From contig JARFIW010000835.1 of the NCBI GenBank assembly GCA_036346225.1, positions 434,001 through 498,000 on the forward strand: 64,000 nucleotides of DNA, given 5' to 3'. This document shows, piece after piece, positions 1 to 64,000 of the stretch (position 1 is its first letter; every line of letters starts with the position of its first letter). Made by a program: the position numbers and the translations under genes. The notes below the pieces were generated by a model. The model ran no database searches and had not been told where the DNA came from. It saw nothing but the letters and a program-made list of their open reading frames with translations. The stretch comes from Platerodrilus igneus. Taxonomy: Eukaryota; Arthropoda; Insecta; Coleoptera; Lycidae.

Positions 1-7
1 ACGTAAC

Positions 8-430
8 AACAAGTGTTGTTGTCTTTTGTGTCTTATCGTATCTTTGTTTGTTATGTAGGTCCCTTTTGCCTTCTCTTGACTATCGTTCCTTATAAACCAG
101 TTTCCTGTCGTTCCCTACATATAGAAAGAAGACAATTTAAATTTGAATTCGACCAGGGCCAACCAATCACCCACGCCCGAGAAAAATCAGCGAAGCAGCC
201 GCCGTCGACATCATAGAGTAATTCTGAAGGAAGCCGCCCTACATGTTCACGTGACTACCCCGTTGGGGTTTTCTTTAAAATTTGCATAACCGTTTAATTG
301 TGTAGCAATAATTTGCATATTGTGTGACGTCATCTATAAATTGCGCGTCATTTTTACAATTGTCCAGCATTGCTACCAACTGACGAAGTGTCTCGCGTAC
401 CTCGCCGGCGGGGCTATAATAGTGGCGCTC
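8..430 (+). repeat. LTR fragment, left arm of tail-to-tail pair
   Basis: This stretch is the inverted complement of 437-861, with the centre near 434, where a GC-rich hairpin (GCGTACCTCGCCGGCG and its complement) lies. The same sequence recurs in direct orientation at about 32620-33170, where it is part of a longer LTR-like unit. It carries a TATA-like stretch (TTATAAACC) near 91-99. I read it as the 3' part of an LTR whose 5' part is missing. No coding potential is credible; frames through it simply mirror the other arm. Confidence 0.6.
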
Positions 431-436
431 AACGTA

Positions 437-1060
437 GAGCTCCACTATTACAACCTCGCCGGCGAGGTACGCGAACCACTATGTCGGTTGGTAGCAATGT
501 TAGATAATGTAAAAATTGACGCGCAAATTATAGATGACGTAACACAATTATATAAAATTTCTCCATCACATAAAAAAAGAAACGGAAATGCTATTCACAT
601 AATTTGCAGGGCTTCTTGCAGAAATACTCCATGATGTCGGCGGCAGCTTCGCTAGTCTTCCGGGCGTCGGCTGCTTCGCTGATCTTTCTTGGGCGTGGGT
701 GATTGGTCGGCCCTGGTCGAATCCAAATTTAACTTGTCTTCTTTCTATATGTAGGGAACGACGGGAAACTGGTATATAAAGAACGATAATCAAGAGAAGG
801 CAAAAGGAATCTACATAGCACAAAAAGATACGATAAAACACAAAAGATAACAACACTTGTTCACATCTCGGTGGTTAGTTCAGACACGTATCCGGAAATC
901 CACCAATCCCTCCTTGGCCCACCGCGTCGGCGCAAATCTCGCGCAACGCACTATCTGAAGTGACGGAAATACGGACACGTCCTTTCAAATTTATGGCGCG
1001 AAATTCTTACAAATTAAAACATAATTGGGATGTTTAGTGCGGAATTTTTCGGCACGTAAC
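437..1060 (-). repeat. Near-complete LTR, right arm of tail-to-tail pair
   Basis: Read on the minus strand, the unit starts GTTACGTGCC at 1060. Its first 200 bases resemble 32411-32600, and the rest is the mirror of 8-430. The GTTACGTGCC start is shared with the LTR-like units at 10646, 32411 and 53307, so all four belong to one LTR superfamily. The 5-bp duplications seen at two of those units suggest BEL/Pao, but a Ty3-type element is not excluded. The unit ends at the palindrome centre instead of at a normal LTR end. Confidence 0.6.
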
Positions 1061-1218
1061 AATCCATAGAAATGTAATTAAATAAAAAAATTTGTGCATG
1101 ACCTCTCCGGAAGTATCTGTCTACGACTTTGGTTCTGTATGCTGCTTGAAACTGAATTCTGCTATATTTGGTTGTAACTTGACTTAAATTTGACACCCCT
1201 AAATCATGAAGTTATATT

Positions 1219-2055
1219 TAGGGGTGGGCGATACGGGATTTTGCGTATCGAATATCGATACATATTCTATATCGATATGTATCGATATATCGAATATCGA
1301 TATATATCGATACGTATCGATGCGTATCGATATGTATCGATGCGTATCGGTGCGTATCGATACATATCGATTCGTATCGATGCGTATCGATACGTATCGA
1401 TGCGTATCGATACGTATCGATACGTATCGATTCGTATCGATGCATATCGAAACGTATATTTACGTAGCGGTACGTATAGATATATATAGCGATTTGTATC
1501 GGAAAGTTTAGATGTGTAGATTAAGTATACATATCGAGACGTAGCGATACCTATCGGTACGAATCGATACGCATCTATAAATTTTTCTACTCTTTCTTTG
1601 GGAATAAAATCACAAGATCGTTTTAAAATAATATATTTACTGACAATTCGATTTTCACTTAAGATTGTTTATTATCAAAATAATTAAAGTTTCAAGTTTA
1701 ATATTTGTGACATAAGTATGTATATAGGAGTGGGCGATACGGGATTTTGCGTATCGAATATCGATACATATTCTATATCGATATGTATCGATATATCGAA
1801 TATCGATATATATCGATACGTATCGATGCGTATCGATATGTATCGATGCGTATCGGTGCGTATCGATACATATCGATTCGTATCGATGCGTATCGATACG
1901 TATCGATACGTATCGATGCGTATCGATACGTATCGATGCGTATCGATACATATCGAGTATCGATATATCGATATTTATTTTTTGCTGTATCGGGGAGGTC
2001 GATACGGGGGTCGTATCGATGCGTATCGATATATCGATACGCCGACCCAGCCCTA
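1219..2055. mobile_element. hAT-type miniature element with TATCGATA arrays
   Basis: The left end is TAGGGGTGGGCGATACG and the right end, read inward, is TAGGGCTGGG followed by TCGGCGTATCG, so the termini are imperfect inverted repeats of the hAT style. The 8 bases GTTATATT occur on both sides (1211-1218 and 2056-2063), a perfect target duplication of hAT length. Inside are two arrays of 10-bp units of the form TATCGATACG (about 1250-1470 and 1760-1975), separated by about 150 bp of ordinary AT-rich DNA. A second left end (TAGGAGTGGGC) lies at 1725, so the element has a duplicated left part. There is no transposase. Frames rich in Tyr, Ile, Asp and Arg over the arrays are translation artefacts of the repeat. 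Confidence 0.8.
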
Positions 2056-2063
2056 GTTATATT

Positions 2064-4373
2064 ACGTGTTCTGTAATACCTTGCAAGTGCATTTGTAAGT
2101 CTTTTGTAGGAACTTCCTGATCCTGTCCTTAAGTCCGTATTATTAATCACCTCGTTATTAGATAATACTCCAATTAAATAAAATATAATTGCACTATTTT
2201 AAATAAAAGAAGCGCAAGAAAAACATTTCAGCATTGGATCTGCTTAGAATGGTAGTGCAATTCAGAAACGTTGGAGTATGGCAGTGTTTTATATTAAATA
2301 ATATTAAATAATAATGTGACTATTTATTGAAGAGTGTGAAAGCTCTAAATTTAGTGGTGCAAGGTGGTGCAAGCTTTCCTCTAACTGGTGCACATATCAT
2401 TTTTTTGAAATTCGAATGGAGGGAGGCTAGCGTCATTCTAGCCCCCTCATAAAGAAATTACCGCAATTGTTTTTCCAGCATGGTGCAAGCTATTATTTTG
2501 ATGGTGCAAGGTGGTGCAAGACTAGTACTTTCTGGTGCACATGCTACATTTCAATAAATCGTTTGAAAGGGGGCCAAGTTGACGGAGCCTAATCTCATAC
2601 CCTTTTATATATCTTCGGTAACATAAATACGATGTCATATTCAACAATGAAAAATTGTATGTATGTTATACCAAATCAGAGAATTTGAAAATTTACGCGC
2701 TGATCATGTACACATTTATTCTTATTCAATATCGATTAAATCGTGTAGCTAAAAAACGCATGCAATTTAGATATTTTTGAGGTTAATAAAACCGTTAACT
2801 ATTCTGAATTAGTACAAAAATTCAATCCTTTATTTCTGAGTATATCACAGATCGTAAAAAGTCTACTCGCAAGCTTTAAAATATTTTATTATAAATGCTA
2901 TAAACTTTTAAAGAAAAAACTATGCGAATAATAAGCTTTTTTTAGTTTGAAAGACTATCTCTGTCATAGTGTAAACAATCAATAAGTTTAAGAGTTTTAA
3001 GAAAAGTCTCATGCAGAGAACACTTCACTTACACTTTCTTATTGCATAAATAACTCCTTTAAGTACGTATAAAACCATAAGGATCTTTAATGATTATGTA
3101 GATTAAATTATTTTTTTATGAAAATTAACGCGATTGTCAAAATAAGCAATATTACATCGATCATTTTAAACATGTATATTTGTATGAACGGATTATATTC
3201 GCAACAAGTTTTTTGTATAGTAATAAAAACGTAACTGGATATAATTAAAAATTTTTATTGCAAAGCAATAATTTGTAAGTAATGCTCTTCCAACATTGTA
3301 ATATAATACTTATAAATATCCGTGTACCCTATAATTATTAAATATTTGAAGTATAAATGACTACGACGTTTGACTGCTTATAATGTGAATGGTACTTTCA
3401 AGAACTCGGTGTTTATTTGATACATTCGATATTTTTATACTTTTTTTTTCTAAGATAGCTGACGATAAAATTTAAATACAAAAGGAAATGAACAAATCTC
3501 AAAGATGATGGTGAATAATGATAGATATTGAATTTCTATTCCAGCTTGAGAAATTAAATGTAATTGTCAAAAACTAGAACGACATTGAAGTTTGGTTGTT
3601 TCTTATACCAACTCATTTCAATGCAGATTTTGCAGCTATTTCGAAAGCCTTCATAATACATGAAATGTTTGTAAATCGCAGAGGATAGAAAGAATTAGAC
3701 ATTTGATAAAAACAGAAAAAATATCGATGCTGAATACGATTTAACGCCACATCACTTACTTTACCCTTGAGCAGAATAATACAGCGAACATAAACAAGGC
3801 ATCTGTACAACAAGGATAATCGATAGCTACTTTGTAGCCTGACATCTTTCGATGAATTTGATTGACAGTTTATATGATGTTGTATTTAAGAGTTCTATTA
3901 AACTCAGATTAGCAACCTTCTAAATGTTTCTTACATAATTCTGGTACGTTCTTACAATAGCCGAGAATTATTAATTAATATATAAATTGCCGTTCACGAC
4001 AATTTCAGTTTAGTTTTAATATAAGCTTGATTATAATACTAGTTTTTATTCGGGTCTTGATCTATAAAATCGTGATGTGAAATAAATTAGTATTAACAGC
4101 GTTAAAATAAATAGTGCTAGATGATATGAACTATTGTAGTAATCGTTATAATTTAACACTTGGTGCTTTGATAGCTAATTATAACGCTTCGAAAGTAATT
4201 AAGAAGATTATCATTATAACTTTAAAAAGATTAGCGTTTGAACTGTTAGTAATTAACTGCAAATAAATTGTGAGTACTTTAGAATTCAACTGTTGCTACC
4301 AATAATTGAAAAGAATTGTATAAACAAGCAATAATATAAAAACTGAGATTAAGTGTGCGCGACAATAGTGAAA
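2064..4373. other. AT-rich DNA with no recognised gene
   Basis: No frame longer than about 66 codons and no recognised element is present. The only structure is a cluster of GGTGCA words at 2355-2541, annotated separately. The rest looks like ordinary non-coding or old repeat DNA. Confidence 0.5.
2355..2541. repeat. Cluster of GGTGCA words in two similar blocks
   Basis: Two blocks about 120 bp apart (2355-2391 and 2482-2541) each read as GGTGCAAGGTGGTGCAAG, then a spacer, then CTGGTGCACAT. The spacing and the order of the words are kept, so this is a decayed duplication and not chance. It may be the terminal region of a DNA element or a binding-site cluster. Nothing in the flanks identifies the family. 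Confidence 0.4.
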
Positions 4374-5042
4374 AAGACATTTGAACAATTTTCTGCATGC
4401 CAATCACTCATAGTCAACAACAGCAACTGGACATCGATATTTTTCCTTTTCAAAAATTTCAAGGTAGGTATGAAGAAATATTCTGCGAGCCTGGAAGCGA
4501 AATTAGAAGAAAATTCAGAAAACTAAGAATGCATTACGCAAATTTTATGGAAAAATTAGATAAGAATGCGAAAACTGTTGAACAATTGAAAGAGGGGTTT
4601 ATACAGGAAGCTAGAAAACCGCAAAAGCGGTTGAACAACTAGGAAAAAGTTTTAAAAAACTACAAAATCTGCGAAAATCTGAAAGTCCAACTCTGGGTTT
4701 ACAGAAACGTGAGGCGAGGTTTTTAGAGAAACTGTTAAAAAATTCACGAGAAATGCAAAAAGAGATACTCAAAATGAAAAATTAAATCCATAACGCTACA
4801 ATCGCCGAGGCACTCAATTCCGATGATACAACAGGAATGTAGGGAAAGCAAACAAATGTCCAGGTTAAGAGTAAAAACACCCCCATCTGATGAGAAGTTA
4901 CCTTGGCAACCGTATTTCAAACAATTCGAGGCTGCCGCAAGAACTAACAACAGGAACGATGGTGAAAGGGCAACCGCGTTGATTGTCACATTATAAAGTA
5001 AGCCCTTGAACATTTTGCAAACCATCCAGACCATGATCAAAA
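4374..5042 (+). pseudogene. Gypsy-type gag fragment, copy 1
   Basis: The frame at 4397-4642 gives an 81-residue lysine- and glutamate-rich coiled-coil-like start. Homologous sequence continues in other frames to about 5042, including a WQPYFKQFEAAA motif typical of Ty3/gypsy Gag proteins. The whole stretch is a diverged duplicate of 6018-6710. It lacks the downstream zinc knuckle because a Penelope-like fragment follows at once. Several frameshifts and stops make it a dead copy. Confidence 0.6.
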
Positions 5043-5103
5043 AAGCTATAGGGCTTATAATTAGTTATGGTTCCGGGTTGGGACCGTGTCATTTTAATTA
5101 AGG

Positions 5104-5147
5104 TTCGACGTTTCGCCCACTTTTGTAAGGGGCTTTATCAGGACAAG
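5104..5147 (-). ncRNA. Degenerate hammerhead-ribozyme-like motif
   Basis: On the minus strand the core reads CTGATAA, then a 20-base segment, then GAAAC and GTC. The hammerhead core needs CTGANGA, so the first core is mutated and stem I does not pair well. It is the mirror of the 5257-5300 motif. It is probably inactive as written. Confidence 0.35.
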
Positions 5148-5256
5148 AAAATAAATAATAAAATAAAAATATAAAGATAATAACGATAATATTTGTAGTT
5201 AATAGTACTTAATATTATCATTCTTATCTTTATATTTTTATTTAATTATTTATTTT

Positions 5257-5300
5257 CTTGTCCTGATGAAGCCCCTTACAAAAGTGGGTGAAACGTCGAC
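5257..5300 (+). ncRNA. Hammerhead-ribozyme-like motif
   Basis: The core words CTGATGA and GAAAC followed by GTC are intact and correctly ordered. Stem I shows only about three convincing pairs (GTC with GAC), and stem II is interrupted by mismatches. Hammerhead motifs of this type are known in Penelope-like elements. This one may be inactive or depend on a non-canonical fold; the much better example is at 16230-16272. Confidence 0.45.
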
Positions 5301-6017
5301 CTTAATTAAAATGACACGGTTCCAACCCGGAACTATAAATAATTATAATGACTCCGGCCGTGAAAGCCTCCGACAATATCACAAAAACCTTTACGGGGAG
5401 GATATTGTAAACAAAACAAAGACTTTCAGTAACCTTAGACACTTGCTAGCAAAATTACTTTGTACACTCACCTTTCTGTTACGGTGTCGTGATTCTGACA
5501 TAGTTCCAAATTTTCTTAAAATAAAATACCACATTAAAATATATTCCAGCCAAAAAATTCTTCACAGAGCAGAACTGTCACTTCTTCGCGAACAAATTTT
5601 CAACACTCAAAAAGAAATAGACAGTATTTCTAAACAACTTCTACGGCTCCATCTAATATTATCCGCCACGCTTAATTACAATGCTGAACTCTGTTTGACC
5701 GAATTTCATACTTGCAAGCCCAAAAAACCACCAAATTGACCACAAAAACCCACTTACGCAAATTCTTGCAACTTTCCAAGAACTTTTCACACCCTGAAAA
5801 AACATCTTACCCGAAAACTCTGTCTTCAAAAAACAATCAGAACATCTCCTATCCGAAAACGAACTAAATATCTTGTCCAAAAGACTAAACTTCTCAATTG
5901 CAGAAAAATTCCCGCAGAGGAAATCATTAGCTCTGTAGAATCAGCGATCCGATCTCTACCCCAAAACGATGCCAACCTAATTCGCTCTAAAACAACTAAT
6001 TGTCTCCGACGTGCCAA
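5266..6017 (+). pseudogene. Penelope-like element, N-terminal ORF fragment
   Basis: A 157-codon frame (5266-5739) resembles the region of Penelope-like proteins that precedes the reverse transcriptase: leucine- and arginine-rich, with LRQYHKNLYG and LLRCRDSDIVPNFL motifs. After a frameshift the homology seems to continue to about 6017, ending in TNCLRRAK. The RT and GIY-YIG parts are absent. The fragment lies exactly between two copies of the same gag region. The first part may read into the inverted repeat, so the ATG at 5266 is not a trusted start. Confidence 0.55.
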
Positions 6018-7067
6018 AAGACATTTGAACGATCTTTTTTTGCATGCGAGTCACTCATAGTCATCAACAGCAAATGGACAACGATATTCTTTTCTTTTCA
6101 AAGGATTGCAAGTCAGGTGTGAAGCAATATTCTGTGAGACTGGCAGTAAAATTATAAGAAAATGCAGAAAAACTAGAATGAACCGCCGCAAATCTTATAG
6201 AAAAATTAGATAGGAAAGCAAAAGCTGTTAAATAATTGAAAAAGGAGTATATACAAGAAGCTACAAATACCACAAAAGCGGTTGAACAACTAGAAGAGAA
6301 GTATTTAAAAAAGTTACAAAAACCGCAGAAAACCTGGAAGCCAAATTTTCCCATGATTTACAAAAATTTGAGCATAGGTTTTCAGAGAAACTGTTAGAAA
6401 ATTTACGAAAAATGCAAAAGGAGATGCTCAAGATGGAAAAACGAATTAAATCCTTAACACTACAAGCGTTGAGGCTCTCAATTCCGATGATACAAGAGCC
6501 CGCCCAAGGATTCATAAATGTAGAGGAAAGCGAACAGATATCAAGGATCAGAGTAAGACCATCATCATCTGATGAGAAGTTATCTTAGCAACCGTACTTC
6601 AAACAATTCGAGGCTGCTGCGAAAACTTACAACGGGAACGATGAGAAAGGGCAACCGTGTTGATTGGTGCGTTACAAAGTAAGGCCTTGAACGTTCTGCA
6701 AACCATTCCAGTTCAATGCAGATATTACTCGATTAGCGAGACTAACTTACCCAACAGCACCAGGCAGCTTCCTATAAGAGCTGACAGTACAGACCTTCAC
6801 TGACGGTATACGCAACAGGGAGATTCAGCAAGTATCACGGCTAGCTCGACAAAGGAGTCTAGTGATGTGCAAGCTCATGGTTTAAAATTAGAATTAGGAA
6901 AGCAAGTTTCGCATCATGGTATAGAAAGCATAGAGGTGGTTCGACGGGTACTTCGTGAACACCAACCAAAGAGGAAGGAACCCAGATGCTGGAATTGTAG
7001 AGAGTTTGGGCATATACAGTCTAAATGTAAACAACCCAAAAAGGAACCAGAGAAACCAGAAAACTAA
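6018..7067 (+). pseudogene. Gypsy-type gag with CCHC zinc knuckle, copy 2
   Basis: This repeats the gag sequence of 4374-5042 and continues further. The frame 6867-7067 contains the zinc knuckle CWNCREFGHIQSKC (about 6986-7027), spaced as C-x2-C-x4-H-x4-C, which is the nucleocapsid signature of Gag proteins. It is followed by a Lys/Pro/Glu tail that ends at 7067. Upstream frames are broken by stops (the coiled-coil part around 6180-6500) and cannot be joined without changes. Gag would bind RNA and form the particle; this copy is dead. Confidence 0.7.
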
Positions 7068-7069
7068 AG

Positions 7070-7500
7070 GGAATCCACAGAAGGGAGTTAAAGTCAACCT
7101 GCACGGATTTTGTCCCTGAGACCACCATCCGCATCGCACGATCTAAGTACGCAGACAGTGTTTACACATACGTGTAGTTTAACAACGAGACCGGGAAGCT
7201 CTTAGTTGACATCGAAGTCACTAAGACAATAATAATCCAGATGTAGTACGCGACTGTGGTAAAGTGCCACTTGCTACGATGCGTCTTCGAACCATAGCTG
7301 GTGAAAAAATTCAAATGCACGAAGTACTAAATGTAAAAATCGGGGATGAGAACAAAATATTTGACCATCAAGTAAGTAGTAAGAGTTAACATCACCCAAG
7401 AAGTTATCATGGGAATGGACAGCTACAAAAAGTGTGAATTACATGTGACCCTAAGCGTAGGGAACAAGAAAGTACAGTTTTGCAAAACAGACAGGTCTGA
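7070..7500 (+). pseudogene. Gypsy-type protease remnant
   Basis: Directly after the zinc knuckle, a frame reads KLLVDIEVTKT around 7196-7226, the expected place of the aspartic protease motif (normally LxDTGAxxT). The DTG triad is lost, so it could not be active. Stops lie on both sides. The position between gag and the pre-RT region fits the usual Ty3/gypsy order. Confidence 0.45.
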
Positions 7501-7553
7501 TGACTGACGCTATCTTATCTAGAAGACAAAAACTGCGATGATAGGACGCTTAG

Positions 7554-7957
7554 ATGGTGCTCTCCGGGAGGGCAGTGTGCGTGCTATTAAACCGAAAAGA
7601 CCCTGTGAGGAAGGCTTTGACCAAAGAGATGGATGGCGTACCTGTTAATATTATAAACGTCAATAATTATGAAAGTACGTTGATGAAGAATGTAGAGGTT
7701 CGATACGGTTTTTCGGATGTTCACGTGGCGGCGTGTGCGGATGTAGAAATGAAATACCCACTAAAAAAATGCTCCGCGAAGTTATTAGACCAGTTGAAGA
7801 ACCATGCAAATATCTTGAAGAACAACCACTGGCTGGACTTAAAAACTTTATCCGACGGTGCTCCGATCAAACAGGTTTGCGCATGACGTATCCCAAGGCA
7901 CCGGGAGTTCCAACACAACTGACTGAAAAAGTTATACGAGCATTTTTCAAAAAATAA
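7554..7957 (+). pseudogene. Gypsy-type pol, region before RT, truncated
   Basis: The frame 7554-7886 contains VPVNIINVNNYESTLMKNVE, which matches in style the segment between protease and reverse transcriptase in Ty3/gypsy Pol proteins. A second frame (7733-7957) overlaps it and may continue the homology after a frameshift. No RT catalytic motif follows: the next recognisable DNA is a SINE fragment at 8005. The gypsy fragment beginning at 4374 therefore ends here. Confidence 0.4.
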
Positions 7958-8004
7958 GCACTTGTTCGGATGAGAGGTAAAATATAAGTCTCGCGTGTAA
8001 GTAT

Positions 8005-8150
8005 TGTCACGTACGTTACTTATCTTACTTGAAACAGCAAGGGTTCAAAAAAAATCAAAATTTCTAGGTAAAAAAATTCGCTTTTTGACCAATGTAGTAC
8101 CATCACGTGGAGAATTGCAAATTTATATGAAAGGGTATTCTGACATATCC
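8005..8150 (+). mobile_element. SINE family A, 3' part only
   Basis: The sequence matches the body and 3' tail of the tRNA-derived SINE found complete at 55509-55786 (which lies on the minus strand). It includes the conserved stretch around GACCAATGTAGTACC at 8078-8092. The tRNA-like head is missing. It lies head-on against the next copy at 8183. Confidence 0.55.
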
Positions 8151-8182
8151 ACGGTCGAGTGCGGTCGACAAGGAAGGATACC

Positions 8183-8462
8183 TACATATGATTTTCCAAT
8201 GTTCTACATTGGCCAGGAAGCGAGAGTTTTTACCTGGAAGTTTTGAACTTTGCCGAACCCTTGCTATTCCAAGCAAGGTGGTGATCTTTTACGTGTATGA
8301 CAACAAACACGGGACCTACATTTTACTTCTCATTCGAACGAGAACGCATTTTTCTGAAAAATGTTTGCCTAACATTTTTCAAGCGGTCAAAGTTAGGATA
8401 CGAATCCGGGAGCTTGGGATCAGCAGCCATATGCAAACCTATTTGATCCACGGATCCGCTCG
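8183..8462 (-). mobile_element. SINE family A, near full length
   Basis: On the minus strand the tRNA-like head lies at about 8462-8400, with an A-box-like stretch (GATCCGTGGATCAAATAGG) and a B-box-like stretch (GGATTCGTATCC). The body that follows is shared with 8886-9180 and 55509-55786, including a short hairpin built from AAAAATGTTAGGC and ACATTTTTC. The apparent open frames here are chance. It has diverged substantially from the copy at 55509. Confidence 0.65.
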
Positions 8463-8529
8463 ACTAGGGAAGACCGTATAATTTGACTAAGGCCCGCTAA
8501 ACTTGCGGTAACGTCCCAAATGTCCAAAT

Positions 8530-8775
8530 TTTAAACGAACCCCACCTCAGTTTACATCCGGTTCAGTATCGTGCATTTTCCTGCAACTCTTTCAAGGCCA
8601 CCCAGAACAACCACTGGTTAGCCACTCCATGGACTTCTTCCAAGCACATGGGTCATTGTAGTCCTTTGATAACAAGTTTTCTGTCCGCCAATCCTCTGTT
8701 ATCCATCTCGAGTGGGCAGTGAAATAGCACGTACTCGGCACTTTCTACGCCCTGGTCAATCTGAATCTTTACAGG
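8530..8775 (-). pseudogene. LINE ORF2 C-terminal fragment (R1/Jockey/I-like)
   Basis: Translated on the minus strand, the segment contains a motif of the form ESAEYVLFHCP, typical of the C-terminal zinc-knuckle-like region of ORF2 in R1, Jockey and I-type LINEs. It reads on toward 8530 with several stops. Only this short piece of the LINE is present. Confidence 0.45.
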
Positions 8776-8885
8776 TAGACTTTCAGTGCTCTATGTCCTG
8801 TTACTAATTACACCTTCTTATCTACCCGTGGCGGCGTTGTTCCATTTCCCTTCCCACTATTGGATCTATCTTTCTCGGTACCGTA

Positions 8886-9180
8886 CATTAGATTTTCCAA
8901 TACTCCATCTGAAGGTACTACATTGGCCAGAAAGCGAGTTTTTACCGGGAAATTTTGAATTTTGCCAAACCTTTGCTGCTGCAAACAAGGTAGGGATTTT
9001 TAACGTGTGTGACAACCCTGACATACGGGACCTCCATTTTACCTCGAACGAGGGCGTATTTTTGTGAAAAATGTTCGCCTAACATTTTTCAAGCGGACCG
9101 TGTCGGAATTCGAACCAGAGACCTTGGACATAGTAGTCACACGCATACCAAATACACCAAGGAGTCGCCTCAACCAACCT
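8886..9180 (-). mobile_element. SINE family A, near full length
   Basis: On the minus strand the tRNA-like head reads TTGGTGTATTTGGTATG (A box) and GGTTCGAATTCC (B box). It is followed by the same body as in the copies at 8183 and 55509. The 3' tail ends at about 8886 with the same ATTGGAAAAT word. I did not find convincing target duplications. Confidence 0.7.
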
Positions 9181-9534
9181 TTATACCAACGAATACGATG
9201 TAAGAAACTTCTCTGTTGCGGCTCCATGGGCCAGTTCATATCTGCTCTGTCGTTTCTTCAATTGCCGTCATGCGACCTAATCCAATAAAACTTTAAATCC
9301 CGAAACCCAAGTGTTGTGTGCACTATCATTCAGACGTTCCTTTGAAAGTCTGTAAAGGTGTATATACTTGCCGGAGCAGTCAGAGCCGATTTGTAATCGC
9401 TACCAAATCGCACTGAAAGGTTGTGCATCAATTTACAAATTTAATTTGGAATGGGAACGCTTCTCTTTTCTCCTTATACACAACCAACGCCGTTCTTGAC
9501 TGCCCACCGTCGCGTTTTCACCACCCTCGACAAA
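9181..9534. other. No recognised gene
   Basis: This stretch lies between the SINE and LINE remnants. No coding frame, repeat or motif could be identified. Confidence 0.4.
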
Positions 9535-10016
9535 CTATAACCCTTTGACATTAGCAGGATGCCCTAGTTCTGAAATAACAATTTTTCTCTCACATTCCCT
9601 ACTGCCAAGACCAAGACTTTCGACGATTTCTCGCCTTTTCCCTATATTTACGAGTCTCCAATACCTAATCTTCCTAACGACAAATTCAATTGAAAGCATT
9701 CTACTAATGTGCAAGACCGCCCGTGTTAAAGCGGTCCTGTACGCACTCACGGACTTAAATGCGGAGTATGTTGAAGGCTTGCTAATTGCCGAACATCCTT
9801 GAACTTACAACCCTCCACCGAAATAGACGTAGCATACAGCATTGTCTCTAGCTTACCTACTTGCTTCCTGGTTCTGACATTCCACGTTCCGACTCGCAAA
9901 ATGCTAAGTGCTCTTCCTTTAAATTTTTCGATCACATCGTCCAAAGTAGTCCCCTTCTGGGGATCCGAATAGGGAAATATTTTAACTCCAGAATCTTTTA
10001 CCCGATAGGATTCCAT
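9535..10016 (-). pseudogene. RTE-type LINE, 5' ORF and endonuclease start
   Basis: On the minus strand, 10016-9747 encodes a peptide that reaches LRVGTWNVRT, the conserved first motif of the AP-type endonuclease of RTE-class LINEs. The residues before it (starting MESY, then KIFPYSD) resemble the upstream frame of the RTE copy at 45591-45842 (MESYSQVK, then GGKIPLHSD). The rest of the endonuclease is lost or scrambled; the adjoining frame 9750-9535 has no motif I recognise. Confidence 0.5.
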
Positions 10017-10640
10017 AATTTTAAAATATTTTCAGTACGCTGTGTACTTGAGAGGTAATGTGGTGATTTCTCGATACCTTCCACATCACAGCAGTGTGTC
10101 TTAGAGTGTCATACCGACCCGTCAAGGTCTATGCCACTTTAAGTACTAAGAGTACTAAGAGCTGTTTGTTCTCTTTCGGGGACCTGTCTTAGTGTGGTTC
10201 CTCATTAAAGACCCCAATAATTTGGTTAAACCTATTGTTTTGTCTCTTTGTTGCACGCGTTCGTGTTTAATTTTAAGTCGTTGTAAATTCGTAGCTGCAA
10301 ATAAAAGAGCAGCGCTTTCATCCCTTTTTCCGTTATATCCTGTCATAAAACCTGCTTTGTGTCTGTGAAAATTGATTTGCACTAAAGGGGTAGTGATCGA
10401 CACTTGCTCATAGACATCGAAGAGAAACGGTTGTTGGTTCGGTAAAGTGAGTTAAGTCATTAATGTATCCAAATGTGATGTTATGGATAAACACCTAAAA
10501 AACACAGTAATAGTGCGTACGTAACACGTCCAATAATTTGCCTTACAGTCCACTTCATTGAAGAGTAGAAACGACACTGATAGAACAATAGAACACGGCT
10601 GAGGTAAGTCGATGTATGAAATTGTAAGACCCCTCGCGTT
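10017..10640. other. No recognised gene
   Basis: One 82-codon minus-strand frame (10155-10403) exists but shows no known motif. A short palindromic word, GTGCGTACGTAACACG, lies near 10512. I cannot assign this stretch. Confidence 0.35.
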
Positions 10641-10645
10641 AACAT

Positions 10646-11424
10646 GTTACGTGCAATTTGCACTTAAACAGTGTTTTTAGGTTAAGTTTTTATGTATGGG
10701 AGTTTCGCGCCATAATTTCAAAAGACGCAGTGCGCGGGAATTTTAAATAGACTAGGCGGTACTTTCGTATGTCATAGTAGTGAGTTTGCGCAGTGTGCGT
10801 ATCCTTAGAGGGGTCGACCAATACTAGACAAAGAGTGGGGACGAGTTTTGGTGACGCTCTGAATCGTGGCTTTTTTCGCCAATACCTTTGAGTGGAGTGC
10901 TCGTGTTTTTGGTAACGTATCGTAGCTGTACCTATGTAGATTTCCTTTGCTTGATTATCTTTTGTTTGTCGCTCCTTTACCATTTTTCCGTCATTCCCTA
11001 CATAGGTAAGACATCTGCCGCCACCTAGGCGCACCGATCTCCACGACTGAGGATGAAGACCTCATGGCTACCTTAGCTGGCCGGAGCTGATCCGACGCTT
11101 TAAGAGCGACGGCGTATCATCTCTAATCCCTCTGGGAGGAGCCCTGATTGGACTTGGTTAGGGGCCTACCCGGGCGCAACTTCGCGGGAACCTGGACCTA
11201 TAATGTGAGTACTTCAAAGTTTATATTGTTCGTTTTATCTTGTTCTATAATTAATATGTAAATTTACGTAGTATTGCGCAATATTGAGGACATCATTGGT
11301 AGAGGACCGCGCCCAAATCTGTATAAGATTAGTGCTGCCAACCACCGATAGTGTCTATTAAACCACGCTTCCGGTGTTGTATTTATAGAACTTTTTAAAT
11401 ATAATCGCCGGGTGGAATGTAAGA
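10646..11424 (+). mobile_element. Probable solo LTR (BEL/Pao-like)
   Basis: The unit starts GTTACGTGC and ends TGTAAGA. The pentamer AACAT lies immediately on each side (10641-10645 and 11425-11429), fitting a 5-bp target duplication. It is clearly related to the solo LTR at 53307-54129: shared blocks include GCGCCATAATTTCAAAAGAC, CAAAGAGTGGGGA, GGTGACGCTCTGAA and ACCTATGTAGATTTCCTTTG. No internal coding part exists. A single unit with a target duplication is what LTR-LTR recombination leaves. Confidence 0.7.
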
Positions 11425-11429
11425 AACAT

Positions 11430-11887
11430 CGATAGTTCGGCTCTTTAGCTTACTGAAACGCGCAAGCCATTCTACCCGTTCTAGTATTTTAGAACTTCTT
11501 CAAGGTGCAGGTCCATTCAGATTGGTAATGGTGACCTATTGGTAATCAATTTTATAGTGTTTTATACCATGTTTGGTCGCTAATACTACTTGGTTTTTAT
11601 ACTAGTGGCAGTTTAAAACGACAAGATCTTTTGCAACCTTGTCTTACAGTAGTCATCAAGTAGCTCCAATAGTGTGGTTTGCTAACAGGTACATTTTATT
11701 TACAGGAAGCGTTTATATGTTGTATCATTGCAATAGCATGCTAGTAAGAGCACGCTTCTTATGTCCTTCGTTTTCTTTAACTAAATTATTTTGTTTTGTG
11801 ATAAGCGTTTTTACATAGCGAATGCGATATTTTTCTAGGGATTTCTACAAGTTCTCCTGTAGATCACATCTTATTTTTTATTGAGCC
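11430..11887. other. No recognised gene
   Basis: This is the flank between the solo LTR and the errantivirus-like element. Nothing identifiable was seen. Confidence 0.4.
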
Positions 11888-12634
11888 AGTTAGATTTTGA
11901 GTCTCTTGGAGCGACTTTTTAAAAAGCTTCTTCCAAAATCTCTTCTAACAAATTTATTTAAAACTGAAATTATAAGTGGAAATTAACAAATGGCTGCGTT
12001 ATGTTCATTAACGCATTTAACAATCAAAAATTACTTTTCTATTACTTTCACTAATAAAATTTAATTAACTAATTTTGAGTATCTTGAACAACCAACAATG
12101 CAAAAGTTGAGGAGCTCGAGACTGACTAGCCATCTTGGACTCCTCAGGGTATTTATGCTGTCCCTGCCCCTCACATTGCTTGTGGGAATTGCAGAGCTCA
12201 TGTCTGCTATTTTCTTTATTCATTTACACAATGCTAAGTAACAATCTTAATTATGATAATAAGTTTCTTACAGTCTATTGTGACCTGCACCTGTAGTGTC
12301 AGGCTACGTCTGGAATACAACGTATTCACATTCGTTCTCATGTCTAGTTTATAAACTTCCATTAACCTTTTGTAATCTGTCTTTCAGTTAGACATTGTTG
12401 CATCTAACTTAAGTTTTAATAATTTCTATTTAAATATACATACACACAATATATATATATATATATATATATTCAAATCCTGTCCAAGACCTTATATTTT
12501 CCTTCTTTCAATTACTAGCTTGATTTGAAATAATCATTTGGGCTTTACTTAAAAAGTCTAAGTCATTATTTCATCTTATTAATTGCAATACGTTAGTATT
12601 TATCAACGTACCTTGTGTAAAAAACTACTTATAA

Positions 12635-12675
<41 letters not shown>

Positions 12676-12696
12676 TGATCTGGGGGATATGTAACT
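11888..12696 (-). repeat. 3' LTR of errantivirus-like element
   Basis: It aligns with 22880-23444 along its length but is about 245 bp longer, because of a SINE fragment with TA-microsatellite flanks at 12432-12670. Its ends AGTTA and TAACT are inverted repeats of each other, as in gypsy-group LTRs. Confidence 0.85.
12432..12670 (+). mobile_element. SINE family B fragment inside the 3' LTR
   Basis: The stretch is absent from the other LTR. From 12473 it matches 63870-64000: TCCTGTCCAAGACC, then TTTCAATTACTAGC, then the shared tail. The tRNA-like head is cut at the B box. TA microsatellites lie on both sides (about 12448-12471 and 12638-12670). The missing counterpart in the 5' LTR shows this insertion came after integration of the retroelement. 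Confidence 0.75.
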
Positions 12697-12703
12697 CCTC
12701 CCG
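12697..12703 (-). promoter_or_regulatory. Polypurine tract of errantivirus-like element
   Basis: On the minus strand CGGGAGG lies directly before the 3' LTR start AGTTAC, the place where plus-strand DNA synthesis is primed. The tract is short and follows a non-purine stretch. Confidence 0.5.
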
Positions 12704-12827
12704 ACGTAGATCAAAATTAAGAGTTTTGCTTAATTTTTAAAATTCATTGTCCCTAAGGGTACATTTATTATTTCTTTATTTACCTTGGTTATTTGTTCCT
12801 ATGTCTAAAGTTCGTTTCTTTATTTCT

Positions 12828-13442
12828 CTATCTGAGATACATTTTGTACAATAAATACATAGTTAATACAATTGTTACAGTGATTAATAAAATTGTCCAA
12901 CCACTGATATTGTCGTAGTGTAGTTTTGGCACTTTTACTTCGTTTAAATGTTCTTTATAACTGTCTATTAATTTTACGGCTTGGTTGAGGTCATCTAGGT
13001 CTAGATGTTCTAGTTGCATTGGTTTTCTGATGATTTTGTCTTCTTCGGTTTGTATAATCCTGAACTGTAGTTTGGGTAGATTTGCGAATTTCTTCGTTAT
13101 TGCTGGGTTTTGGTATACTCGAATAATTTCGTTTTTCACTTTTAAATAACAATCTTCTTTTATTGTGATTACCTTGCTTCCAATTAAAGCTATGCTGTTT
13201 TTGTCTTGGTTGCAACGGGCGGTTGCTATTACTTCTTGTGAAAAATACATTATAATTTGAATAAGGGCCGCTATACCTGCGGTCACGTTTCCAATGCTCC
13301 ACCCGAAGGTACTACATTGTTTGTGGAAATACAGCATTCCATTTGTTGTCCGTAACTTTCTGATTTTCATATTGTTAATTTGTACTGGTTTTTGACTCGC
13401 AGTTCTCGTAATGATAAGAGAATCTTTATAGTTGTACTTCAC
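12828..13442 (-). pseudogene. env: Errantivirus-like envelope protein, C-terminal part
   Basis: This 204-residue minus-strand frame ends with a hydrophobic stretch of about 20 residues (ILLITVTIVLTMYLLY) and a short basic tail, as expected for the membrane anchor of a gypsy-type Env. It follows the frame at 13602-14354 after a gap of about 160 bp that still looks Env-derived, so at least one frameshift or stop separates the two. Positions 13288-13319 match the SINE family A tail at 55522-55553 with one mismatch, an oddity discussed in the findings. The ATG chosen is only the first Met of the open stretch. Confidence 0.65.
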
Positions 13443-13601
13443 AAGGGTTATCCATTTGAATAGCTGTCGTCGTTAATGATTGACATAAATATTGGCTGGA
13501 TGCCACTTCTTTGCATTTTTCATTCGTGAAGCCATACCTATGTTCATTTAGGGAAAGGAACTTGGTTTTAAGAATAATAACTTGATACTGGCTAGCAACT
13601 T

Positions 13602-14354
13602 TCATGGGGAAAGCAAATAAATGATAATAATTATAAGGGTTAATTCTATTATGGGGATTTCTGTTAAAAACGTAATTTTATAATTTTTTACATAACCTTT
13701 TACTATGGCTATTGTTTCAAATAAAAGTATGTTAGATTCTGTTACTTCAAAGGGTAGTTTACTGTTAATTATGAGTGATCTAATTCCTAACAATTCATTT
13801 AATAAATCAATTGGTTCTATTACACTAGCTTGTAGTGTGTTTAATTTAGCAAATGTTACAACGTTCTCTAACGTGGCTAAAATTTGTTCAATTATGGTAG
13901 TAGTTGATATCATTTGATTGAATATCGTGTTAAATCTTATTAAGTCTTGCATTCCTAGCATTGTGGTTTGCATGTTACTTTCAAGGTGTATTATTCTGTT
14001 GGTTATACTGTCCTGGTTTTTTACTAATTTACTTAATGTATTATTGAATTTTATTATGGTTGACTGAGGTAAGGATATTTGCTTTCTAATAATAGTTTTT
14101 ATGTTATTCTGGTTTTCAATTAGTTGTTGTATTGCGTTGTCATATCGTACAGCGTCTTGGTTGTCTAAATTACCTGCGATCGCTTTTATAATATTACCTA
14201 GTCCGTTAATAAATCCTCTTTTCTGTCTTGTGACTTGGTCTGTTGGTATTAATCGAGTGAATTTGTCGTTTATGTTCTTTAAGATGTTTTCCATTATGTT
14301 TTTGTAATTAAGCATTTTTATTGCGTATTCTTTTCCAAATTTGGTTGTGTCCAT
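13602..14354 (-). pseudogene. env: Errantivirus-like envelope protein, N-terminal part with furin-type site
   Basis: The 250-residue frame contains RQKR followed by a glycine-rich hydrophobic segment (about residues 43-60), which is the furin cleavage site and fusion peptide arrangement known from errantivirus Env and related baculovirus F proteins. Long helical repeats follow, as in a fusion subunit. It ends in a hydrophobic stretch near 13602. Upstream, to about 14545, the signal-peptide part is in another frame and broken. In intact elements this protein would sit in the membrane and mediate entry; this copy is interrupted at least twice. Confidence 0.7.
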
Positions 14355-14508
14355 TGATTGTTTCAGTAATTATTTTTAAAGATATAAAATTCTTGTTTTA
14401 GTTCGGGTAAATCGAATTTTTGTGCGAATGTCCAGTAATCTTTTGTATTTTGCATACTTCCCAATTTTACTGGTAGTATACAGGGGTTGTTTTTAATGTT
14501 TTTCACTA

Positions 14509-15607
14509 TTATATCATTGTCGTCCGTTCTACCTGGGCGGAGGTTGACAACAAGGGTGATGGCTTTCCATCTGAAATTACAGGGTGTCTTAGATTCTTTA
14601 AGTGAATGTATTTTACAATTTTTCCATTATCTACTACGGCTAAATTCTTATCTGAGATCTTTTTGATTTTAAACGGGCCTAAATTTCTGGGAGCCGTTTT
14701 GTGTCTTTTACCTTTGAAATTCCTTTCGTACACTGTTTGTCCTACTAAAATTTATTTATTTCGGCGTTCTTATTACGGGTTGTAGTAATACGTTCTTTGT
14801 CGTTATTTAATTTATCTTTTATAGTGTCATAAGTTATTTTTAATTTTTCTTTATGATCTTTAGCATACTGTTGGTATACTTCTTTATTGTAATGTATATC
14901 GTGGGGGTTGCAGGAATCTGAGTGTTCTAATGTTAATTCAAGGGGTGTGAAATTTGTTGATGAATGGATTGTGCTGTTTCAGCGTATGACATTAAATTAG
15001 TGATATGATCTTTCTTATAGGTTAGTCTTAATAGTCTGATTTGTTCTAATTATGTTAGGTGTAATCTTTCAATTAGTCCATTTGACTCTGGGTGACTTTC
15101 GGTTATAAAATGAATTTTTATTTTGTGAAGTTCAAGGGTATTTTGTATTGTTTCGTTTCTGAATTCGCTTCCATTGTCTAAAGTTATTGATTCGAGTGTG
15201 CCATAAAATCTAAGGTATTACAATACCTTGAGTTATACATCGATATTGTTTTTTGAAACAATGGGCATCGCTTGTCCTACTTTCGTAAATGCGTCTACGA
15301 TTGTCGGAAAGTTTTGCGCTTCTACTACTAAAGTGTCTGCGTGTAGTTTTTGTAAAGGTTTATCGGGTGTTTTAGTTATCATTAAGGGTATTTTTCGGGG
15401 TGGCCTGCCGTATTTTGCTTTGTCGCATAATTCACATTGGTTGATAAAATCCGTGACTAATTCTTTCATGTTATTGAAGTAATATCTTCTAATGAGTTGT
15501 TTTAATGTATCGTTGATTCCACGATGGTTGATTTTTCCTTCGTGTTGATTTCGAATTGCATCGTTCATTTCGTCAGGGTCATTTAAAATTATTAATTTCG
15601 TGTACAT
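14509..15607 (-). pseudogene. int: Integrase of errantivirus-like element
   Basis: The frame 15607-15233 carries the HHCC zinc region (NHRGI... and CELC, about residues 27-62) and the first catalytic block (HADTLVVEA). Continuing in broken frames to about 15050, a DNGSEF motif and a later HPESNGLIER motif give the second Asp and the Glu of the DDE triad. The frame 14733-14509 encodes the C-terminal domain with TAPRNLGPFKI, as in gypsy integrases. Together the three domains are in the right order, but at least two frameshifts or stops separate them. Confidence 0.75.
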
Positions 15608-16150
15608 CTGATAATTTCGGGTCTTGAGTTATTAAATAATCTAATGTATAATTCTGAAAATCTCTTGTATAAATGTTGGGTGTTGAAATAAAAATAAAAA
15701 CGTTTTTTCTCTGGAGTTTATTCCTTTAAAATTTTTATTATCTGCTCTTCGTTATCATCTTTCATTATTTGAATTTGATATATCTTTTTATTATCTGTTT
15801 TTGTATATTTTACTGGTTGGTTAAAACTTCGGTAATTATGAATTGATTTGGTTATATGTCGATAGCTTCATTTAAAATTCTAATTGCGGTTTTTGGTTCT
15901 TCGTTTTGTGTCGAATGAACAGTGTCTATTGTTTCTGGGTCTTCTCTTATTTCTGTTTCGTCTACGTTACCCATAATTGATTCCGTTTCTATTGCGTTAA
16001 GTTAATTGTACTTAGTGCATCTGCGTTATTATTATAAATTCCTTTTTTGTATATAATTTCATAGTCATACTCTTCTAGTCTAATTCTCCATCTTTGTAAT
16101 TTTGAATTGGTTCTTTGAGTTTGCATAACCATGCTAATGGTCTATGGTCG

Positions 16151-16156
<6 letters not shown>
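15608..16156 (-). pseudogene. Pol linker and RNase H C-terminal part
   Basis: The minus strand reads TDHRPLAWL at about 16150-16125, the last conserved RNase H block of gypsy Pol. An EEYDYEIIYKKG...NNNADALS motif follows, ending in the NADAL signature. The N-terminal half of RNase H is at 18743-19248, on the other side of the Penelope-like insertion. Several stops follow in the linker toward integrase. Confidence 0.65.
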
Positions 16157-16205
<49 letters not shown>

Positions 16206-16229
16206 ACTCAAATTCAGCCACGAGGGCAT

Positions 16230-16272
16230 CCTGTCGACGCGTTTCGCCCTAATTGGGGCTCATCAGGACAGG
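16230..16272 (-). ncRNA. Hammerhead ribozyme, Penelope type
   Basis: On the minus strand the parts come in order: CCTGTC, CTGATGA, GCCC-CAATTA-GGGC, GAAA, CGCGTC, GACAGG. Stem I extends to TCCTGTC with GACAGGA (7 perfect pairs), stem II is 4 GC pairs with a 6-base loop, and stem III is minimal (AC with GT around GC). The core CTGATGA...GAAA and the cleavage triplet GTC are all intact. Very short stem III with a self-complementary CGCG is the form reported for Penelope-like elements, where activity is thought to be helped by dimers. Cleavage would fall after the C of GTC (just 5' of GACAGG). Confidence 0.85.
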
Positions 16273-16448
16273 AGTAGCAAAGTTGTAAAATTTAACACAG
16301 ACACCTTATGGGAAGTACAGCATCACCTAGCTCACAATTTGTGTCTTTGTGTCATTTCACCTGTCATCGCAAGTTTTAACAACAGTCGACACGGAGGAGA
16401 TCCGGCTCAACTGCCTTTTTCCATAGCCAAAAGTTATATTTAAGAGAA

Positions 16449-16489
16449 ATGAGCCCCAATTAGGGCGAAACGCGTCGACAGGATGCCCT
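16449..16489 (+). ncRNA. Truncated hammerhead ribozyme copy
   Basis: The plus strand reads ATGA, GCCC-CAATTA-GGGC, GAAA, CGCGTC, GACAGG. The 5' strand of stem I and the first three bases of the CTGATGA core are missing, so it could not fold alone. It mirrors the intact copy at 16230-16272. Confidence 0.6.
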
Positions 16490-16950
16490 ATATATGCCCT
16501 ATATATATATATATTTATCAATAATGGACTGGATAGCATATATATTTTAATGATAAGTTGTTTGTATATTGGGTATGAAGTCCAAGCAATAAAAGTTGGT
16601 GTAAAATTTAAAAGTTTATTTTTATTATTCTTAACGTTTCGGCGACTCTTTTCGCCTTTATCAAAAGTATCTACAAATGGAAGCGTTGTATATTAAAGAT
16701 AACATAGAATATGAATAAGTCACTCACCATATAGAATTAATAATTGTCAAATTATTTTTTTGAAAATGACAGATGATTATGTGACTAACATGATAATTAA
16801 AATAAGTTTAGATGGAACTTGAAGGGAAGTTTCTTAAAATATTGTATGTTGGAAGTTGAAATGATGAAAGTTCGGTATGGTTGAAGATGATGATGTAGGA
16901 GTGTTTCAAGAACATGGACATAACATCAGTGTAATCTTCATATGAAGGAG

Positions 16951-18692
16951 TTAATGTTGTTTACTGGATTTGAAGTGATTCGAGTTGTATAGAGTGGAAT
17001 AGAATCTATGTGAGTCTTCCACATCTTGTTTGTTGTTTAAACATTGTTTTTCTTTATTGATGTGGTAAGATTCTAAGAACAATCTTGTTTTGTAATGTGG
17101 CTCCTTTTCTAATATTTCTGTTTCTTCGAATGCGGGAGTATGTTTGGTTGCATATACATGTGTGGAAAGTGCACATTTGTTGGGTTTGCGTTTACAGTCG
17201 CTTCTATGTTGGGTTAGACGACTCTTCAACCACTGGGAAGTTTGGCCAATGTAACAAGCCTGGCAACTGCAGACGATCTTGTAGATTAGGTTACTGTCAA
17301 GTAATTTAGGTGTAGGGTTCTTTATTTTAGTGAAAAGATTCTGAATAGTATTGTTGTATTCGAAGGAAATGGTAATGTCTGGTTGTTTGAGTACCTTAAC
17401 CAACAGTGGAGTTAGTCTTTGTATGAATGGCAATTTCTTGTGCATAATGTTGTTGTGTTCTGTTGATAAGTTTTTAGGATTGTTGTTGATTGTCAGAGTA
17501 TTGGTGTAAATGAGTTTACGTAAAAGTTGTTTGGGGTAGCCATTATTTAATAAAGTATTAAAGAGAATTTTCTTGTTTTTGTTTAAAAATTGTGGGTCAG
17601 AGATCTTCTGTATGCGTTGTTTCATGGCATTGATTGTGCCGACTTTATGTTTGAATGAATGGTTAGAGAAGAAATTTAGATATCTACCTGAATTGGTAGG
17701 TTTGGTATACCAGTCAAAGATTAAAGAGTTGTTAGGTCCTCTGATGACTATGGTATCGAGGAAAGGTAATCTTCCATTTATTTCTATTTCACTTGTGAAT
17801 TGTAGATGCTCATTAAAGCTGTTGAATGTGGCTATGGTTTCTTTAATATTGTCGGGTGGGGTTGAACATATTATGTCATCGACGTACTTGACGAGGAATG
17901 TCATTTCATAAGGTAGTCGTGGAAGCACAGAGTCTAGAAGGGAGTCCATAACAATCTGGTTAATGACAGGTGATATTGGGGAGCCCATTGGTGTGCCGAA
18001 TAACTGGAGATAATAACAATCTTGAAAAGCGAAATAGGTGTTGTTGAAGATAAGGTTAACAGTACTTAGGAAATAATCTACTGAAATTTTGCAGTGAGGT
18101 TCAATAGTTGACCATTTTTCTTTGATGATATTGAGGATTAAGGTTAGTGGAATGTTAGTAAATAACGATGTGACATCTAGAGAGATAAGAATGTGATTTT
18201 TGGGAAGTTTAAAGTTTTTGAATTTGTCTACGAATGTGAAACTATCTTTGATGTTGTAGTTTTTAGGTGGAAAAGCAATTTGAAGTATTTTTGAAATGAA
18301 GGTGGCTACCAAATACGTGGGAGTATTTACAGATGAAATGATAGGTCTGAGTGTAAGTAAAGGTTTGTGGATTTTTGGTAGTCCGTAGTATTTGCCTGCG
18401 ATTGCATTGCAGATGTATAGTTGTTTCTTTTCATTATCGTTTAACATGCTTTTATTGTGGAGTAATTTTATATGATCGTTGACACGTTTTTGGGTGGTGA
18501 AGGTTGGATCTTGACGTAAGAGTTTATAAGTTGTAGTATCAGATAACAATTCTAAAGATTTATCGACATATTGTTGCTTGTCTATGATGACAGTGACAGC
18601 ACCTTTATCAGCTTTGGTTACAATTAAATTAGGGTTATCAGATAAAAATCTTTTTGCTTTGTAGAATTGTGATCTGAATTCGTTTTTATTGG

Positions 18693-18696
<4 letters not shown>
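16951..18696 (-). CDS. Penelope-like reverse transcriptase with GIY-YIG endonuclease
   Basis: The minus-strand frame is open from the TA run at 18697 to the stop at 16951, about 580 codons without a break. The first Met is at 18549, but the sequence upstream (with a KADKGAVTVIIDK motif) is homologous to other Penelope-like proteins, so the true start is lost by truncation. Counting from that Met, RT motifs include SLDVTSLFTNIP (about 123), PMGSPISP (187) and the catalytic YVDD (222-225). The C terminus holds the GIY-YIG nuclease: IYKIVC (422) and CYIGQT (432) followed by R and H residues. The protein copies RNA into DNA at a nick. The intact frame makes it the youngest-looking coding element in the window. 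Confidence 0.9.
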
Positions 18697-18742
<46 letters not shown>

Positions 18743-18746
<4 letters not shown>

Positions 18747-19248
18747 ATATGGTCTAAAACATTTCGTTGCCCATATTATTGCTAAAAATTCTTTCTCAAT
18801 TGTGCTGTATTTTTATTCTGTTTAATTTAGTGTCTGTGATGCGTGGCTGATTGGTTTATCGCTACTTTACCTTGGCTCAATACTGCGTTCGATGCGTAGG
18901 TTGTCAATATAAATAGTTTTGCAAATCTGGATATTCTAATACAGGGTGATTCGTAAGGATGCATTTAATTTTCTCTACTGCCTTTATAAATTCTGGGGTG
19001 TGTTCAATCTTGTTGCCTTTCTTTAAAAGTTTATTAGTGGTTTGGTTATTTGTGCGTAATCTTTTATGAATTTTCGGTAATAACCACTGAGTCCTAAAAA
19101 TTCTTTAATTTCTTTATTAGTTTTGGATAGGGAGTAATTTAGTACTACGTTCGTGTTGTCTGGGTTTGGCATAACTTCATTAAGTGTTATTATGTGTCCT
19201 AAAAATGCTACTTCTTTTTGTGCAAATTCACTTTTATCTAATTGAACT
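18743..19248 (-). pseudogene. RNase H N-terminal part of errantivirus-like Pol
   Basis: This minus-strand segment continues from RT and reads TIEKEFLAIIWA and FRPYLY close to 18743, the core RNase H block (glutamate in IEKE). It is cut there by the TA microsatellite and the Penelope-like element; the matching downstream half is at about 16156. Stops between 19248 and 18850 show it is not translatable as one frame. Confidence 0.7.
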
Positions 19249-20102
19249 TTAAAATGAGCTTTTCGTAATCGTTAAAAGACCTCTTAATCTTTCGATATGT
19301 TCAGTTAATGATGTTGAGTATACGATAATGTCGTCTAAGTATACAAGACATTTTTCATTGTGTATTCCTCTTAGAATATTGTCCATTACTCTTTGAAAAG
19401 TAGCGGTTGGGTTCTTTAATCCAAACGGCATGCGTTTGTATTCATAATGTCCTCTAGGTGTACTAAAAGCTATTTTGGTTGTGTCCTTCTCGTCCATCTC
19501 TACTTGGTGATATCCTGAGGCGAGGTCTAATGTCGAAAAATATTGACACTTTCCTGATTTGTCCAAGATTTCCGTAATATTGGGTAGCGCGTATTTATCG
19601 TCTACCGTTTTCTTGTTTAATTTCCTGTAATTAATGACCATTCTATACTTACGTTTGTCTGAGGCATCAACTTCTTGGGTACTATTAATACAGGACTGCT
19701 CTATGGTGAGTTTGAATGTTGGATGGTATCCTGCTTCGATAGATCTGCTATCTGTCTATCTGCTTTTTCTTGACTTGCTTGAGGTAGTCTGTATGCTTTG
19801 GAGAATATTGGTTTATTGTCTGTTAATTCTATGTTATGTTTCACGATGTTGGTGAAAGTTAATGGTATCCCTTCACAATAGAATATGTCTCGGTATTCGA
19901 AACATAACTCTTTAATTGTTCTCTCCTCCTCGTTATTAATGTCTTCGTTAAAACGAATTTTAATTAAATTTTCTCTGAACACCCTGTCGTGTTCTGTAGG
20001 GTTTGAATCGTTTTCATATTCCTCGTCTATTTCCATTTCGCTGAAATTTACTTCTTCTACGTTTATTGGGGTTGTCAATGATACTTCTATGGGGTAATCC
20101 AT
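19249..20102 (-). pseudogene. pol: Reverse transcriptase of errantivirus-like element
   Basis: The frame 20102-19701 covers the N-terminal RT region (with KHNIELTDNKPIF and KAYRLPQ). A frameshift near 19690 leads to 19641-19249, which contains VINYRKLN, the first catalytic Asp in [14 protein letters not shown] (residue 39), [12 protein letters not shown] and the YLDD box (residues 101-104). Key residues are present, but the two frames are not joined. The order after protease and before RNase H is canonical. Confidence 0.8.
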
Positions 20103-20174
20103 TGAATTTAAAATTGTTGTGTTGGCGTAACTGTTTTTTATTTGTACTAACCCGGTGGGTGTTTCTACTCCTTG

Positions 20175-20720
20175 TTAGAATGTCATGTGATTTATGATGC
20201 CTATGCCGTTTTTTGAGTTCACTAAATCTTTTATTTGTTTTTCCGTCCTGGGTTTGATTTTGTATTTTTGGTCGGTTTGAATATTACTATTTTGAAATTT
20301 AATAGGAATTTCTCCGTGCTTCGTTCTCAGTAATCGGTTTTTTATGTCAATGTTCGCTCCTAATTTTCTTAGAAGATCCATGCCTATTAATCCGTCGTAT
20401 TTGTCGTTAAATTCAAAGATGCAAAATTTGTGTATCATTTTTACGTTAAAAATTTTTGGTAAGGGTATGTTTGCTATAAATTGGTGTATTGTTGTTTTGT
20501 CTTAATTTTGAAGGGTTCTTTTTCTACAAAATCCAAATCATGTTTTTGTACGGTTCTGCAGCTAATTAAAGTTTTTGAAGATCCGGTATCGATTAGTAAT
20601 TTGAATTCTGCATGATGTATTTCTATGTAGGGTAAAATGTGTTGATTGATGTTATTTAAATCAGTTACGTTTGGTCGTATTTGAATCGGCTAGCTGAAAA
20701 TTAGAGCACGCATTTTCTTC
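20175..20720 (-). pseudogene. Aspartic protease of errantivirus-like element
   Basis: On the minus strand near 20610-20575 the protein reads LLIDTGSSKT, the active-site motif of a retroviral-type protease. The frame 20438-20175 continues with GLIGMDLLRKLGA, the second conserved block of these proteases. Stops near 20460 and 20500 separate the two parts. Confidence 0.7.
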
Positions 20721-20906
20721 TTCGTCCTCTCCGTAGTTTTCATAGTGGATGTGACATTCGTAATTTGTTTCATCGTCTCTACTCGAAGTTGAGTCATTAC
20801 TTGCGCCCGGGTTGTTATCATCTACTATTTCTTGGTGAAAAAATTCTTCGGAAGTGAAGTTTTGTTTTTGGTTGTGGTTTAGTCGGATTTGTGATATTTT
20901 TGTATT

Positions 20907-21824
20907 TTATCTAGTGTTATCAGATGAAGTGTCCATAAGGGTTGGTTTGTAATAACCCTTGGGGTTGTTATTAGTCATTAATGCGTTTCGGTTGGGGTTT
21001 GCGCCGGATGTTTGCCTTTGTCGATTTACATTTTGATTATATCTTGGTGTAAATTGCGGGTTTTGTAAAATTGGAGTTAAATGTTTGCTTTGGAAATTGT
21101 CTAAATTGATTGTGGAAATTTGTGTTAAAATTTGAGTTGATAATTGATTCGATTGCGCGTTAAATGGTGTAAATTTTGGTTGTGTGGATATTTGTCTCGC
21201 GGCTTGTATAGTTTTCATTAGTGAGTAATTTTTGTTTGCGTTAGGGTTATTCAGTTTGTTTCGGTAGTACATCACGTTTACTTTCTCTACAATCATGTTC
21301 ATTGCCTCTTTTAAATTTTGGGGATGTTGAAATCTTATTTTGTTCAATCGACGTTCAAGTATGGCGTTGATGTATGTGTCTAGGGCCATTTCGTCGTACA
21401 TTTTTGTTTTCAATAGTCTTATGTTTTGGTCGAGTTCCTCAATTTTTAACTTTGTCAAAATCAAACTTCGTACATCTTGACATTTTATACCGAATTGGTA
21501 GGGTGATTGGTTATTTCCCATTCTTAGGTTTATTAAATTTTGGACCAGACATTTAATGTTCCGTTGGTCTTCGAAATATGCAATTAAAATACGTTTGAAT
21601 TATTCCTACTCTATTAGTTCTTCCCGACTGGCAACCAGGGTTAATGCTCTGCCGGTCAGCATACTGATTATCAGGCGTAGGAGTAACACGTTGCGAGAGC
21701 TATCTTCCGGTTTATAAAAATATTTTAAAAATATCTCACACGCGGTTATAAAGATCCTTAATAGTACTTGGATTCCCTCGTATTGAGGAATGCTCTCAAG
21801 ATAAAACTTCACGTCTGAATTCAT
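20907..21824 (-). pseudogene. gag: Gag of errantivirus-like element
   Basis: The first frame (21824-21606, 72 codons from an ATG) and the second (21521-20907, 204 codons) together cover the capsid-like part of an errantivirus Gag: FITACE near the start, then TYINAILERRLNKIRFQHPQ, then a glutamine/asparagine-rich C-terminal tail. In-frame stops near 21605 separate them. No CCHC knuckle is visible, as in known gypsy-group Gags, whose tails are basic instead. Downstream (20700-20906) is an acidic stretch of the gag-pol junction. Confidence 0.7.
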
Positions 21825-22857
21825 GGTTGTTAAGGGTTGCTTTCAGTTTAATTTGTATTAATTTGTCGAGAGTTACTTTTCAGTTGGTATTGTTAGTTTT
21901 CAGTTTGGTTTGTATACAGTTATTTAAAGATTCGTTCTACGTATATTCTGTAATTAATTATCAAGTGCTATAATTACATTAAGAATTTCTGCTTGGTAAT
22001 TGTGTCGTCAATTACTGTCTCATTGAAGTGTATTTATAACTTGCAGATATCACGATTGTTGCAAATTGAGTTTTAGGTTTTTTCTGAGTAATAATTTCCT
22101 GTAATAACTGAGTTATAATTATACGTTTTTATTTTAGTTTTGTGCTGATCAGTTAAGTGTTTCAATGATAAAGTTGCGTTAAATGTTGCATTAAATGATT
22201 CTTTTATAATTATATACTTCAGTCAATTTGTTACCTTGAAATGTCTAACTATAAAGTTTCAAGTTTCCTAAATAATTTCTTTTAGTAATAATTGCGGCAA
22301 AAATAGTACAGGTAATTGCGTTCTATTTATACCTTAAACTTGGTGAATAAATCGTTTCAATAATAAAGTACATAAAATGTTTCTATAATTACACCTCTTT
22401 TAATTGTTGCACTGAAGTATTTATTTATAGAATGTGATAAAAGTCAAGTTTTGAGTGAATCTTTGCTGTAATAAGTGCTATAATCGACTGTTATAACTTA
22501 TGTTCTAATTATATTTTAAGCTTCAGACTTTGCTGAAATTGTTTTTATTTAAATCGTAATAATTGTAGTACTCGTCAATAAATGCGTAAATATAAAAATT
22601 GAGTTTGCTTTTGTTAAAAATTGCGATAAAATAGAATAATAAATTGTGCAAAAATGGGTATAATTTTTGTTACTTTCTAGTTAATATCAAAAATTGAAAA
22701 TGGTTAGGATAAATGATTTTCACTGCCAGTTCCTTCAGTTTTCTTTCCTTGGGCTTGTTCGATTTTGTACCTTGTCCAATTTTTGTTTGTTCTTCCAGAT
22801 AAAGAATTAAAATTCACGACCACCAGCTCCTCAATTTTTGATTTACTAGTGCCCTTC
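21825..22857 (-). other. 5' leader of errantivirus-like element
   Basis: About 1 kb of AT-rich DNA lies between the 5' LTR and the gag ATG, as is usual in gypsy-group elements. No frame of note and no clear packaging motif were seen. Confidence 0.5.
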
Positions 22858-22879
22858 TGGTATCCGATCCGGCTGCGCT
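22858..22879 (-). promoter_or_regulatory. Primer-binding site, tRNA-Ser-like
   Basis: Directly inside the 5' LTR the minus strand reads (T)AGCGCAGCCGGATCGG, which agrees at most positions with TGGCGCAGTCGG, the complement of a serine tRNA 3' end used by several errantiviruses. The overlap with the terminal T of the LTR is as in that group. Confidence 0.6.
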
Positions 22880-23444
22880 AGTTAGATTTTGGGCCTCTTA
22901 GCGACTTTTTAAAAAGCTTCTTCCAAGATCTTCTAACAAATTTATTTAAAACAGAAATTACCAGTGGAAATTAACAAATGGCCGCGTTATGTTTATTAAT
23001 GCTTTTAACAATCAAAAATTACTTTTCTATTACTTTCCCTAATAAAATTTTTGAGTAACTTGAACAACCAACAATGCTAAAGTTGAGGAGCTCGAGACTG
23101 ACTGGCTATCTTGGGCTCCTCAGGGTTTTTATGCTGTCCCTACCCCTCACATTGCTTGTGGGAATTGCAGAGCTCATGTCTGCTATTTTCTTTATTCATT
23201 TATACAATACAAAGTAACAATCTTAATTCTGTTAATAAGTTTCTTACAGTGTATTGTGACCTGCACCTGCAGTGTCATGCTACGTCAGGAATACAAAGTA
23301 TTCACATCCGTTCTCATGTCTGGTTTATGAACTTCCATTAACCTTTTGTAATCTGTCCTTCAATTATACATTGTTGCATCTAACTTAAGTTTTAATTATT
23401 TCTATTTAATTATACATATATATTGATTTGGGGGATATGTAACT
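22880..23444 (-). repeat. 5' LTR of errantivirus-like element
   Basis: The 565-bp unit is bounded by AGTTAG and GTAACT on the plus strand and matches 11888-12696 apart from the SINE insertion there. On the minus strand it starts AGTTACATATCCCCC. Confidence 0.85.
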
Positions 23445-25104
23445 ACCCTAGGATTTGATGACGCCCTATTAGGATTGTTCTAATTTTAGTTGCTATATAG
23501 GGTGTTGTATGAAATGTAGCTTTTGAAAACCTATGATCATCTTTCATTGCCCTAATCAGAAATAGATCACTAGCTACGTCGAAAGACTGCCTTTCTTTTA
23601 ACTAGTTTTATTAGAAATGGATGGTTTTCGGTGACCCTTCCACTCCAAAGAGAGACAACTATGCCCTAGATCTGAACTGCGTAGTAAATATCAACATATA
23701 AAGTAGTTTGACAGTAACAGTCTAAACTACCAGCAAAACACTTCTTAATAAATTTCAAAACCGTTCTGCTAAATTGGTTTAGCAAAACCTCAGAAGCTCT
23801 GAAATTTAAATAATTTAGTTCAAATGTACATACATTCGAACCACTTAATTAAGAAGATGCTACAAAAAATGTTTGCCATAAAACCCCTGTAATTTATTTA
23901 TATTGCTACCATCATCACGTAACAGCCTGAAAATTGGTTCCTTTCAGGTTCCTAAACCCTCTTAATGTTCAGTAAATTACCTCCGTTTATAATAGTGGGT
24001 ATTTTATTAAAGGATATATAAAAATATCTAGTTTTTAAACCATTAAAATAGAATGTATACAACAGGCGGTTAGCGCCGATGTCGCTGCCGCTGTCGCTGC
24101 CGCTTCTGGTGCCCATTGTAAAAATGAAAAATACCAACGAGTCTTTAAAAAATCCCGTAAAACAAAAATTGACTGTTATTAATGATTTACTTAATGAGTT
24201 AGTAGTTCTTGTTTAATTTATTCTGTAGTTGCGTATCATCTTTAAAAGGATAAAAAAAACCGTAGGTATTTAATGAAATATTTAAAGAAACCGCTCTTTT
24301 GTTAAAAACGATAGACCTCCCGCTGTTTAAATGGTTACAAATTTAACAAAAACTTTTTCGGAATATGACACAGGGGCGTAGGCGCTTGCTTACCACTATT
24401 CTTAAATATTAGTTACGGATAGGTTTTAAATAAAGCCCAAGTTATACGTATTTCAGAACCGTTTTTGACACATTTCAAATTTCAGTAGCCGCCATTTAAA
24501 TAGACAGGTAGTAATTTTCCGAATACTTTGAAAATAATCGTTTGTCGATGTATGCGCTGGAGAAAATTACATAAGTCTTGTGTGTAATTAACTTGAGCTC
24601 GACGTGTGACCTTAAAATGAATTGCCTTTTGAAGTAATTAGTATGAGTGTGCGGTTGCTTAATTACTAAATGGGCGTGTCCGTTTTTCAAATGCAAAAAC
24701 GCTTTGGGATTTTTAAACATTATACTTTTAGTCCTTCTGTTTTACAAAATAATTAAGGAGTAAAAATGCGTGGTCATTGCTGTTTGATATATCAATTAAA
24801 AATGGATGATTCGGTCGATTCTGATGTGCCTACCGCGTTGTTCGATATTTAATCTCGTAGTAATTGGATGCATAATTGGAATGTTATATTTAATCACAGA
24901 AGCTACTCTTTGTATAAATAATTAGGCTACCATTTTAAATTAAAAATCCCTTTCATCTACTAACTACGGTTAGAAACACAATAATCGTCATCTAATGTTG
25001 ACATTTGACGAATTTCCTCAATGAATGTAATGCATTAATTCTTCAAACAAAATACGCAATCATTATCAACATCTTGGCTTGAAGGTATAAACCTATAATT
25101 TTCA
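23445..25104. other. No recognised gene
   Basis: AT-rich DNA without a credible frame. A small GC-rich run of GTCGCTGCC-like repeats lies at about 24078-24105. It may be host intergenic DNA. Confidence 0.4.
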
Positions 25105-25425
25105 GCATCGTCATCAGTTTGTTTTCGACTTACTTGAGGTCGGTTTGACGTAGCTCTAACTTCTTTTCTATTCTGTGTTAATCTAAAAAGTTTTACATAC
25201 CCTTCACAACCTAAATTTCTAATAACTTGACTAATTTAGCTTGGTCTAGGTCTTCCTATACTGTTGTATCTTTTTCTGGCTCTACATAGATATTAGCAAC
25301 CTGATGGTTGTTAACGAACTCCAACATGTTCCCCCAGTAGCTTGACGCGACTCTTTCAGCGTCGTTGTTGTGCCTTATAACTCTTGTGATTGTTGTGGTG
25401 TTTCTTATAAGTTGATGTTCCTGAG
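25105..25425 (-). pseudogene. RTE-type LINE 3' end
   Basis: On the minus strand the segment encodes, with breaks, the last residues of the RTE ORF2 seen at 60128-60246 (QVIRN-like, then CEGYVKLFRL, then RKEVRATSNRP). It ends in the same 3' trailer (AAGTCG and ATGATGACGATG) at about 25105. The part 25290-25340 matches 60050-60110. It is a truncated copy. Confidence 0.6.
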
Positions 25426-25433
25426 TATATATG

Positions 25434-25512
25434 TAGGGGTGGGCGATACGGGATTTTGCGTATCGAATATCGATACATATTCTATATCGATACGTATCGA
25501 TATATCGAATAT

Positions 25513-25551
<39 letters not shown>

Positions 25552-25618
25552 TACGTATCGATACGTATCAATATGTATCGATGCGTATCGGTGCGTATCG
25601 ATACGTAGCGGTACGTAT

Positions 25619-25654
<36 letters not shown>

Positions 25655-25874
25655 CGTATCGAATCGGAACGTTTAGATGTGTAAATTAAGTATACATATC
25701 GAGACGTAGTAGTAGTAGTAGTAGTATCTTTATTATTATTATTACTATAAATACAAAAACAATCAATATCAAATATGATTTATATAACTCAATAAACCCT
25801 AGCAAGATTTAGGCTATAGAGCCCACTCTTACACCTAACTAGGGATATAAACATATATACATATATATACACAT

Positions 25875-25925
<51 letters not shown>

Positions 25926-26244
25926 CATATACATACATACATACACACATATATACATATACACACACACATACATGCACAAACATACACATACACACAT
26001 ATATACATATTCATAAATACACATACACATAAACGAATGTATAAAGAAATGCATACTTACACATATACGTACACATACATTTATTCATGTATTGAGCCTT
26101 AAATCTTTAAAAAATCCAAATATTTATTAATAATTTGAAAGCAGGTACTCGCAATATCCTTTTTTGATTTTAATTAATGTAGGAAAGGCTTTTATATAGC
26201 GATACCTATCGGTACGAATCGATACGCATCTATAAATTTTTCTA

Positions 26245-26250
<6 letters not shown>
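25434..26250. mobile_element. hAT-type miniature, left part, with insert
   Basis: It begins TAGGGGTGGGCGATACG like the element at 1219 and has the same interior through AAATTTTTCTACTCT at about 26246, where a TA run starts. A foreign stretch of about 490 bp (25709-26196) rich in TAG, ATT, TA and CA microsatellites interrupts it; the element resumes with CGATACCTATCGG. Two further TA runs (25517-25549 and 25620-25652) replace parts of the TATCGATA array. Its right end is not present here. Confidence 0.7.

Positions 26251-26287
<37 letters not shown>
26251..26287. repeat. TA microsatellite
   Basis: A pure TA run between the truncated hAT-type miniature and the Penelope palindrome. A matching run lies at 27616-27668 on the other side. 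Confidence 0.8.
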
Positions 26288-26292
<5 letters not shown>

Positions 26293-26318
26293 CAAATTTA
26301 CGGACGTGAAATTAATAA

Positions 26319-27611
26319 AGTAATGTTGATGGAAAATCGTTATGGAATAAAGGCGTCCGAATAAAATAAATTATTGAATAATCATTTACTGAACATCAAC
26401 GTTTCGGATATTATGAATCCTTAATAATGAGCTAAAAATTGCAATTAACATAAAAAGGGAAAATAACATTATATACGGTACTTACATTCAATGTGATTAA
26501 TAACACTAATTCATAACAAACATTGACTAGAATATTAAAGTGTCAGTTTGACAGATAAAACATCAAGTAGTGTTTTAAATAAGGATAGACAAATGATTGA
26601 TTTGAAAAGTCACAAAATTAAAATATAACTAACCAATAAGAAGAGTGCAATGTATCGATATACTAAAAATTAATCAGTTGCATATGTTTCATGTTGTAGT
26701 TAAAATATCTAAAAAGCAAAAGCAAACAACTCTAAAAATTCAAAACTATTAGGAATATTGATAACTATTGTATGGTGTGAAAGAATTGAAGTGTAGAACA
26801 AGAAAAGAAAAATAAATTATATAAAATAGAAAATAATAAATAAATAAACTGTTAGAATTATTATTTATAGAAAATAAAGAGAATAAACTGCACTTAGATG
26901 CTGAGTGTCTGATTTTCCATTAAGGCCATTAGTTTGTTGTTGATATGTAACGCTTCAAGAAATAAAGATTTTTGCATTTAGGTTCCACACCGACACAAAA
27001 ATCCTAGAAATGGAACCTAAATACAAAAATCGTTTATTTCTTGAAGCGTTACATATCCAACAACAAACTAATGGCCTTAATGGAAAATCAGACACTCAGC
27101 ATCTAAGTGCAGTTTATTCTCTTTTATTTTCTATAAATAATAATAATTCCTAACAGTTTATTTATTTATTATTTTTCTATTTTTATATAATTTTTTTTTT
27201 CTTTTCTTGTTCTACACACCCTTTCAATCCTTTTCACACCATATCACATATGCAACTGATTAATTTTTAGTATATCGATACATTGCACTCTTCTTATTGG
27301 TTAGTTATATTTTAATTTTGTGACTTTTCAAATCAATCATTTGTCTATCCTTATTTAAAACACTACTTGATGTTTTATCTGTCAAACTGACACTTTAATA
27401 TTCTAGTCAATGTTTGTTATGAATTAGTGTTATTAATCACATTGAATGTAAGTACCGTATATAATGTTATTTTCCTGTTTTTGTTAATTGCAATTTTTAG
27501 CTCATGATTAAGGATTCATATTATCCGAAACGTTGATGTTCAATAAATGATTATTCAATAATTTATTTTATTCGGACGCCTTTATCCCATAACGATTTTC
27601 CATCAACATTA

Positions 27612-27613
<2 letters not shown>
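26319..27613. mobile_element. Palindrome of two Penelope-like 3' ends
   Basis: Arms 26319-26987 and 27011-27613 are inverted copies with a 23-bp spacer. The right arm (plus strand) starts with the end of a Penelope-like protein (EPKYKNRLFLEALHIQQQ, then a stop near 27155) and continues through its 3' trailer to a block ATCCGAAACGTTGATG near 27528-27543. The left arm is the same in reverse. So two 5'-truncated copies are joined head to head. TA runs flank both sides. The protein tail is clearly homologous to residues about 483-510 of the 16951 gene, but from another family. Confidence 0.75.

Positions 27614-27615
<2 letters not shown>

Positions 27616-27668
<53 letters not shown>
27616..27668. 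repeat. TA microsatellite
   Basis: A long TA run bordering the right side of the Penelope palindrome. Confidence 0.8.
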
Positions 27669-27670
<2 letters not shown>

Positions 27671-28782
27671 CTCAAATTTAGACCAGAGTAGAAAATTAAT
27701 TAATTATATCAAATAATTTTAATCACCATGTATAAGGAAGCTTTGGGAAAAAGTACGCGTAATTAAATGCCTAGTGTAAAGATTTAAATCAATCAATTAG
27801 AATGTAGGGTTTGTATAGAAGTTTATTAGGTAATACGCGTTATTAAAACCGTGGAGCATAAAAATGTATTCGTTTCATTAAAAATAAAGGATTTAAATTA
27901 TTCACTAGACGCTTTCTATAAAAAGAAGCAGAATTAAAATGATTAACTTGTATGTAATTTAATTGTTCCAAGTATAAAGAAACAAATAGAAATTACGTGC
28001 GAAATTTATATTAATTAATTCAAGTTTTAAGTAACGGGTATTAAACAAAGTGTACAAATAATAATTAATATTTAATTTGTATTCACTAAAAATTAAAGGG
28101 TAGAAGTCAATGCCATTCATCATTATTTTAATTGGAGTCAATTGAACCATTAGTGATATATAATTTGCATAAAAGCTTTTAAAAAGCCCAATAATACCAA
28201 ATATGAGACGCGTTGCTAGCACACAAATATATCTAGAAGTTTAAAATGTTACGATTGAACACCTGCGTATTTTTAAAAGTCAATTTCTGTTTAATTTGTT
28301 TGGATAAACATGAAAATTCTGCGTATATTGCAAACGGTCGGATAAACCGTAGCTTATATTAACGGGAAAATTAGTTGAGGGGTTATTTAACTCAAGTAAG
28401 TCACGTCGCGAGTCCACGTGGATTCATATAGCCCATAATAAAGAATATCAATTTGTACCACTCAGGCCAGGGTAGAAAGAGACGAATAAAACGCACAATG
28501 CAGAGACACAAATAATAAAAGGCGTGATTTGCGAAGCTTAACTAGGGCTACGATTGGTTGATATAAGATGCAGATATGAGAGGTGGGAACAACAATTTCT
28601 AGATAAAATTAATTAATTATTCGCAAACGCGTGGCGAGACGTGTGAAAATTTCTTAGATTTTCAACTGGCGCGAGTGCAAATTTTGTAGAACCGCGTGCC
28701 GAGCCGTCGAAAGGGGGAACAGAGAATGCGAAATTCTGAAAATTGTTCGTTGAGGGACAAAACCGACGTGCAGGCAAGCTAT

Positions 28783-28790
28783 TATATAAA
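28783..28790 (+). promoter_or_regulatory. TATA-box candidate
   Basis: TATATAAA is followed about 27 bp on by a possible start region (TTATAGATG). It lies in a locally more GC-rich stretch (28640-28780) with CpG words. No frame downstream supports a gene, so it may be an LTR or SINE promoter, or chance. Confidence 0.25.
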
Positions 28791-28835
28791 CCCGTGATTA
28801 TAGATGTTTGTCTTTTTTAGTTTTTCGATTTTGAT

Positions 28836-28901
28836 TCAATACTTTAAACAGTTTGCTCTTATATTTTGTGATTATTGAATACTTTAAAACAGTTTGCTCT
28901 T
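28836..28901 (+). repeat. Short direct repeat
   Basis: AATACTTTAAACAGTTTGCTC and AATACTTTAAAACAGTTTGC occur about 40 bp apart. The cause is unclear. Confidence 0.4.
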
Positions 28902-29851
28902 TACGTGCTACAATACAAGTTATTATGCATTAGGGCACTTAGAAAAGATAGATAAGTAGCGATAAATAAATACATTTAAGTATGCAGCTTTGAATAGCGT
29001 GAACGAATTATGAATTGCTTTGCTAATTTTCGGGGCTATACATAGATGAGTTCCTGAGAAGTCCTGAAACAATTTAGACGAATGGTGGTGTACAAAAATT
29101 TTAAAAGCGTTCAGAATCTGAAACCGTAAACATAAACCAGCTGGAATGGTGGAGTTAGCAAGGACGATGTACAATGGAGCCCCGAGTGCATTAACCTTCA
29201 GGTAAATTATGCATTTTGTTCGATCTTAGATATTTTGGTGTGTGTTGAATATCTTTATAATTTGTTTGATAAAAAAAATGGACAGTAGTGAATTTGTATA
29301 AACAACAAATTTTGAATTTTAAGGTAAAATTTTCTTGTTTAAGTAGAAAGGAGTATTTAGCAGTTTATGTTTTGATTATGATAAAAATTTGGGTCTGTCT
29401 TTGAGCTCAATTAGACTAACCTGTTTAATTAACGTAAAGGGGTGGGAGATGCTCCCTTTTATTCAGACTTAGGTCTGCACATATTGTAACTTAATTAGTA
29501 TGCATCCTACCAGGACTTTAATTCTGGATGCAAATTAAAATGATGACAAATTTAAACTTGAAATTTAATGATACTGATATTTATGCTGAAATTTAATTTT
29601 GAAATTTTAATGTATTATGAATATTGATGTAAATAGAGTTAACGTTGATGTTTGTGGTAGGAATGTGTTTGTTTTTTTTTATGAATGAGGATGAAAGTTT
29701 TAACTAGGTGAGCAGCCGAGGCGGAAAGAGTAAAAAGGCGACCATTAGAAGAGATTCAACAGGGCGAAAATCACAGCAAATCTTGGTGCCTAATTCGAGA
29801 GGCTCGAATAATTTTTTTTACTCTGGTTTGGCTTTTTTGTAGGTTTCACAG

Positions 29852-29854
<3 letters not shown>

Positions 29855-29904
<50 letters not shown>
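29855..29904. repeat. TA microsatellite
   Basis: A pure TA run immediately before the next hAT-type miniature. Confidence 0.8.
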
Positions 29905-29909
<5 letters not shown>

Positions 29910-30150
29910 GTGGGCGATACGGGATTTTGTGTATCGAATATTGATACATATTCTATATCGATACGTATCGATGCGTATTGATACGTTTCGATACGTATCG
30001 ATACATATCGATACATATCGATACATATCGATACGTATCGATACATATCGAGTATCGATATATCGATATTTATTTTTTGCTGTATCGGGGGGTTCAATAC
30101 GGGGGTCGTATTGATACGTATCGATATATCGATACGCCGACCCAGCGCTA
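29905..30150. mobile_element. hAT-type miniature with TATCGATA array, complete
   Basis: It starts TAGAGGTGGGCGATACGGG and ends with GCCGACCCAGCGCTA, the same ends as the 1219-2055 element. The interior is one TATCGATA-type array followed by the shared right block (TTTATTTTTTGCTGTATCGG). The right flank is TATATATG (30151-30158). The left flank is the TA run, so its own duplication is TATATATA against TATATATG. Confidence 0.75.
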
Positions 30151-30158
30151 TATATATG

Positions 30159-30520
30159 TAGGTCTGGATTCCAAGAGACCTGCTCCTGAAATCCTCTTGT
30201 TTTGATACAGTGAGCAGTTTCCCGGATCTTCCCCTTGGTTGTCCTCCAACTACACGATATCCGGATCCTGGGTACACTGGCCTGTGGTTTTCGCCGACGG
30301 GATGGCTATTCGCCACAGGCCGCTCCATCGTCAGGTAGCTAGTCTAACAGGACTGACGGATGTGCAATCCCAACGACTTCACTTGTGTACCCATTCCCTG
30401 GCACTCCGCATAGCTGGAGAACTCCCTCAGGTCGTCACCGTTCCGCTGCTTACCTTTGATCGCTCGGAGACGGTGGTAGGTATATGTTGCTTCTTCGAAA
30501 TCTAAGCAGCAACTGTCCAA
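30159..30520. other. GC-richer unassigned segment
   Basis: About 360 bp with clearly higher GC than its surroundings. It is open over 88 codons on the plus strand (30239-30505) but without a known motif. It lies just beyond the 3' end of the minus-strand RTE LINE. It could be part of an unrecognised element or host DNA. Confidence 0.3.
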
Positions 30521-32410
30521 CATGTTTACATGATTCCCATTAATAAGGAAATGAAATCTTACCTGGTTATCCCTTCCAAAAAAAAAAAAGTGTTAAGTTA
30601 TATGTTATCGTAAGTCTTAAGCAACGAATCGCTGCCAACATGCCAGACCGCTAATTAATTGTGAGTTATGTCATGGTCACATTTAGTTAACTGATTTTTA
30701 TTTATTCATTTTGTTTTGTTTTGTTTTCGAACTTACTTAAGGTCGGTTTGACGCAGCGCTAAATTCTTTTCTACTCTGAGCTAGTTTAAAAAGGTCTACA
30801 TACCCTTCACAACCTACATCTCTAATAATTTGACTAATATAGCTTTGTTTATGTCTTTCTACCCTATTTTTATTTGGTAGTCTATAATCTAAGGCCTTAC
30901 TAAATGTCCCTCTTATCTCAACTGGTGCCCTATCATTCTTTCTCTCCTGACCTTTAATTGTTTCTATATACAGGGTTCTTCACCTATCCTTCTATAAACT
31001 TCCTCATTTGTTACTCTTTATGTCCAATTAATCTTTAACATTCTCCTATAACACTAAGTTTCAAAAGCTTCTATCTTTTTCTTATCTCCCTTTTTAATTG
31101 TCCAAATCTCATTACCGTATAATAGAACGCTCCATACGTACGACTTTAAGAACCTTTTTCTATTATCTAAACTAATAGTATTAGCTATTAGTAAGTGTTT
31201 CTTTTTTAAAAACATTTTTCTAGCTTGAGCTATTCTAGCTACTATGTCCCTTCTGCTACGTCCGTCCTTTGTAATTATACCTAATTAGGTAAATTCACCT
31301 ACCTTCTTTAACTCGGTATTACCTATTTTTAATTTTGGTTTAGAACTAGGCTGTAACTCACTTGTCATTATCTTTGTCTTTCCTGAGTTAATTCTCATAC
31401 TATAGTTACTCTGTAGTATCTCATTTAAAATATTTAAAAACTCTCCTAACTCTTTTCTAGACTCTGCTATAATGGCTATATCATCTGCAAAACGTAACAT
31501 GTCTATTTTCTGTCCCTGTACACTAATACCTATCTCTTTTCTCTCTCTGGCTAAGTTTAAAGCTTCCTCAATATAAACATTAAAAATCAAGGGAGACAGT
31601 ATACAACCCTGTCTAACACCATTTCTAATCTTAGCTTCGTTTTCTATTTCATCAAATCTAATTACTACGCTTTGGTTTTTATATAGACTGTAAATAATTT
31701 TTCTATCCCTATGAGAGATTTCTATGTTTCGCAAAACCTGAACATAACAATCCTATTAACCCTACCAAATGCTTTTTCTAAATCTACAAACGCGAAATGA
31801 GTCTTATTTTTTTTGTAACCTTTTTCGAAAATTACCCTAATCATTAGTATCGGTTCTCTAGTCCCTCTGTCTTTAAGAAAACCATATTGGTCTTCGCCTA
31901 CCTAATTCTCAGTCAAAGCTTCTACTCTATCTTTAATTATTATTGCTAGTATTTTGGAAGCGTATGCAGTTAAACTAACCGTTCTAAAATGCTCACACCT
32001 ATCAGCTCCTGACTTTTTTGGGATTGAGATAATAATATTTTTTTAAAATCTAATGGAATCTCACTTGTGTCATATATTACTTTTACTAGTTCATATAATT
32101 TGTCTAAAGTTTTCTGACTTGCATATATTATTAATTCTGCGGGTATATCGTCTATCCCTGACGCTTTATTTAGTATAAGATCTTAACAGCTCTATCAAAT
32201 TCCTCTCTTAACACTGAGCTATTTTTACATCCTCTTCTTGGTCGTTCTCTAACTGATCCATATTGCCACCTCTATATAAATCTTCTAAATATCTTTTCCA
32301 TCTATCTGCTACCTCAACTTTATTTATTAGAAGCTCATGATTCTTATCTTTAATACCATTACGTTTTTTCCTATCTTCCCCGAAAAACTTTTTAACTGCC
32401 CTGTAAGCCT
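30521..32410 (-). pseudogene. RTE LINE copy B: reverse transcriptase and 3' trailer
   Basis: This is the minus-strand counterpart of 58140-60060. The frame 31734-31285 contains GVRQGCILSPLIFNVY and the catalytic FADD (in RFADDIAI). Flanking frames give the thumb and C-terminal parts with several stops, and the trailer to 30521 matches the one after 59843. At 32411 the sequence switches from the LINE word GCCCTGTAAGCC to the start of an LTR-like unit. The rest of this LINE lies at 33512-33806 and 45446-45842. Confidence 0.8.
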
Positions 32411-33511
32411 GTTACGTGTCAAAAATTTCGGCAATAGACATTTTTAATTAAGTTTTAATATGTGAGGATTTTGCGCCATAAATTTAAAAGACTTGTTGCG
32501 CGTATTTCCGTCACTTCAAAAGTGCGTTGCGCGAGATTCGCGTCAACGCGTGTAGGAGAAGAAGGAAGTGAGGAATTTCCGAAAGACGCGTTAGGACTTG
32601 CCTCCGAAACGCGAAGAAGAGTGGTTGTGTGGTATCTTATCGTATCTTTTTGGTTATGTAGGTCTCTTTTGCCCTTATCGTTCCTTATAATCAGTTCCCG
32701 TCGTTCCCGCTACATTGGAAAAAGACCATTAAATTTGGATGCAACCTGGCTTAAGAGTTACCACATCCGAGAAAGAGCCGCGAGCAGCCCACGCCCGAGA
32801 AAGAGCCGCAAGAAGCCCACACCCGAGAAAGAACCGCGAGCAGCCCACACCCGAAAAAGAGCCGCGAGCAGCCCACACCGGAGAAAGAACCGCGAGCAGC
32901 CCACACCCGAGAAATATTAGCGAAGCCACGGGCGACCATCATGGAGTAATCCTGAAGGAAGCCTACCTGTACAAGTGAGTACCCCGTGGGGGTTTTTATA
33001 TAATTTGTGTAATTGGTAAATTGTGCCGCCCTAATTTGCATATTGTGTGATGTCATCAACAATTTGCGCGTCAATTTTCACATTATGTAATATCGTTACC
33101 AACTGTCATTTGTGGCGCATGTACCACGTTTACGGGATTGTAATAATGGCGCATTCAACGTGGTTTTTGGTTGTAAAAATCTTTTCTTTTCTTTTTATGG
33201 CTTATAATGTATTAATTAACGATATCTATAGCTTTTTCATTCAAAAAATATAATTATGATCAGTTTTAATCTCTATTAACTCATAAAAATTTAGGGTGGT
33301 AGCTCTGTAAGTTACTGTATAATTACCTGAAATGACATGACAGCTGTTATGATAATTTAACATAAACCGCCATATTGACTATTGATTTTCTGGTATATTT
33401 TTTTATATATAATATTTTGCTAATCCAATTAATTCTCTGTAACTTTAAAAGTAGTGTACTTTCTAACTTGAATTGTCTTAAATAAGTACTTGGTTTGTTT
33501 GGAATGGAATT
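32411..33511 (+). mobile_element. LTR-like unit inserted in RTE copy B
   Basis: The unit starts GTTACGTGTC, and its blocks GCGCCATAAATTTAAAAGAC, TATCGTATC and GAGTACCCCGTGGGGG match the LTRs at 1-1060. The right boundary is uncertain; LINE sequence is recognisable again from about 33512. About 650 bp of LINE expected between the two sides is missing, so a deletion went with or followed the insertion. No coding part of a retroelement is present. Confidence 0.55.
32764..32918 (+). repeat. Five tandem 30-bp units inside the LTR-like unit
   Basis: The unit is of the form CCGAGAAAGAGCCGCGAGCA followed by GCCCACACC, repeated about five times with small changes. The related LTR at 150-190 has only one such unit (CCACGCCCGAGAAAAATCAG). 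It creates chance open frames on both strands. Confidence 0.75.
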
Positions 33512-33806
33512 AAATATTCAAATTTTCCTATCATTTTTCCCTCACTACCTTCTCGCACTGACGCATTAAATTCGCCCATAACTATTAAATTCTCATCTCC
33601 CTTTACTCTTCTCACTATACTATCTATATCCTCGTATACCTTTTCTACTTCCTGATTCTCGTACGAGTTGTTGACATGTAAACCTGTACTAAAACAGTGT
33701 ATGTGGGTTTTTTACTCAATCTAACCATAATTATTCTATCACTTAATTGTAAGTACTCTTTAACTTTACGTCCTAATCTTTTATCTAACACTATTCCTAC
33801 CTCTGC
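33512..33806 (-). pseudogene. RTE LINE copy B: middle of endonuclease
   Basis: The minus strand corresponds to 57200-57490 of the plus-strand RTE copy: VMGDFNASV, VYEDIDSIVRRVKGDENL and upstream parts, with small breaks. At its right edge (33806) it is cut by the Polinton-type element, and the frame resumes at 45446. The target word CTCTGC belongs to codons of the conserved GQAGVG region. Confidence 0.75.
33801..33806. repeat. 6-bp target duplication, left copy
   Basis: CTCTGC here and at 45440-45445 flank the Polinton-type element. The uninterrupted RTE sequence at 57190-57204 has this site once (as CCCTGC on the complementary strand). Confidence 0.85.
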
Positions 33807-33948
33807 AGTAGACCATTTTCAGGCAATCCACCCCCACATTTCCACCAGCATCCACATTTCCACACTCATCTGGACCAATTTACATGTAAATTCCCATAAG
33901 GAGTAAATGAGGGAGATGAATCTTATCCTTGCTCCGCCCTGTGGACCG
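33807..33948 (+). repeat. Left terminal inverted repeat of Polinton-type element
   Basis: This pairs with 45298-45439 over all 142 positions except two. It is purine-poor on this strand with repeated CCACATTTCCA words. The sequence turns into homopolymer-rich noise within about 15 bp of its inner end. Confidence 0.9.
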
Positions 33949-36900
33949 AGAGCCACAGGAAACCCCAAAACCCCAACCAGGAACACCCCAAAAACCCCAA
34001 ACCCCCCAAAGAAAAAAATTTTTAAAAACCCCAAAAACCCCATTTTTTAAAAAATTTGGGAACAATTTTAAAAGCCCTTTTTTCTTTTAATTTTTTTAAA
34101 ATTTACAAATTTTTGGGAAAACCTTTTTTTAGGGTTTTTTTTTTTAAAAAAATTTTTATAGAAACCCCCCGGGGGGGGGGAAAAAAAAAAAAAAAAAAAT
34201 TTTTTAAAAATTTTTAAAATTAACAAACCTTTAAAATTTTACCCCAATTTAAATTTTTTTTTTAAAAAATTTTAAATTTATTCCAAAAATTTTCCCATAA
34301 TTTAAATTTTAAACCCTTTAACCCTTTTAAAATTTTAACCCAAATTTATTTTTTTTTTAAAATTTAATTTTAAAACAATTTTTTTTTTAAATTACATTTT
34401 TCCAAATTTGACCAAATTTTTTCATTTTTTTATTTTTTTTTTTTTAAAATAAACGTCTTTCCCAAAAAATTTGGGGGTTTTTTTTTTAATGGTTGTTAAA
34501 CCTCAACCATTTCACACCCTTTACCAAAATTTTACGTTCTTTCCCTATATTTTATTTCGAAACCTTTACAAATTTTTTTTCAAACCCTTTAAAGGGGGAT
34601 GAACGTTTACTTAAGACACGCCGTTTTTCCGCCCCCCCAAAACAAAAACCCAATTGCCGGGGGATGAACCCCTTTGCAACCATTTTTCCCCTTTGGGGCC
34701 CCCCATGCCAGGGCCGCAAAAAATTTGCAAAATTTTAAAAAAACCCAATTAAACCTTGTAAGAACAAATCAAAGAATCGCGACCCCCCAAAAGAAAAACC
34801 AATTTCCGAAACACCGAACGAATTGGAGACAAATGAGTCAAATTCGCAGCGTCCTCAACCCGGGGCGCCCGGTTCGCCCCGGTGCGAATGCCGTTGAAAA
34901 CATCGGAAAACCCGGGTGGAAAAAATCCCCAAAGGTGCAACCCACAAAAAATTGCCCAAAAAAAAATGCTTCAAAAAAAAATTTTAAAATTTTATAAAAC
35001 AATTTTAAAAACTCATTTAATTTCTTTTAAATCAAAAAACCCCAAAGGAAAAGATTGCAAAAACCCAAATCACCCATTTTCGGGAAAAAATAATTTAAAC
35101 ACTTCCTGTAAACCAATTTTTTAACAGCCTGCAGCCTTTCCCCCTTTATTTTAAAAACACCTAGTTAACCAAAAATTTTTATCACCGTTTTTCGTAAAAA
35201 TTACCTTTTTCCATGATTTTGATTTCAGAATAATTTTGCCCGAATGGAGCAAAACCTCAAAAGGTAAAACCGTCATTCCCACTCCCTTTTTTCCCCACAT
35301 TTTCAAACCCCGGGGAAATTTTTAAACCCCAATTTCACCCGAGCCGAAACCTTTTTTGCGCAACCGAAAACGCATTCCCTTTCCCTTTGCCCTTTTTCAA
35401 AAAATTTTACCACCCGACTTTTCCCTTTTTCCAAAATTTTTAAACAAAGACCCTTTAAAACCAACCCCACTTTCTTCCAACGACCCACCAATTCCCACGC
35501 CCTTTAAATAAACCTGTTTAACCCACCCTTTTTTTTTAAGTCCACGAAATAAAACCCCAAAAACCCTTAAATTTCTTTTCCCCCAGGGCTTTAAACAAAA
35601 AATTCCCCCCCATTCCCAACCCCCCTTTGGTTTTTTCTCAAACTTGGTTACAACCTTTCCCCAAAAACCAAAACTTCTTCCCCAAACAAATACCCTTCAC
35701 TTTTTTCCCAACCAAATTTTTAATTTCGGGTAACTAAAATTTTGGATCAACAAATTTAAAAAAACAATTTCATTAATAAAAACCTTAAAATTTTTTAAAT
35801 TTTTTCCCCCAAACAAAACCCTTTTCAGAACAAAACCCAACCCCCAAACCAAAATTAACAATCCCGGGCAGGGAAGGGTTCCCCAAAAACCCCAAAAACC
35901 TTTAACCTTTAAAAAAATTAAATTCCTTTCACTTCCCGAAAACCAAAAGGGTTTCCATTTCAAACAAGAAAATTTTGGCCGGGCCCACGTTTTTCCCACC
36001 GCTCCCCTTTCCAAACCCCGCCAAAACCCGCCCACCCCCCCCCTAGCCGCCCCCTTTTTCAGCCCCAAAATTTAAACATCCCCAACACCCCACGGATCAT
36101 TTAAACCTTTCCACAGCTCCTTTGAAACCACAAAGGGGTTTTAACCCCGACCCTTTCCAACCTAAACCCCGGTTGAACCTTTTACCTTTTGATTCCCACC
36201 CCATTTTCCCCAACCCCCGGCCCCTTCCCCAAGTTTTCCCCCTGGAAAAAACCCTCCTTTCCACTTTAACCATGGTTTTTAAGGGTTTAAGACCAGCCCA
36301 CCCCTTTTCCCCCCACGGAAAAGTTTCCCCATCACCCATAACGTTTAATTGCCCTTTTAAAAAACAAAAGGTTTTACCCAACCAACCCAAATATTTTGGT
36401 CCTCCACTAAAACTTTTTCCCAACCCTTCACCCCGCCCCTCATTTGGATTCCCCAACCTTTCCCCCCACCTTTGCACTGCAAAAAACCCTTTCAACACCA
36501 TTCCAAAATTTCCCAAGACATTTGGTAAAATAACCCCATCTTTGAAGATTTTTTTTTCCCTTAAACCCAATTAAAACCCAAACCCCCATTTTTCTTTCCC
36601 CCACCCCTTTTCCCAAAAAACCCCCCCAACGGCCCCGGTCCGAACCCTTCATTTTTAAAACCCCTTAAACCCAAATTTTTTCCAAACACACCCCGGCACC
36701 CCGAAATTTTAAGCCCACTCAAGGAAACCCCAAACAAAAGCCCGCCGACCCCGGAAAACCATTCCCGCGCCCCCCAAACAACACCCCTTTTCGTCACCAA
36801 TTTGTTTTCATACAAAGGCCAAACATTCCATCCTTAAAACCCCAAACGAATTTAAAGGAAATTTTCCATTTTTTCCCCCCAACCATGGGCCCCGGAACCA

Positions 36901-37690
36901 AGGGTTTTAAACCCCCCTTTTCCTCTTTACCCTGGCCCCGAAAAAGCCCGAAAAGAAGGAACCCCCAAATTTTTAAAAACTTAAAATTTTTCAAAACCGG
37001 CCAGTTTAAAAAAAAGCCCCAAAAATTCAACCAAGCCATTTTTAGTTTTTTTTGGGGCCCTTTCACCAAAATTTTCCATTTCTACAAATTTCGTAAATAT
37101 AAATTTTTAAAATCCAAAAATTTATACCCCGGGTGTTGCCCAAACCACATTTCCCTAACCCCCTCCCCACCTTGAAAAAAAAAATTTGAACCCATGAAAC
37201 CTAAACATGAAACCCAAAGAAAGCAATCCGAAAAAAAAGCCAGAAAGGCCAACAAAATTCAAATAAAAGTTTTTAAATTTTTAAAAAAGAAAGGATTTTA
37301 TAAAAAAAACAGGCAAAAATTTTTATTCCCGCCCCCCACCAAAAATTTTTTTTAAAAAATTTCCAAAATTTTTTTTAAAAAACTATTAAAAAGAATTTTA
37401 AGGGTTTTTTGAGAAAATTTAAAAAGTTTTTCTTGGGTTAAAATGGGGAGGGTGGATTGGAAAATAGGGTTTATTTCAAATTTTAATGGTCATAAATGGT
37501 CATGGGGAATTTTTAAATTTACCCTAATTAACACCAAATATATTGCATGGACCCCGGGTTGGCGGTAAAACAATTGAATTTGGAATTATCCCCACCTTAA
37601 ATCATAAGGCAATTTTTCGAAATTTATATTATAGTGAAACGGTAAAATGAGGTTAATGTTAACTTTTCAACCTTTGGGAATAAAGTAAAC
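33949..37690. other. Homopolymer-dominated, probably low-quality assembly
   Basis: The stretch is composed of runs of A, T and C (CCCC, TTTT, AAAA), very few isolated bases, a strong C-over-G excess on the plus strand, and blocks such as ten G followed by nineteen A near 34171-34199. Codon structure, dinucleotide content and repeats of any known element are absent. The change from clean TIR to noise is abrupt on the left and gradual on the right (37400-38000). Open frames here (for example 36097-36570 minus) are compositional. I interpret this as uncorrected long-read sequence. Confidence 0.7.
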
Positions 37691-37721
37691 CACAAATGGC
37701 GATTTATTTGGTGTTAAAAAA

Positions 37722-39226
37722 TTGGCAACAATAATCTTAAAATATTGGTTAAATTTGTTAGTAAGGGAAAATGCTACTTGGCAAACAAATTACGCCATTT
37801 TGGACAATATAATTTGGTTAAAATTTGGATTTTGCACCGAACGATTCCCAAAAAAAGGATGTTTACCTAAAAAAAATTTTTATTTAAAGCATTACGAAAA
37901 ATTCAAATTTGTTTGTAGGCAGGTTTAAATAAGCCCGTTTTTCTAAACCTAACAAGAGGGAAGGGAAAAGAAATTAAAAAAAAGGGTGCAAATAAAAATT
38001 CCAAAACCAAGGATAAAAGTGGCTCGTTTGTTAAACTTTAAAATAAGAATATTAGAGAAAAAAGATTATTTTATCTTTTACAGGTGTAAAAGATTTTGCG
38101 GATATTTAGCAAGATGGAGATGTGTAATTATTTAACTACAAACCATAACTTTTGCTATAAGGGCGAATACGAAGAAAAGTGTAATATTATAGTTGACAAC
38201 GATAAAACTGTAGGAATTGATTGTTTAACATGGCTAACAACCAATGCAAGAATTAAGATATACAACAAATTTGTGTTCAGATAACAAGTCCTGGTGTTAA
38301 TAAACAACTTGGCAATCATATACTAGATTTTTACGTTGTCCAGATGTACGTTTAAGGGAAACATTTGCGTCTACTTTGGCCAAAGAACATGGTATTACGC
38401 GATTGAAGCGACAATATACAACTGTGCAATTGGAAGTATGTCAGTGGGAACGGGTTATAAACCCTTAAAAGACTGTTTAACCTTATTGGAAGATAGTGTT
38501 ATACTTCCTAAAGGCGCCAATGTACTCGGTACCACTTGTCAAAATGTGGAGTGTTATCGGACAAGCTACAAAATAGCTGTTGTTTAGTCTATAATAACCT
38601 GCTACAGTACGTGTATTGGGGAATGGCAATACAAAGAAATTGACGGGCTTGCAAATTGTTGTCCGAAAACCAGAGGAAAGGGAAAATTGATAAAGTATGT
38701 GCTTTGGCTTTTAGTTTTAACTATTTACCTTAAATTATTTGGAGATAGTAGAGGAAGATAGCCAAGATAAAATAAAAATCTTACACAAGTGCTACATTAA
38801 AGCAGGTAGTACATATTTTACACAATCTGCAACACCATATTCTACAATTCCAAAAGAAATAGTCATTTCGGAATTGGGATTGATAATACAAATTCGTCCA
38901 GAGGTTGTAAAATAAATATTGGTAGTAAACTCATCCGTTTACGCTAAAGGAAATTGCCCCATTATGTATACCATACGCTGTAAGTGGAAGGAAAAGACAA
39001 CTGGAATTAGAGGAAATGGATGCAAAAGGCGAAAATTGGACTACATGGAAAACACTGCGAAATACGCGATCAATACAAAGATGTGTTAGACAAAGAACAT
39101 CTTATTAGAGAAAATGAGGAAGAATTAAAAGATTATTTTATGTGCCGATGGACTGACTTAGATACATCCGGGTTGTACAAGTTGTATGCATTTGCGGTTA
39201 GTAAGAAAGACTCTTTAGTTATGTAA
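37722..39226 (+). pseudogene. Unrecognised Polinton-type element gene, frame-broken
   Basis: Several short frames (37722-37928, 38096-38284, 38336-38587, 39020-39226) fall into one apparent protein if single-base shifts are allowed. Motifs that look real because codon use is normal are NHNFCYKGEYEEKCN, WLTTNARIKIYNKFVF and RLRETFAS followed by KEHGITR. The pattern of a KIYNKF block followed by a TRLEATIY-like block loosely recalls replication-initiator proteins of rolling-circle elements, but I cannot support that from sequence alone. The breaks may be sequencing errors, since this gene adjoins the noisy region. Confidence 0.4.
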
Positions 39227-39340
39227 GTTCTTGCAGAAAAGGATGGTACTAAACCGTATACTTTTTAAAAGGTTATTCTAAAACGTATTTATCAAAATGG
39301 CAGATAACAAAGACGAACTAAGGAATGCGGGTTTGTAACC

Positions 39341-39758
39341 TTGGCGTACACCACACGCAAAGGGGTTCCGCTAAACATTTATTTATTTAGTAAAGAACCT
39401 TTCGGATCATTTAAAACCGAGGGTCTTACAACCTATAACAACCATATATTCCCAAAAGTGGTGGATATGCAACTACCAACGGTGTGTGGGAGAAAAGGAT
39501 TTCCAATACCGACAAGAAGAAGTCGATCAAGCTAACAAGATACGTATGCAGGATATAGTGGGAAAGCTGCGATTAAAAGATTGTCACAAGCTGCAAGAAT
39601 TACACGAAGGAATGGATCTGGTTGTCGGCGGAATCAAAGACTTTAAATATAGAGGCAAACTTCGGTACATTTTACAATTCGAAAACCTAGACGGTCTTTA
39701 TGTATCAAACTATTGGTTAGAAAAGGAGATAGAAGACTTGGTTCGATTTAAATTTTAA
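39341..39758 (+). pseudogene. Unrecognised small gene in Polinton-type element
   Basis: Two overlapping frames (39341-39535 and 39486-39758) join by one frameshift near 39486 into a protein of about 135 residues. It has no known motif; the C terminus reads YVSNYWLEKEIEDL. A piece of the same sequence (AAACCGAGGGTCTTACAACC) recurs at about 40848-40867, so the gene or its start was duplicated within the element. The function is unknown. Confidence 0.4.
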
Positions 39759-39989
39759 GCTGCGAATAAAATTAGATAAAATTAAAACCACTGCAAACAA
39801 ACATAAAGAAAGGACTGTCTTCTGTGTATAACTTTGTATTAAAATTAAGTTTAAATGACTCCATGCTTGGCATTAAATATTTTAAATTTGTTATGTATAA
39901 TGTCAGAATAAACATTTTATAATAGTATATAACATTGTTCTTTATTTATAAAAGGCTGTGACGTTACCCCGAAATAGCATCGCACAGAG

Positions 39990-40085
39990 AGGGATGCGCA
40001 TGGGCAGCGCGCATGGGGGGGTGCACGCGCAGGGGGCGCATGGGCAGGGTGCATGCGCAGGGTGCGCATGGGCTGGGATGTGTCT
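39990..40085. repeat. GC-rich tandem words
   Basis: GCGCATGGGCAG, TGCACGCGCAGGG and TGCATGCGCAGGG alternate over about 95 bp in otherwise AT-rich DNA. The pattern is a short degenerate tandem of about 13-27 bp. Confidence 0.5.
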
Positions 40086-42450
40086 GGGCGTACCGAGGGA
40101 AGCGGATGTTAACAGTCACCAAGCATCCAATTTTTATTTGGATGGGAGTACTTGCCGCGTATGTATCCGGAGTAAAAATACGATTTGTACACGCAGCTTA
40201 TTAATAAAATTAGTTTATCGAGGGAAGATGAAAAGGTACATCATTCCTAATAGTACAACAATCTACGCATGGGGCTAAAGATATAAGATAGTTGTTTATA
40301 TTTGTATAGATTTTGTAAATCTATTGTTATATTAGTTTTAAGATTCCATAATTTTTAAGTTCTTCTCCCACCTTCCAAATCCTTCCGGCTTCTATCCTGG
40401 TTGACAGAGATACGTGTTATTCCACGTGGTATTCGCGGGACACTGCGGTTTTAGATTTTAGGGAAAGGTTGGTTAAAGCATATGTCTTGGTTAGCGGAAA
40501 AAGGTTTTAAAGATGGAGTTAAATAAAATGGGCAAAAATTGATTTGGGTCTTTAAAAGGATAACTTTGTATGGGTGGTCCTATTTAAAATTTATTTACAG
40601 ATTTGGGGTCCCTAGAAAATTTAAATTAGTTGATACCTAGCAAAATATATTTATCTTAAAAGAGTGACTAGCGTATAATAAATACAATATAACACTTGTC
40701 AACAAAAAGTTGTAGGAAAATTAAAGACGTATTTAATGGGGGTCCAGTATTAGAATTTGTTGGTAGTAATGTTAAGTCCTACTGTATTGTAGGCGAGAAA
40801 GATACGATTAAAAGATTAAAGGGGTTTTACGAATTGTGTTAAGTAAAACCGAGGGTCTTACAACCTATAACGAGCATATACCTCCAAAAGGGTAGACATG
40901 CAACTACGCAGCAGTGCGCGGGAGAATAAAATTCTCCAATAAGAAATTAAAGTTTCCATGTACGTAGCACCAGTCATTGGGTAAGTAGAAATGTGGAACC
41001 TATAAAGACGATTATTAATTGTGGTTTAGAAAATAGTAGTTTTCGTGGACTAAATAAAATAGCTTAGACTGGTTAATGTATATTTACATACTCGCATATC
41101 CACAAACATCTGCTTACGTCCACAATATCGATACCGGTAGTTTTTTTAACAAATAGTAGGAAAGATACGTCAGGTGTTAGTGCGTGAAGCCCATAGGATC
41201 GTTGGATTCAAAAAGAACGGTGCGGCGGAATGTATGGTGGTCTCCGTTAGAATAATCGAAAGTGGTTAATCAATTGTATTAGATGTTTAAATAAGCGAAA
41301 GTGTAAAGCCTACATAAACAAAAATTTAATTATCCGACAAAAAGTGCGCGATGTGCTACACTTATAAAGAAAGTAGGAATGGTGCTTTTTAGCGGCCCTA
41401 CGTAAAAAGGGCGACTGACTTTTCAAGCAACTACAAGAATAGCAGTAGCGCAGAGAAGGGGTATGATGTATTATACAGTTGCTGCAAAATATGTTAGTTT
41501 ACGCTAGCTCGGATGTGTAATTGATCACGACTTAAAGATCCTCGGAGGTTTAAAAATTCTCCCCATTGTCGTTTGAAAATGTTTGTAAATTATCAGAACA
41601 GGAGCGGGTCGGAGTTTAAGTTGGAATGATTGACTGAGTTTTTCTACCTTTACGAGGGAATTGGGTTGACAGACATCGAGCATCTAATTCTTATTTGGAC
41701 GAATCAAGTACTTACCGGTTCTAGAAATCATTACGATCGACCGCTATGCGAAAGTGTAAAAGCCTACAGAAGCATAATTATCAGACGAAAAGCGCCGATG
41801 TGCTATAGAAAGTATAAAAATTGGTGCTTTGCCCGGTCCAACAGTAAAAAGGAGAGTGACTTTTCTAGCAATTACAAGAATAGCAGTAGCGGCGAAGGGG
41901 TATGCATGTATTATACAGCGCATTGTTGCTCTAAAATATGTTAGTTTACGAGAAGCTCGAACGTGCACAAATTAAATTTCAATCTATAATTAACCACGGT
42001 CGTAAAATGGAAATTAATGGGTAATTTAATACCGTTAACATATACTTTCGCTTGGTGATTCATTTGGAAAATATTCAAGCCTATCATTTCCTAAAGTATG
42101 ACGTAAAGTTATTTAAAATTAAATTGTTGTAAGTATCCTGTAGACAACAAGTTGGTATTTTTTAGTAATGGTTTAAAGTGTTTTTGGTTATAGTAGCACT
42201 GCATCTTCTACAGCACGACTTGCACACAATTTGTGTGTGTGCTACCACCCTTTGGATTTTTAATATGCACGCGATCCGTATAACATGGAAGACGTTTCCG
42301 ATGTTTTACTAACGGATTCGCACATGGACAAGCGAACCGGGGCATCATTGCGCTAAATGTATTGGACGAGCTGCGAGGATTATGACGTCATTTAGTTCCT
42401 CGCAATCCCAACTTCGTTCGGTGTCTTCGAAACCTTCGGTTTGCATTCTA
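40086..42450. other. Polinton-type interior, no intact gene
   Basis: Only scraps are visible. A weak relative of the 43440-45240 repeat unit lies at about 40545-40630, and a duplicated block lies at 41270-41530 and 41690-41990. Codon-like composition suggests decayed genes on both strands, but no motif of a capsid, ATPase, protease or integrase could be recognised. Confidence 0.4.
41270..41990. repeat. Diverged direct duplication of about 250 bp
   Basis: Blocks 41270-41530 and 41690-41990 share AAAGTGTAAA, CGATGTGCTA, AATGGTGCTTT or its variant, CTACAAGAATAGCAGTAGCG and AAATATGTTAGTTTACG in the same order, with small gaps and substitutions. The reverse strand of the second block is open over 74 codons (41744-41968), which may reflect an old gene. 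Confidence 0.55.
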
Positions 42451-42455
42451 TAGGG

Positions 42456-42463
42456 TACATAAA
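42456..42463 (+). promoter_or_regulatory. TATA-like element before the zinc-finger gene
   Basis: TACATAAA lies about 30 bp before an initiator-like stretch (ACTTTTAGTTATAAGTTAGT at 42480) and 83 bp before the ATG at 42546. The arrangement fits a core promoter, but no transcript data are available. Confidence 0.3.
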
Positions 42464-42545
42464 GCAGGTACGCGAGTAAACTTTTAGTTATAAGTTAGTT
42501 CGCTTACAAGTCAAGTCTTATAGTGGGATTTTGTTTTGTACTAAA

Positions 42546-43262
42546 ATGGTACCTGCAAACGTTTTTAAATGCGAGCCCTGTGACGTCTACTTTACCAGGA
42601 GGGATGCTCCAAACGGCACCAGAACAAAGTGGGTGCAACATCGTCCAGGTTGCTTATACATCCGCCCGCAGCAAAGTACTTAAACTGTGGGACTTGCGGT
42701 TTCGCTTTACGAGAATGGAACTTACAGCGACACAAGGAAAAACAGCATGGTATGTCATTGCCGTAAACGTTCAGCTCCGCCAGCTGTTAAAGGACCTTGT
42801 ACGAAACAACCACGAATTATGTGTAAAGTATGCGATTTCGAGATGGAAAAACTACCTATGCCGCACATTTAAGGAGCAACAGACATAAAATGTATCAGTT
42901 ACCGCTACTAGCGACGATGGTGTAGAAATGGTTAGCACGCGTTTAACAACCGTATGGCTAGCTATCGCATAAATAACGCCAGCGTCGACGATGGAGTGTC
43001 CGAGTTTCTTTCAGAAAGAGCGATTTATTCGATTAATAAAAAAAAGAATACAACATACAGCAGTAAAAGATGCGAACCTCCGTTTAACCAAAATGGGGAA
43101 GAGAAGTCCGATTGTTTTGTGGTTATAACGACTTCTAGTAATCTGGAAAATATGTACGAGGTCTTAAGCGAAACCATGCGAACAAAATCAGAGGAATTTA
43201 AAATGGAGTTTTCTTTGGAAAAAGTGCCATTTAAAATAAATTTAATAAGTTGCCCGATATGA
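42546..43262 (+). pseudogene. C2H2 zinc-finger protein, possibly PolB N-terminal region
   Basis: Allowing frameshifts, three finger-like segments follow each other: FKCEPCDVYFTR (42564 on), CGTCGFALREWNLQRHKEKQH (42685-42747, split here only for description) and CKVCDFEMEKTTYAAHLRSN with RHK (42822-42885). A stop at 42923 ends that frame. The next frame (42954-43262) contains ENMYEVLSETM and EKVPFKINLI. In insect Polinton DNA polymerase B genes, I recall finger-like segments followed by a FKINL-type motif before the exonuclease part; on that memory this could be a polymerase start whose body is lost. The polymerase motifs themselves are absent. Confidence 0.45.
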
Positions 43263-43439
43263 CAAGTTCTATTAAAATAAAAATTGTAAATATTATTTAA
43301 AAGTGGTTTACAAAATTTAAATGTATTAGTAAAAATTGTTTAAAAAAAGTTTTAAAAGGTTTTAGTTTTCTTTGGTAAAGTGGGAAATTTATTTTAGAGG
43401 GGTTTGTGTAAAATGGAAGGGTTGTTCGATTTTAAATCT

Positions 43440-45240
43440 GTTTACAGATTCGGATTTCTAAAATTCTAGACTAAAAGATGTCCATGTATAAAAATTTATA
43501 AGAACGCTCAAAGGTTGCTACAGGTAAGAAATCTTAAAATTGGGGTAGCTCTCTTGGGGATGGCGCTATCTAAAAATTTAAAGAGATTTGTGTAGCTGAG
43601 AAAATTCTAATATTGATTGATACCAAACAAGGTAGGTTTATCTCGTGGGTGGAAATGTGGAGAAAGATTTATCTCGCAGAAGGTATATGTGTAACTTTGC
43701 AGGGCGTGGTCCGATTTCAAATCTGTTTACAGATTCGAATTTTGCGTAAAATTCTAGACTAAGGAGATGTATCGCATGTATAAAAATTTATAAGAACGCT
43801 CAAAAGTCGCTACAGGTAAGAAATCTTAAAATTGGGGTAGCTCTCTTGGGGATGGCGCAATCTAAGAAATTCCTAGAAATTCGGGTAGCTGAGAAAATTC
43901 TAATATTAATTGATACCAAACAAGATAGGTTTATCTCGTGGGTGGAAATGTGGAGAAAGATTTATCTCGCAGAAGGTATATGTGTAACTTTGCAGGGCGT
44001 GGTCCGATTTCAAATCTGTTTACAGATTCGAATTTTGCGTAAAATTCTAGACTAAGAAGATGTATCGCATGTATAAAAAATTTATAAAACGCTCAAAAGT
44101 CGCTACAGGTAAGAAATCTTAAAATTGGGGTAGCTCCTTGGGGTGATGCAATCTAAAAATTCCTAGAAATTTGGGTAGCTGAGAAAATTCTAATATTAAT
44201 TGATACCAAACAAGATAGGTTTATCTCGAAAGATGCAATGGCTAGACGAGGAAAACTATTTGTTAGGTTTGCTTATAGAGCAAAGAGCAAAATTTAGAAG
44301 ATCAGGACTTTAAAGGGGTATAACTTTGCAGGGCGTGGTCCGATTTCAAATCTGTTTACAGATTCGAATTCTGCGTAAAATTTTAGACTAACAAGATGTA
44401 TCGCATGTATAAAAAAATTTTTAAGAACGCTCAAAAGTCGCTACAGGTAAGAAATCTTAAAATTGGGGTAGCTCTCTTGGGGATGGCGCAATCTAAGAAA
44501 TTCCTAGAAATTCGGGTAGCTGAGAAAAATCTAATATTAATTGATACCAAACAAGATAGGTTTATCTCGTGGGTGGAAATGTGGAGAAAGATTTATCTCG
44601 CAGAAGGTATATGTGTAACTTTGCAGGGCGTGGTCCGATTTCAAATCTGTTTACAGATTCGAATTTTGCGTAAAATTCTAGACTAAGAAGATGTATCGCA
44701 TGTATAAAAAAATTTATAAGAACGCTCAAAAGTCGCTACAGGTAAGAAATCTTAAAATTGGGGTAGCTCCCTTGGGGGTGATGCAATCTAAAAAATTCCT
44801 AGAAATTTGGGTAGCTGAGAAAATTCTAATATTAATTGATACCAAACAAGATAGGTTTATCTCGAAAGATGCAATGGCTAGACGAGGAAAACTATTTGTT
44901 AGGTTTGCTTATAGAGCAAAGAGCAAAATTTAGAAGATCAGGACTTTAAAGGGGTATAACTTTGCAGGGCGTGGTCCGATTTCAAATCTGTTTACAGATT
45001 CGAATTCTGCGTAAAATTTTAGACTAACAAGATGTATCGCATGTATAAAAAAATTTTTAAGAACGCTCAAAAGTTGCTACAGGTAAGAAATCTTAAAATT
45101 GGGGTAGCTCTCTTGGGGATGGCGCAATCTAAGAAATTCTTAGAAATTCGGGTAGCTGAGAAAAATCTAATATTAATTGATACCAAACAAGATAGGTTTA
45201 TCTCGTGGGTGGAAATGTGGAGAAAGATTTATCTCGCGGG
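43440..45240 (+). repeat. Higher-order tandem array (A about 295 bp, B about 340 bp)
   Basis: Units begin at about 43479, 43764, 44058, 44394, 44689 and 45030, marked by ATGTATCGCATGTATAAA. Unit types alternate A-B-A-B-A with an AB period of about 631 bp; the AB pairs at 43764-44393 and 44394-45029 are nearly identical. Each unit encodes a short peptide start (MYRMYKK and AQKSLQ) directly followed by CAGGTAAGAA, a consensus splice donor, and a later CTTTGCAGGG that looks like an acceptor. Type B has an extra 26-codon frame starting MQWLDEENYLLG. The array lies next to the right inverted repeat. Confidence 0.8.
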
Positions 45241-45297
45241 TGGAAAGAATGCGGGTGTGACGTAATCAAAGTGGTTGGTGTAAAAAATTCCACAAGG

Positions 45298-45439
45298 CGG
45301 TCCACAGGGCGGAGCAAGGATAAGATTCATCTCCCTCATTTACTCCTTATGAGAATTTACATGTAAATTGGTCTAGATGAGTGTGGAAATGTGGATGCTG
45401 GTGGAAATGTGGGGGTGGATTGCCTGAAAATGGTCTACT
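45298..45439 (-). repeat. Right terminal inverted repeat of Polinton-type element
   Basis: Complement of 33807-33948 with two mismatches. It ends GGTCTACT, then the target copy CTCTGC at 45440-45445. Confidence 0.9.
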
Positions 45440-45445
45440 CTCTGC

Positions 45446-45842
45446 CTATTCATTAGTTAAAGAAGTGGTAATTATTCTATAATTATCTTTCAAAAAGTCG
45501 TTACTATCTGGCCATCTCACCTCACTAATACCTATAATGTCCTGCTTTGTTTTTCTCAATTCGTTACCTTTCATTTCAAGTCCCTATCACTTAATCGAAC
45601 CGTTGTTTTAAATTCTTACGATGACGATCCCCAAGTACCCCCTCCCGTAGATCCGAATGAAGGGGTATTTTACCTCCAGAAAAGAATTTTACTTGTGAGT
45701 AGCTCTCCATCATACATAGTTCGTGTTTTAGGCCACGTATACCTGGGAAATATTGTCGTAGGTTTGTTCCCATATCTTTCCACAATCCAGTTTTTAAAGA
45801 TTTTAGCAAAAAGCCGTATCTGTCACGGCCAACCCCCAACAA
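45446..45842 (-). pseudogene. RTE LINE copy B: 5' region and endonuclease start
   Basis: On the minus strand, 45600-45446 corresponds to 57010-57190 (GISEVRWPDSNDFLK is clear), with a stop near the usual GTWN motif. Upstream, 45842-45591 is an open frame of 83 codons (MLGVGRD... and MESYSQVK) that is similar to the upstream frame of the LINE remnant at 9747-10016, so it is probably a genuine part of the LINE 5' region. Confidence 0.65.
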
Positions 45843-45869
45843 CCTTGTGAATTATGGAGGATCGCCCGA

Positions 45870-48329
45870 GACCAACCGACCCTCCTCCAATATCTTTTAG
45901 CCAGCAAGGCTGCTCCCCTTGCTGCGCCTTTTAATCTCCTTTTACGATAAGCAGGCTTACTATAGTAGTATTCTTTGTCCCCTACTATAGGGATTTCTTT
46001 TACTATAGGTGCAATGTACTTTTGTTAAAAATGTTGGACCGACACACGCTTATTCCTTTATACTGATTGGCTTATTTTACAAACGGTACTATATACGATT
46101 TAAAAAATGTCTGACAAAAGCTCCCACACGTTAATTCTTTCCTACTAGTTAGTTATTTTACAAACAGTATTAGGTGAAATTTCAAGAACGCTTGACAAAA
46201 GCCCTCACAGCGTATCCAATTCAATATATTTAGTTAATAAGATAAAATTGTTACTTGTTTTTTAGGCAAAAATTAAATAAATCCGCACAAAGAAAATATT
46301 CTTTCTGATCTGGGGATACCCCTGTGAAGTTGGCACGACATTCTTTAAATTTTAAAAAAACAATGATAATTCTAGTAGCACTTTTTATAGTTCTAGAGTT
46401 CCTGATAGAAAATAAAAAGAGTTCCGCATTTTTAATACAAAAAAATAGCAAATGAAAAATTGTCGTGCTAACTTCGCGAATCTAGCACGACACTTTCTCT
46501 TGTAATCTATAAGAAACCAATAAATATCACCACTTTTAGCAATAGTTCCTGTTAGTTCTAATCGAGTTCCATCTCTATATGAAATTAAAATAAAAAAATT
46601 GCAACAATTAGGTTATTTGCATAAACGACGTATATTGCACCCAGCACGGCACTTGACGAAAAAGTGTCGTGCTGATTCTTTCTAGCGCATTTTTCGATAT
46701 ACATTGTAACGTGCATTTTTGGTGGCCTAACATTTTTAGTCTACTTAATTCTTAAAATACATCGTTTTTGGATCGCGGTTTGTATAAAGTAAATACTTCC
46801 GCCTAGTTTTCAGATTGATATGCAAGTTGACTCGCCGGTATTAATTTTAAAAGATGGTTTAGTTGTAAATTGGAATACTCGTAAAATTACTTTCCACTTG
46901 TCATTAATAAATAATCCCGCTGTAATTAATATGTGGATATACAGTCTAGGTAGGCGATCAGAAGTTGTACTAGTAGGATTAGATATAAACAAAAGAGGAT
47001 CGTGTTTTGTTCTTGCTTGGGAGATGTCAAAAATTAAGTGTAAGATACGGTTTTTCTGGTTGAAATAGGAGTGGTAGAGTTGGTGAAACTCGACGCACGT
47101 GTGTTCGAAGAACTTTCGACGTACGGCTTTAGTGCTTACGCGGGTCTAGTAAACGTTTTTAGTCGTCTTTCTTATGAAAAAAAAAGCCGTAGAACTAACT
47201 GTCGCGGAGTCGTAGTTGGTTTTTGGGTTCCGATATAGGAATTACGTTAAAGATACTGCTTCGTTCTGCTTTTAACTCGATGCACGCGGGTTTTAAGGAC
47301 ATGGTTACGGACTCCCTTTAGTGATACATGTGCTTTACTTATTATGGCTTTTGTTGCTTGCTTGGTCAGGTGATATTTAAACTGTGACCGACTACCGGTA
47401 TACAAAAGTAGTGGTTGAAGTTCCTCGCTGCTTTTTGTATGGTTATGCAACTAATATACCTAGTTCCTTCGCGTGATAAGGTCCGCTGCTAACCCCAGTG
47501 AGATCAGTCAGTGTGATTAGGGTAAGTTGTGATAAGTTCCATCAACACCCTCACAGTCTAGGGTGCAGTGCTTCGTTAGTGTCAGACATCGTGGATCCCA
47601 CACTGCAATGGCAAGGAAGCGGTACTGAAGGACTTTGTGTAAGTTGCACTTTCCTATTTGTTCTTCCTGTAAATATCTACCCGTTGTTTTTGCAATATTC
47701 CTTGTCGTTCTGATACCTTTTCCATAGACTTGCCCGCTATTTAATAACAAAAAAAAAGAAAGAACAATCAACCCTACTGAATGACTCAGAACAATTGTGC
47801 TTATCTACTTATTTATGTCTTTGCTAAAAATTTTACTAAATTACTTAGAGTAATTATGTCTTACCTATTTATATTTTTTTTTGTTACATTTTACCTGAAT
47901 TATGTTTAATTGGTGGGTGATGAAACGTTTCTGCTACTCCCCAATATGGCCTCACTTTGAACTCAGAATTTTTCTGTACTGCTATTACTGTTGTTAGATT
48001 ATAGAGTTTATCTAAACAGTTGCTCTTATTTATTCTATAAAGTACTGAACAATTTATACTTGATCCATAGGCTATGCTTTTTCTCTGTTTCAGGTTTGCA
48101 GGACTAATTTGTTTTTCTTTCAGGTTTACTATTCTAATTTCTCTATGGCAGGTACTGGTACTAACTCCTGACAGCCGCGTCTCTTCTAGATTGGTCTGCT
48201 TTCTACAACCCTCCTCCCCCCCCACTCTCCGCTTGAGCCCAGTCACTGTTGTTTTCTTGGATTTTCTTTTGTTACGCACGGCTACGAGCCAACGTGACAT
48301 AACTTTGACGCACAACGTGGCGTCTACTA
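45870..48329. other. No recognised gene; single satellite-like hairpins
   Basis: Several short hairpins related to the 48330-49330 satellite occur at 46320-46720 (GGCACGACA, TCTAGCACGACACTTTCT and AGTGTCGTGCTGA words). Frames of 60-143 codons (for example 47884-48315 minus) show no motif. It may be an older, diverged part of the same repeat family, or an unrecognised element. Confidence 0.35.
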
Positions 48330-49330
48330 GAAATACGTAACAACATCGACAGTTCTACATGAGTTCCAACAACTACGATAACTTTTAGCCTGAGTTCCAG
48401 TGTCTAACCATTTTTAAATAATTCTTTAATTTTTGGTCTAGCACGACACTCGGAAAAAACTGACGTGCCGATCATTTCTAGCAAATTTTTCGATATATAT
48501 CGACAGTTCTACATAAGCTCCAACAACTACGACCACTTTTAGCCTGAGTTCCAGTGTCTAACCATTTTTAAATAATTTTTTAATTTTTGGTCTAGCACGA
48601 CACTCGGAAAAAAGTGTGCTGATAATTTCTAACGAATTTTTTGATATATATCGACAGTTCTACATGAGTTCTAACAAATACGATAACTTTTAGCTTGAGT
48701 TCCAGTGTCTAACCATTTTTAAATAATTTTTCAATTTTTGGTCTAGCACGACACTCAGAAAAAGTGTCGTCCTGTTCATTTCTAGCGAATTTTTCGACAT
48801 ATATCGACAGTTCTACATGAGTTCTAACAGCTACGACCACTTTTAGCCTGAGTTCCAGTGTCTAACCATTTTTAAATAATCTTTTAATTTTTGGTCTAGC
48901 ACGACACTCGGAAAAAAGTGTCGTGCTGATAATTTCTAACGAATTTTTTGATATATATCAAAAGTTCTACATGAGTTCTAACAACTACGACCACTTTTAG
49001 CCTGAGTTCCAGTAGCTAACCACTTTTAAATAATTTTTCAATTTTTGGTCTAGCACAACACTCGGAGAAAAGTGTCGTGCTGATCATTTCAAGTAAATTT
49101 TTCGATATATCTCGACAGTTCTACATGAGTTCCAACAACTACGATAACTATTAGCCCTAGTTCCAGTGTCTAACCATTTTTAAATAATTTTTAATTTTTG
49201 GTCTAGCGCGACACTCGGAAAAAAGTGTCGTGTTGATCATTCCTAGTGCATTTTTCGATATATATCGACAGTTTTACATGAGTTTTAACAACTACGATCA
49301 CTTTTAACCAGAGTTTCAGAATTTCAACCA
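48330..49330. repeat. 153-bp satellite with internal hairpin, about six units
   Basis: CTAGCACGACACT occurs, with variants, at 48438, 48592, 48743, 48896, 49050 and 49203, giving spacings of 151-154 bp. Each unit holds AGCACGACACT and, 6-8 bases later, AGTGTCGTGCT (perfect in most units), so an 11-bp hairpin is present, followed by CATTTCTAG and a TTTTTCGATATATATCGA palindrome. Units are diverged from each other by a few percent to perhaps ten percent. Confidence 0.85.
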
Positions 49331-51323
49331 CCCTGTATAGAGAAAAAAACAAATTATTTACGCGCAAAATTTATTTAATTCGTTTAAAGACAACGGACAA
49401 GTATTGACGTATTTTTTAAATTAATGATTGAAAGGTTAAAAGTACATTAAAAAAACAATTTTAAAGCAAATAGACGCGCATAATTAATTTTAATTTAGTT
49501 AATCCAACATGTACAAGCATAGGAAAACCCACTAGGGTAAGAAAATCAATAATTCCAAGGCGAATATAGTTCATTGTACACAAATACGACGAAATATAAA
49601 CTCTAAGAATTGTTGTACTAAATGGTCGATAATTGACTAACACCTGCGTTTTTAAAAAGTTACATTCGAAGAAATTCGAGCATGTGTTAACATAGGTTTC
49701 ATAGAAATATTTTCAACCGTCAGTTTGGTGTAAACAACAGGCTAACAAATTTCTTAAAGAGTAAGGGAAATGCACGATCGGTTATATACGACAGATCGAA
49801 ACAGGTAGAGATGTGTTGATATTGAAAACGCACGTACTATATACACGTGGAGTGGAGATGAGCTGTCAGCAATATCGATTTTTTATCACTCAAGTGAGGT
49901 TTTGAACGCGACAGCAGACATTCATCAGACAGAGATAAAGATAGTACAGACGGGGTTTTATGACGACACAGAATATTGTCATTGGTTAAGAACAGACAGT
50001 TTTCCAAACGTACGCACACGCAACAGGTGGGAGCGCTTTCGGATACATACGGCACGTAGACGGAGTAAGTCTCAGGAATTTTCTAGACGGTTGTATCAAA
50101 ATTTGTAGAATTTAGAATTGAAAATAAGCTTTTCACGGGAAGTGTGTCCGGCGGGTAGGATTTGAAACAATATAAATATACTCTAGCTAAATTATTACGG
50201 TTCTCTTGTCTTCTCGTCGCTTCTATATTACTAACTTCGATAAAGTACTGAATTATGATCAACATTATAGTAGAGTTTTTTTGTGATAATGCAGTAAATA
50301 TTGTTAACACGTGTAACTTATTAGTAGCGGCCTTCTATTTATTAACGAGAAATACGTGTAATGTATATTAAATTAATAGAGGTCTGGCTACTACTATACT
50401 AAGCTCGAAAATCAATAAATGGAAGCAACATATATGTCGGGTAAGCATCACAGACAACCAGGATTGTATGCTGATATGGAATGGTACTATGAAACGAGGC
50501 GCCTGGCTCGCAATTGGGGTTTTCGTCTGTGAATCCGCTGAGTATCACAACGCATGGTCACGAAACCAAGGTGTTCTAAAAATCGTCGTTGAAGGAATGG
50601 AAGCCAGAAGCATTCTCCACGTAATTTATTTGAAATTTCTGTTGTCTGATGAACTTTTGTGAAATTTTGGTGCTGGGGGAGTGAATTTTGGGGTTTATTT
50701 ATGGTTATATAAACTTATTGGAAAAGATACATGTACTGGACAATTTATTGGGGTTAAATATTAAAAAAGGGTGTATTTAAAACTTACAAAATTTTATTCT
50801 GGATTTAAACTGAATTGTAAAGGGTAAACGGGTCTATCAATTTTGTATTAATTTATGCAAGGTAAAAGGCATATACTAAATAAACTGGGTTATTATGAGC
50901 TCACCATACTCCAGTGTACAGTCAATTTAGAGTAATATGTGGGGCCCATCTACTTCTACTTTACTGAATTTGTTTGAAAATAATTAGAAAATGAAGAACT
51001 TTAAAACATATCACATTTGAGTTTGTAATTAGTGTATCAAACTGTTGTTTATACATGTGAATAATTTGTCTGTAAATAACGGTAAATAAAAGGTTGTATG
51101 ATTGCTGTATTATTTGGTGATTTTATTGAATGGTGTGCGAGTGTGACGAAAGAATGGTTGTAAATTTAGGTATACGAGAAGAGGTGCAGCTGAGCTAGCC
51201 AGGGAAGCTGCAGAAGGTTTTTGAAGCAAAAATAAAATGACAAGGAATTTTTTTTGAAGTTTTTGAATTTGTGAAAATTATTTGATGACACTGGCAAAGC
51301 ATAAAACCTTAATCTTGAAGTCA

Positions 51324-51330
<7 letters not shown>
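49331..51330. other. No recognised gene
   Basis: AT-rich DNA with frames of at most 75 codons and no recognised motif. Confidence 0.4.

Positions 51331-51368
<38 letters not shown>
51331..51368. repeat. TA microsatellite
   Basis: A pure TA run. The following 51369-51660 has one 63-codon frame (51426-51617) that starts GLNPLQQKYFENIYK after a few residues; I do not recognise it. Confidence 0.8.
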
Positions 51369-51370
<2 letters not shown>

Positions 51371-51748
51371 ACGTGGTACTCCGGTCTAAATTAGTACTCT
51401 CTCAAAAAACATTCGAGCCCCAACGTTGGACCGTCATAAGATTGCCGTGGAACTCGGGTTAAATCCTCTCCAACAAAAATATTTCGAAAATATTTATAAA
51501 ATTTTCAAATTCGAAAATAGAAAAATTTCCAAAAATTTAATTAAGTCAAAAAAATATCTCTTACCCGTTTTCCTCTCTTCCTCGGTTGAATGGCCTTCTT
51601 CAACTGCTTCCGGCTAGCTCATTAGGACCTCCTTTTGGATAGCTATATTCATTCATAAATCCTATCATTCACGCACACTCCCCATAAAACCACCAGGTGT
51701 CGACAAATCTAAGCACATCTGCGATGCACACAATATGAATAAACATAC

Positions 51749-52284
51749 TGTAACGGGCTACTACTGCCGCGTTTCACTAATTTGAAACAAGTAATAACAA
51801 GAGTCTTTATTACTCACTGTTCACAAGTCTAGTTAACAGTAAATGCCTTATTTATAGATGTTTCAGTCCATTAACAATGAAGCACTATCACACTAATGAA
51901 TTTACAAGCACTAATATCTTCTTAACCTAACTTTTTAACCATAGGTCCATTAACAACACTAACACAACTATTTATTTATTACACTTTTGTATATTTATAT
52001 ATTCTACAAGCTGCATGTACATTAAACACGTTCACATAATATAACATTTATGTTTACTGTTGGACTTCTAAAAGCTCAACTATTTAACTTTACACGACAT
52101 AATTTATATTTGACATTTTGATATAGACTAACTCTGTACTTCATCATAGGTCTTATTTATACCGTGAATTAAAAGGATGACTCATCCTCCAGTAATTACC
52201 AGTAGCTCCTCGGTCCCTGTAGAATATGCAGTGCTTGCGGTGCTTGGGTGTGTTTGACGGGTTGCCTAATACTAGCTCGCAACA
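51749..52284 (-). mobile_element. Solo LTR with TG...CA ends
   Basis: The 536-bp unit runs TGTAACGGGC to GCTCGCAACA on the plus strand, so both strands start TG and end CA. ATAC flanks it on each side (51745-51748 and 52285-52288), a 4-bp target duplication as in Ty3/gypsy-type elements. On the minus strand it starts TGTTGCGAGC. No internal domain is present. It is unrelated to the GTTACGTGCC group. Confidence 0.75.
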
Positions 52285-52288
52285 ATAC

Positions 52289-52890
52289 CATTATGCTAAA
52301 TTTTACGCTGGAATTTTCAAAAACCTTTAGAACAAAATATTATTTAACCAAATAAAATCTCCGTTACATATGTCCTACAATTATCATGTTTTCTAAAGTT
52401 TAAACTAAAGCTTTATTTCTGTCGTATTGCACTACTGAAGACCAATTAATAAATTTTATCAAATTATTTATACTAACTGTTTTATTGATGGATCTCTCCA
52501 ATATTTTTCGCATCTGCAGAAATCAACTGACTTCACCGATGGTGAAATACAATATAATCTTTACCACTTCATGACACGAAGGTATTCGTTTATCAACTTT
52601 CTTACGAACACGGCACCAGGCCATGTGCCTTAATACCATGTTAACTTTTCTATACTCCGGAGAGCAGCTTAATTCTTCAAGCTCTAATCGAAAAACGATT
52701 AGTGTAGTAACTTAGACATCGAAAGGGGAAAGAGCGCATAGTCCATTATACACCTTATAAACTATCTTTTGTGATAAGACAATTATAAATTATGTTTTTA
52801 TATTATCGAAACATGATATTAGATTTATAAGGAATGTGTAACTAACTTGAAAAAAAATATGTTACAAGATAGATGTGAAAATTTTTGAAC
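52289..52890. other. No recognised gene
   Basis: AT-rich flank between the solo LTR and the LINE array. Nothing was identified. Confidence 0.4.
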
Positions 52891-52892
52891 AA

Positions 52893-54985
52893 TAAGTTTG
52901 ACAGCGGACGTATCAAAAATATCAACTAGAATTGTACAAAAACAAATGGAAAAACGAGCTGAAGAAATACTAGGAGAAGACCAATTTGGGTTTAGGCGAA
53001 ACAGGGGAACACGGGAGGCTATTTTAGCTCTGAGAGTGATAATGGAGAAAACAATAGAAAAAGGGGAAAGAGTGTATATAGAGTTTGTAGATTTAAAAAA
53101 AAGCATTCGACAATGTAAAATAGAAAAAAATGTTCGAAATACTCAAAAAAGTTGGAATGTGTTATAGAAATAGACAAATAGTACATAGCTTATACAAAGA
53201 GCAAACAGCAGTAATAGAATTGGAACAGGAATGTAGAGAAGTAAACATTAGGAAAGGAGTGGGACAGGAATATGCTTTATTCCCATTAATTTTTAACTTG
53301 TACATTGTTACGTGCCAAATCGGCATTTAAACATTGTATTTAGGTTAAGTTTTGATGTACGGAAGATTCGCGCCATAATTTCAAAAGACGCGGTGCGCGG
53401 GAATTTTAAATAGACTAGGTGTGTACTTCCGCTACGTCAGAGTGCATTTGCGCAGATGGCACGACACTAGAGGGGTAGACGAATACTTCGCGCCGACGTG
53501 AAAAAGACAAAGAGTGGGGAAAAGTGGGGAGGTTTTGGTGACGCTCTGAAACGTGGCCTTTTGCCTTGGTTCTTCGAGTGAAGTGGTCGCTTTGAGGTAT
53601 CGTATCGTAGCTTTACCTATGTAGATTTCCTTTGCTAATTATCTTTGTTGTCGCCCTTTACCTGTTTTTTCCTGTCTATTCCTTGCATAGGTAGGTATTT
53701 TGCAACCTTCGGCTGAACGGACTCCACGACCCGAGATGATGAGTCACCATCTTTGATTACTCCGAGATGGAGCCCTGAGGAACCCTGATAGAGGCCAACT
53801 TTGGTTCAACCCCGCAGAACGTTCGGATTTCCGGTGTAAGTAATACCGTGTTTAATTTGTTCACGAATATGAACTTTTGCTTAAATTTTTATATTTCCGG
53901 TTATGGCGCAATATAATTTGGGGTAATGATGACGTCATGGTAGTTGGCAACGCGAAATCTGTAATAAGGTTCGCGCTTCCGGCCGCCAGGGCGTTGCATT
54001 GCTTTCCTATTCATTGCGCTTGCGCGATGTATTTATTAACTTTGGTAACTGTATTATCGGCTTTTAACTGTATTACCGACTTTTAAGAACTATCACCATA
54101 TAAATGTATCACCGAATTAAATTGTAATAACATTGAAGAGGCAATGAATATTGACAAATGCAGGAAGACATTTGGAATAACTATGCAGAAACAAAAGATT
54201 GATATGCTTAGATTTGCAGATGATATAGGGTATTAGCATCTAGCAAGAAAGAGTTAGAAGCTGCTCTTAATGAAATGGAAACGGTTTTAACAGAGAGATA
54301 CGGTATGAAAATTAACAAAACTAAAACTTAACTACTAGTATGCAAAGGAGGAGAAATGAAATCAAAAACAAGAATACAAATATGTATCACGAACTTACTA
54401 GAGGTTAAGGATTTCTGCTACCGAGAAAGCCAAATAACGCAAGATGGAAAAAGCGTAAAAGATATAAACCAAAGTTAGCACATGGTCGTGCTACATTTAA
54501 CAAGAAAACGCTACTACTGTGTTCAAAAACAACAAACATAGAAACAAGGAGAAGATTGCTTAAACGTATGTGTAGAGCACAGCACTATATGGCAGTGAAG
54601 CCTGGACAGTAGGAGAAGCGGACAAGAAAAAGGTAAAAGCTTCTGAAATGTGGTGCTACAGACGTATGATGAAGATATCATGGACAGTCAAAGTTAAGAA
54701 CGAAGAAGTACTAAAAATGGTAGGGAAAGAAAGTAATGTGTGGAAAACGGTAAAAAATAGGAGAGATAGGATGATAGGCCACATACTACGGCATGAAGGA
54801 ATAGTGCGGAATATATTAGAAGCAGAGATAGGAAAAAAGGGAAGTAGAGGTAGGCCTAGGTTAGACTACTGCACACAGATAGTGAAAGATGTAGGCTGTA
54901 GGAATTTTAAGAAGATGTGTAGGCTAGCCCAGAATAGAAATCAATTGAGGTTGGCATCCAACCAGTCCCAAGATGGATAAGTCAA
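52893..54985 (+). pseudogene. RTE-type LINE family 2 reverse transcriptase, split by solo LTR
   Basis: The frame 52898-53167 encodes GEDQFGFRRNRGTREAILAL and FVDLKK of an RTE-type RT. After a shift, 53130-53306 gives KGVGQE...PLIFNLYI. The LTR then interrupts, and at 54135 the same protein resumes (EEAMNID), followed by a broken RFADD region near 54210. It ends with the C-terminal frame 54648-54980 (WCYRRMMKISW, RMIGHILRHEG, RGRPRLDYCTQI). It is distinct from the family at 57012-60060, with about half of the residues shared by eye. Multiple frameshifts make it a dead copy. Confidence 0.75.
53307..54129 (+). mobile_element. Solo LTR (BEL/Pao-like) with ACATT duplication
   Basis: It starts GTTACGTGCCAAATCGG and ends TTGTAATA. 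ACATT lies on both sides (53302-53306 and 54130-54134), and the LINE protein reads across correctly if the LTR and one ACATT are removed (NLYI then EEAM). The inverted LINE copy has an empty site near 63580. It is related to 10646-11424 across its first 450 bp. Confidence 0.85.
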
Positions 54986-55497
54986 TGACGAAAAAGTAAC
55001 TGCACCTAAACATGATAATTAGTATAAGCAATCACAAGTATTGGTTGGGCAATATTCTCGAATAGTGTTAATTGTGTGAAAGGATTTACTTGAAAACTAT
55101 TTATTCGACAAATGCCTAAGTGTTGGGGGGATCTTGGCAGCCACAGGCTACTTAACCCCCGTCACTGAATCTTGGGGCATCATAGGGCATAAAATTAGAA
55201 AACAATTAAAGGGGCACCGAGCTGTATACGGAATGTGTGAGAATTTCAGGGAACTGTGTAGGCTAGATCAGAATATAAATAAGTGCAGGTATGTGTCGAA
55301 GCAATTTTGAGACTGAGAACCTACTGACGAAAAAATAAGCGTAGATAAATCCGATGACTATTATAAACAACTACATGTGTAAGTTGTGAAATATCTGCAA
55401 CTAATGTTGACTGTGCCAAAAGACATATTGAAAAAAATATTAAATCCGCAAATGTTCAAGTGCTGGGGAAACTTGGCAGTCACAGGCTGCTTATCGC
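54986..55497 (+). repeat. LINE family 2 3' trailer and partial C-terminal copy
   Basis: After the RT frame comes a trailer (with CAAATGCCTAAGTGTTGGGG) and then a second, very short LINE C-terminal relic (CENFRELCRL at 55230-55265) with its own trailer. Order and spacing repeat on the minus strand at 62220-62760. Confidence 0.55.
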
Positions 55498-55508
55498 CCT
55501 TCACAACC

Positions 55509-55786
55509 TTACATGTGATTTTTTCCAATGTTCCACCCGAAGGTACTACATTGACCAGGAAGCGAGTTTTTTTTACCTGGAAAATTTGGAATTTTGCCGA
55601 ACTCTTGCTGTTCCAATCAAGGTAGGGATCTTTAACGTGCGTGACAACACTCACACACGGGACCTCCATATTACCTCTCATCCGAACGAGGGTGCATTTT
55701 TGTGAAAAATGCTCGCCTAACATTTTTCAAGCGGACCGTGTTGGGCGTAGTACTCACACATACCACTACGCCACGGAGCTGCCCCT
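55509..55786 (-). mobile_element. SINE family A, full length with target duplication
   Basis: CCTTCACAACC is present on each side (55498-55508 and 55787-55797), an 11-bp duplication. Read on the minus strand, the head is tRNA-like with an A box GTGGCGTAGTGGTATG. The B box seems to be partly deleted compared with the copy at 8886. Then follow the shared body and a tail ending ATTGGAAAAAATCACATG. The inverted LINE array keeps the empty target (CCTCCTTCACAACC on its reverse strand, at about 62206-62219). Confidence 0.85.
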
Positions 55787-55797
55787 CCTTCACAACC

Positions 55798-56334
55798 ACT
55801 AAATGTCGGAGAAATAGGGTACATAATTGTAAAACAATAGAAGCGGACCGAACTGCATCTAACAAAAAAGAACAGCGTCTATGATGAAAGACAATAAACT
55901 TAGAAACAAAAAGAAAATTGCTGAAAGCATATGTGTGGAGCAGAGCACAGCAAGCCTATAAAATACGGGCAGCAGGAAAAGCATACAGAAAAACGGTAGC
56001 AAGCCTTTAGGAATGCTGTGCTTCAGATGTATGAGGATGCTAGCATGGCTAGACAAAGTTAATTACAAATAGGTTATAGAAATAGTAGGGGAACAAGGAT
56101 ATCTGTGGAAAAAGAATAGGAGAAATAGAAGGGCAGAATACGTTCTAAGGCATTTTTGGGGAATAGTATGGGATATATTACAAGCAGAGATAGGAAAACG
56201 AGGTATAAGTAGACCTAGATCAGATAGTGATAAATGCAAATTGTGCAAATTTCAGGGAATCTGTACGTTAGTTTAGAATAGAAAACAATAATGGTACGCG
56301 TCTAACCAGTTTCAGGACTTAAGACCTAATGATG
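55798..56334 (+). pseudogene. LINE family 2 C-terminal relic with ATG-type tail
   Basis: A third LINE 3' end: broken frames still show CLRCMRMLAWLDKV-like and FRESVR-like residues, then the tail reaches ACCTAATGATGATG at 56322-56335. RTE LINEs typically end in short ATG-type repeats. The minus-strand copy of this module is at 61692-62205. Confidence 0.55.
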
Positions 56335-56893
56335 ATGCTCGATATAAAGAAGTTGTTACTTAAAGATGATGCAGTGCGCCAATTATTTCCTGTAGTTTCT
56401 AAATGCATTAAACTCATCGATACTGTTCCAGTAACTACAGCGTCAGCTGAAAGATTATTCAGTGCTCTTCGTCGATTGAAGACCTACTTGCGGTCTACCA
56501 TGACGCAAAAGATACTCAACAATATCGCGGTTCTCAACACCCATGAAACTGTTCTGGATAATTTGGACCTTAGATCTCTCGTTAACCAGTTCATCATGTG
56601 CAATCCAGTACGTCGTTCAACATTAGCCATATATTAAGTACGAGTAGGTACAAGTACAGCTATAGTTATAACAGGTTCAATCATTATTTTATTTTACAAT
56701 AAAAACAATATGTCTCTATGCTTTTTGGTATATCTTTATTTTGTTCCATTGCTTATCATACCCACCCACTAAAACTTAGGGACACGTGAAAAATTTAACA
56801 TGTAGATTTTATTTACGTTTAGTTGACATTTGACAATATACAAACAATTTTGGCCACCAGTCTCCCAAGATTTTTTGCAAGTCGGAGCCCCTG
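56335..56893 (+). pseudogene. hAT transposase C-terminal fragment with right end
   Basis: The frame to 56637 encodes the hAT dimerisation region: VPVTTASAERLFSALRRLKT (about residues 34-53), then LRSTMTQ and ILNNIAVLN. After the stop at 56635-56637, AT-rich DNA leads to a terminal CGGAGCCCCTG at 56883-56893, which inverted reads CAGGGGCTCCG, a usual hAT end. The following TGCACAGT may be half of an 8-bp duplication. The left end and most of the transposase are missing. It is of the ZMYM1-like group by its motif, not obviously the source of the TATCGATA miniatures. Confidence 0.75.
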
Positions 56894-57011
56894 TGCACAG
56901 TGTCCTATTTTAACGGTTTGAAGTATTTTTGTTATAGTTGCAAAAATGTTTACGTTTTAGACCTAGTTTTGTACATACTAATTTGCGATTATCGGTTTGA
57001 TGTGATATTTA

Positions 57012-57746
57012 GTGATAGGGACTTGGAATGTAAGGTCATTACTTAGAGTAGATAAGTTAACGAATTTATTAGTCGAAATGAGAAAGGAAAAGCTGGACAT
57101 TTTAGGTATTAGTGAGGTGAGATGGCCAGATAGTAATGACTTTTGGAAAGATAATTATAGAATAATTACAACTTCTTCAACTAATGGACAGGCAGGGGTA
57201 GGAATAGTGTTAGGTAAAATATTAGGACATAAAGTTAAAGAGTACTTACAATTTAGTGATAGAATAATTATGGTTAGATTGAGTACAAAACCCACAGACA
57301 CTGTTTTAGTACAGGTTTACATGCCAACAACTCAGTATGAGGATGAGGAAGTAGAAAAGGTATACGAGGATATAAATAGTATAGTGAGAAAAGTAAAAGG
57401 AGATGAGAATTTAATGGTTATGGGCGATTTTAATGCGTCAGTGGGAGAAGGTAGTGAGGGAAAAATGGTAGGAAAATTTGGGTATGGCAGACGAAATGAT
57501 AGAGGAGAAAGATTAGTTGAGTTTTGCCAAGAACATAGATTAGTAACTGTAAACACCCTATTCGAACAACATGTTAGGAGAAGATATACCTGGAAAGCGC
57601 CAGGTGATAGGGCTAGATACCAAATAGATTATATTTTAGTTAAACAAAGATTTAGAAACCAAGTTAAAAACTGTCGTAGTTATCCAGGGGCTGACATAGA
57701 TAGCGATCATAACTTAGTTAAAATGAAGTGTAAACTAAAATTCTAA
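57012..57746 (+). pseudogene. RTE LINE copy A: AP-type endonuclease domain
   Basis: This 245-codon open stretch covers a complete AP-type endonuclease: TWNVRS (4-9), GISEVRW (32-38), MGDFNAS (137-143), IDYILV (205-210) and SDHNLV (231-236). It nicks target DNA to prime reverse transcription. The stretch begins at a GTG codon shortly after an in-frame stop (57003), so the genuine start is upstream and lost. It ends at a stop at 57744, after which the polyprotein should continue into RT. The pattern matches RTE-clade LINEs. Confidence 0.8.
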
Positions 57747-58655
57747 AAATTGAGAAAGGTTAAAAGAGAGGATGGGATCTAGGTAAGCTTAATGATAGTA
57801 GGGTAAAAGAGGAATATAAACAAGTATTAGATAATAAGAGCAAAGAGATAGCTGTAGGAGGGAACGTAGAAAATAGATGGAAAGAAATAAAACTGACTGT
57901 ACATGATACAGCAACACAGACTATAAGTAAGAAAAAAATAGAAGCGAGAAAACCGTGGGTAACAAAGGAGATATTAGATTTAATAGAAAATAGAAGAAAG
58001 CTTAAACCTTTCAGAGAAGTGGATAGTGAAAGTAAGCAAAAATATAATAGAGTTAGAAATAAGATAGTACATGAGTGTAGAAAAGCTAGAAATAAATAGA
58101 TGGAGGAGAATTGTAAGGGAATACAAGATGATTTGAGAGTAGGTAAGACAGACAGGGCTTACAGGGCAGTTAAAAAGTTTTTTGGGGAAGATAGAAAAAA
58201 ATATAATGGTATTAGAGACGAGACAAATGAGCTTCTAATAAATAAAGTTGAGGTAGCAGATAGATGGAAAAGATATTTAGAAGATTTATATAAGGGAGAC
58301 GATATGGATGAGTTAGAAAACGACCAAGAAGAGGATGTAGAAATAGGGTTCTCAATATTAAGAGAGGAATTTGATAGAGCTGTTCGGAATCTTAAAATAA
58401 ATAAAGCGCCAGGGATAGACGATATTCCCGCAGAATTAATAAAATATGCAAGTCAGAAAACTTTAGATAGATTATATGAACTAGTAAAAGTAATATATGA
58501 CACAGGTGAGGTTCCAATAGATTTCGAAAAAAAATATTATTATCCCAATCGCAAAAAAGTCAGGAGCTGATAGGTGTGAGAATTTTAGAACGGTTAGTTT
58601 AACTTCCCATGCTTCCAAAATACTAACAATAATAATTAAAAATAGAGTAAAAGCT
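57747..58655 (+). pseudogene. RTE LINE copy A: linker and RT N-terminal part
   Basis: Continuing after a frameshift, the protein runs through a lysine-rich linker to an in-frame stop at 58098. It is then open again at 58100-58570 with KINKAPGIDDIPAELIKYA, the first RT motif. A further frameshift lies near 58540; the downstream frame reads PIAKKSGADRCENFRTVSL up to 58655. Confidence 0.75.
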
Positions 58656-59843
58656 TTGACTGAGAATTATTTAGGCGAAGACCAATATGGTTTTCGTAAA
58701 GACAGAGGGACTAAAGAACCGATACTAATGATTAGGGTAATTATCGAAAAAAGGTTACAAAAAAATAAAAAGACTCATTTCCCGTTTGTAGATTTAGAAA
58801 ATGCATTTGGCAGGGTTAATAGGATTGTTATGTTCAGGGTTTTGCAAAAAATAGGAATCTCTCATAGGGATAGAAAAATTATTTACAGTCTATATAAAAA
58901 CCAAAGCGTAATAATTAGATTTGATGAAATAGAAAAGGAAGCTAAGATTAGAAATGGTGTTAGACAGAGTTGTATACTGTCTCCCTTGATTTTTAATGTT
59001 TATATTGAGGAAGCTTTAAACTTAGCTAGAGAGAGAAAATTGATAGGTATTAGTGTACAGGGACAGAAAATAGACATGTTACGTTTTGCAGATGATATAG
59101 CCATTATAGCAGAGTCTAGAAAAGAGTTAGGAAAGTTTTTAAATATTTTAGATGAGATACTACGGAGTAACTATAGTATGAGAATTAACTCAGTAAAAAC
59201 AAAGATAATGACAAGTGAGTTACAGCCTAGTTCTAAACCAAAATTAAAAATAGGTAATACCGAGTTAGAGGAGGTAGATGAATTTTGCTATTTAGGTAGT
59301 ATAATTACAAAAGATGGACGTAGCAGAAGGGATATAGTAGCTAGAATAGCTCAAGCTAGAAAAATGTTTTTAAAAAAGAAAAACTTACTAATAGCTAATA
59401 GTATTAGTTTAGATAATAGAAAAGGTTTCTTAAAGTCGTACGTATGGAGCGTTCTACTATACGGTAGTGAGACTTGGACAATTAAAGAAGTAGATAAGAA
59501 AAAGATAGAAGCTTTTGAAACTTGGTGTTATAGGAGAATGTTAAAGATTAGTTGGACAGATAGAGTAACAAACGAGGAAGTTTATAGAAGGATAGGTGAG
59601 GATTTCTGTATATGGAAACAATTGATTGTCAGAAGAGATAGAATGATAGGGCACCAGTTAAGACATGAGGGACTATTTAGTAAAGTCTTAGATTATAGAC
59701 TACCAAATAAAAATAGAGTAGGAAGTCCTAGACAAAGCTATATTAGTCAAATTATTAGAGATGTAGGTTGTGAAGGGTATGTAGACCTTTTTAGACTAGC
59801 TCAGAATAGAAAAGAATTTAGAGCTGCGTCAAACCGACTTTAA
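58656..59843 (+). pseudogene. RTE LINE copy A: reverse transcriptase core and C-terminal part
   Basis: The 395-codon open frame holds QYGFRKDRGT (10-19), FVDLENAF (44-51), GVRQSCILSPLIFNVY (101-116) and the catalytic RFADDIA (143-149). The C-terminal LYGSETWT, WCYRRMLKISWTDRV and RMIGHQLRHEG motifs are shared with RTE-type elements. Two changes at conserved places, G for D after AF (52) and S for G in GVRQG (105), suggest it has drifted. Minus-strand copy B has the intact GVRQGC. It is the largest RT frame of its family in the window. Confidence 0.85.
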
Positions 59844-60282
59844 GTAAGTTCGAAAACAAAACAAAAAGAAAAATAAAAATCAGTTAACTAAATGTCACCA
59901 GGACATGACTCACAATTGGTTAGCGGTCTGGCATGTTGGTAGCGTTTCGTTGCTTAAGCCTTACCATAACATATAATTTAACACTTTTTTTTTTGAAGCG
60001 GATAACCAGATTATATTTCATTTCCTTATAAATGGTAATCATGTAAACATGTTAGAGTTTTTTAACAACCATCAGGTTGCTAATATCTATGTAGAGCCAG
60101 GTGGATAGGAAAAAGATGAAGGATATAGGAAGACCTAGACCAAACTATATTAGTCAAATTATTAGAGATTTAGGTTGTGAAGGGTATGTAGAGCTTTTTA
60201 GATTAGCACAAAATAGAAAAGAAGTTAGAGCTGCGTCAAACCGACCTTAAGTAAGGTCGATAACAAAATGATGATGATGATG
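59844..60282 (+). repeat. RTE LINE 3' trailers and ATG-type tail
   Basis: The trailer after 59843 (AAGTCG region, ATGTCACCAGGACATGACTC, then AACATGTTAG) matches the one at 30521-30714 in reverse. A second, shorter RTE C-terminal relic follows at about 60128-60246 (QIIRDLGCEGYVELF), with its own trailer and an ATG repeat at 60268-60282. Confidence 0.7.
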
Positions 60283-61690
60283 GTTTGATGGCTGTTTCTG
60301 TTTGTTTGTTTTTCTAGTCATACAAGTAGTTACCTCTGACCAGTAGAGCTATAATTCTGCGTTGCCTCTGAGAATAAAATTTTGTTTTGATAAAAATGTA
60401 CAGCAATCTCCGTTAATTAGAAACTTTCACAATAAATTTTAATAAATGGATTCCTCGAGCACCAAAAAGGAAACCTGATAAACTTAAATCAAAATTTCTA
60501 ATAAACAAGACAATTTTTAATTGTGCACAGTAGGAGACTGCATAATAAATTCACCAAATAATAGAACGAACCATCTTTTGTCTAAGACAAACTACCTCAC
60601 GCGCTTATAAATCTAACCGAAAAATTACATTTTTAATTTATGTTCCGCTGACAAATCCCGACGTCTCGTGATGAATTCACGATGCGATTCTTTCACGAAC
60701 GAAAGAAAAAGGGGTTAACTTTTTAATTACCTCAAAAGTTTATTTCAGGCTAACACCTTGTTTGTGGATCGGTAAAAAAGGGGCTTGTGCCTCCCGCTGG
60801 GAGTGTTATAGCGGCCTTAATGAAGCTCGCGTAACATCCTTAAACGAACAAAAAATGCGTCAGTCATTACGTGTGTCGTGGAACTTGCCGACGCCGCTGT
60901 TCCTGTCACGAACTACACTGTCATAAAATTTGTGAGGTATTTTTTTTTCTAAATAATGGACTATTGTATTTTAATACATGAGTCATTTTTACAGTGTATG
61001 TACATGTGAAAGGTTTATTATTATAATCGCCCAATTAAAACAGAGATTGTTTTTAATTTTTGATGGTGGAGTTGAGCTGTTTTCGCCGTTTCATTTTCTG
61101 TTCTTGTTTACTAATCAGTTGAAGGTACCGTAGATTGTTAACCAAGCCTTCAGGCATACGTGCATATTATTTTCCCACATTCTTCTGCAATTAACATTTA
61201 CAGAATATAACAATTTTCAAAGTAATAAAATCAAAATTATCTTAAAAAGATTTAATTAAAAAACAATTGTAGTTTTCCAAATCGCACATCATAGTTACAA
61301 ACTATCTCATAATCTAATAAGGAAGCGGCTTTAAGGATTACCTAGTTCTCGGCCTAAGATATTGTCATCACATTATTTAAACGATATAAGGCAACACACC
61401 TTATTGATCCTTCGCCATACATCATCATTTCTAGTAGGAGATACTAAAGTAACCCAGGATCTCGTCAATAAAAACAAATCTTAGAAAGGGAAACGTCCTA
61501 AGCAGACGGAATAAGCTAAGTCCGGTGCTTCTTAGTACCTTCTATATCACGTGATGACGTCCACATCTAATTTAAGTCATCAAGTGGTAACGTTACATTT
61601 AACTTATGAACAGGCACAATTTTGAATCAAATTTGAATGCTGATATCTTAATAAACAAATCCATGCATTTCAAAATATTGGTTGATATCA
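60283..61690. other. No recognised gene
   Basis: About 1.4 kb of AT-rich DNA between the plus-strand RTE copy and the inverted LINE array. No credible frame and no repeat match inside this window were seen. Confidence 0.4.
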
Positions 61691-61691
61691 T

Positions 61692-63690
61692 CATCATTAG
61701 GTCTTCAGTCCTGGAACTGGTTAGACGCGTACCCTCATTGTTTTCTATTCTAAACTAACCTACACATGTCCCTGAAATTTGCAGTTTGCATCTATCACTA
61801 TCTGTTCTAGGTCTACATCTACCCCCTTTTTCCTATCTCTGCTTGTAATATAACCCATACTATTCCCCAAAAATGCTTAGAAAGTACTCTGCCCTTCTAT
61901 TTCTCCTATTATTTCCACAGATATCCTTGTTCCCCTACTATTTATATAACCTATTTGTTATTAAGTTTGTCAGTCCATGTTATCATCCTTATACATCCGA
62001 AGCACAACATTCCAAAAGGCTGCTACCGTTTTTCTGTCTGCTTTTCTTACTGCCCGTATTTCATAGGCATACTGTTCTGTGCTACACACAAACGCGTTTA
62101 ACAATATTCTCCTTGTTTCTATGTTTGTTGCTCTTTCTTGTTACATGCAGTTCAGTCCTTTATATTGTTTTGCAATCATATACCCTATTTTTCCTACATT
62201 TAGTGGTTGTGAAGGAGGTTAAGTATCTTGTGGCTGCCAACTTCCAGCAGCACATGAACATTTGCCGATTTAATATTTTTTCCAATATATCCTTTCGCAC
62301 AATCAACATTAGTTGCAGATATTTCACAATAAACACTTATAGTTGTTTATAATAATCATCAGATTTATGTGCTCTTATTTTTCGTCATTTGGTTTTCCGT
62401 CTTGAAACTGGTTGGACGCGTACCTCCACTTAATTATATTCTGAGCTAGCCTACACAGTTCCCTGAAATTCTCACACAGCCTATATACAGCTCAGTTCTC
62501 CTTGTATTATTTTCTAATTATATGCTCTATTCCACCGAGATTTAGTGGTATGTGAAGGGATTAAGCACCCTATGGCTGCCAAGACCCCTCCCCAACACTT
62601 AGGCATTTGCCGAATTAATAGTTTTTTAGTAAATCTTTTTACACAATTAACATTATTCAAAAATATTGCAAAACCAATACCTGTAGTTGCTTACAATAAT
62701 CATCTTGTTTAAATACAGGTATTCTCTTCGTCATTAAGTGTTCCATCTTGGTACTGGTTAGACGCGTCCCACCATTGACTTCTGAGCTCGTCTACACATT
62801 TCCCTGAAATTCCCAAATCGTACATCTTTCATTATTTGTGTGCAATAGCCATACCTAGATATACTTCTACTTCCTTTTTTTCCTATCTCTGCTTCTAATA
62901 TATTCCGCACTATTCTGTCATGCCGTAGTGTGTGGCCTGTCATCATATTTCTTCTATTTTTACCGTTTTCCACATTATGCTTTCTTCCCCAAACACTTCT
63001 AGTACCTCCTAGTTCTTAACTTTGTCTGTCCATGATATCTTTATCATACGTCTGTAGCACTACATTTCTAAGGCTTCTCCCTTGTCCTTTTTCGCTTCTC
63101 CTACTGTCCAGGCTTCACAGCCGTATACTGCTGTGCTACACACATATGTTTTAAGCAATCTTTTCCTTGTTTCGATGTTTGTTATCTTTGAACACAGTAG
63201 TTGCTTTATCTTATTAAATATAGCACGATCTTGTGCTAATCTTTGTTTTATATTTTTGTGCTTTCTTCATCTTGCGTTATTTGGCTTCCTTGGTAGCAGA
63301 AATTCATAACCTCTTGTAAGTTCTCCTTACCTATTTGTATTCTTGTTTTTTATTTATTTTCCTCTCCTCTGCATACTAGTACTTTAGTTTTATTTTTGTT
63401 AATTTTCATACCGTACCTCTCTGTTAGAACTGTTTCCATTTCATTAAGAAAAGCTATACTCCTCCTTGCTAGATGCTAATACTACTATATCAGCTGCAAA
63501 TCTAGCATATCAATTTTTTGTCTCTGCTCAGTAATTCCAAATGTCTTCCTGTATTTGACAGTATTTATTGCCTTTTCATTGTATAAGCTAAAAATAATGG
63601 GATAGAGCACATTTCTGTCTCACCCCTTTCTTAATATTTACTTCTCTACGTGCATGCTTTAATTCTATTACTGCTGTTTGCTCTTTAACT
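61692..63690 (-). pseudogene. LINE family 2 array, inverted copy
   Basis: On the minus strand this carries, in order, the RT part (63690-63400: intact LYNEKAI-like joint with no LTR, ATG/FAD region near 63500), the C-terminal frame (62973-62758: RMMTGHTLRHDR, KKGSRSISRYGYCTQI), two trailers, and the third C-terminal relic ending in an ATC/ATG-type tail at 61692. Total length is 1999 bp. The plus-strand array 53197-56334 minus its LTR and SINE with their target copies is 2021 bp, so the two are colinear. All frames are broken. Confidence 0.75.
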
Positions 63691-63815
63691 GACATAAGTC
63701 AAAAACTTGACAATGTCAGATATGATTGACAAAAATGCCGAACGTAATTGAAAGTTAGGTTGATTTATCGTCGTGTACACAATTTAAATTTGTAAATTTC
63801 TCAATTGTCGTCATC

Positions 63816-64000
63816 GGTCTCGGTGGCGTAATTGGTAAACGTATGGTTCCGGCAAAACCAGGATACAGGTTCAAGTCCTGTCCAAGACCTTATATTTTCC
63901 ATCTTTCAATTACTAGCTCGATTTGAAATGATCATTTGGGCTTTGCATAAAAGTCTAAGTTATTATTTCATCTTATTCACTATAATACGATAGTATTTAT
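63816..64000 (+). mobile_element. SINE family B with tRNA-like head
   Basis: Bases 63817-63889 fold like a tRNA: acceptor GTCTCGG with CCAAGAC (one mismatch), D arm GCGT/ACGT, anticodon arm TGGTT/AACCA with loop CCGGCAA, and T arm ACAGG/CCTGT with TTCAAGT. A box GTGGCGTAATTGG and B box GGTTCAAGTCC are present. The tail continues to the window end and is the same as 12473-12635, which shows that it is a dispersed SINE and not a lone tRNA gene. The loop has C in place of the universal U33. Confidence 0.8.

Follow-up and report, generated by a model that had tools for sequence, protein, structure and literature searches.

The window, a stretch of 64,000 nucleotides from the lycid beetle Platerodrilus igneus (contig JARFIW010000835.1, hereafter C835, positions 434,001 to 498,000), carries an inserted element flanked by a 6-bp target-site duplication. 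The features assigned to it are as follows (window coordinates, strand, and the approach from which the assignment results).

33801–33806, no strand: left target-site duplication CTCTGC (flank comparison and empty site)
33807–33948, + strand: readable part of the left terminal inverted repeat (end-to-end comparison)
33949–38000, no strand: ruined consensus that probably represents a left palindrome arm (homopolymer runs)
37659–39828, + strand: 804-aa gene of the family, bases 47–2412 of 2412, with broken frames (feature mapping)
40844–40941, + strand: a ∼100-bp piece of the 804-aa gene, present here for the second time (self-comparison and feature mapping)
41101–42300, + strand: conserved inner region with a duplication of ∼230 bp, 41292–41517 and 41745–41965 (self-comparison and feature mapping)
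42499–43262, + strand: C2H2 gene, frames broken, related to the N-terminal module found in a DNA polymerase of Polinton type (Pfam and protein comparison)
43427–45237, + strand: tandem array of six units of two types (∼293 and ∼340 bp), the last one cut (repeat search)
45298–45439, − strand: right terminal inverted repeat (end-to-end comparison)
45440–45445, no strand: right target-site duplication CTCTGC (flank comparison and empty site)

The inverted ends (33807–33948 and 45298–45439) are identical at 140 of 142 positions and terminate in AGTAG..CTACT, so that the 142-bp match with two mismatches, the AG..CT termini and the CTCTGC on both sides described in an earlier note on this DNA were all seen again. 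The same is true for the uninterrupted target in an RTE copy: when the flanks are joined at one CTCTGC, the RTE DNA at 57074–57480 aligns across the junction (407 bp, 92%, one gap). The insertion of the window copy is genuine, as is evident from the inverted ends, the duplication and the unbroken RTE relative at the empty site. The nearest named relatives of the RTE protein in the protein collection include those of aphids, a locust and a psyllid (53–61% identity). Elsewhere in the window, there are two long frames at 12828–14369 (− strand), which by eye resemble the envelope gene of an LTR retroelement, a 600-aa open frame at 16951–18753 (− strand), resembling, again by eye, a Penelope-like reverse transcriptase, a separate tandem array at 48345–49319 with a period of 154 bp and 6.4 copies, and a tRNA gene at 63817–63889 (+ strand; 52 bits).

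The tandem array previously noticed between the ends reappears in our repeat search with its six units, and the C2H2 gene proves to be a gene of the family, the Pfam family zf-C2H2 scoring over its cut-off in the protein of a better-read copy while the frames in the window are broken. The ends can no longer be regarded as limited to 142 bp, since the repeat breaks off at 33948 because ruined sequence begins there. This stretch is distinguished by its homopolymer runs, with a mean run length per kb of 2.12–2.58 in the four bins of 34001–38000, the remaining 60 bins of the window having values of 1.22–1.56; in 150-bp windows, the run length jumps directly after the left end and drops back near 38.1 kb. 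From 37659 on, sequence of the family is recognisable inside the ruined stretch, with many bases missing. Over 37659–44229, the window copy exhibits 165 substitutions, 197 deletion events and 26 insertion events when compared with copy L041, and the corresponding numbers are 248, 169 and 24 for L040, 220, 173 and 14 for L043, and 279, 143 and 31 for L045. Deletions outnumber insertions relative to all four copies and outnumber substitutions relative to L041 only; in the 341 bases before 38000, 48 deletions and no insertions are registered against L041. Compared among themselves, the four copies differ by 51–97 gap openings versus 222–310 mismatches in all six pairs, while 174–223 gap openings and 165–279 mismatches separate them from the window copy. 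When two of the window's tandem units are aligned over 341 columns, five single-base gaps and no substitution separate them.

We consider the stretch 33949–38000 to be probably the left arm of a palindrome. Its best raw match to the right arm has an E-value of 6e-6, as compared with 1e-4 for control DNA, and after homopolymer compression control DNA reaches 1e-16, which is better than any arm; overall, the stretch and control DNA align to the right arm about equally well. According to Spealman and colleagues (PMC7229812), inverted duplicates give rise to wrong and missed nanopore base calls, the affected region being slightly shorter than the preceding arm. In the window copy, the left arm was probably misread for this reason, provided that nanopores were used. 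The picture of 142-bp ends, a length of 11.6 kb and an interior without genes is largely an artefact: the window copy looks gene-poor because half of it is badly sequenced, its left side being unreadable and the frames to the right being broken by missing bases.

Other copies were searched for in the same 2.71-Gb genome. The search with the 142-bp left end, which the earlier note had proposed, returned 2007 first-look candidates; all 40 that were scored matched (three of them starting only at base 28), and the search revealed other copies sharing both the ends and the 6-bp duplications. All 46 matches beginning within three bases of the tip (some ends counted twice) read AGTAGACC. Nine oppositely oriented pairs of ends at most 25 kb apart were obtained from the 40 scored matches. 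Perfect 6-bp duplications flank eight of these (CTCTGC, AAAGAC, CATTCC, GATATC, AATCTG, AATAAT, TATATT and CAACTA), with an estimated chance of near 4e-4 for one such match, and the ninth pair, on C565, has no matching duplication (GCCCCG/ACTGCC). The two ends of a copy differ at 0–2 of 142 positions in all nine pairs, and inside the ends the other end-paired copies continue with sequence differing from that of the window copy.

All five long same-ended copies that were compared half against half possess palindromic arms, with lengths of 7.5 kb for C89 (98.9%, 21 mismatches and 51 gap openings), which is the longest arm measured, 4.8 kb for C1139 (98.5%, 26 and 39), 5.1 kb for C565 (93.5%, 85 and 148), 6.0 kb for C115 (98.7%, 13 and 56) and at least 5.9 kb for C1021 (98.1%, 15 and 79), where the fetched piece ends within the arm and two left segments match one and the same right arm. 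The differences between the long arms are gap-rich in all five copies. In two short copies the arms are much smaller, measuring 0.74 kb in C1154 (total length 5.3 kb) and 0.60 kb in C672 (5.7 kb). Mapping of 21 loci yields a common order of features from the tip to the inside, that is, the end, the ∼293-bp tandem units, the C2H2 gene, the inner region and the 804-aa gene, one or two copies of which surround the middle of the palindrome. As far as fetched, the mirror-image order is also present in C998, C526, C131, C1172 and C1267. Neighbouring C2H2 hits at most 25 kb apart (150 scored of 20440 candidates) form 12 pairs, of which 11 are arranged −/+, one +/+ (C577) and none +/−. The copy on C858 (∼8.8 kb, part fetched) has diverged ends and a left side with tandem units and without the C2H2 gene. 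Since the palindrome centre varies from copy to copy, and since the left arms of C1154, C672 and C858 are short or carry few features, the ancestral form may not have been a palindrome. In three copies, a second left end with the same 6-bp neighbour as the outer end was seen inside or beside the copy (C1021:7573659, C998:916088 and C672:4113107; loci L035, L025 and L033); either part of the element was inserted in tandem, or the assembly went wrong at the palindromes.

One could suppose that fold-back reads created the palindromes during assembly and that the true element is a plain Polinton derivative of 8–9 kb with ends of ∼1 kb, as in C858; the gap-rich arm differences, the second left ends in three copies, and the finding that C858, C672 and C1154 are not large palindromes are in accord with this idea. 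Such an artefact would, however, mirror one flank together with its six bases, whereas eight of the nine pairs repeat them directly, and in the window copy the flanks together make up a single RTE stretch. Moreover, the arms carry 13–85 mismatches per copy and their centres differ between copies, and we regard an artefact of this kind as very improbable. In the titles and abstract openings of the literature searched, we found no description of the palindromic family.

The C2H2 frame comprises, from stop to stop, 276–283 residues in the longest copies listed, and the tail of the protein has no match in the viral contigs or in the PDB. At least 115 matches to DNA_pol_B_2 (PF03175) over cut-off were registered in the genome (87 scored of 6269 candidates); none of those listed falls inside the examined family copies, and the open frames among them reach 1361 residues, one adjoining further long ORFs. 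The comparison with a polymerase refers to one of the 115 matches, located at C90:5229500–5240000 and read in the pieces L069, L070 and L071. The N-terminal piece of the 1361-aa frame in L069 matches the C2H2 protein with 54% over 142 residues (E about 1e-44), and a second match has 40% over 216 residues (E 4e-41), with E-values computed for one 2.1-kb piece. The C2H2 protein ends at LEININKYDPI, and the polymerase continues past the same point. About 0.4 kb beyond the polymerase frame, 49 bp of the tandem unit are found in L071 (98%, E 4e-20), and the polymerase and this piece have the same relative order and orientation as the C2H2 gene and the array in the arms. In L071 (C90:5229500–5232500), the shared piece adjoins a long run of G, possibly another sequencing fault. 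The element ends of the C90 region were not found in the three pieces read, a 17-bp match to the end sequence in L071 (E 0.004) being too weak for use. An ORF next to the polymerase (L070:2621–2992) matches Peptidase_C48 at an E-value of 0.007, which is below the Pfam cut-off and would suit a Polinton protease; by eye, the ORF looks adenain-like. Judged from these sequence comparisons, the C2H2 gene would encode what is the N-terminal module in Polinton DNA polymerases, with the polymerase part missing, and the arm looks like one Polinton end in which the polymerase gene has been cut to its N-terminus.

Integrase, packaging ATPase, protease and capsid were not found with Pfam in 34 ORFs of at least 65 residues from L040 and L063, that is, in parts of two copies, where besides zf-C2H2 weak and unrelated rows emerged that were judged to be chance (e.g., Ufm1, E 0.003), and 11 other ORFs did not match any Polinton core family. 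Of the protein-primed DNA polymerase B, the family appears to have retained the N-terminal C2H2 module only, cut before the polymerase. The profile searches of other copies that the earlier note had recommended produced no complete core gene; a Polinton-type polymerase was found elsewhere in the genome with PF03175, and protein comparison with it identified the polymerase fragment. A decayed but otherwise ordinary Polinton, its normal interior simply misassembled, would account for the ends and the duplication and would be in line with the DNA_pol_B_2 genes in the genome; yet the right arm of the window copy and the better-read copies carry another gene set in which no complete core gene was seen, and for the copies sampled we find this explanation hardly credible.

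The second gene of the family encodes a protein of 804 residues, its frame being open, without stops, in L056, L057 and L058. When the genome was searched with its first part (the 334-aa frame of C89), at least 120 matches were obtained (120 scored of 17723 candidates), and most of those scored have open frames shorter than 804 residues; the start of the gene lies in a frame of at least 320 residues at 13 loci and of at least 690 at five. For the five latter copies, dN/dS is 0.19–0.46 in all ten pairs, values which the choice of open frames biases somewhat. The gene shows signs of purifying selection. The protein matches no family in Pfam, PHROGs or NCBIfam, has no match among viral contigs, prokaryote contigs, phages and plasmids, and none in L069, L070 and L071 at an E-value of 0.1. 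Against the PDB, the entire protein gives one chance row only (E 1.6), its first part rows at E 0.4–0.5 and its middle part none. None of 15 frame pieces from the window scored over cut-off in Pfam. Frame pieces had no match among viral contigs, and they did not match the large protein collection either, a result weakened by word and length limits, while the RTE protein, as a control, finds insect proteins in the same collection. Scans of the viral contigs with peptide motifs and with the end sequence yielded four loci, judged to be chance, and three loci, estimated to be no more than chance, respectively. Two AlphaFold models calculated without relatives have pLDDT values of 31 and 36. The idea of a rolling-circle Rep-like protein found no support.

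Since the 804-aa gene is without a match in L069–L071 or elsewhere in the data searched, its product could itself be a transposase. In that case, the family would constitute a new autonomous superfamily of DNA transposons, its C2H2 module acquired from a Polinton and its arms formed by foldback-like recombination. The open frames under apparent purifying selection, the protein without a Pfam, PHROG or NCBIfam family or a credible PDB match, the large number of candidates in the genome and the fact that no other enzyme was detected in the scanned ORFs speak for such a superfamily. The 6-bp duplications and AG..CT ends are, however, features of Polintons, and the region of a Polinton-type polymerase contains both the C2H2 module and DNA of the tandem unit in the same order. 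On this evidence, a new superfamily seems unlikely to us.

Comparison with known systems places the family closest to Polinton/Maverick (adintovirus-like) elements in some respects and apart from them in others. It shares with them 6-bp target duplications (eight of nine pairs), inverted ends, which here begin with AGTAG, a C2H2 protein homologous to the N-terminal module of DNA_pol_B_2, and the 49 bp of the tandem unit found next to a resident polymerase gene. The vertebrate Maverick end motif is (AGT)2//(ACT)2 (PMC8097293); of the Polinton motifs (AGT)2//(ACT)2 or (AG)3//(CT)3, the family exhibits the first five bases of (AGT)2, the sixth base of AGTAGACC not fitting. In contrast to Polintons, no complete polymerase, integrase, ATPase, protease or capsid gene was found in the examined copies, and an 804-aa gene is present. 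The inverted ends of vertebrate Mavericks span 46–1447 bp (PMC8097293), a range which the long arms of ∼4.8–7.5 kb exceed and within which the arms of 0.60 and 0.74 kb fall. The 6-bp duplications are also reminiscent of IS3EU and GingerRoot (6 bp) and of Dada (6–7 bp). However, IS3EU and GingerRoot termini are described as TA..TA or mostly TA..TA (PMC10045372), unlike the AG..CT of the family, and in place of their IS3-like transposase the family has the 804-aa protein without a Pfam match; Dada-U6 elements are described as having no terminal inverted repeats and Dada as inserting into small RNA genes (PMC3706591), whereas the family has long inverted repeats and the window copy sits in RTE DNA.

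The Foldback/Galileo elements of the P superfamily also have long inverted arms, which vary in length and contain tandem repeats; these elements generate duplications of 7–8 bp and encode a P-type transposase. The family resembles them in its long, variable arms with tandem repeats and differs in its 6-bp duplication and in its 804-aa protein without a Pfam match. In the palindromic defective genomes of terminal-protein viruses, one end of the genome is duplicated in inverted orientation on either side of a short centre. The family may be likened to these in having inverted arms around a middle, and it is dissimilar in being present in many chromosomal copies.

Taken together, it appears quite likely that the window contains one member of an abundant, non-autonomous family of Polinton/Maverick origin, palindromic in its long form and equipped with the C2H2 gene and the 804-aa gene. 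The proposal of a non-autonomous Polinton-type derivative with a gene of its own is borne out by the shared ends, the 6-bp duplications and the kinship of the C2H2 protein with the N-terminus of DNA_pol_B_2. It had also been argued that copies with a different transposase and no Polinton genes would contradict a Polinton origin; the copies do lack a complete core gene and have the 804-aa protein as the product of their main gene, but a Polinton polymerase fragment is present. No complete Polinton core gene was found in the examined copies; a dependence of the family on Polintons is presumed, and it is probably mobilised by the resident ones. Its ends might be copied by protein-primed replication through the resident Polinton polymerase, insertion might be effected by the integrase of the resident Polintons, and the 804-aa protein might help in replication or mobilisation. 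The snapping back of a strand, by which palindromes form, occurs in terminal-protein systems, and a displaced strand that snaps back on itself could give rise to the palindromes observed here. Protein-primed systems are described as sliding back or jumping back on their terminal bases (PMC3480470), and the AGTAG terminus, which is near the vertebrate Maverick motif (PMC8097293), would suit such a step, if only indirectly.

A tentative reading, on which we remain somewhat doubtful, goes further: the family may be a palindromic satellite that lives on Polintons. It would encode only the DNA-binding N-terminal module of the polymerase and the 804-aa protein, borrow polymerase and integrase from resident Polintons, and have multiplied to probably thousands of copies. 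With the same reserve, such a satellite might be viewed as corresponding, among transposons, to a defective interfering genome or a virophage. The 804-aa protein is in any case large and conserved, and the databases searched yielded no relative of it; palindromic elements may also hide in assemblies behind one ruined arm. If the satellite reading is true, protein-primed replication of chromosomal Polintons would become testable, snap-back palindromes being its mark, and Polinton satellites would have kept the DNA-binding end of the polymerase, turned palindromic and grown abundant in an animal genome.
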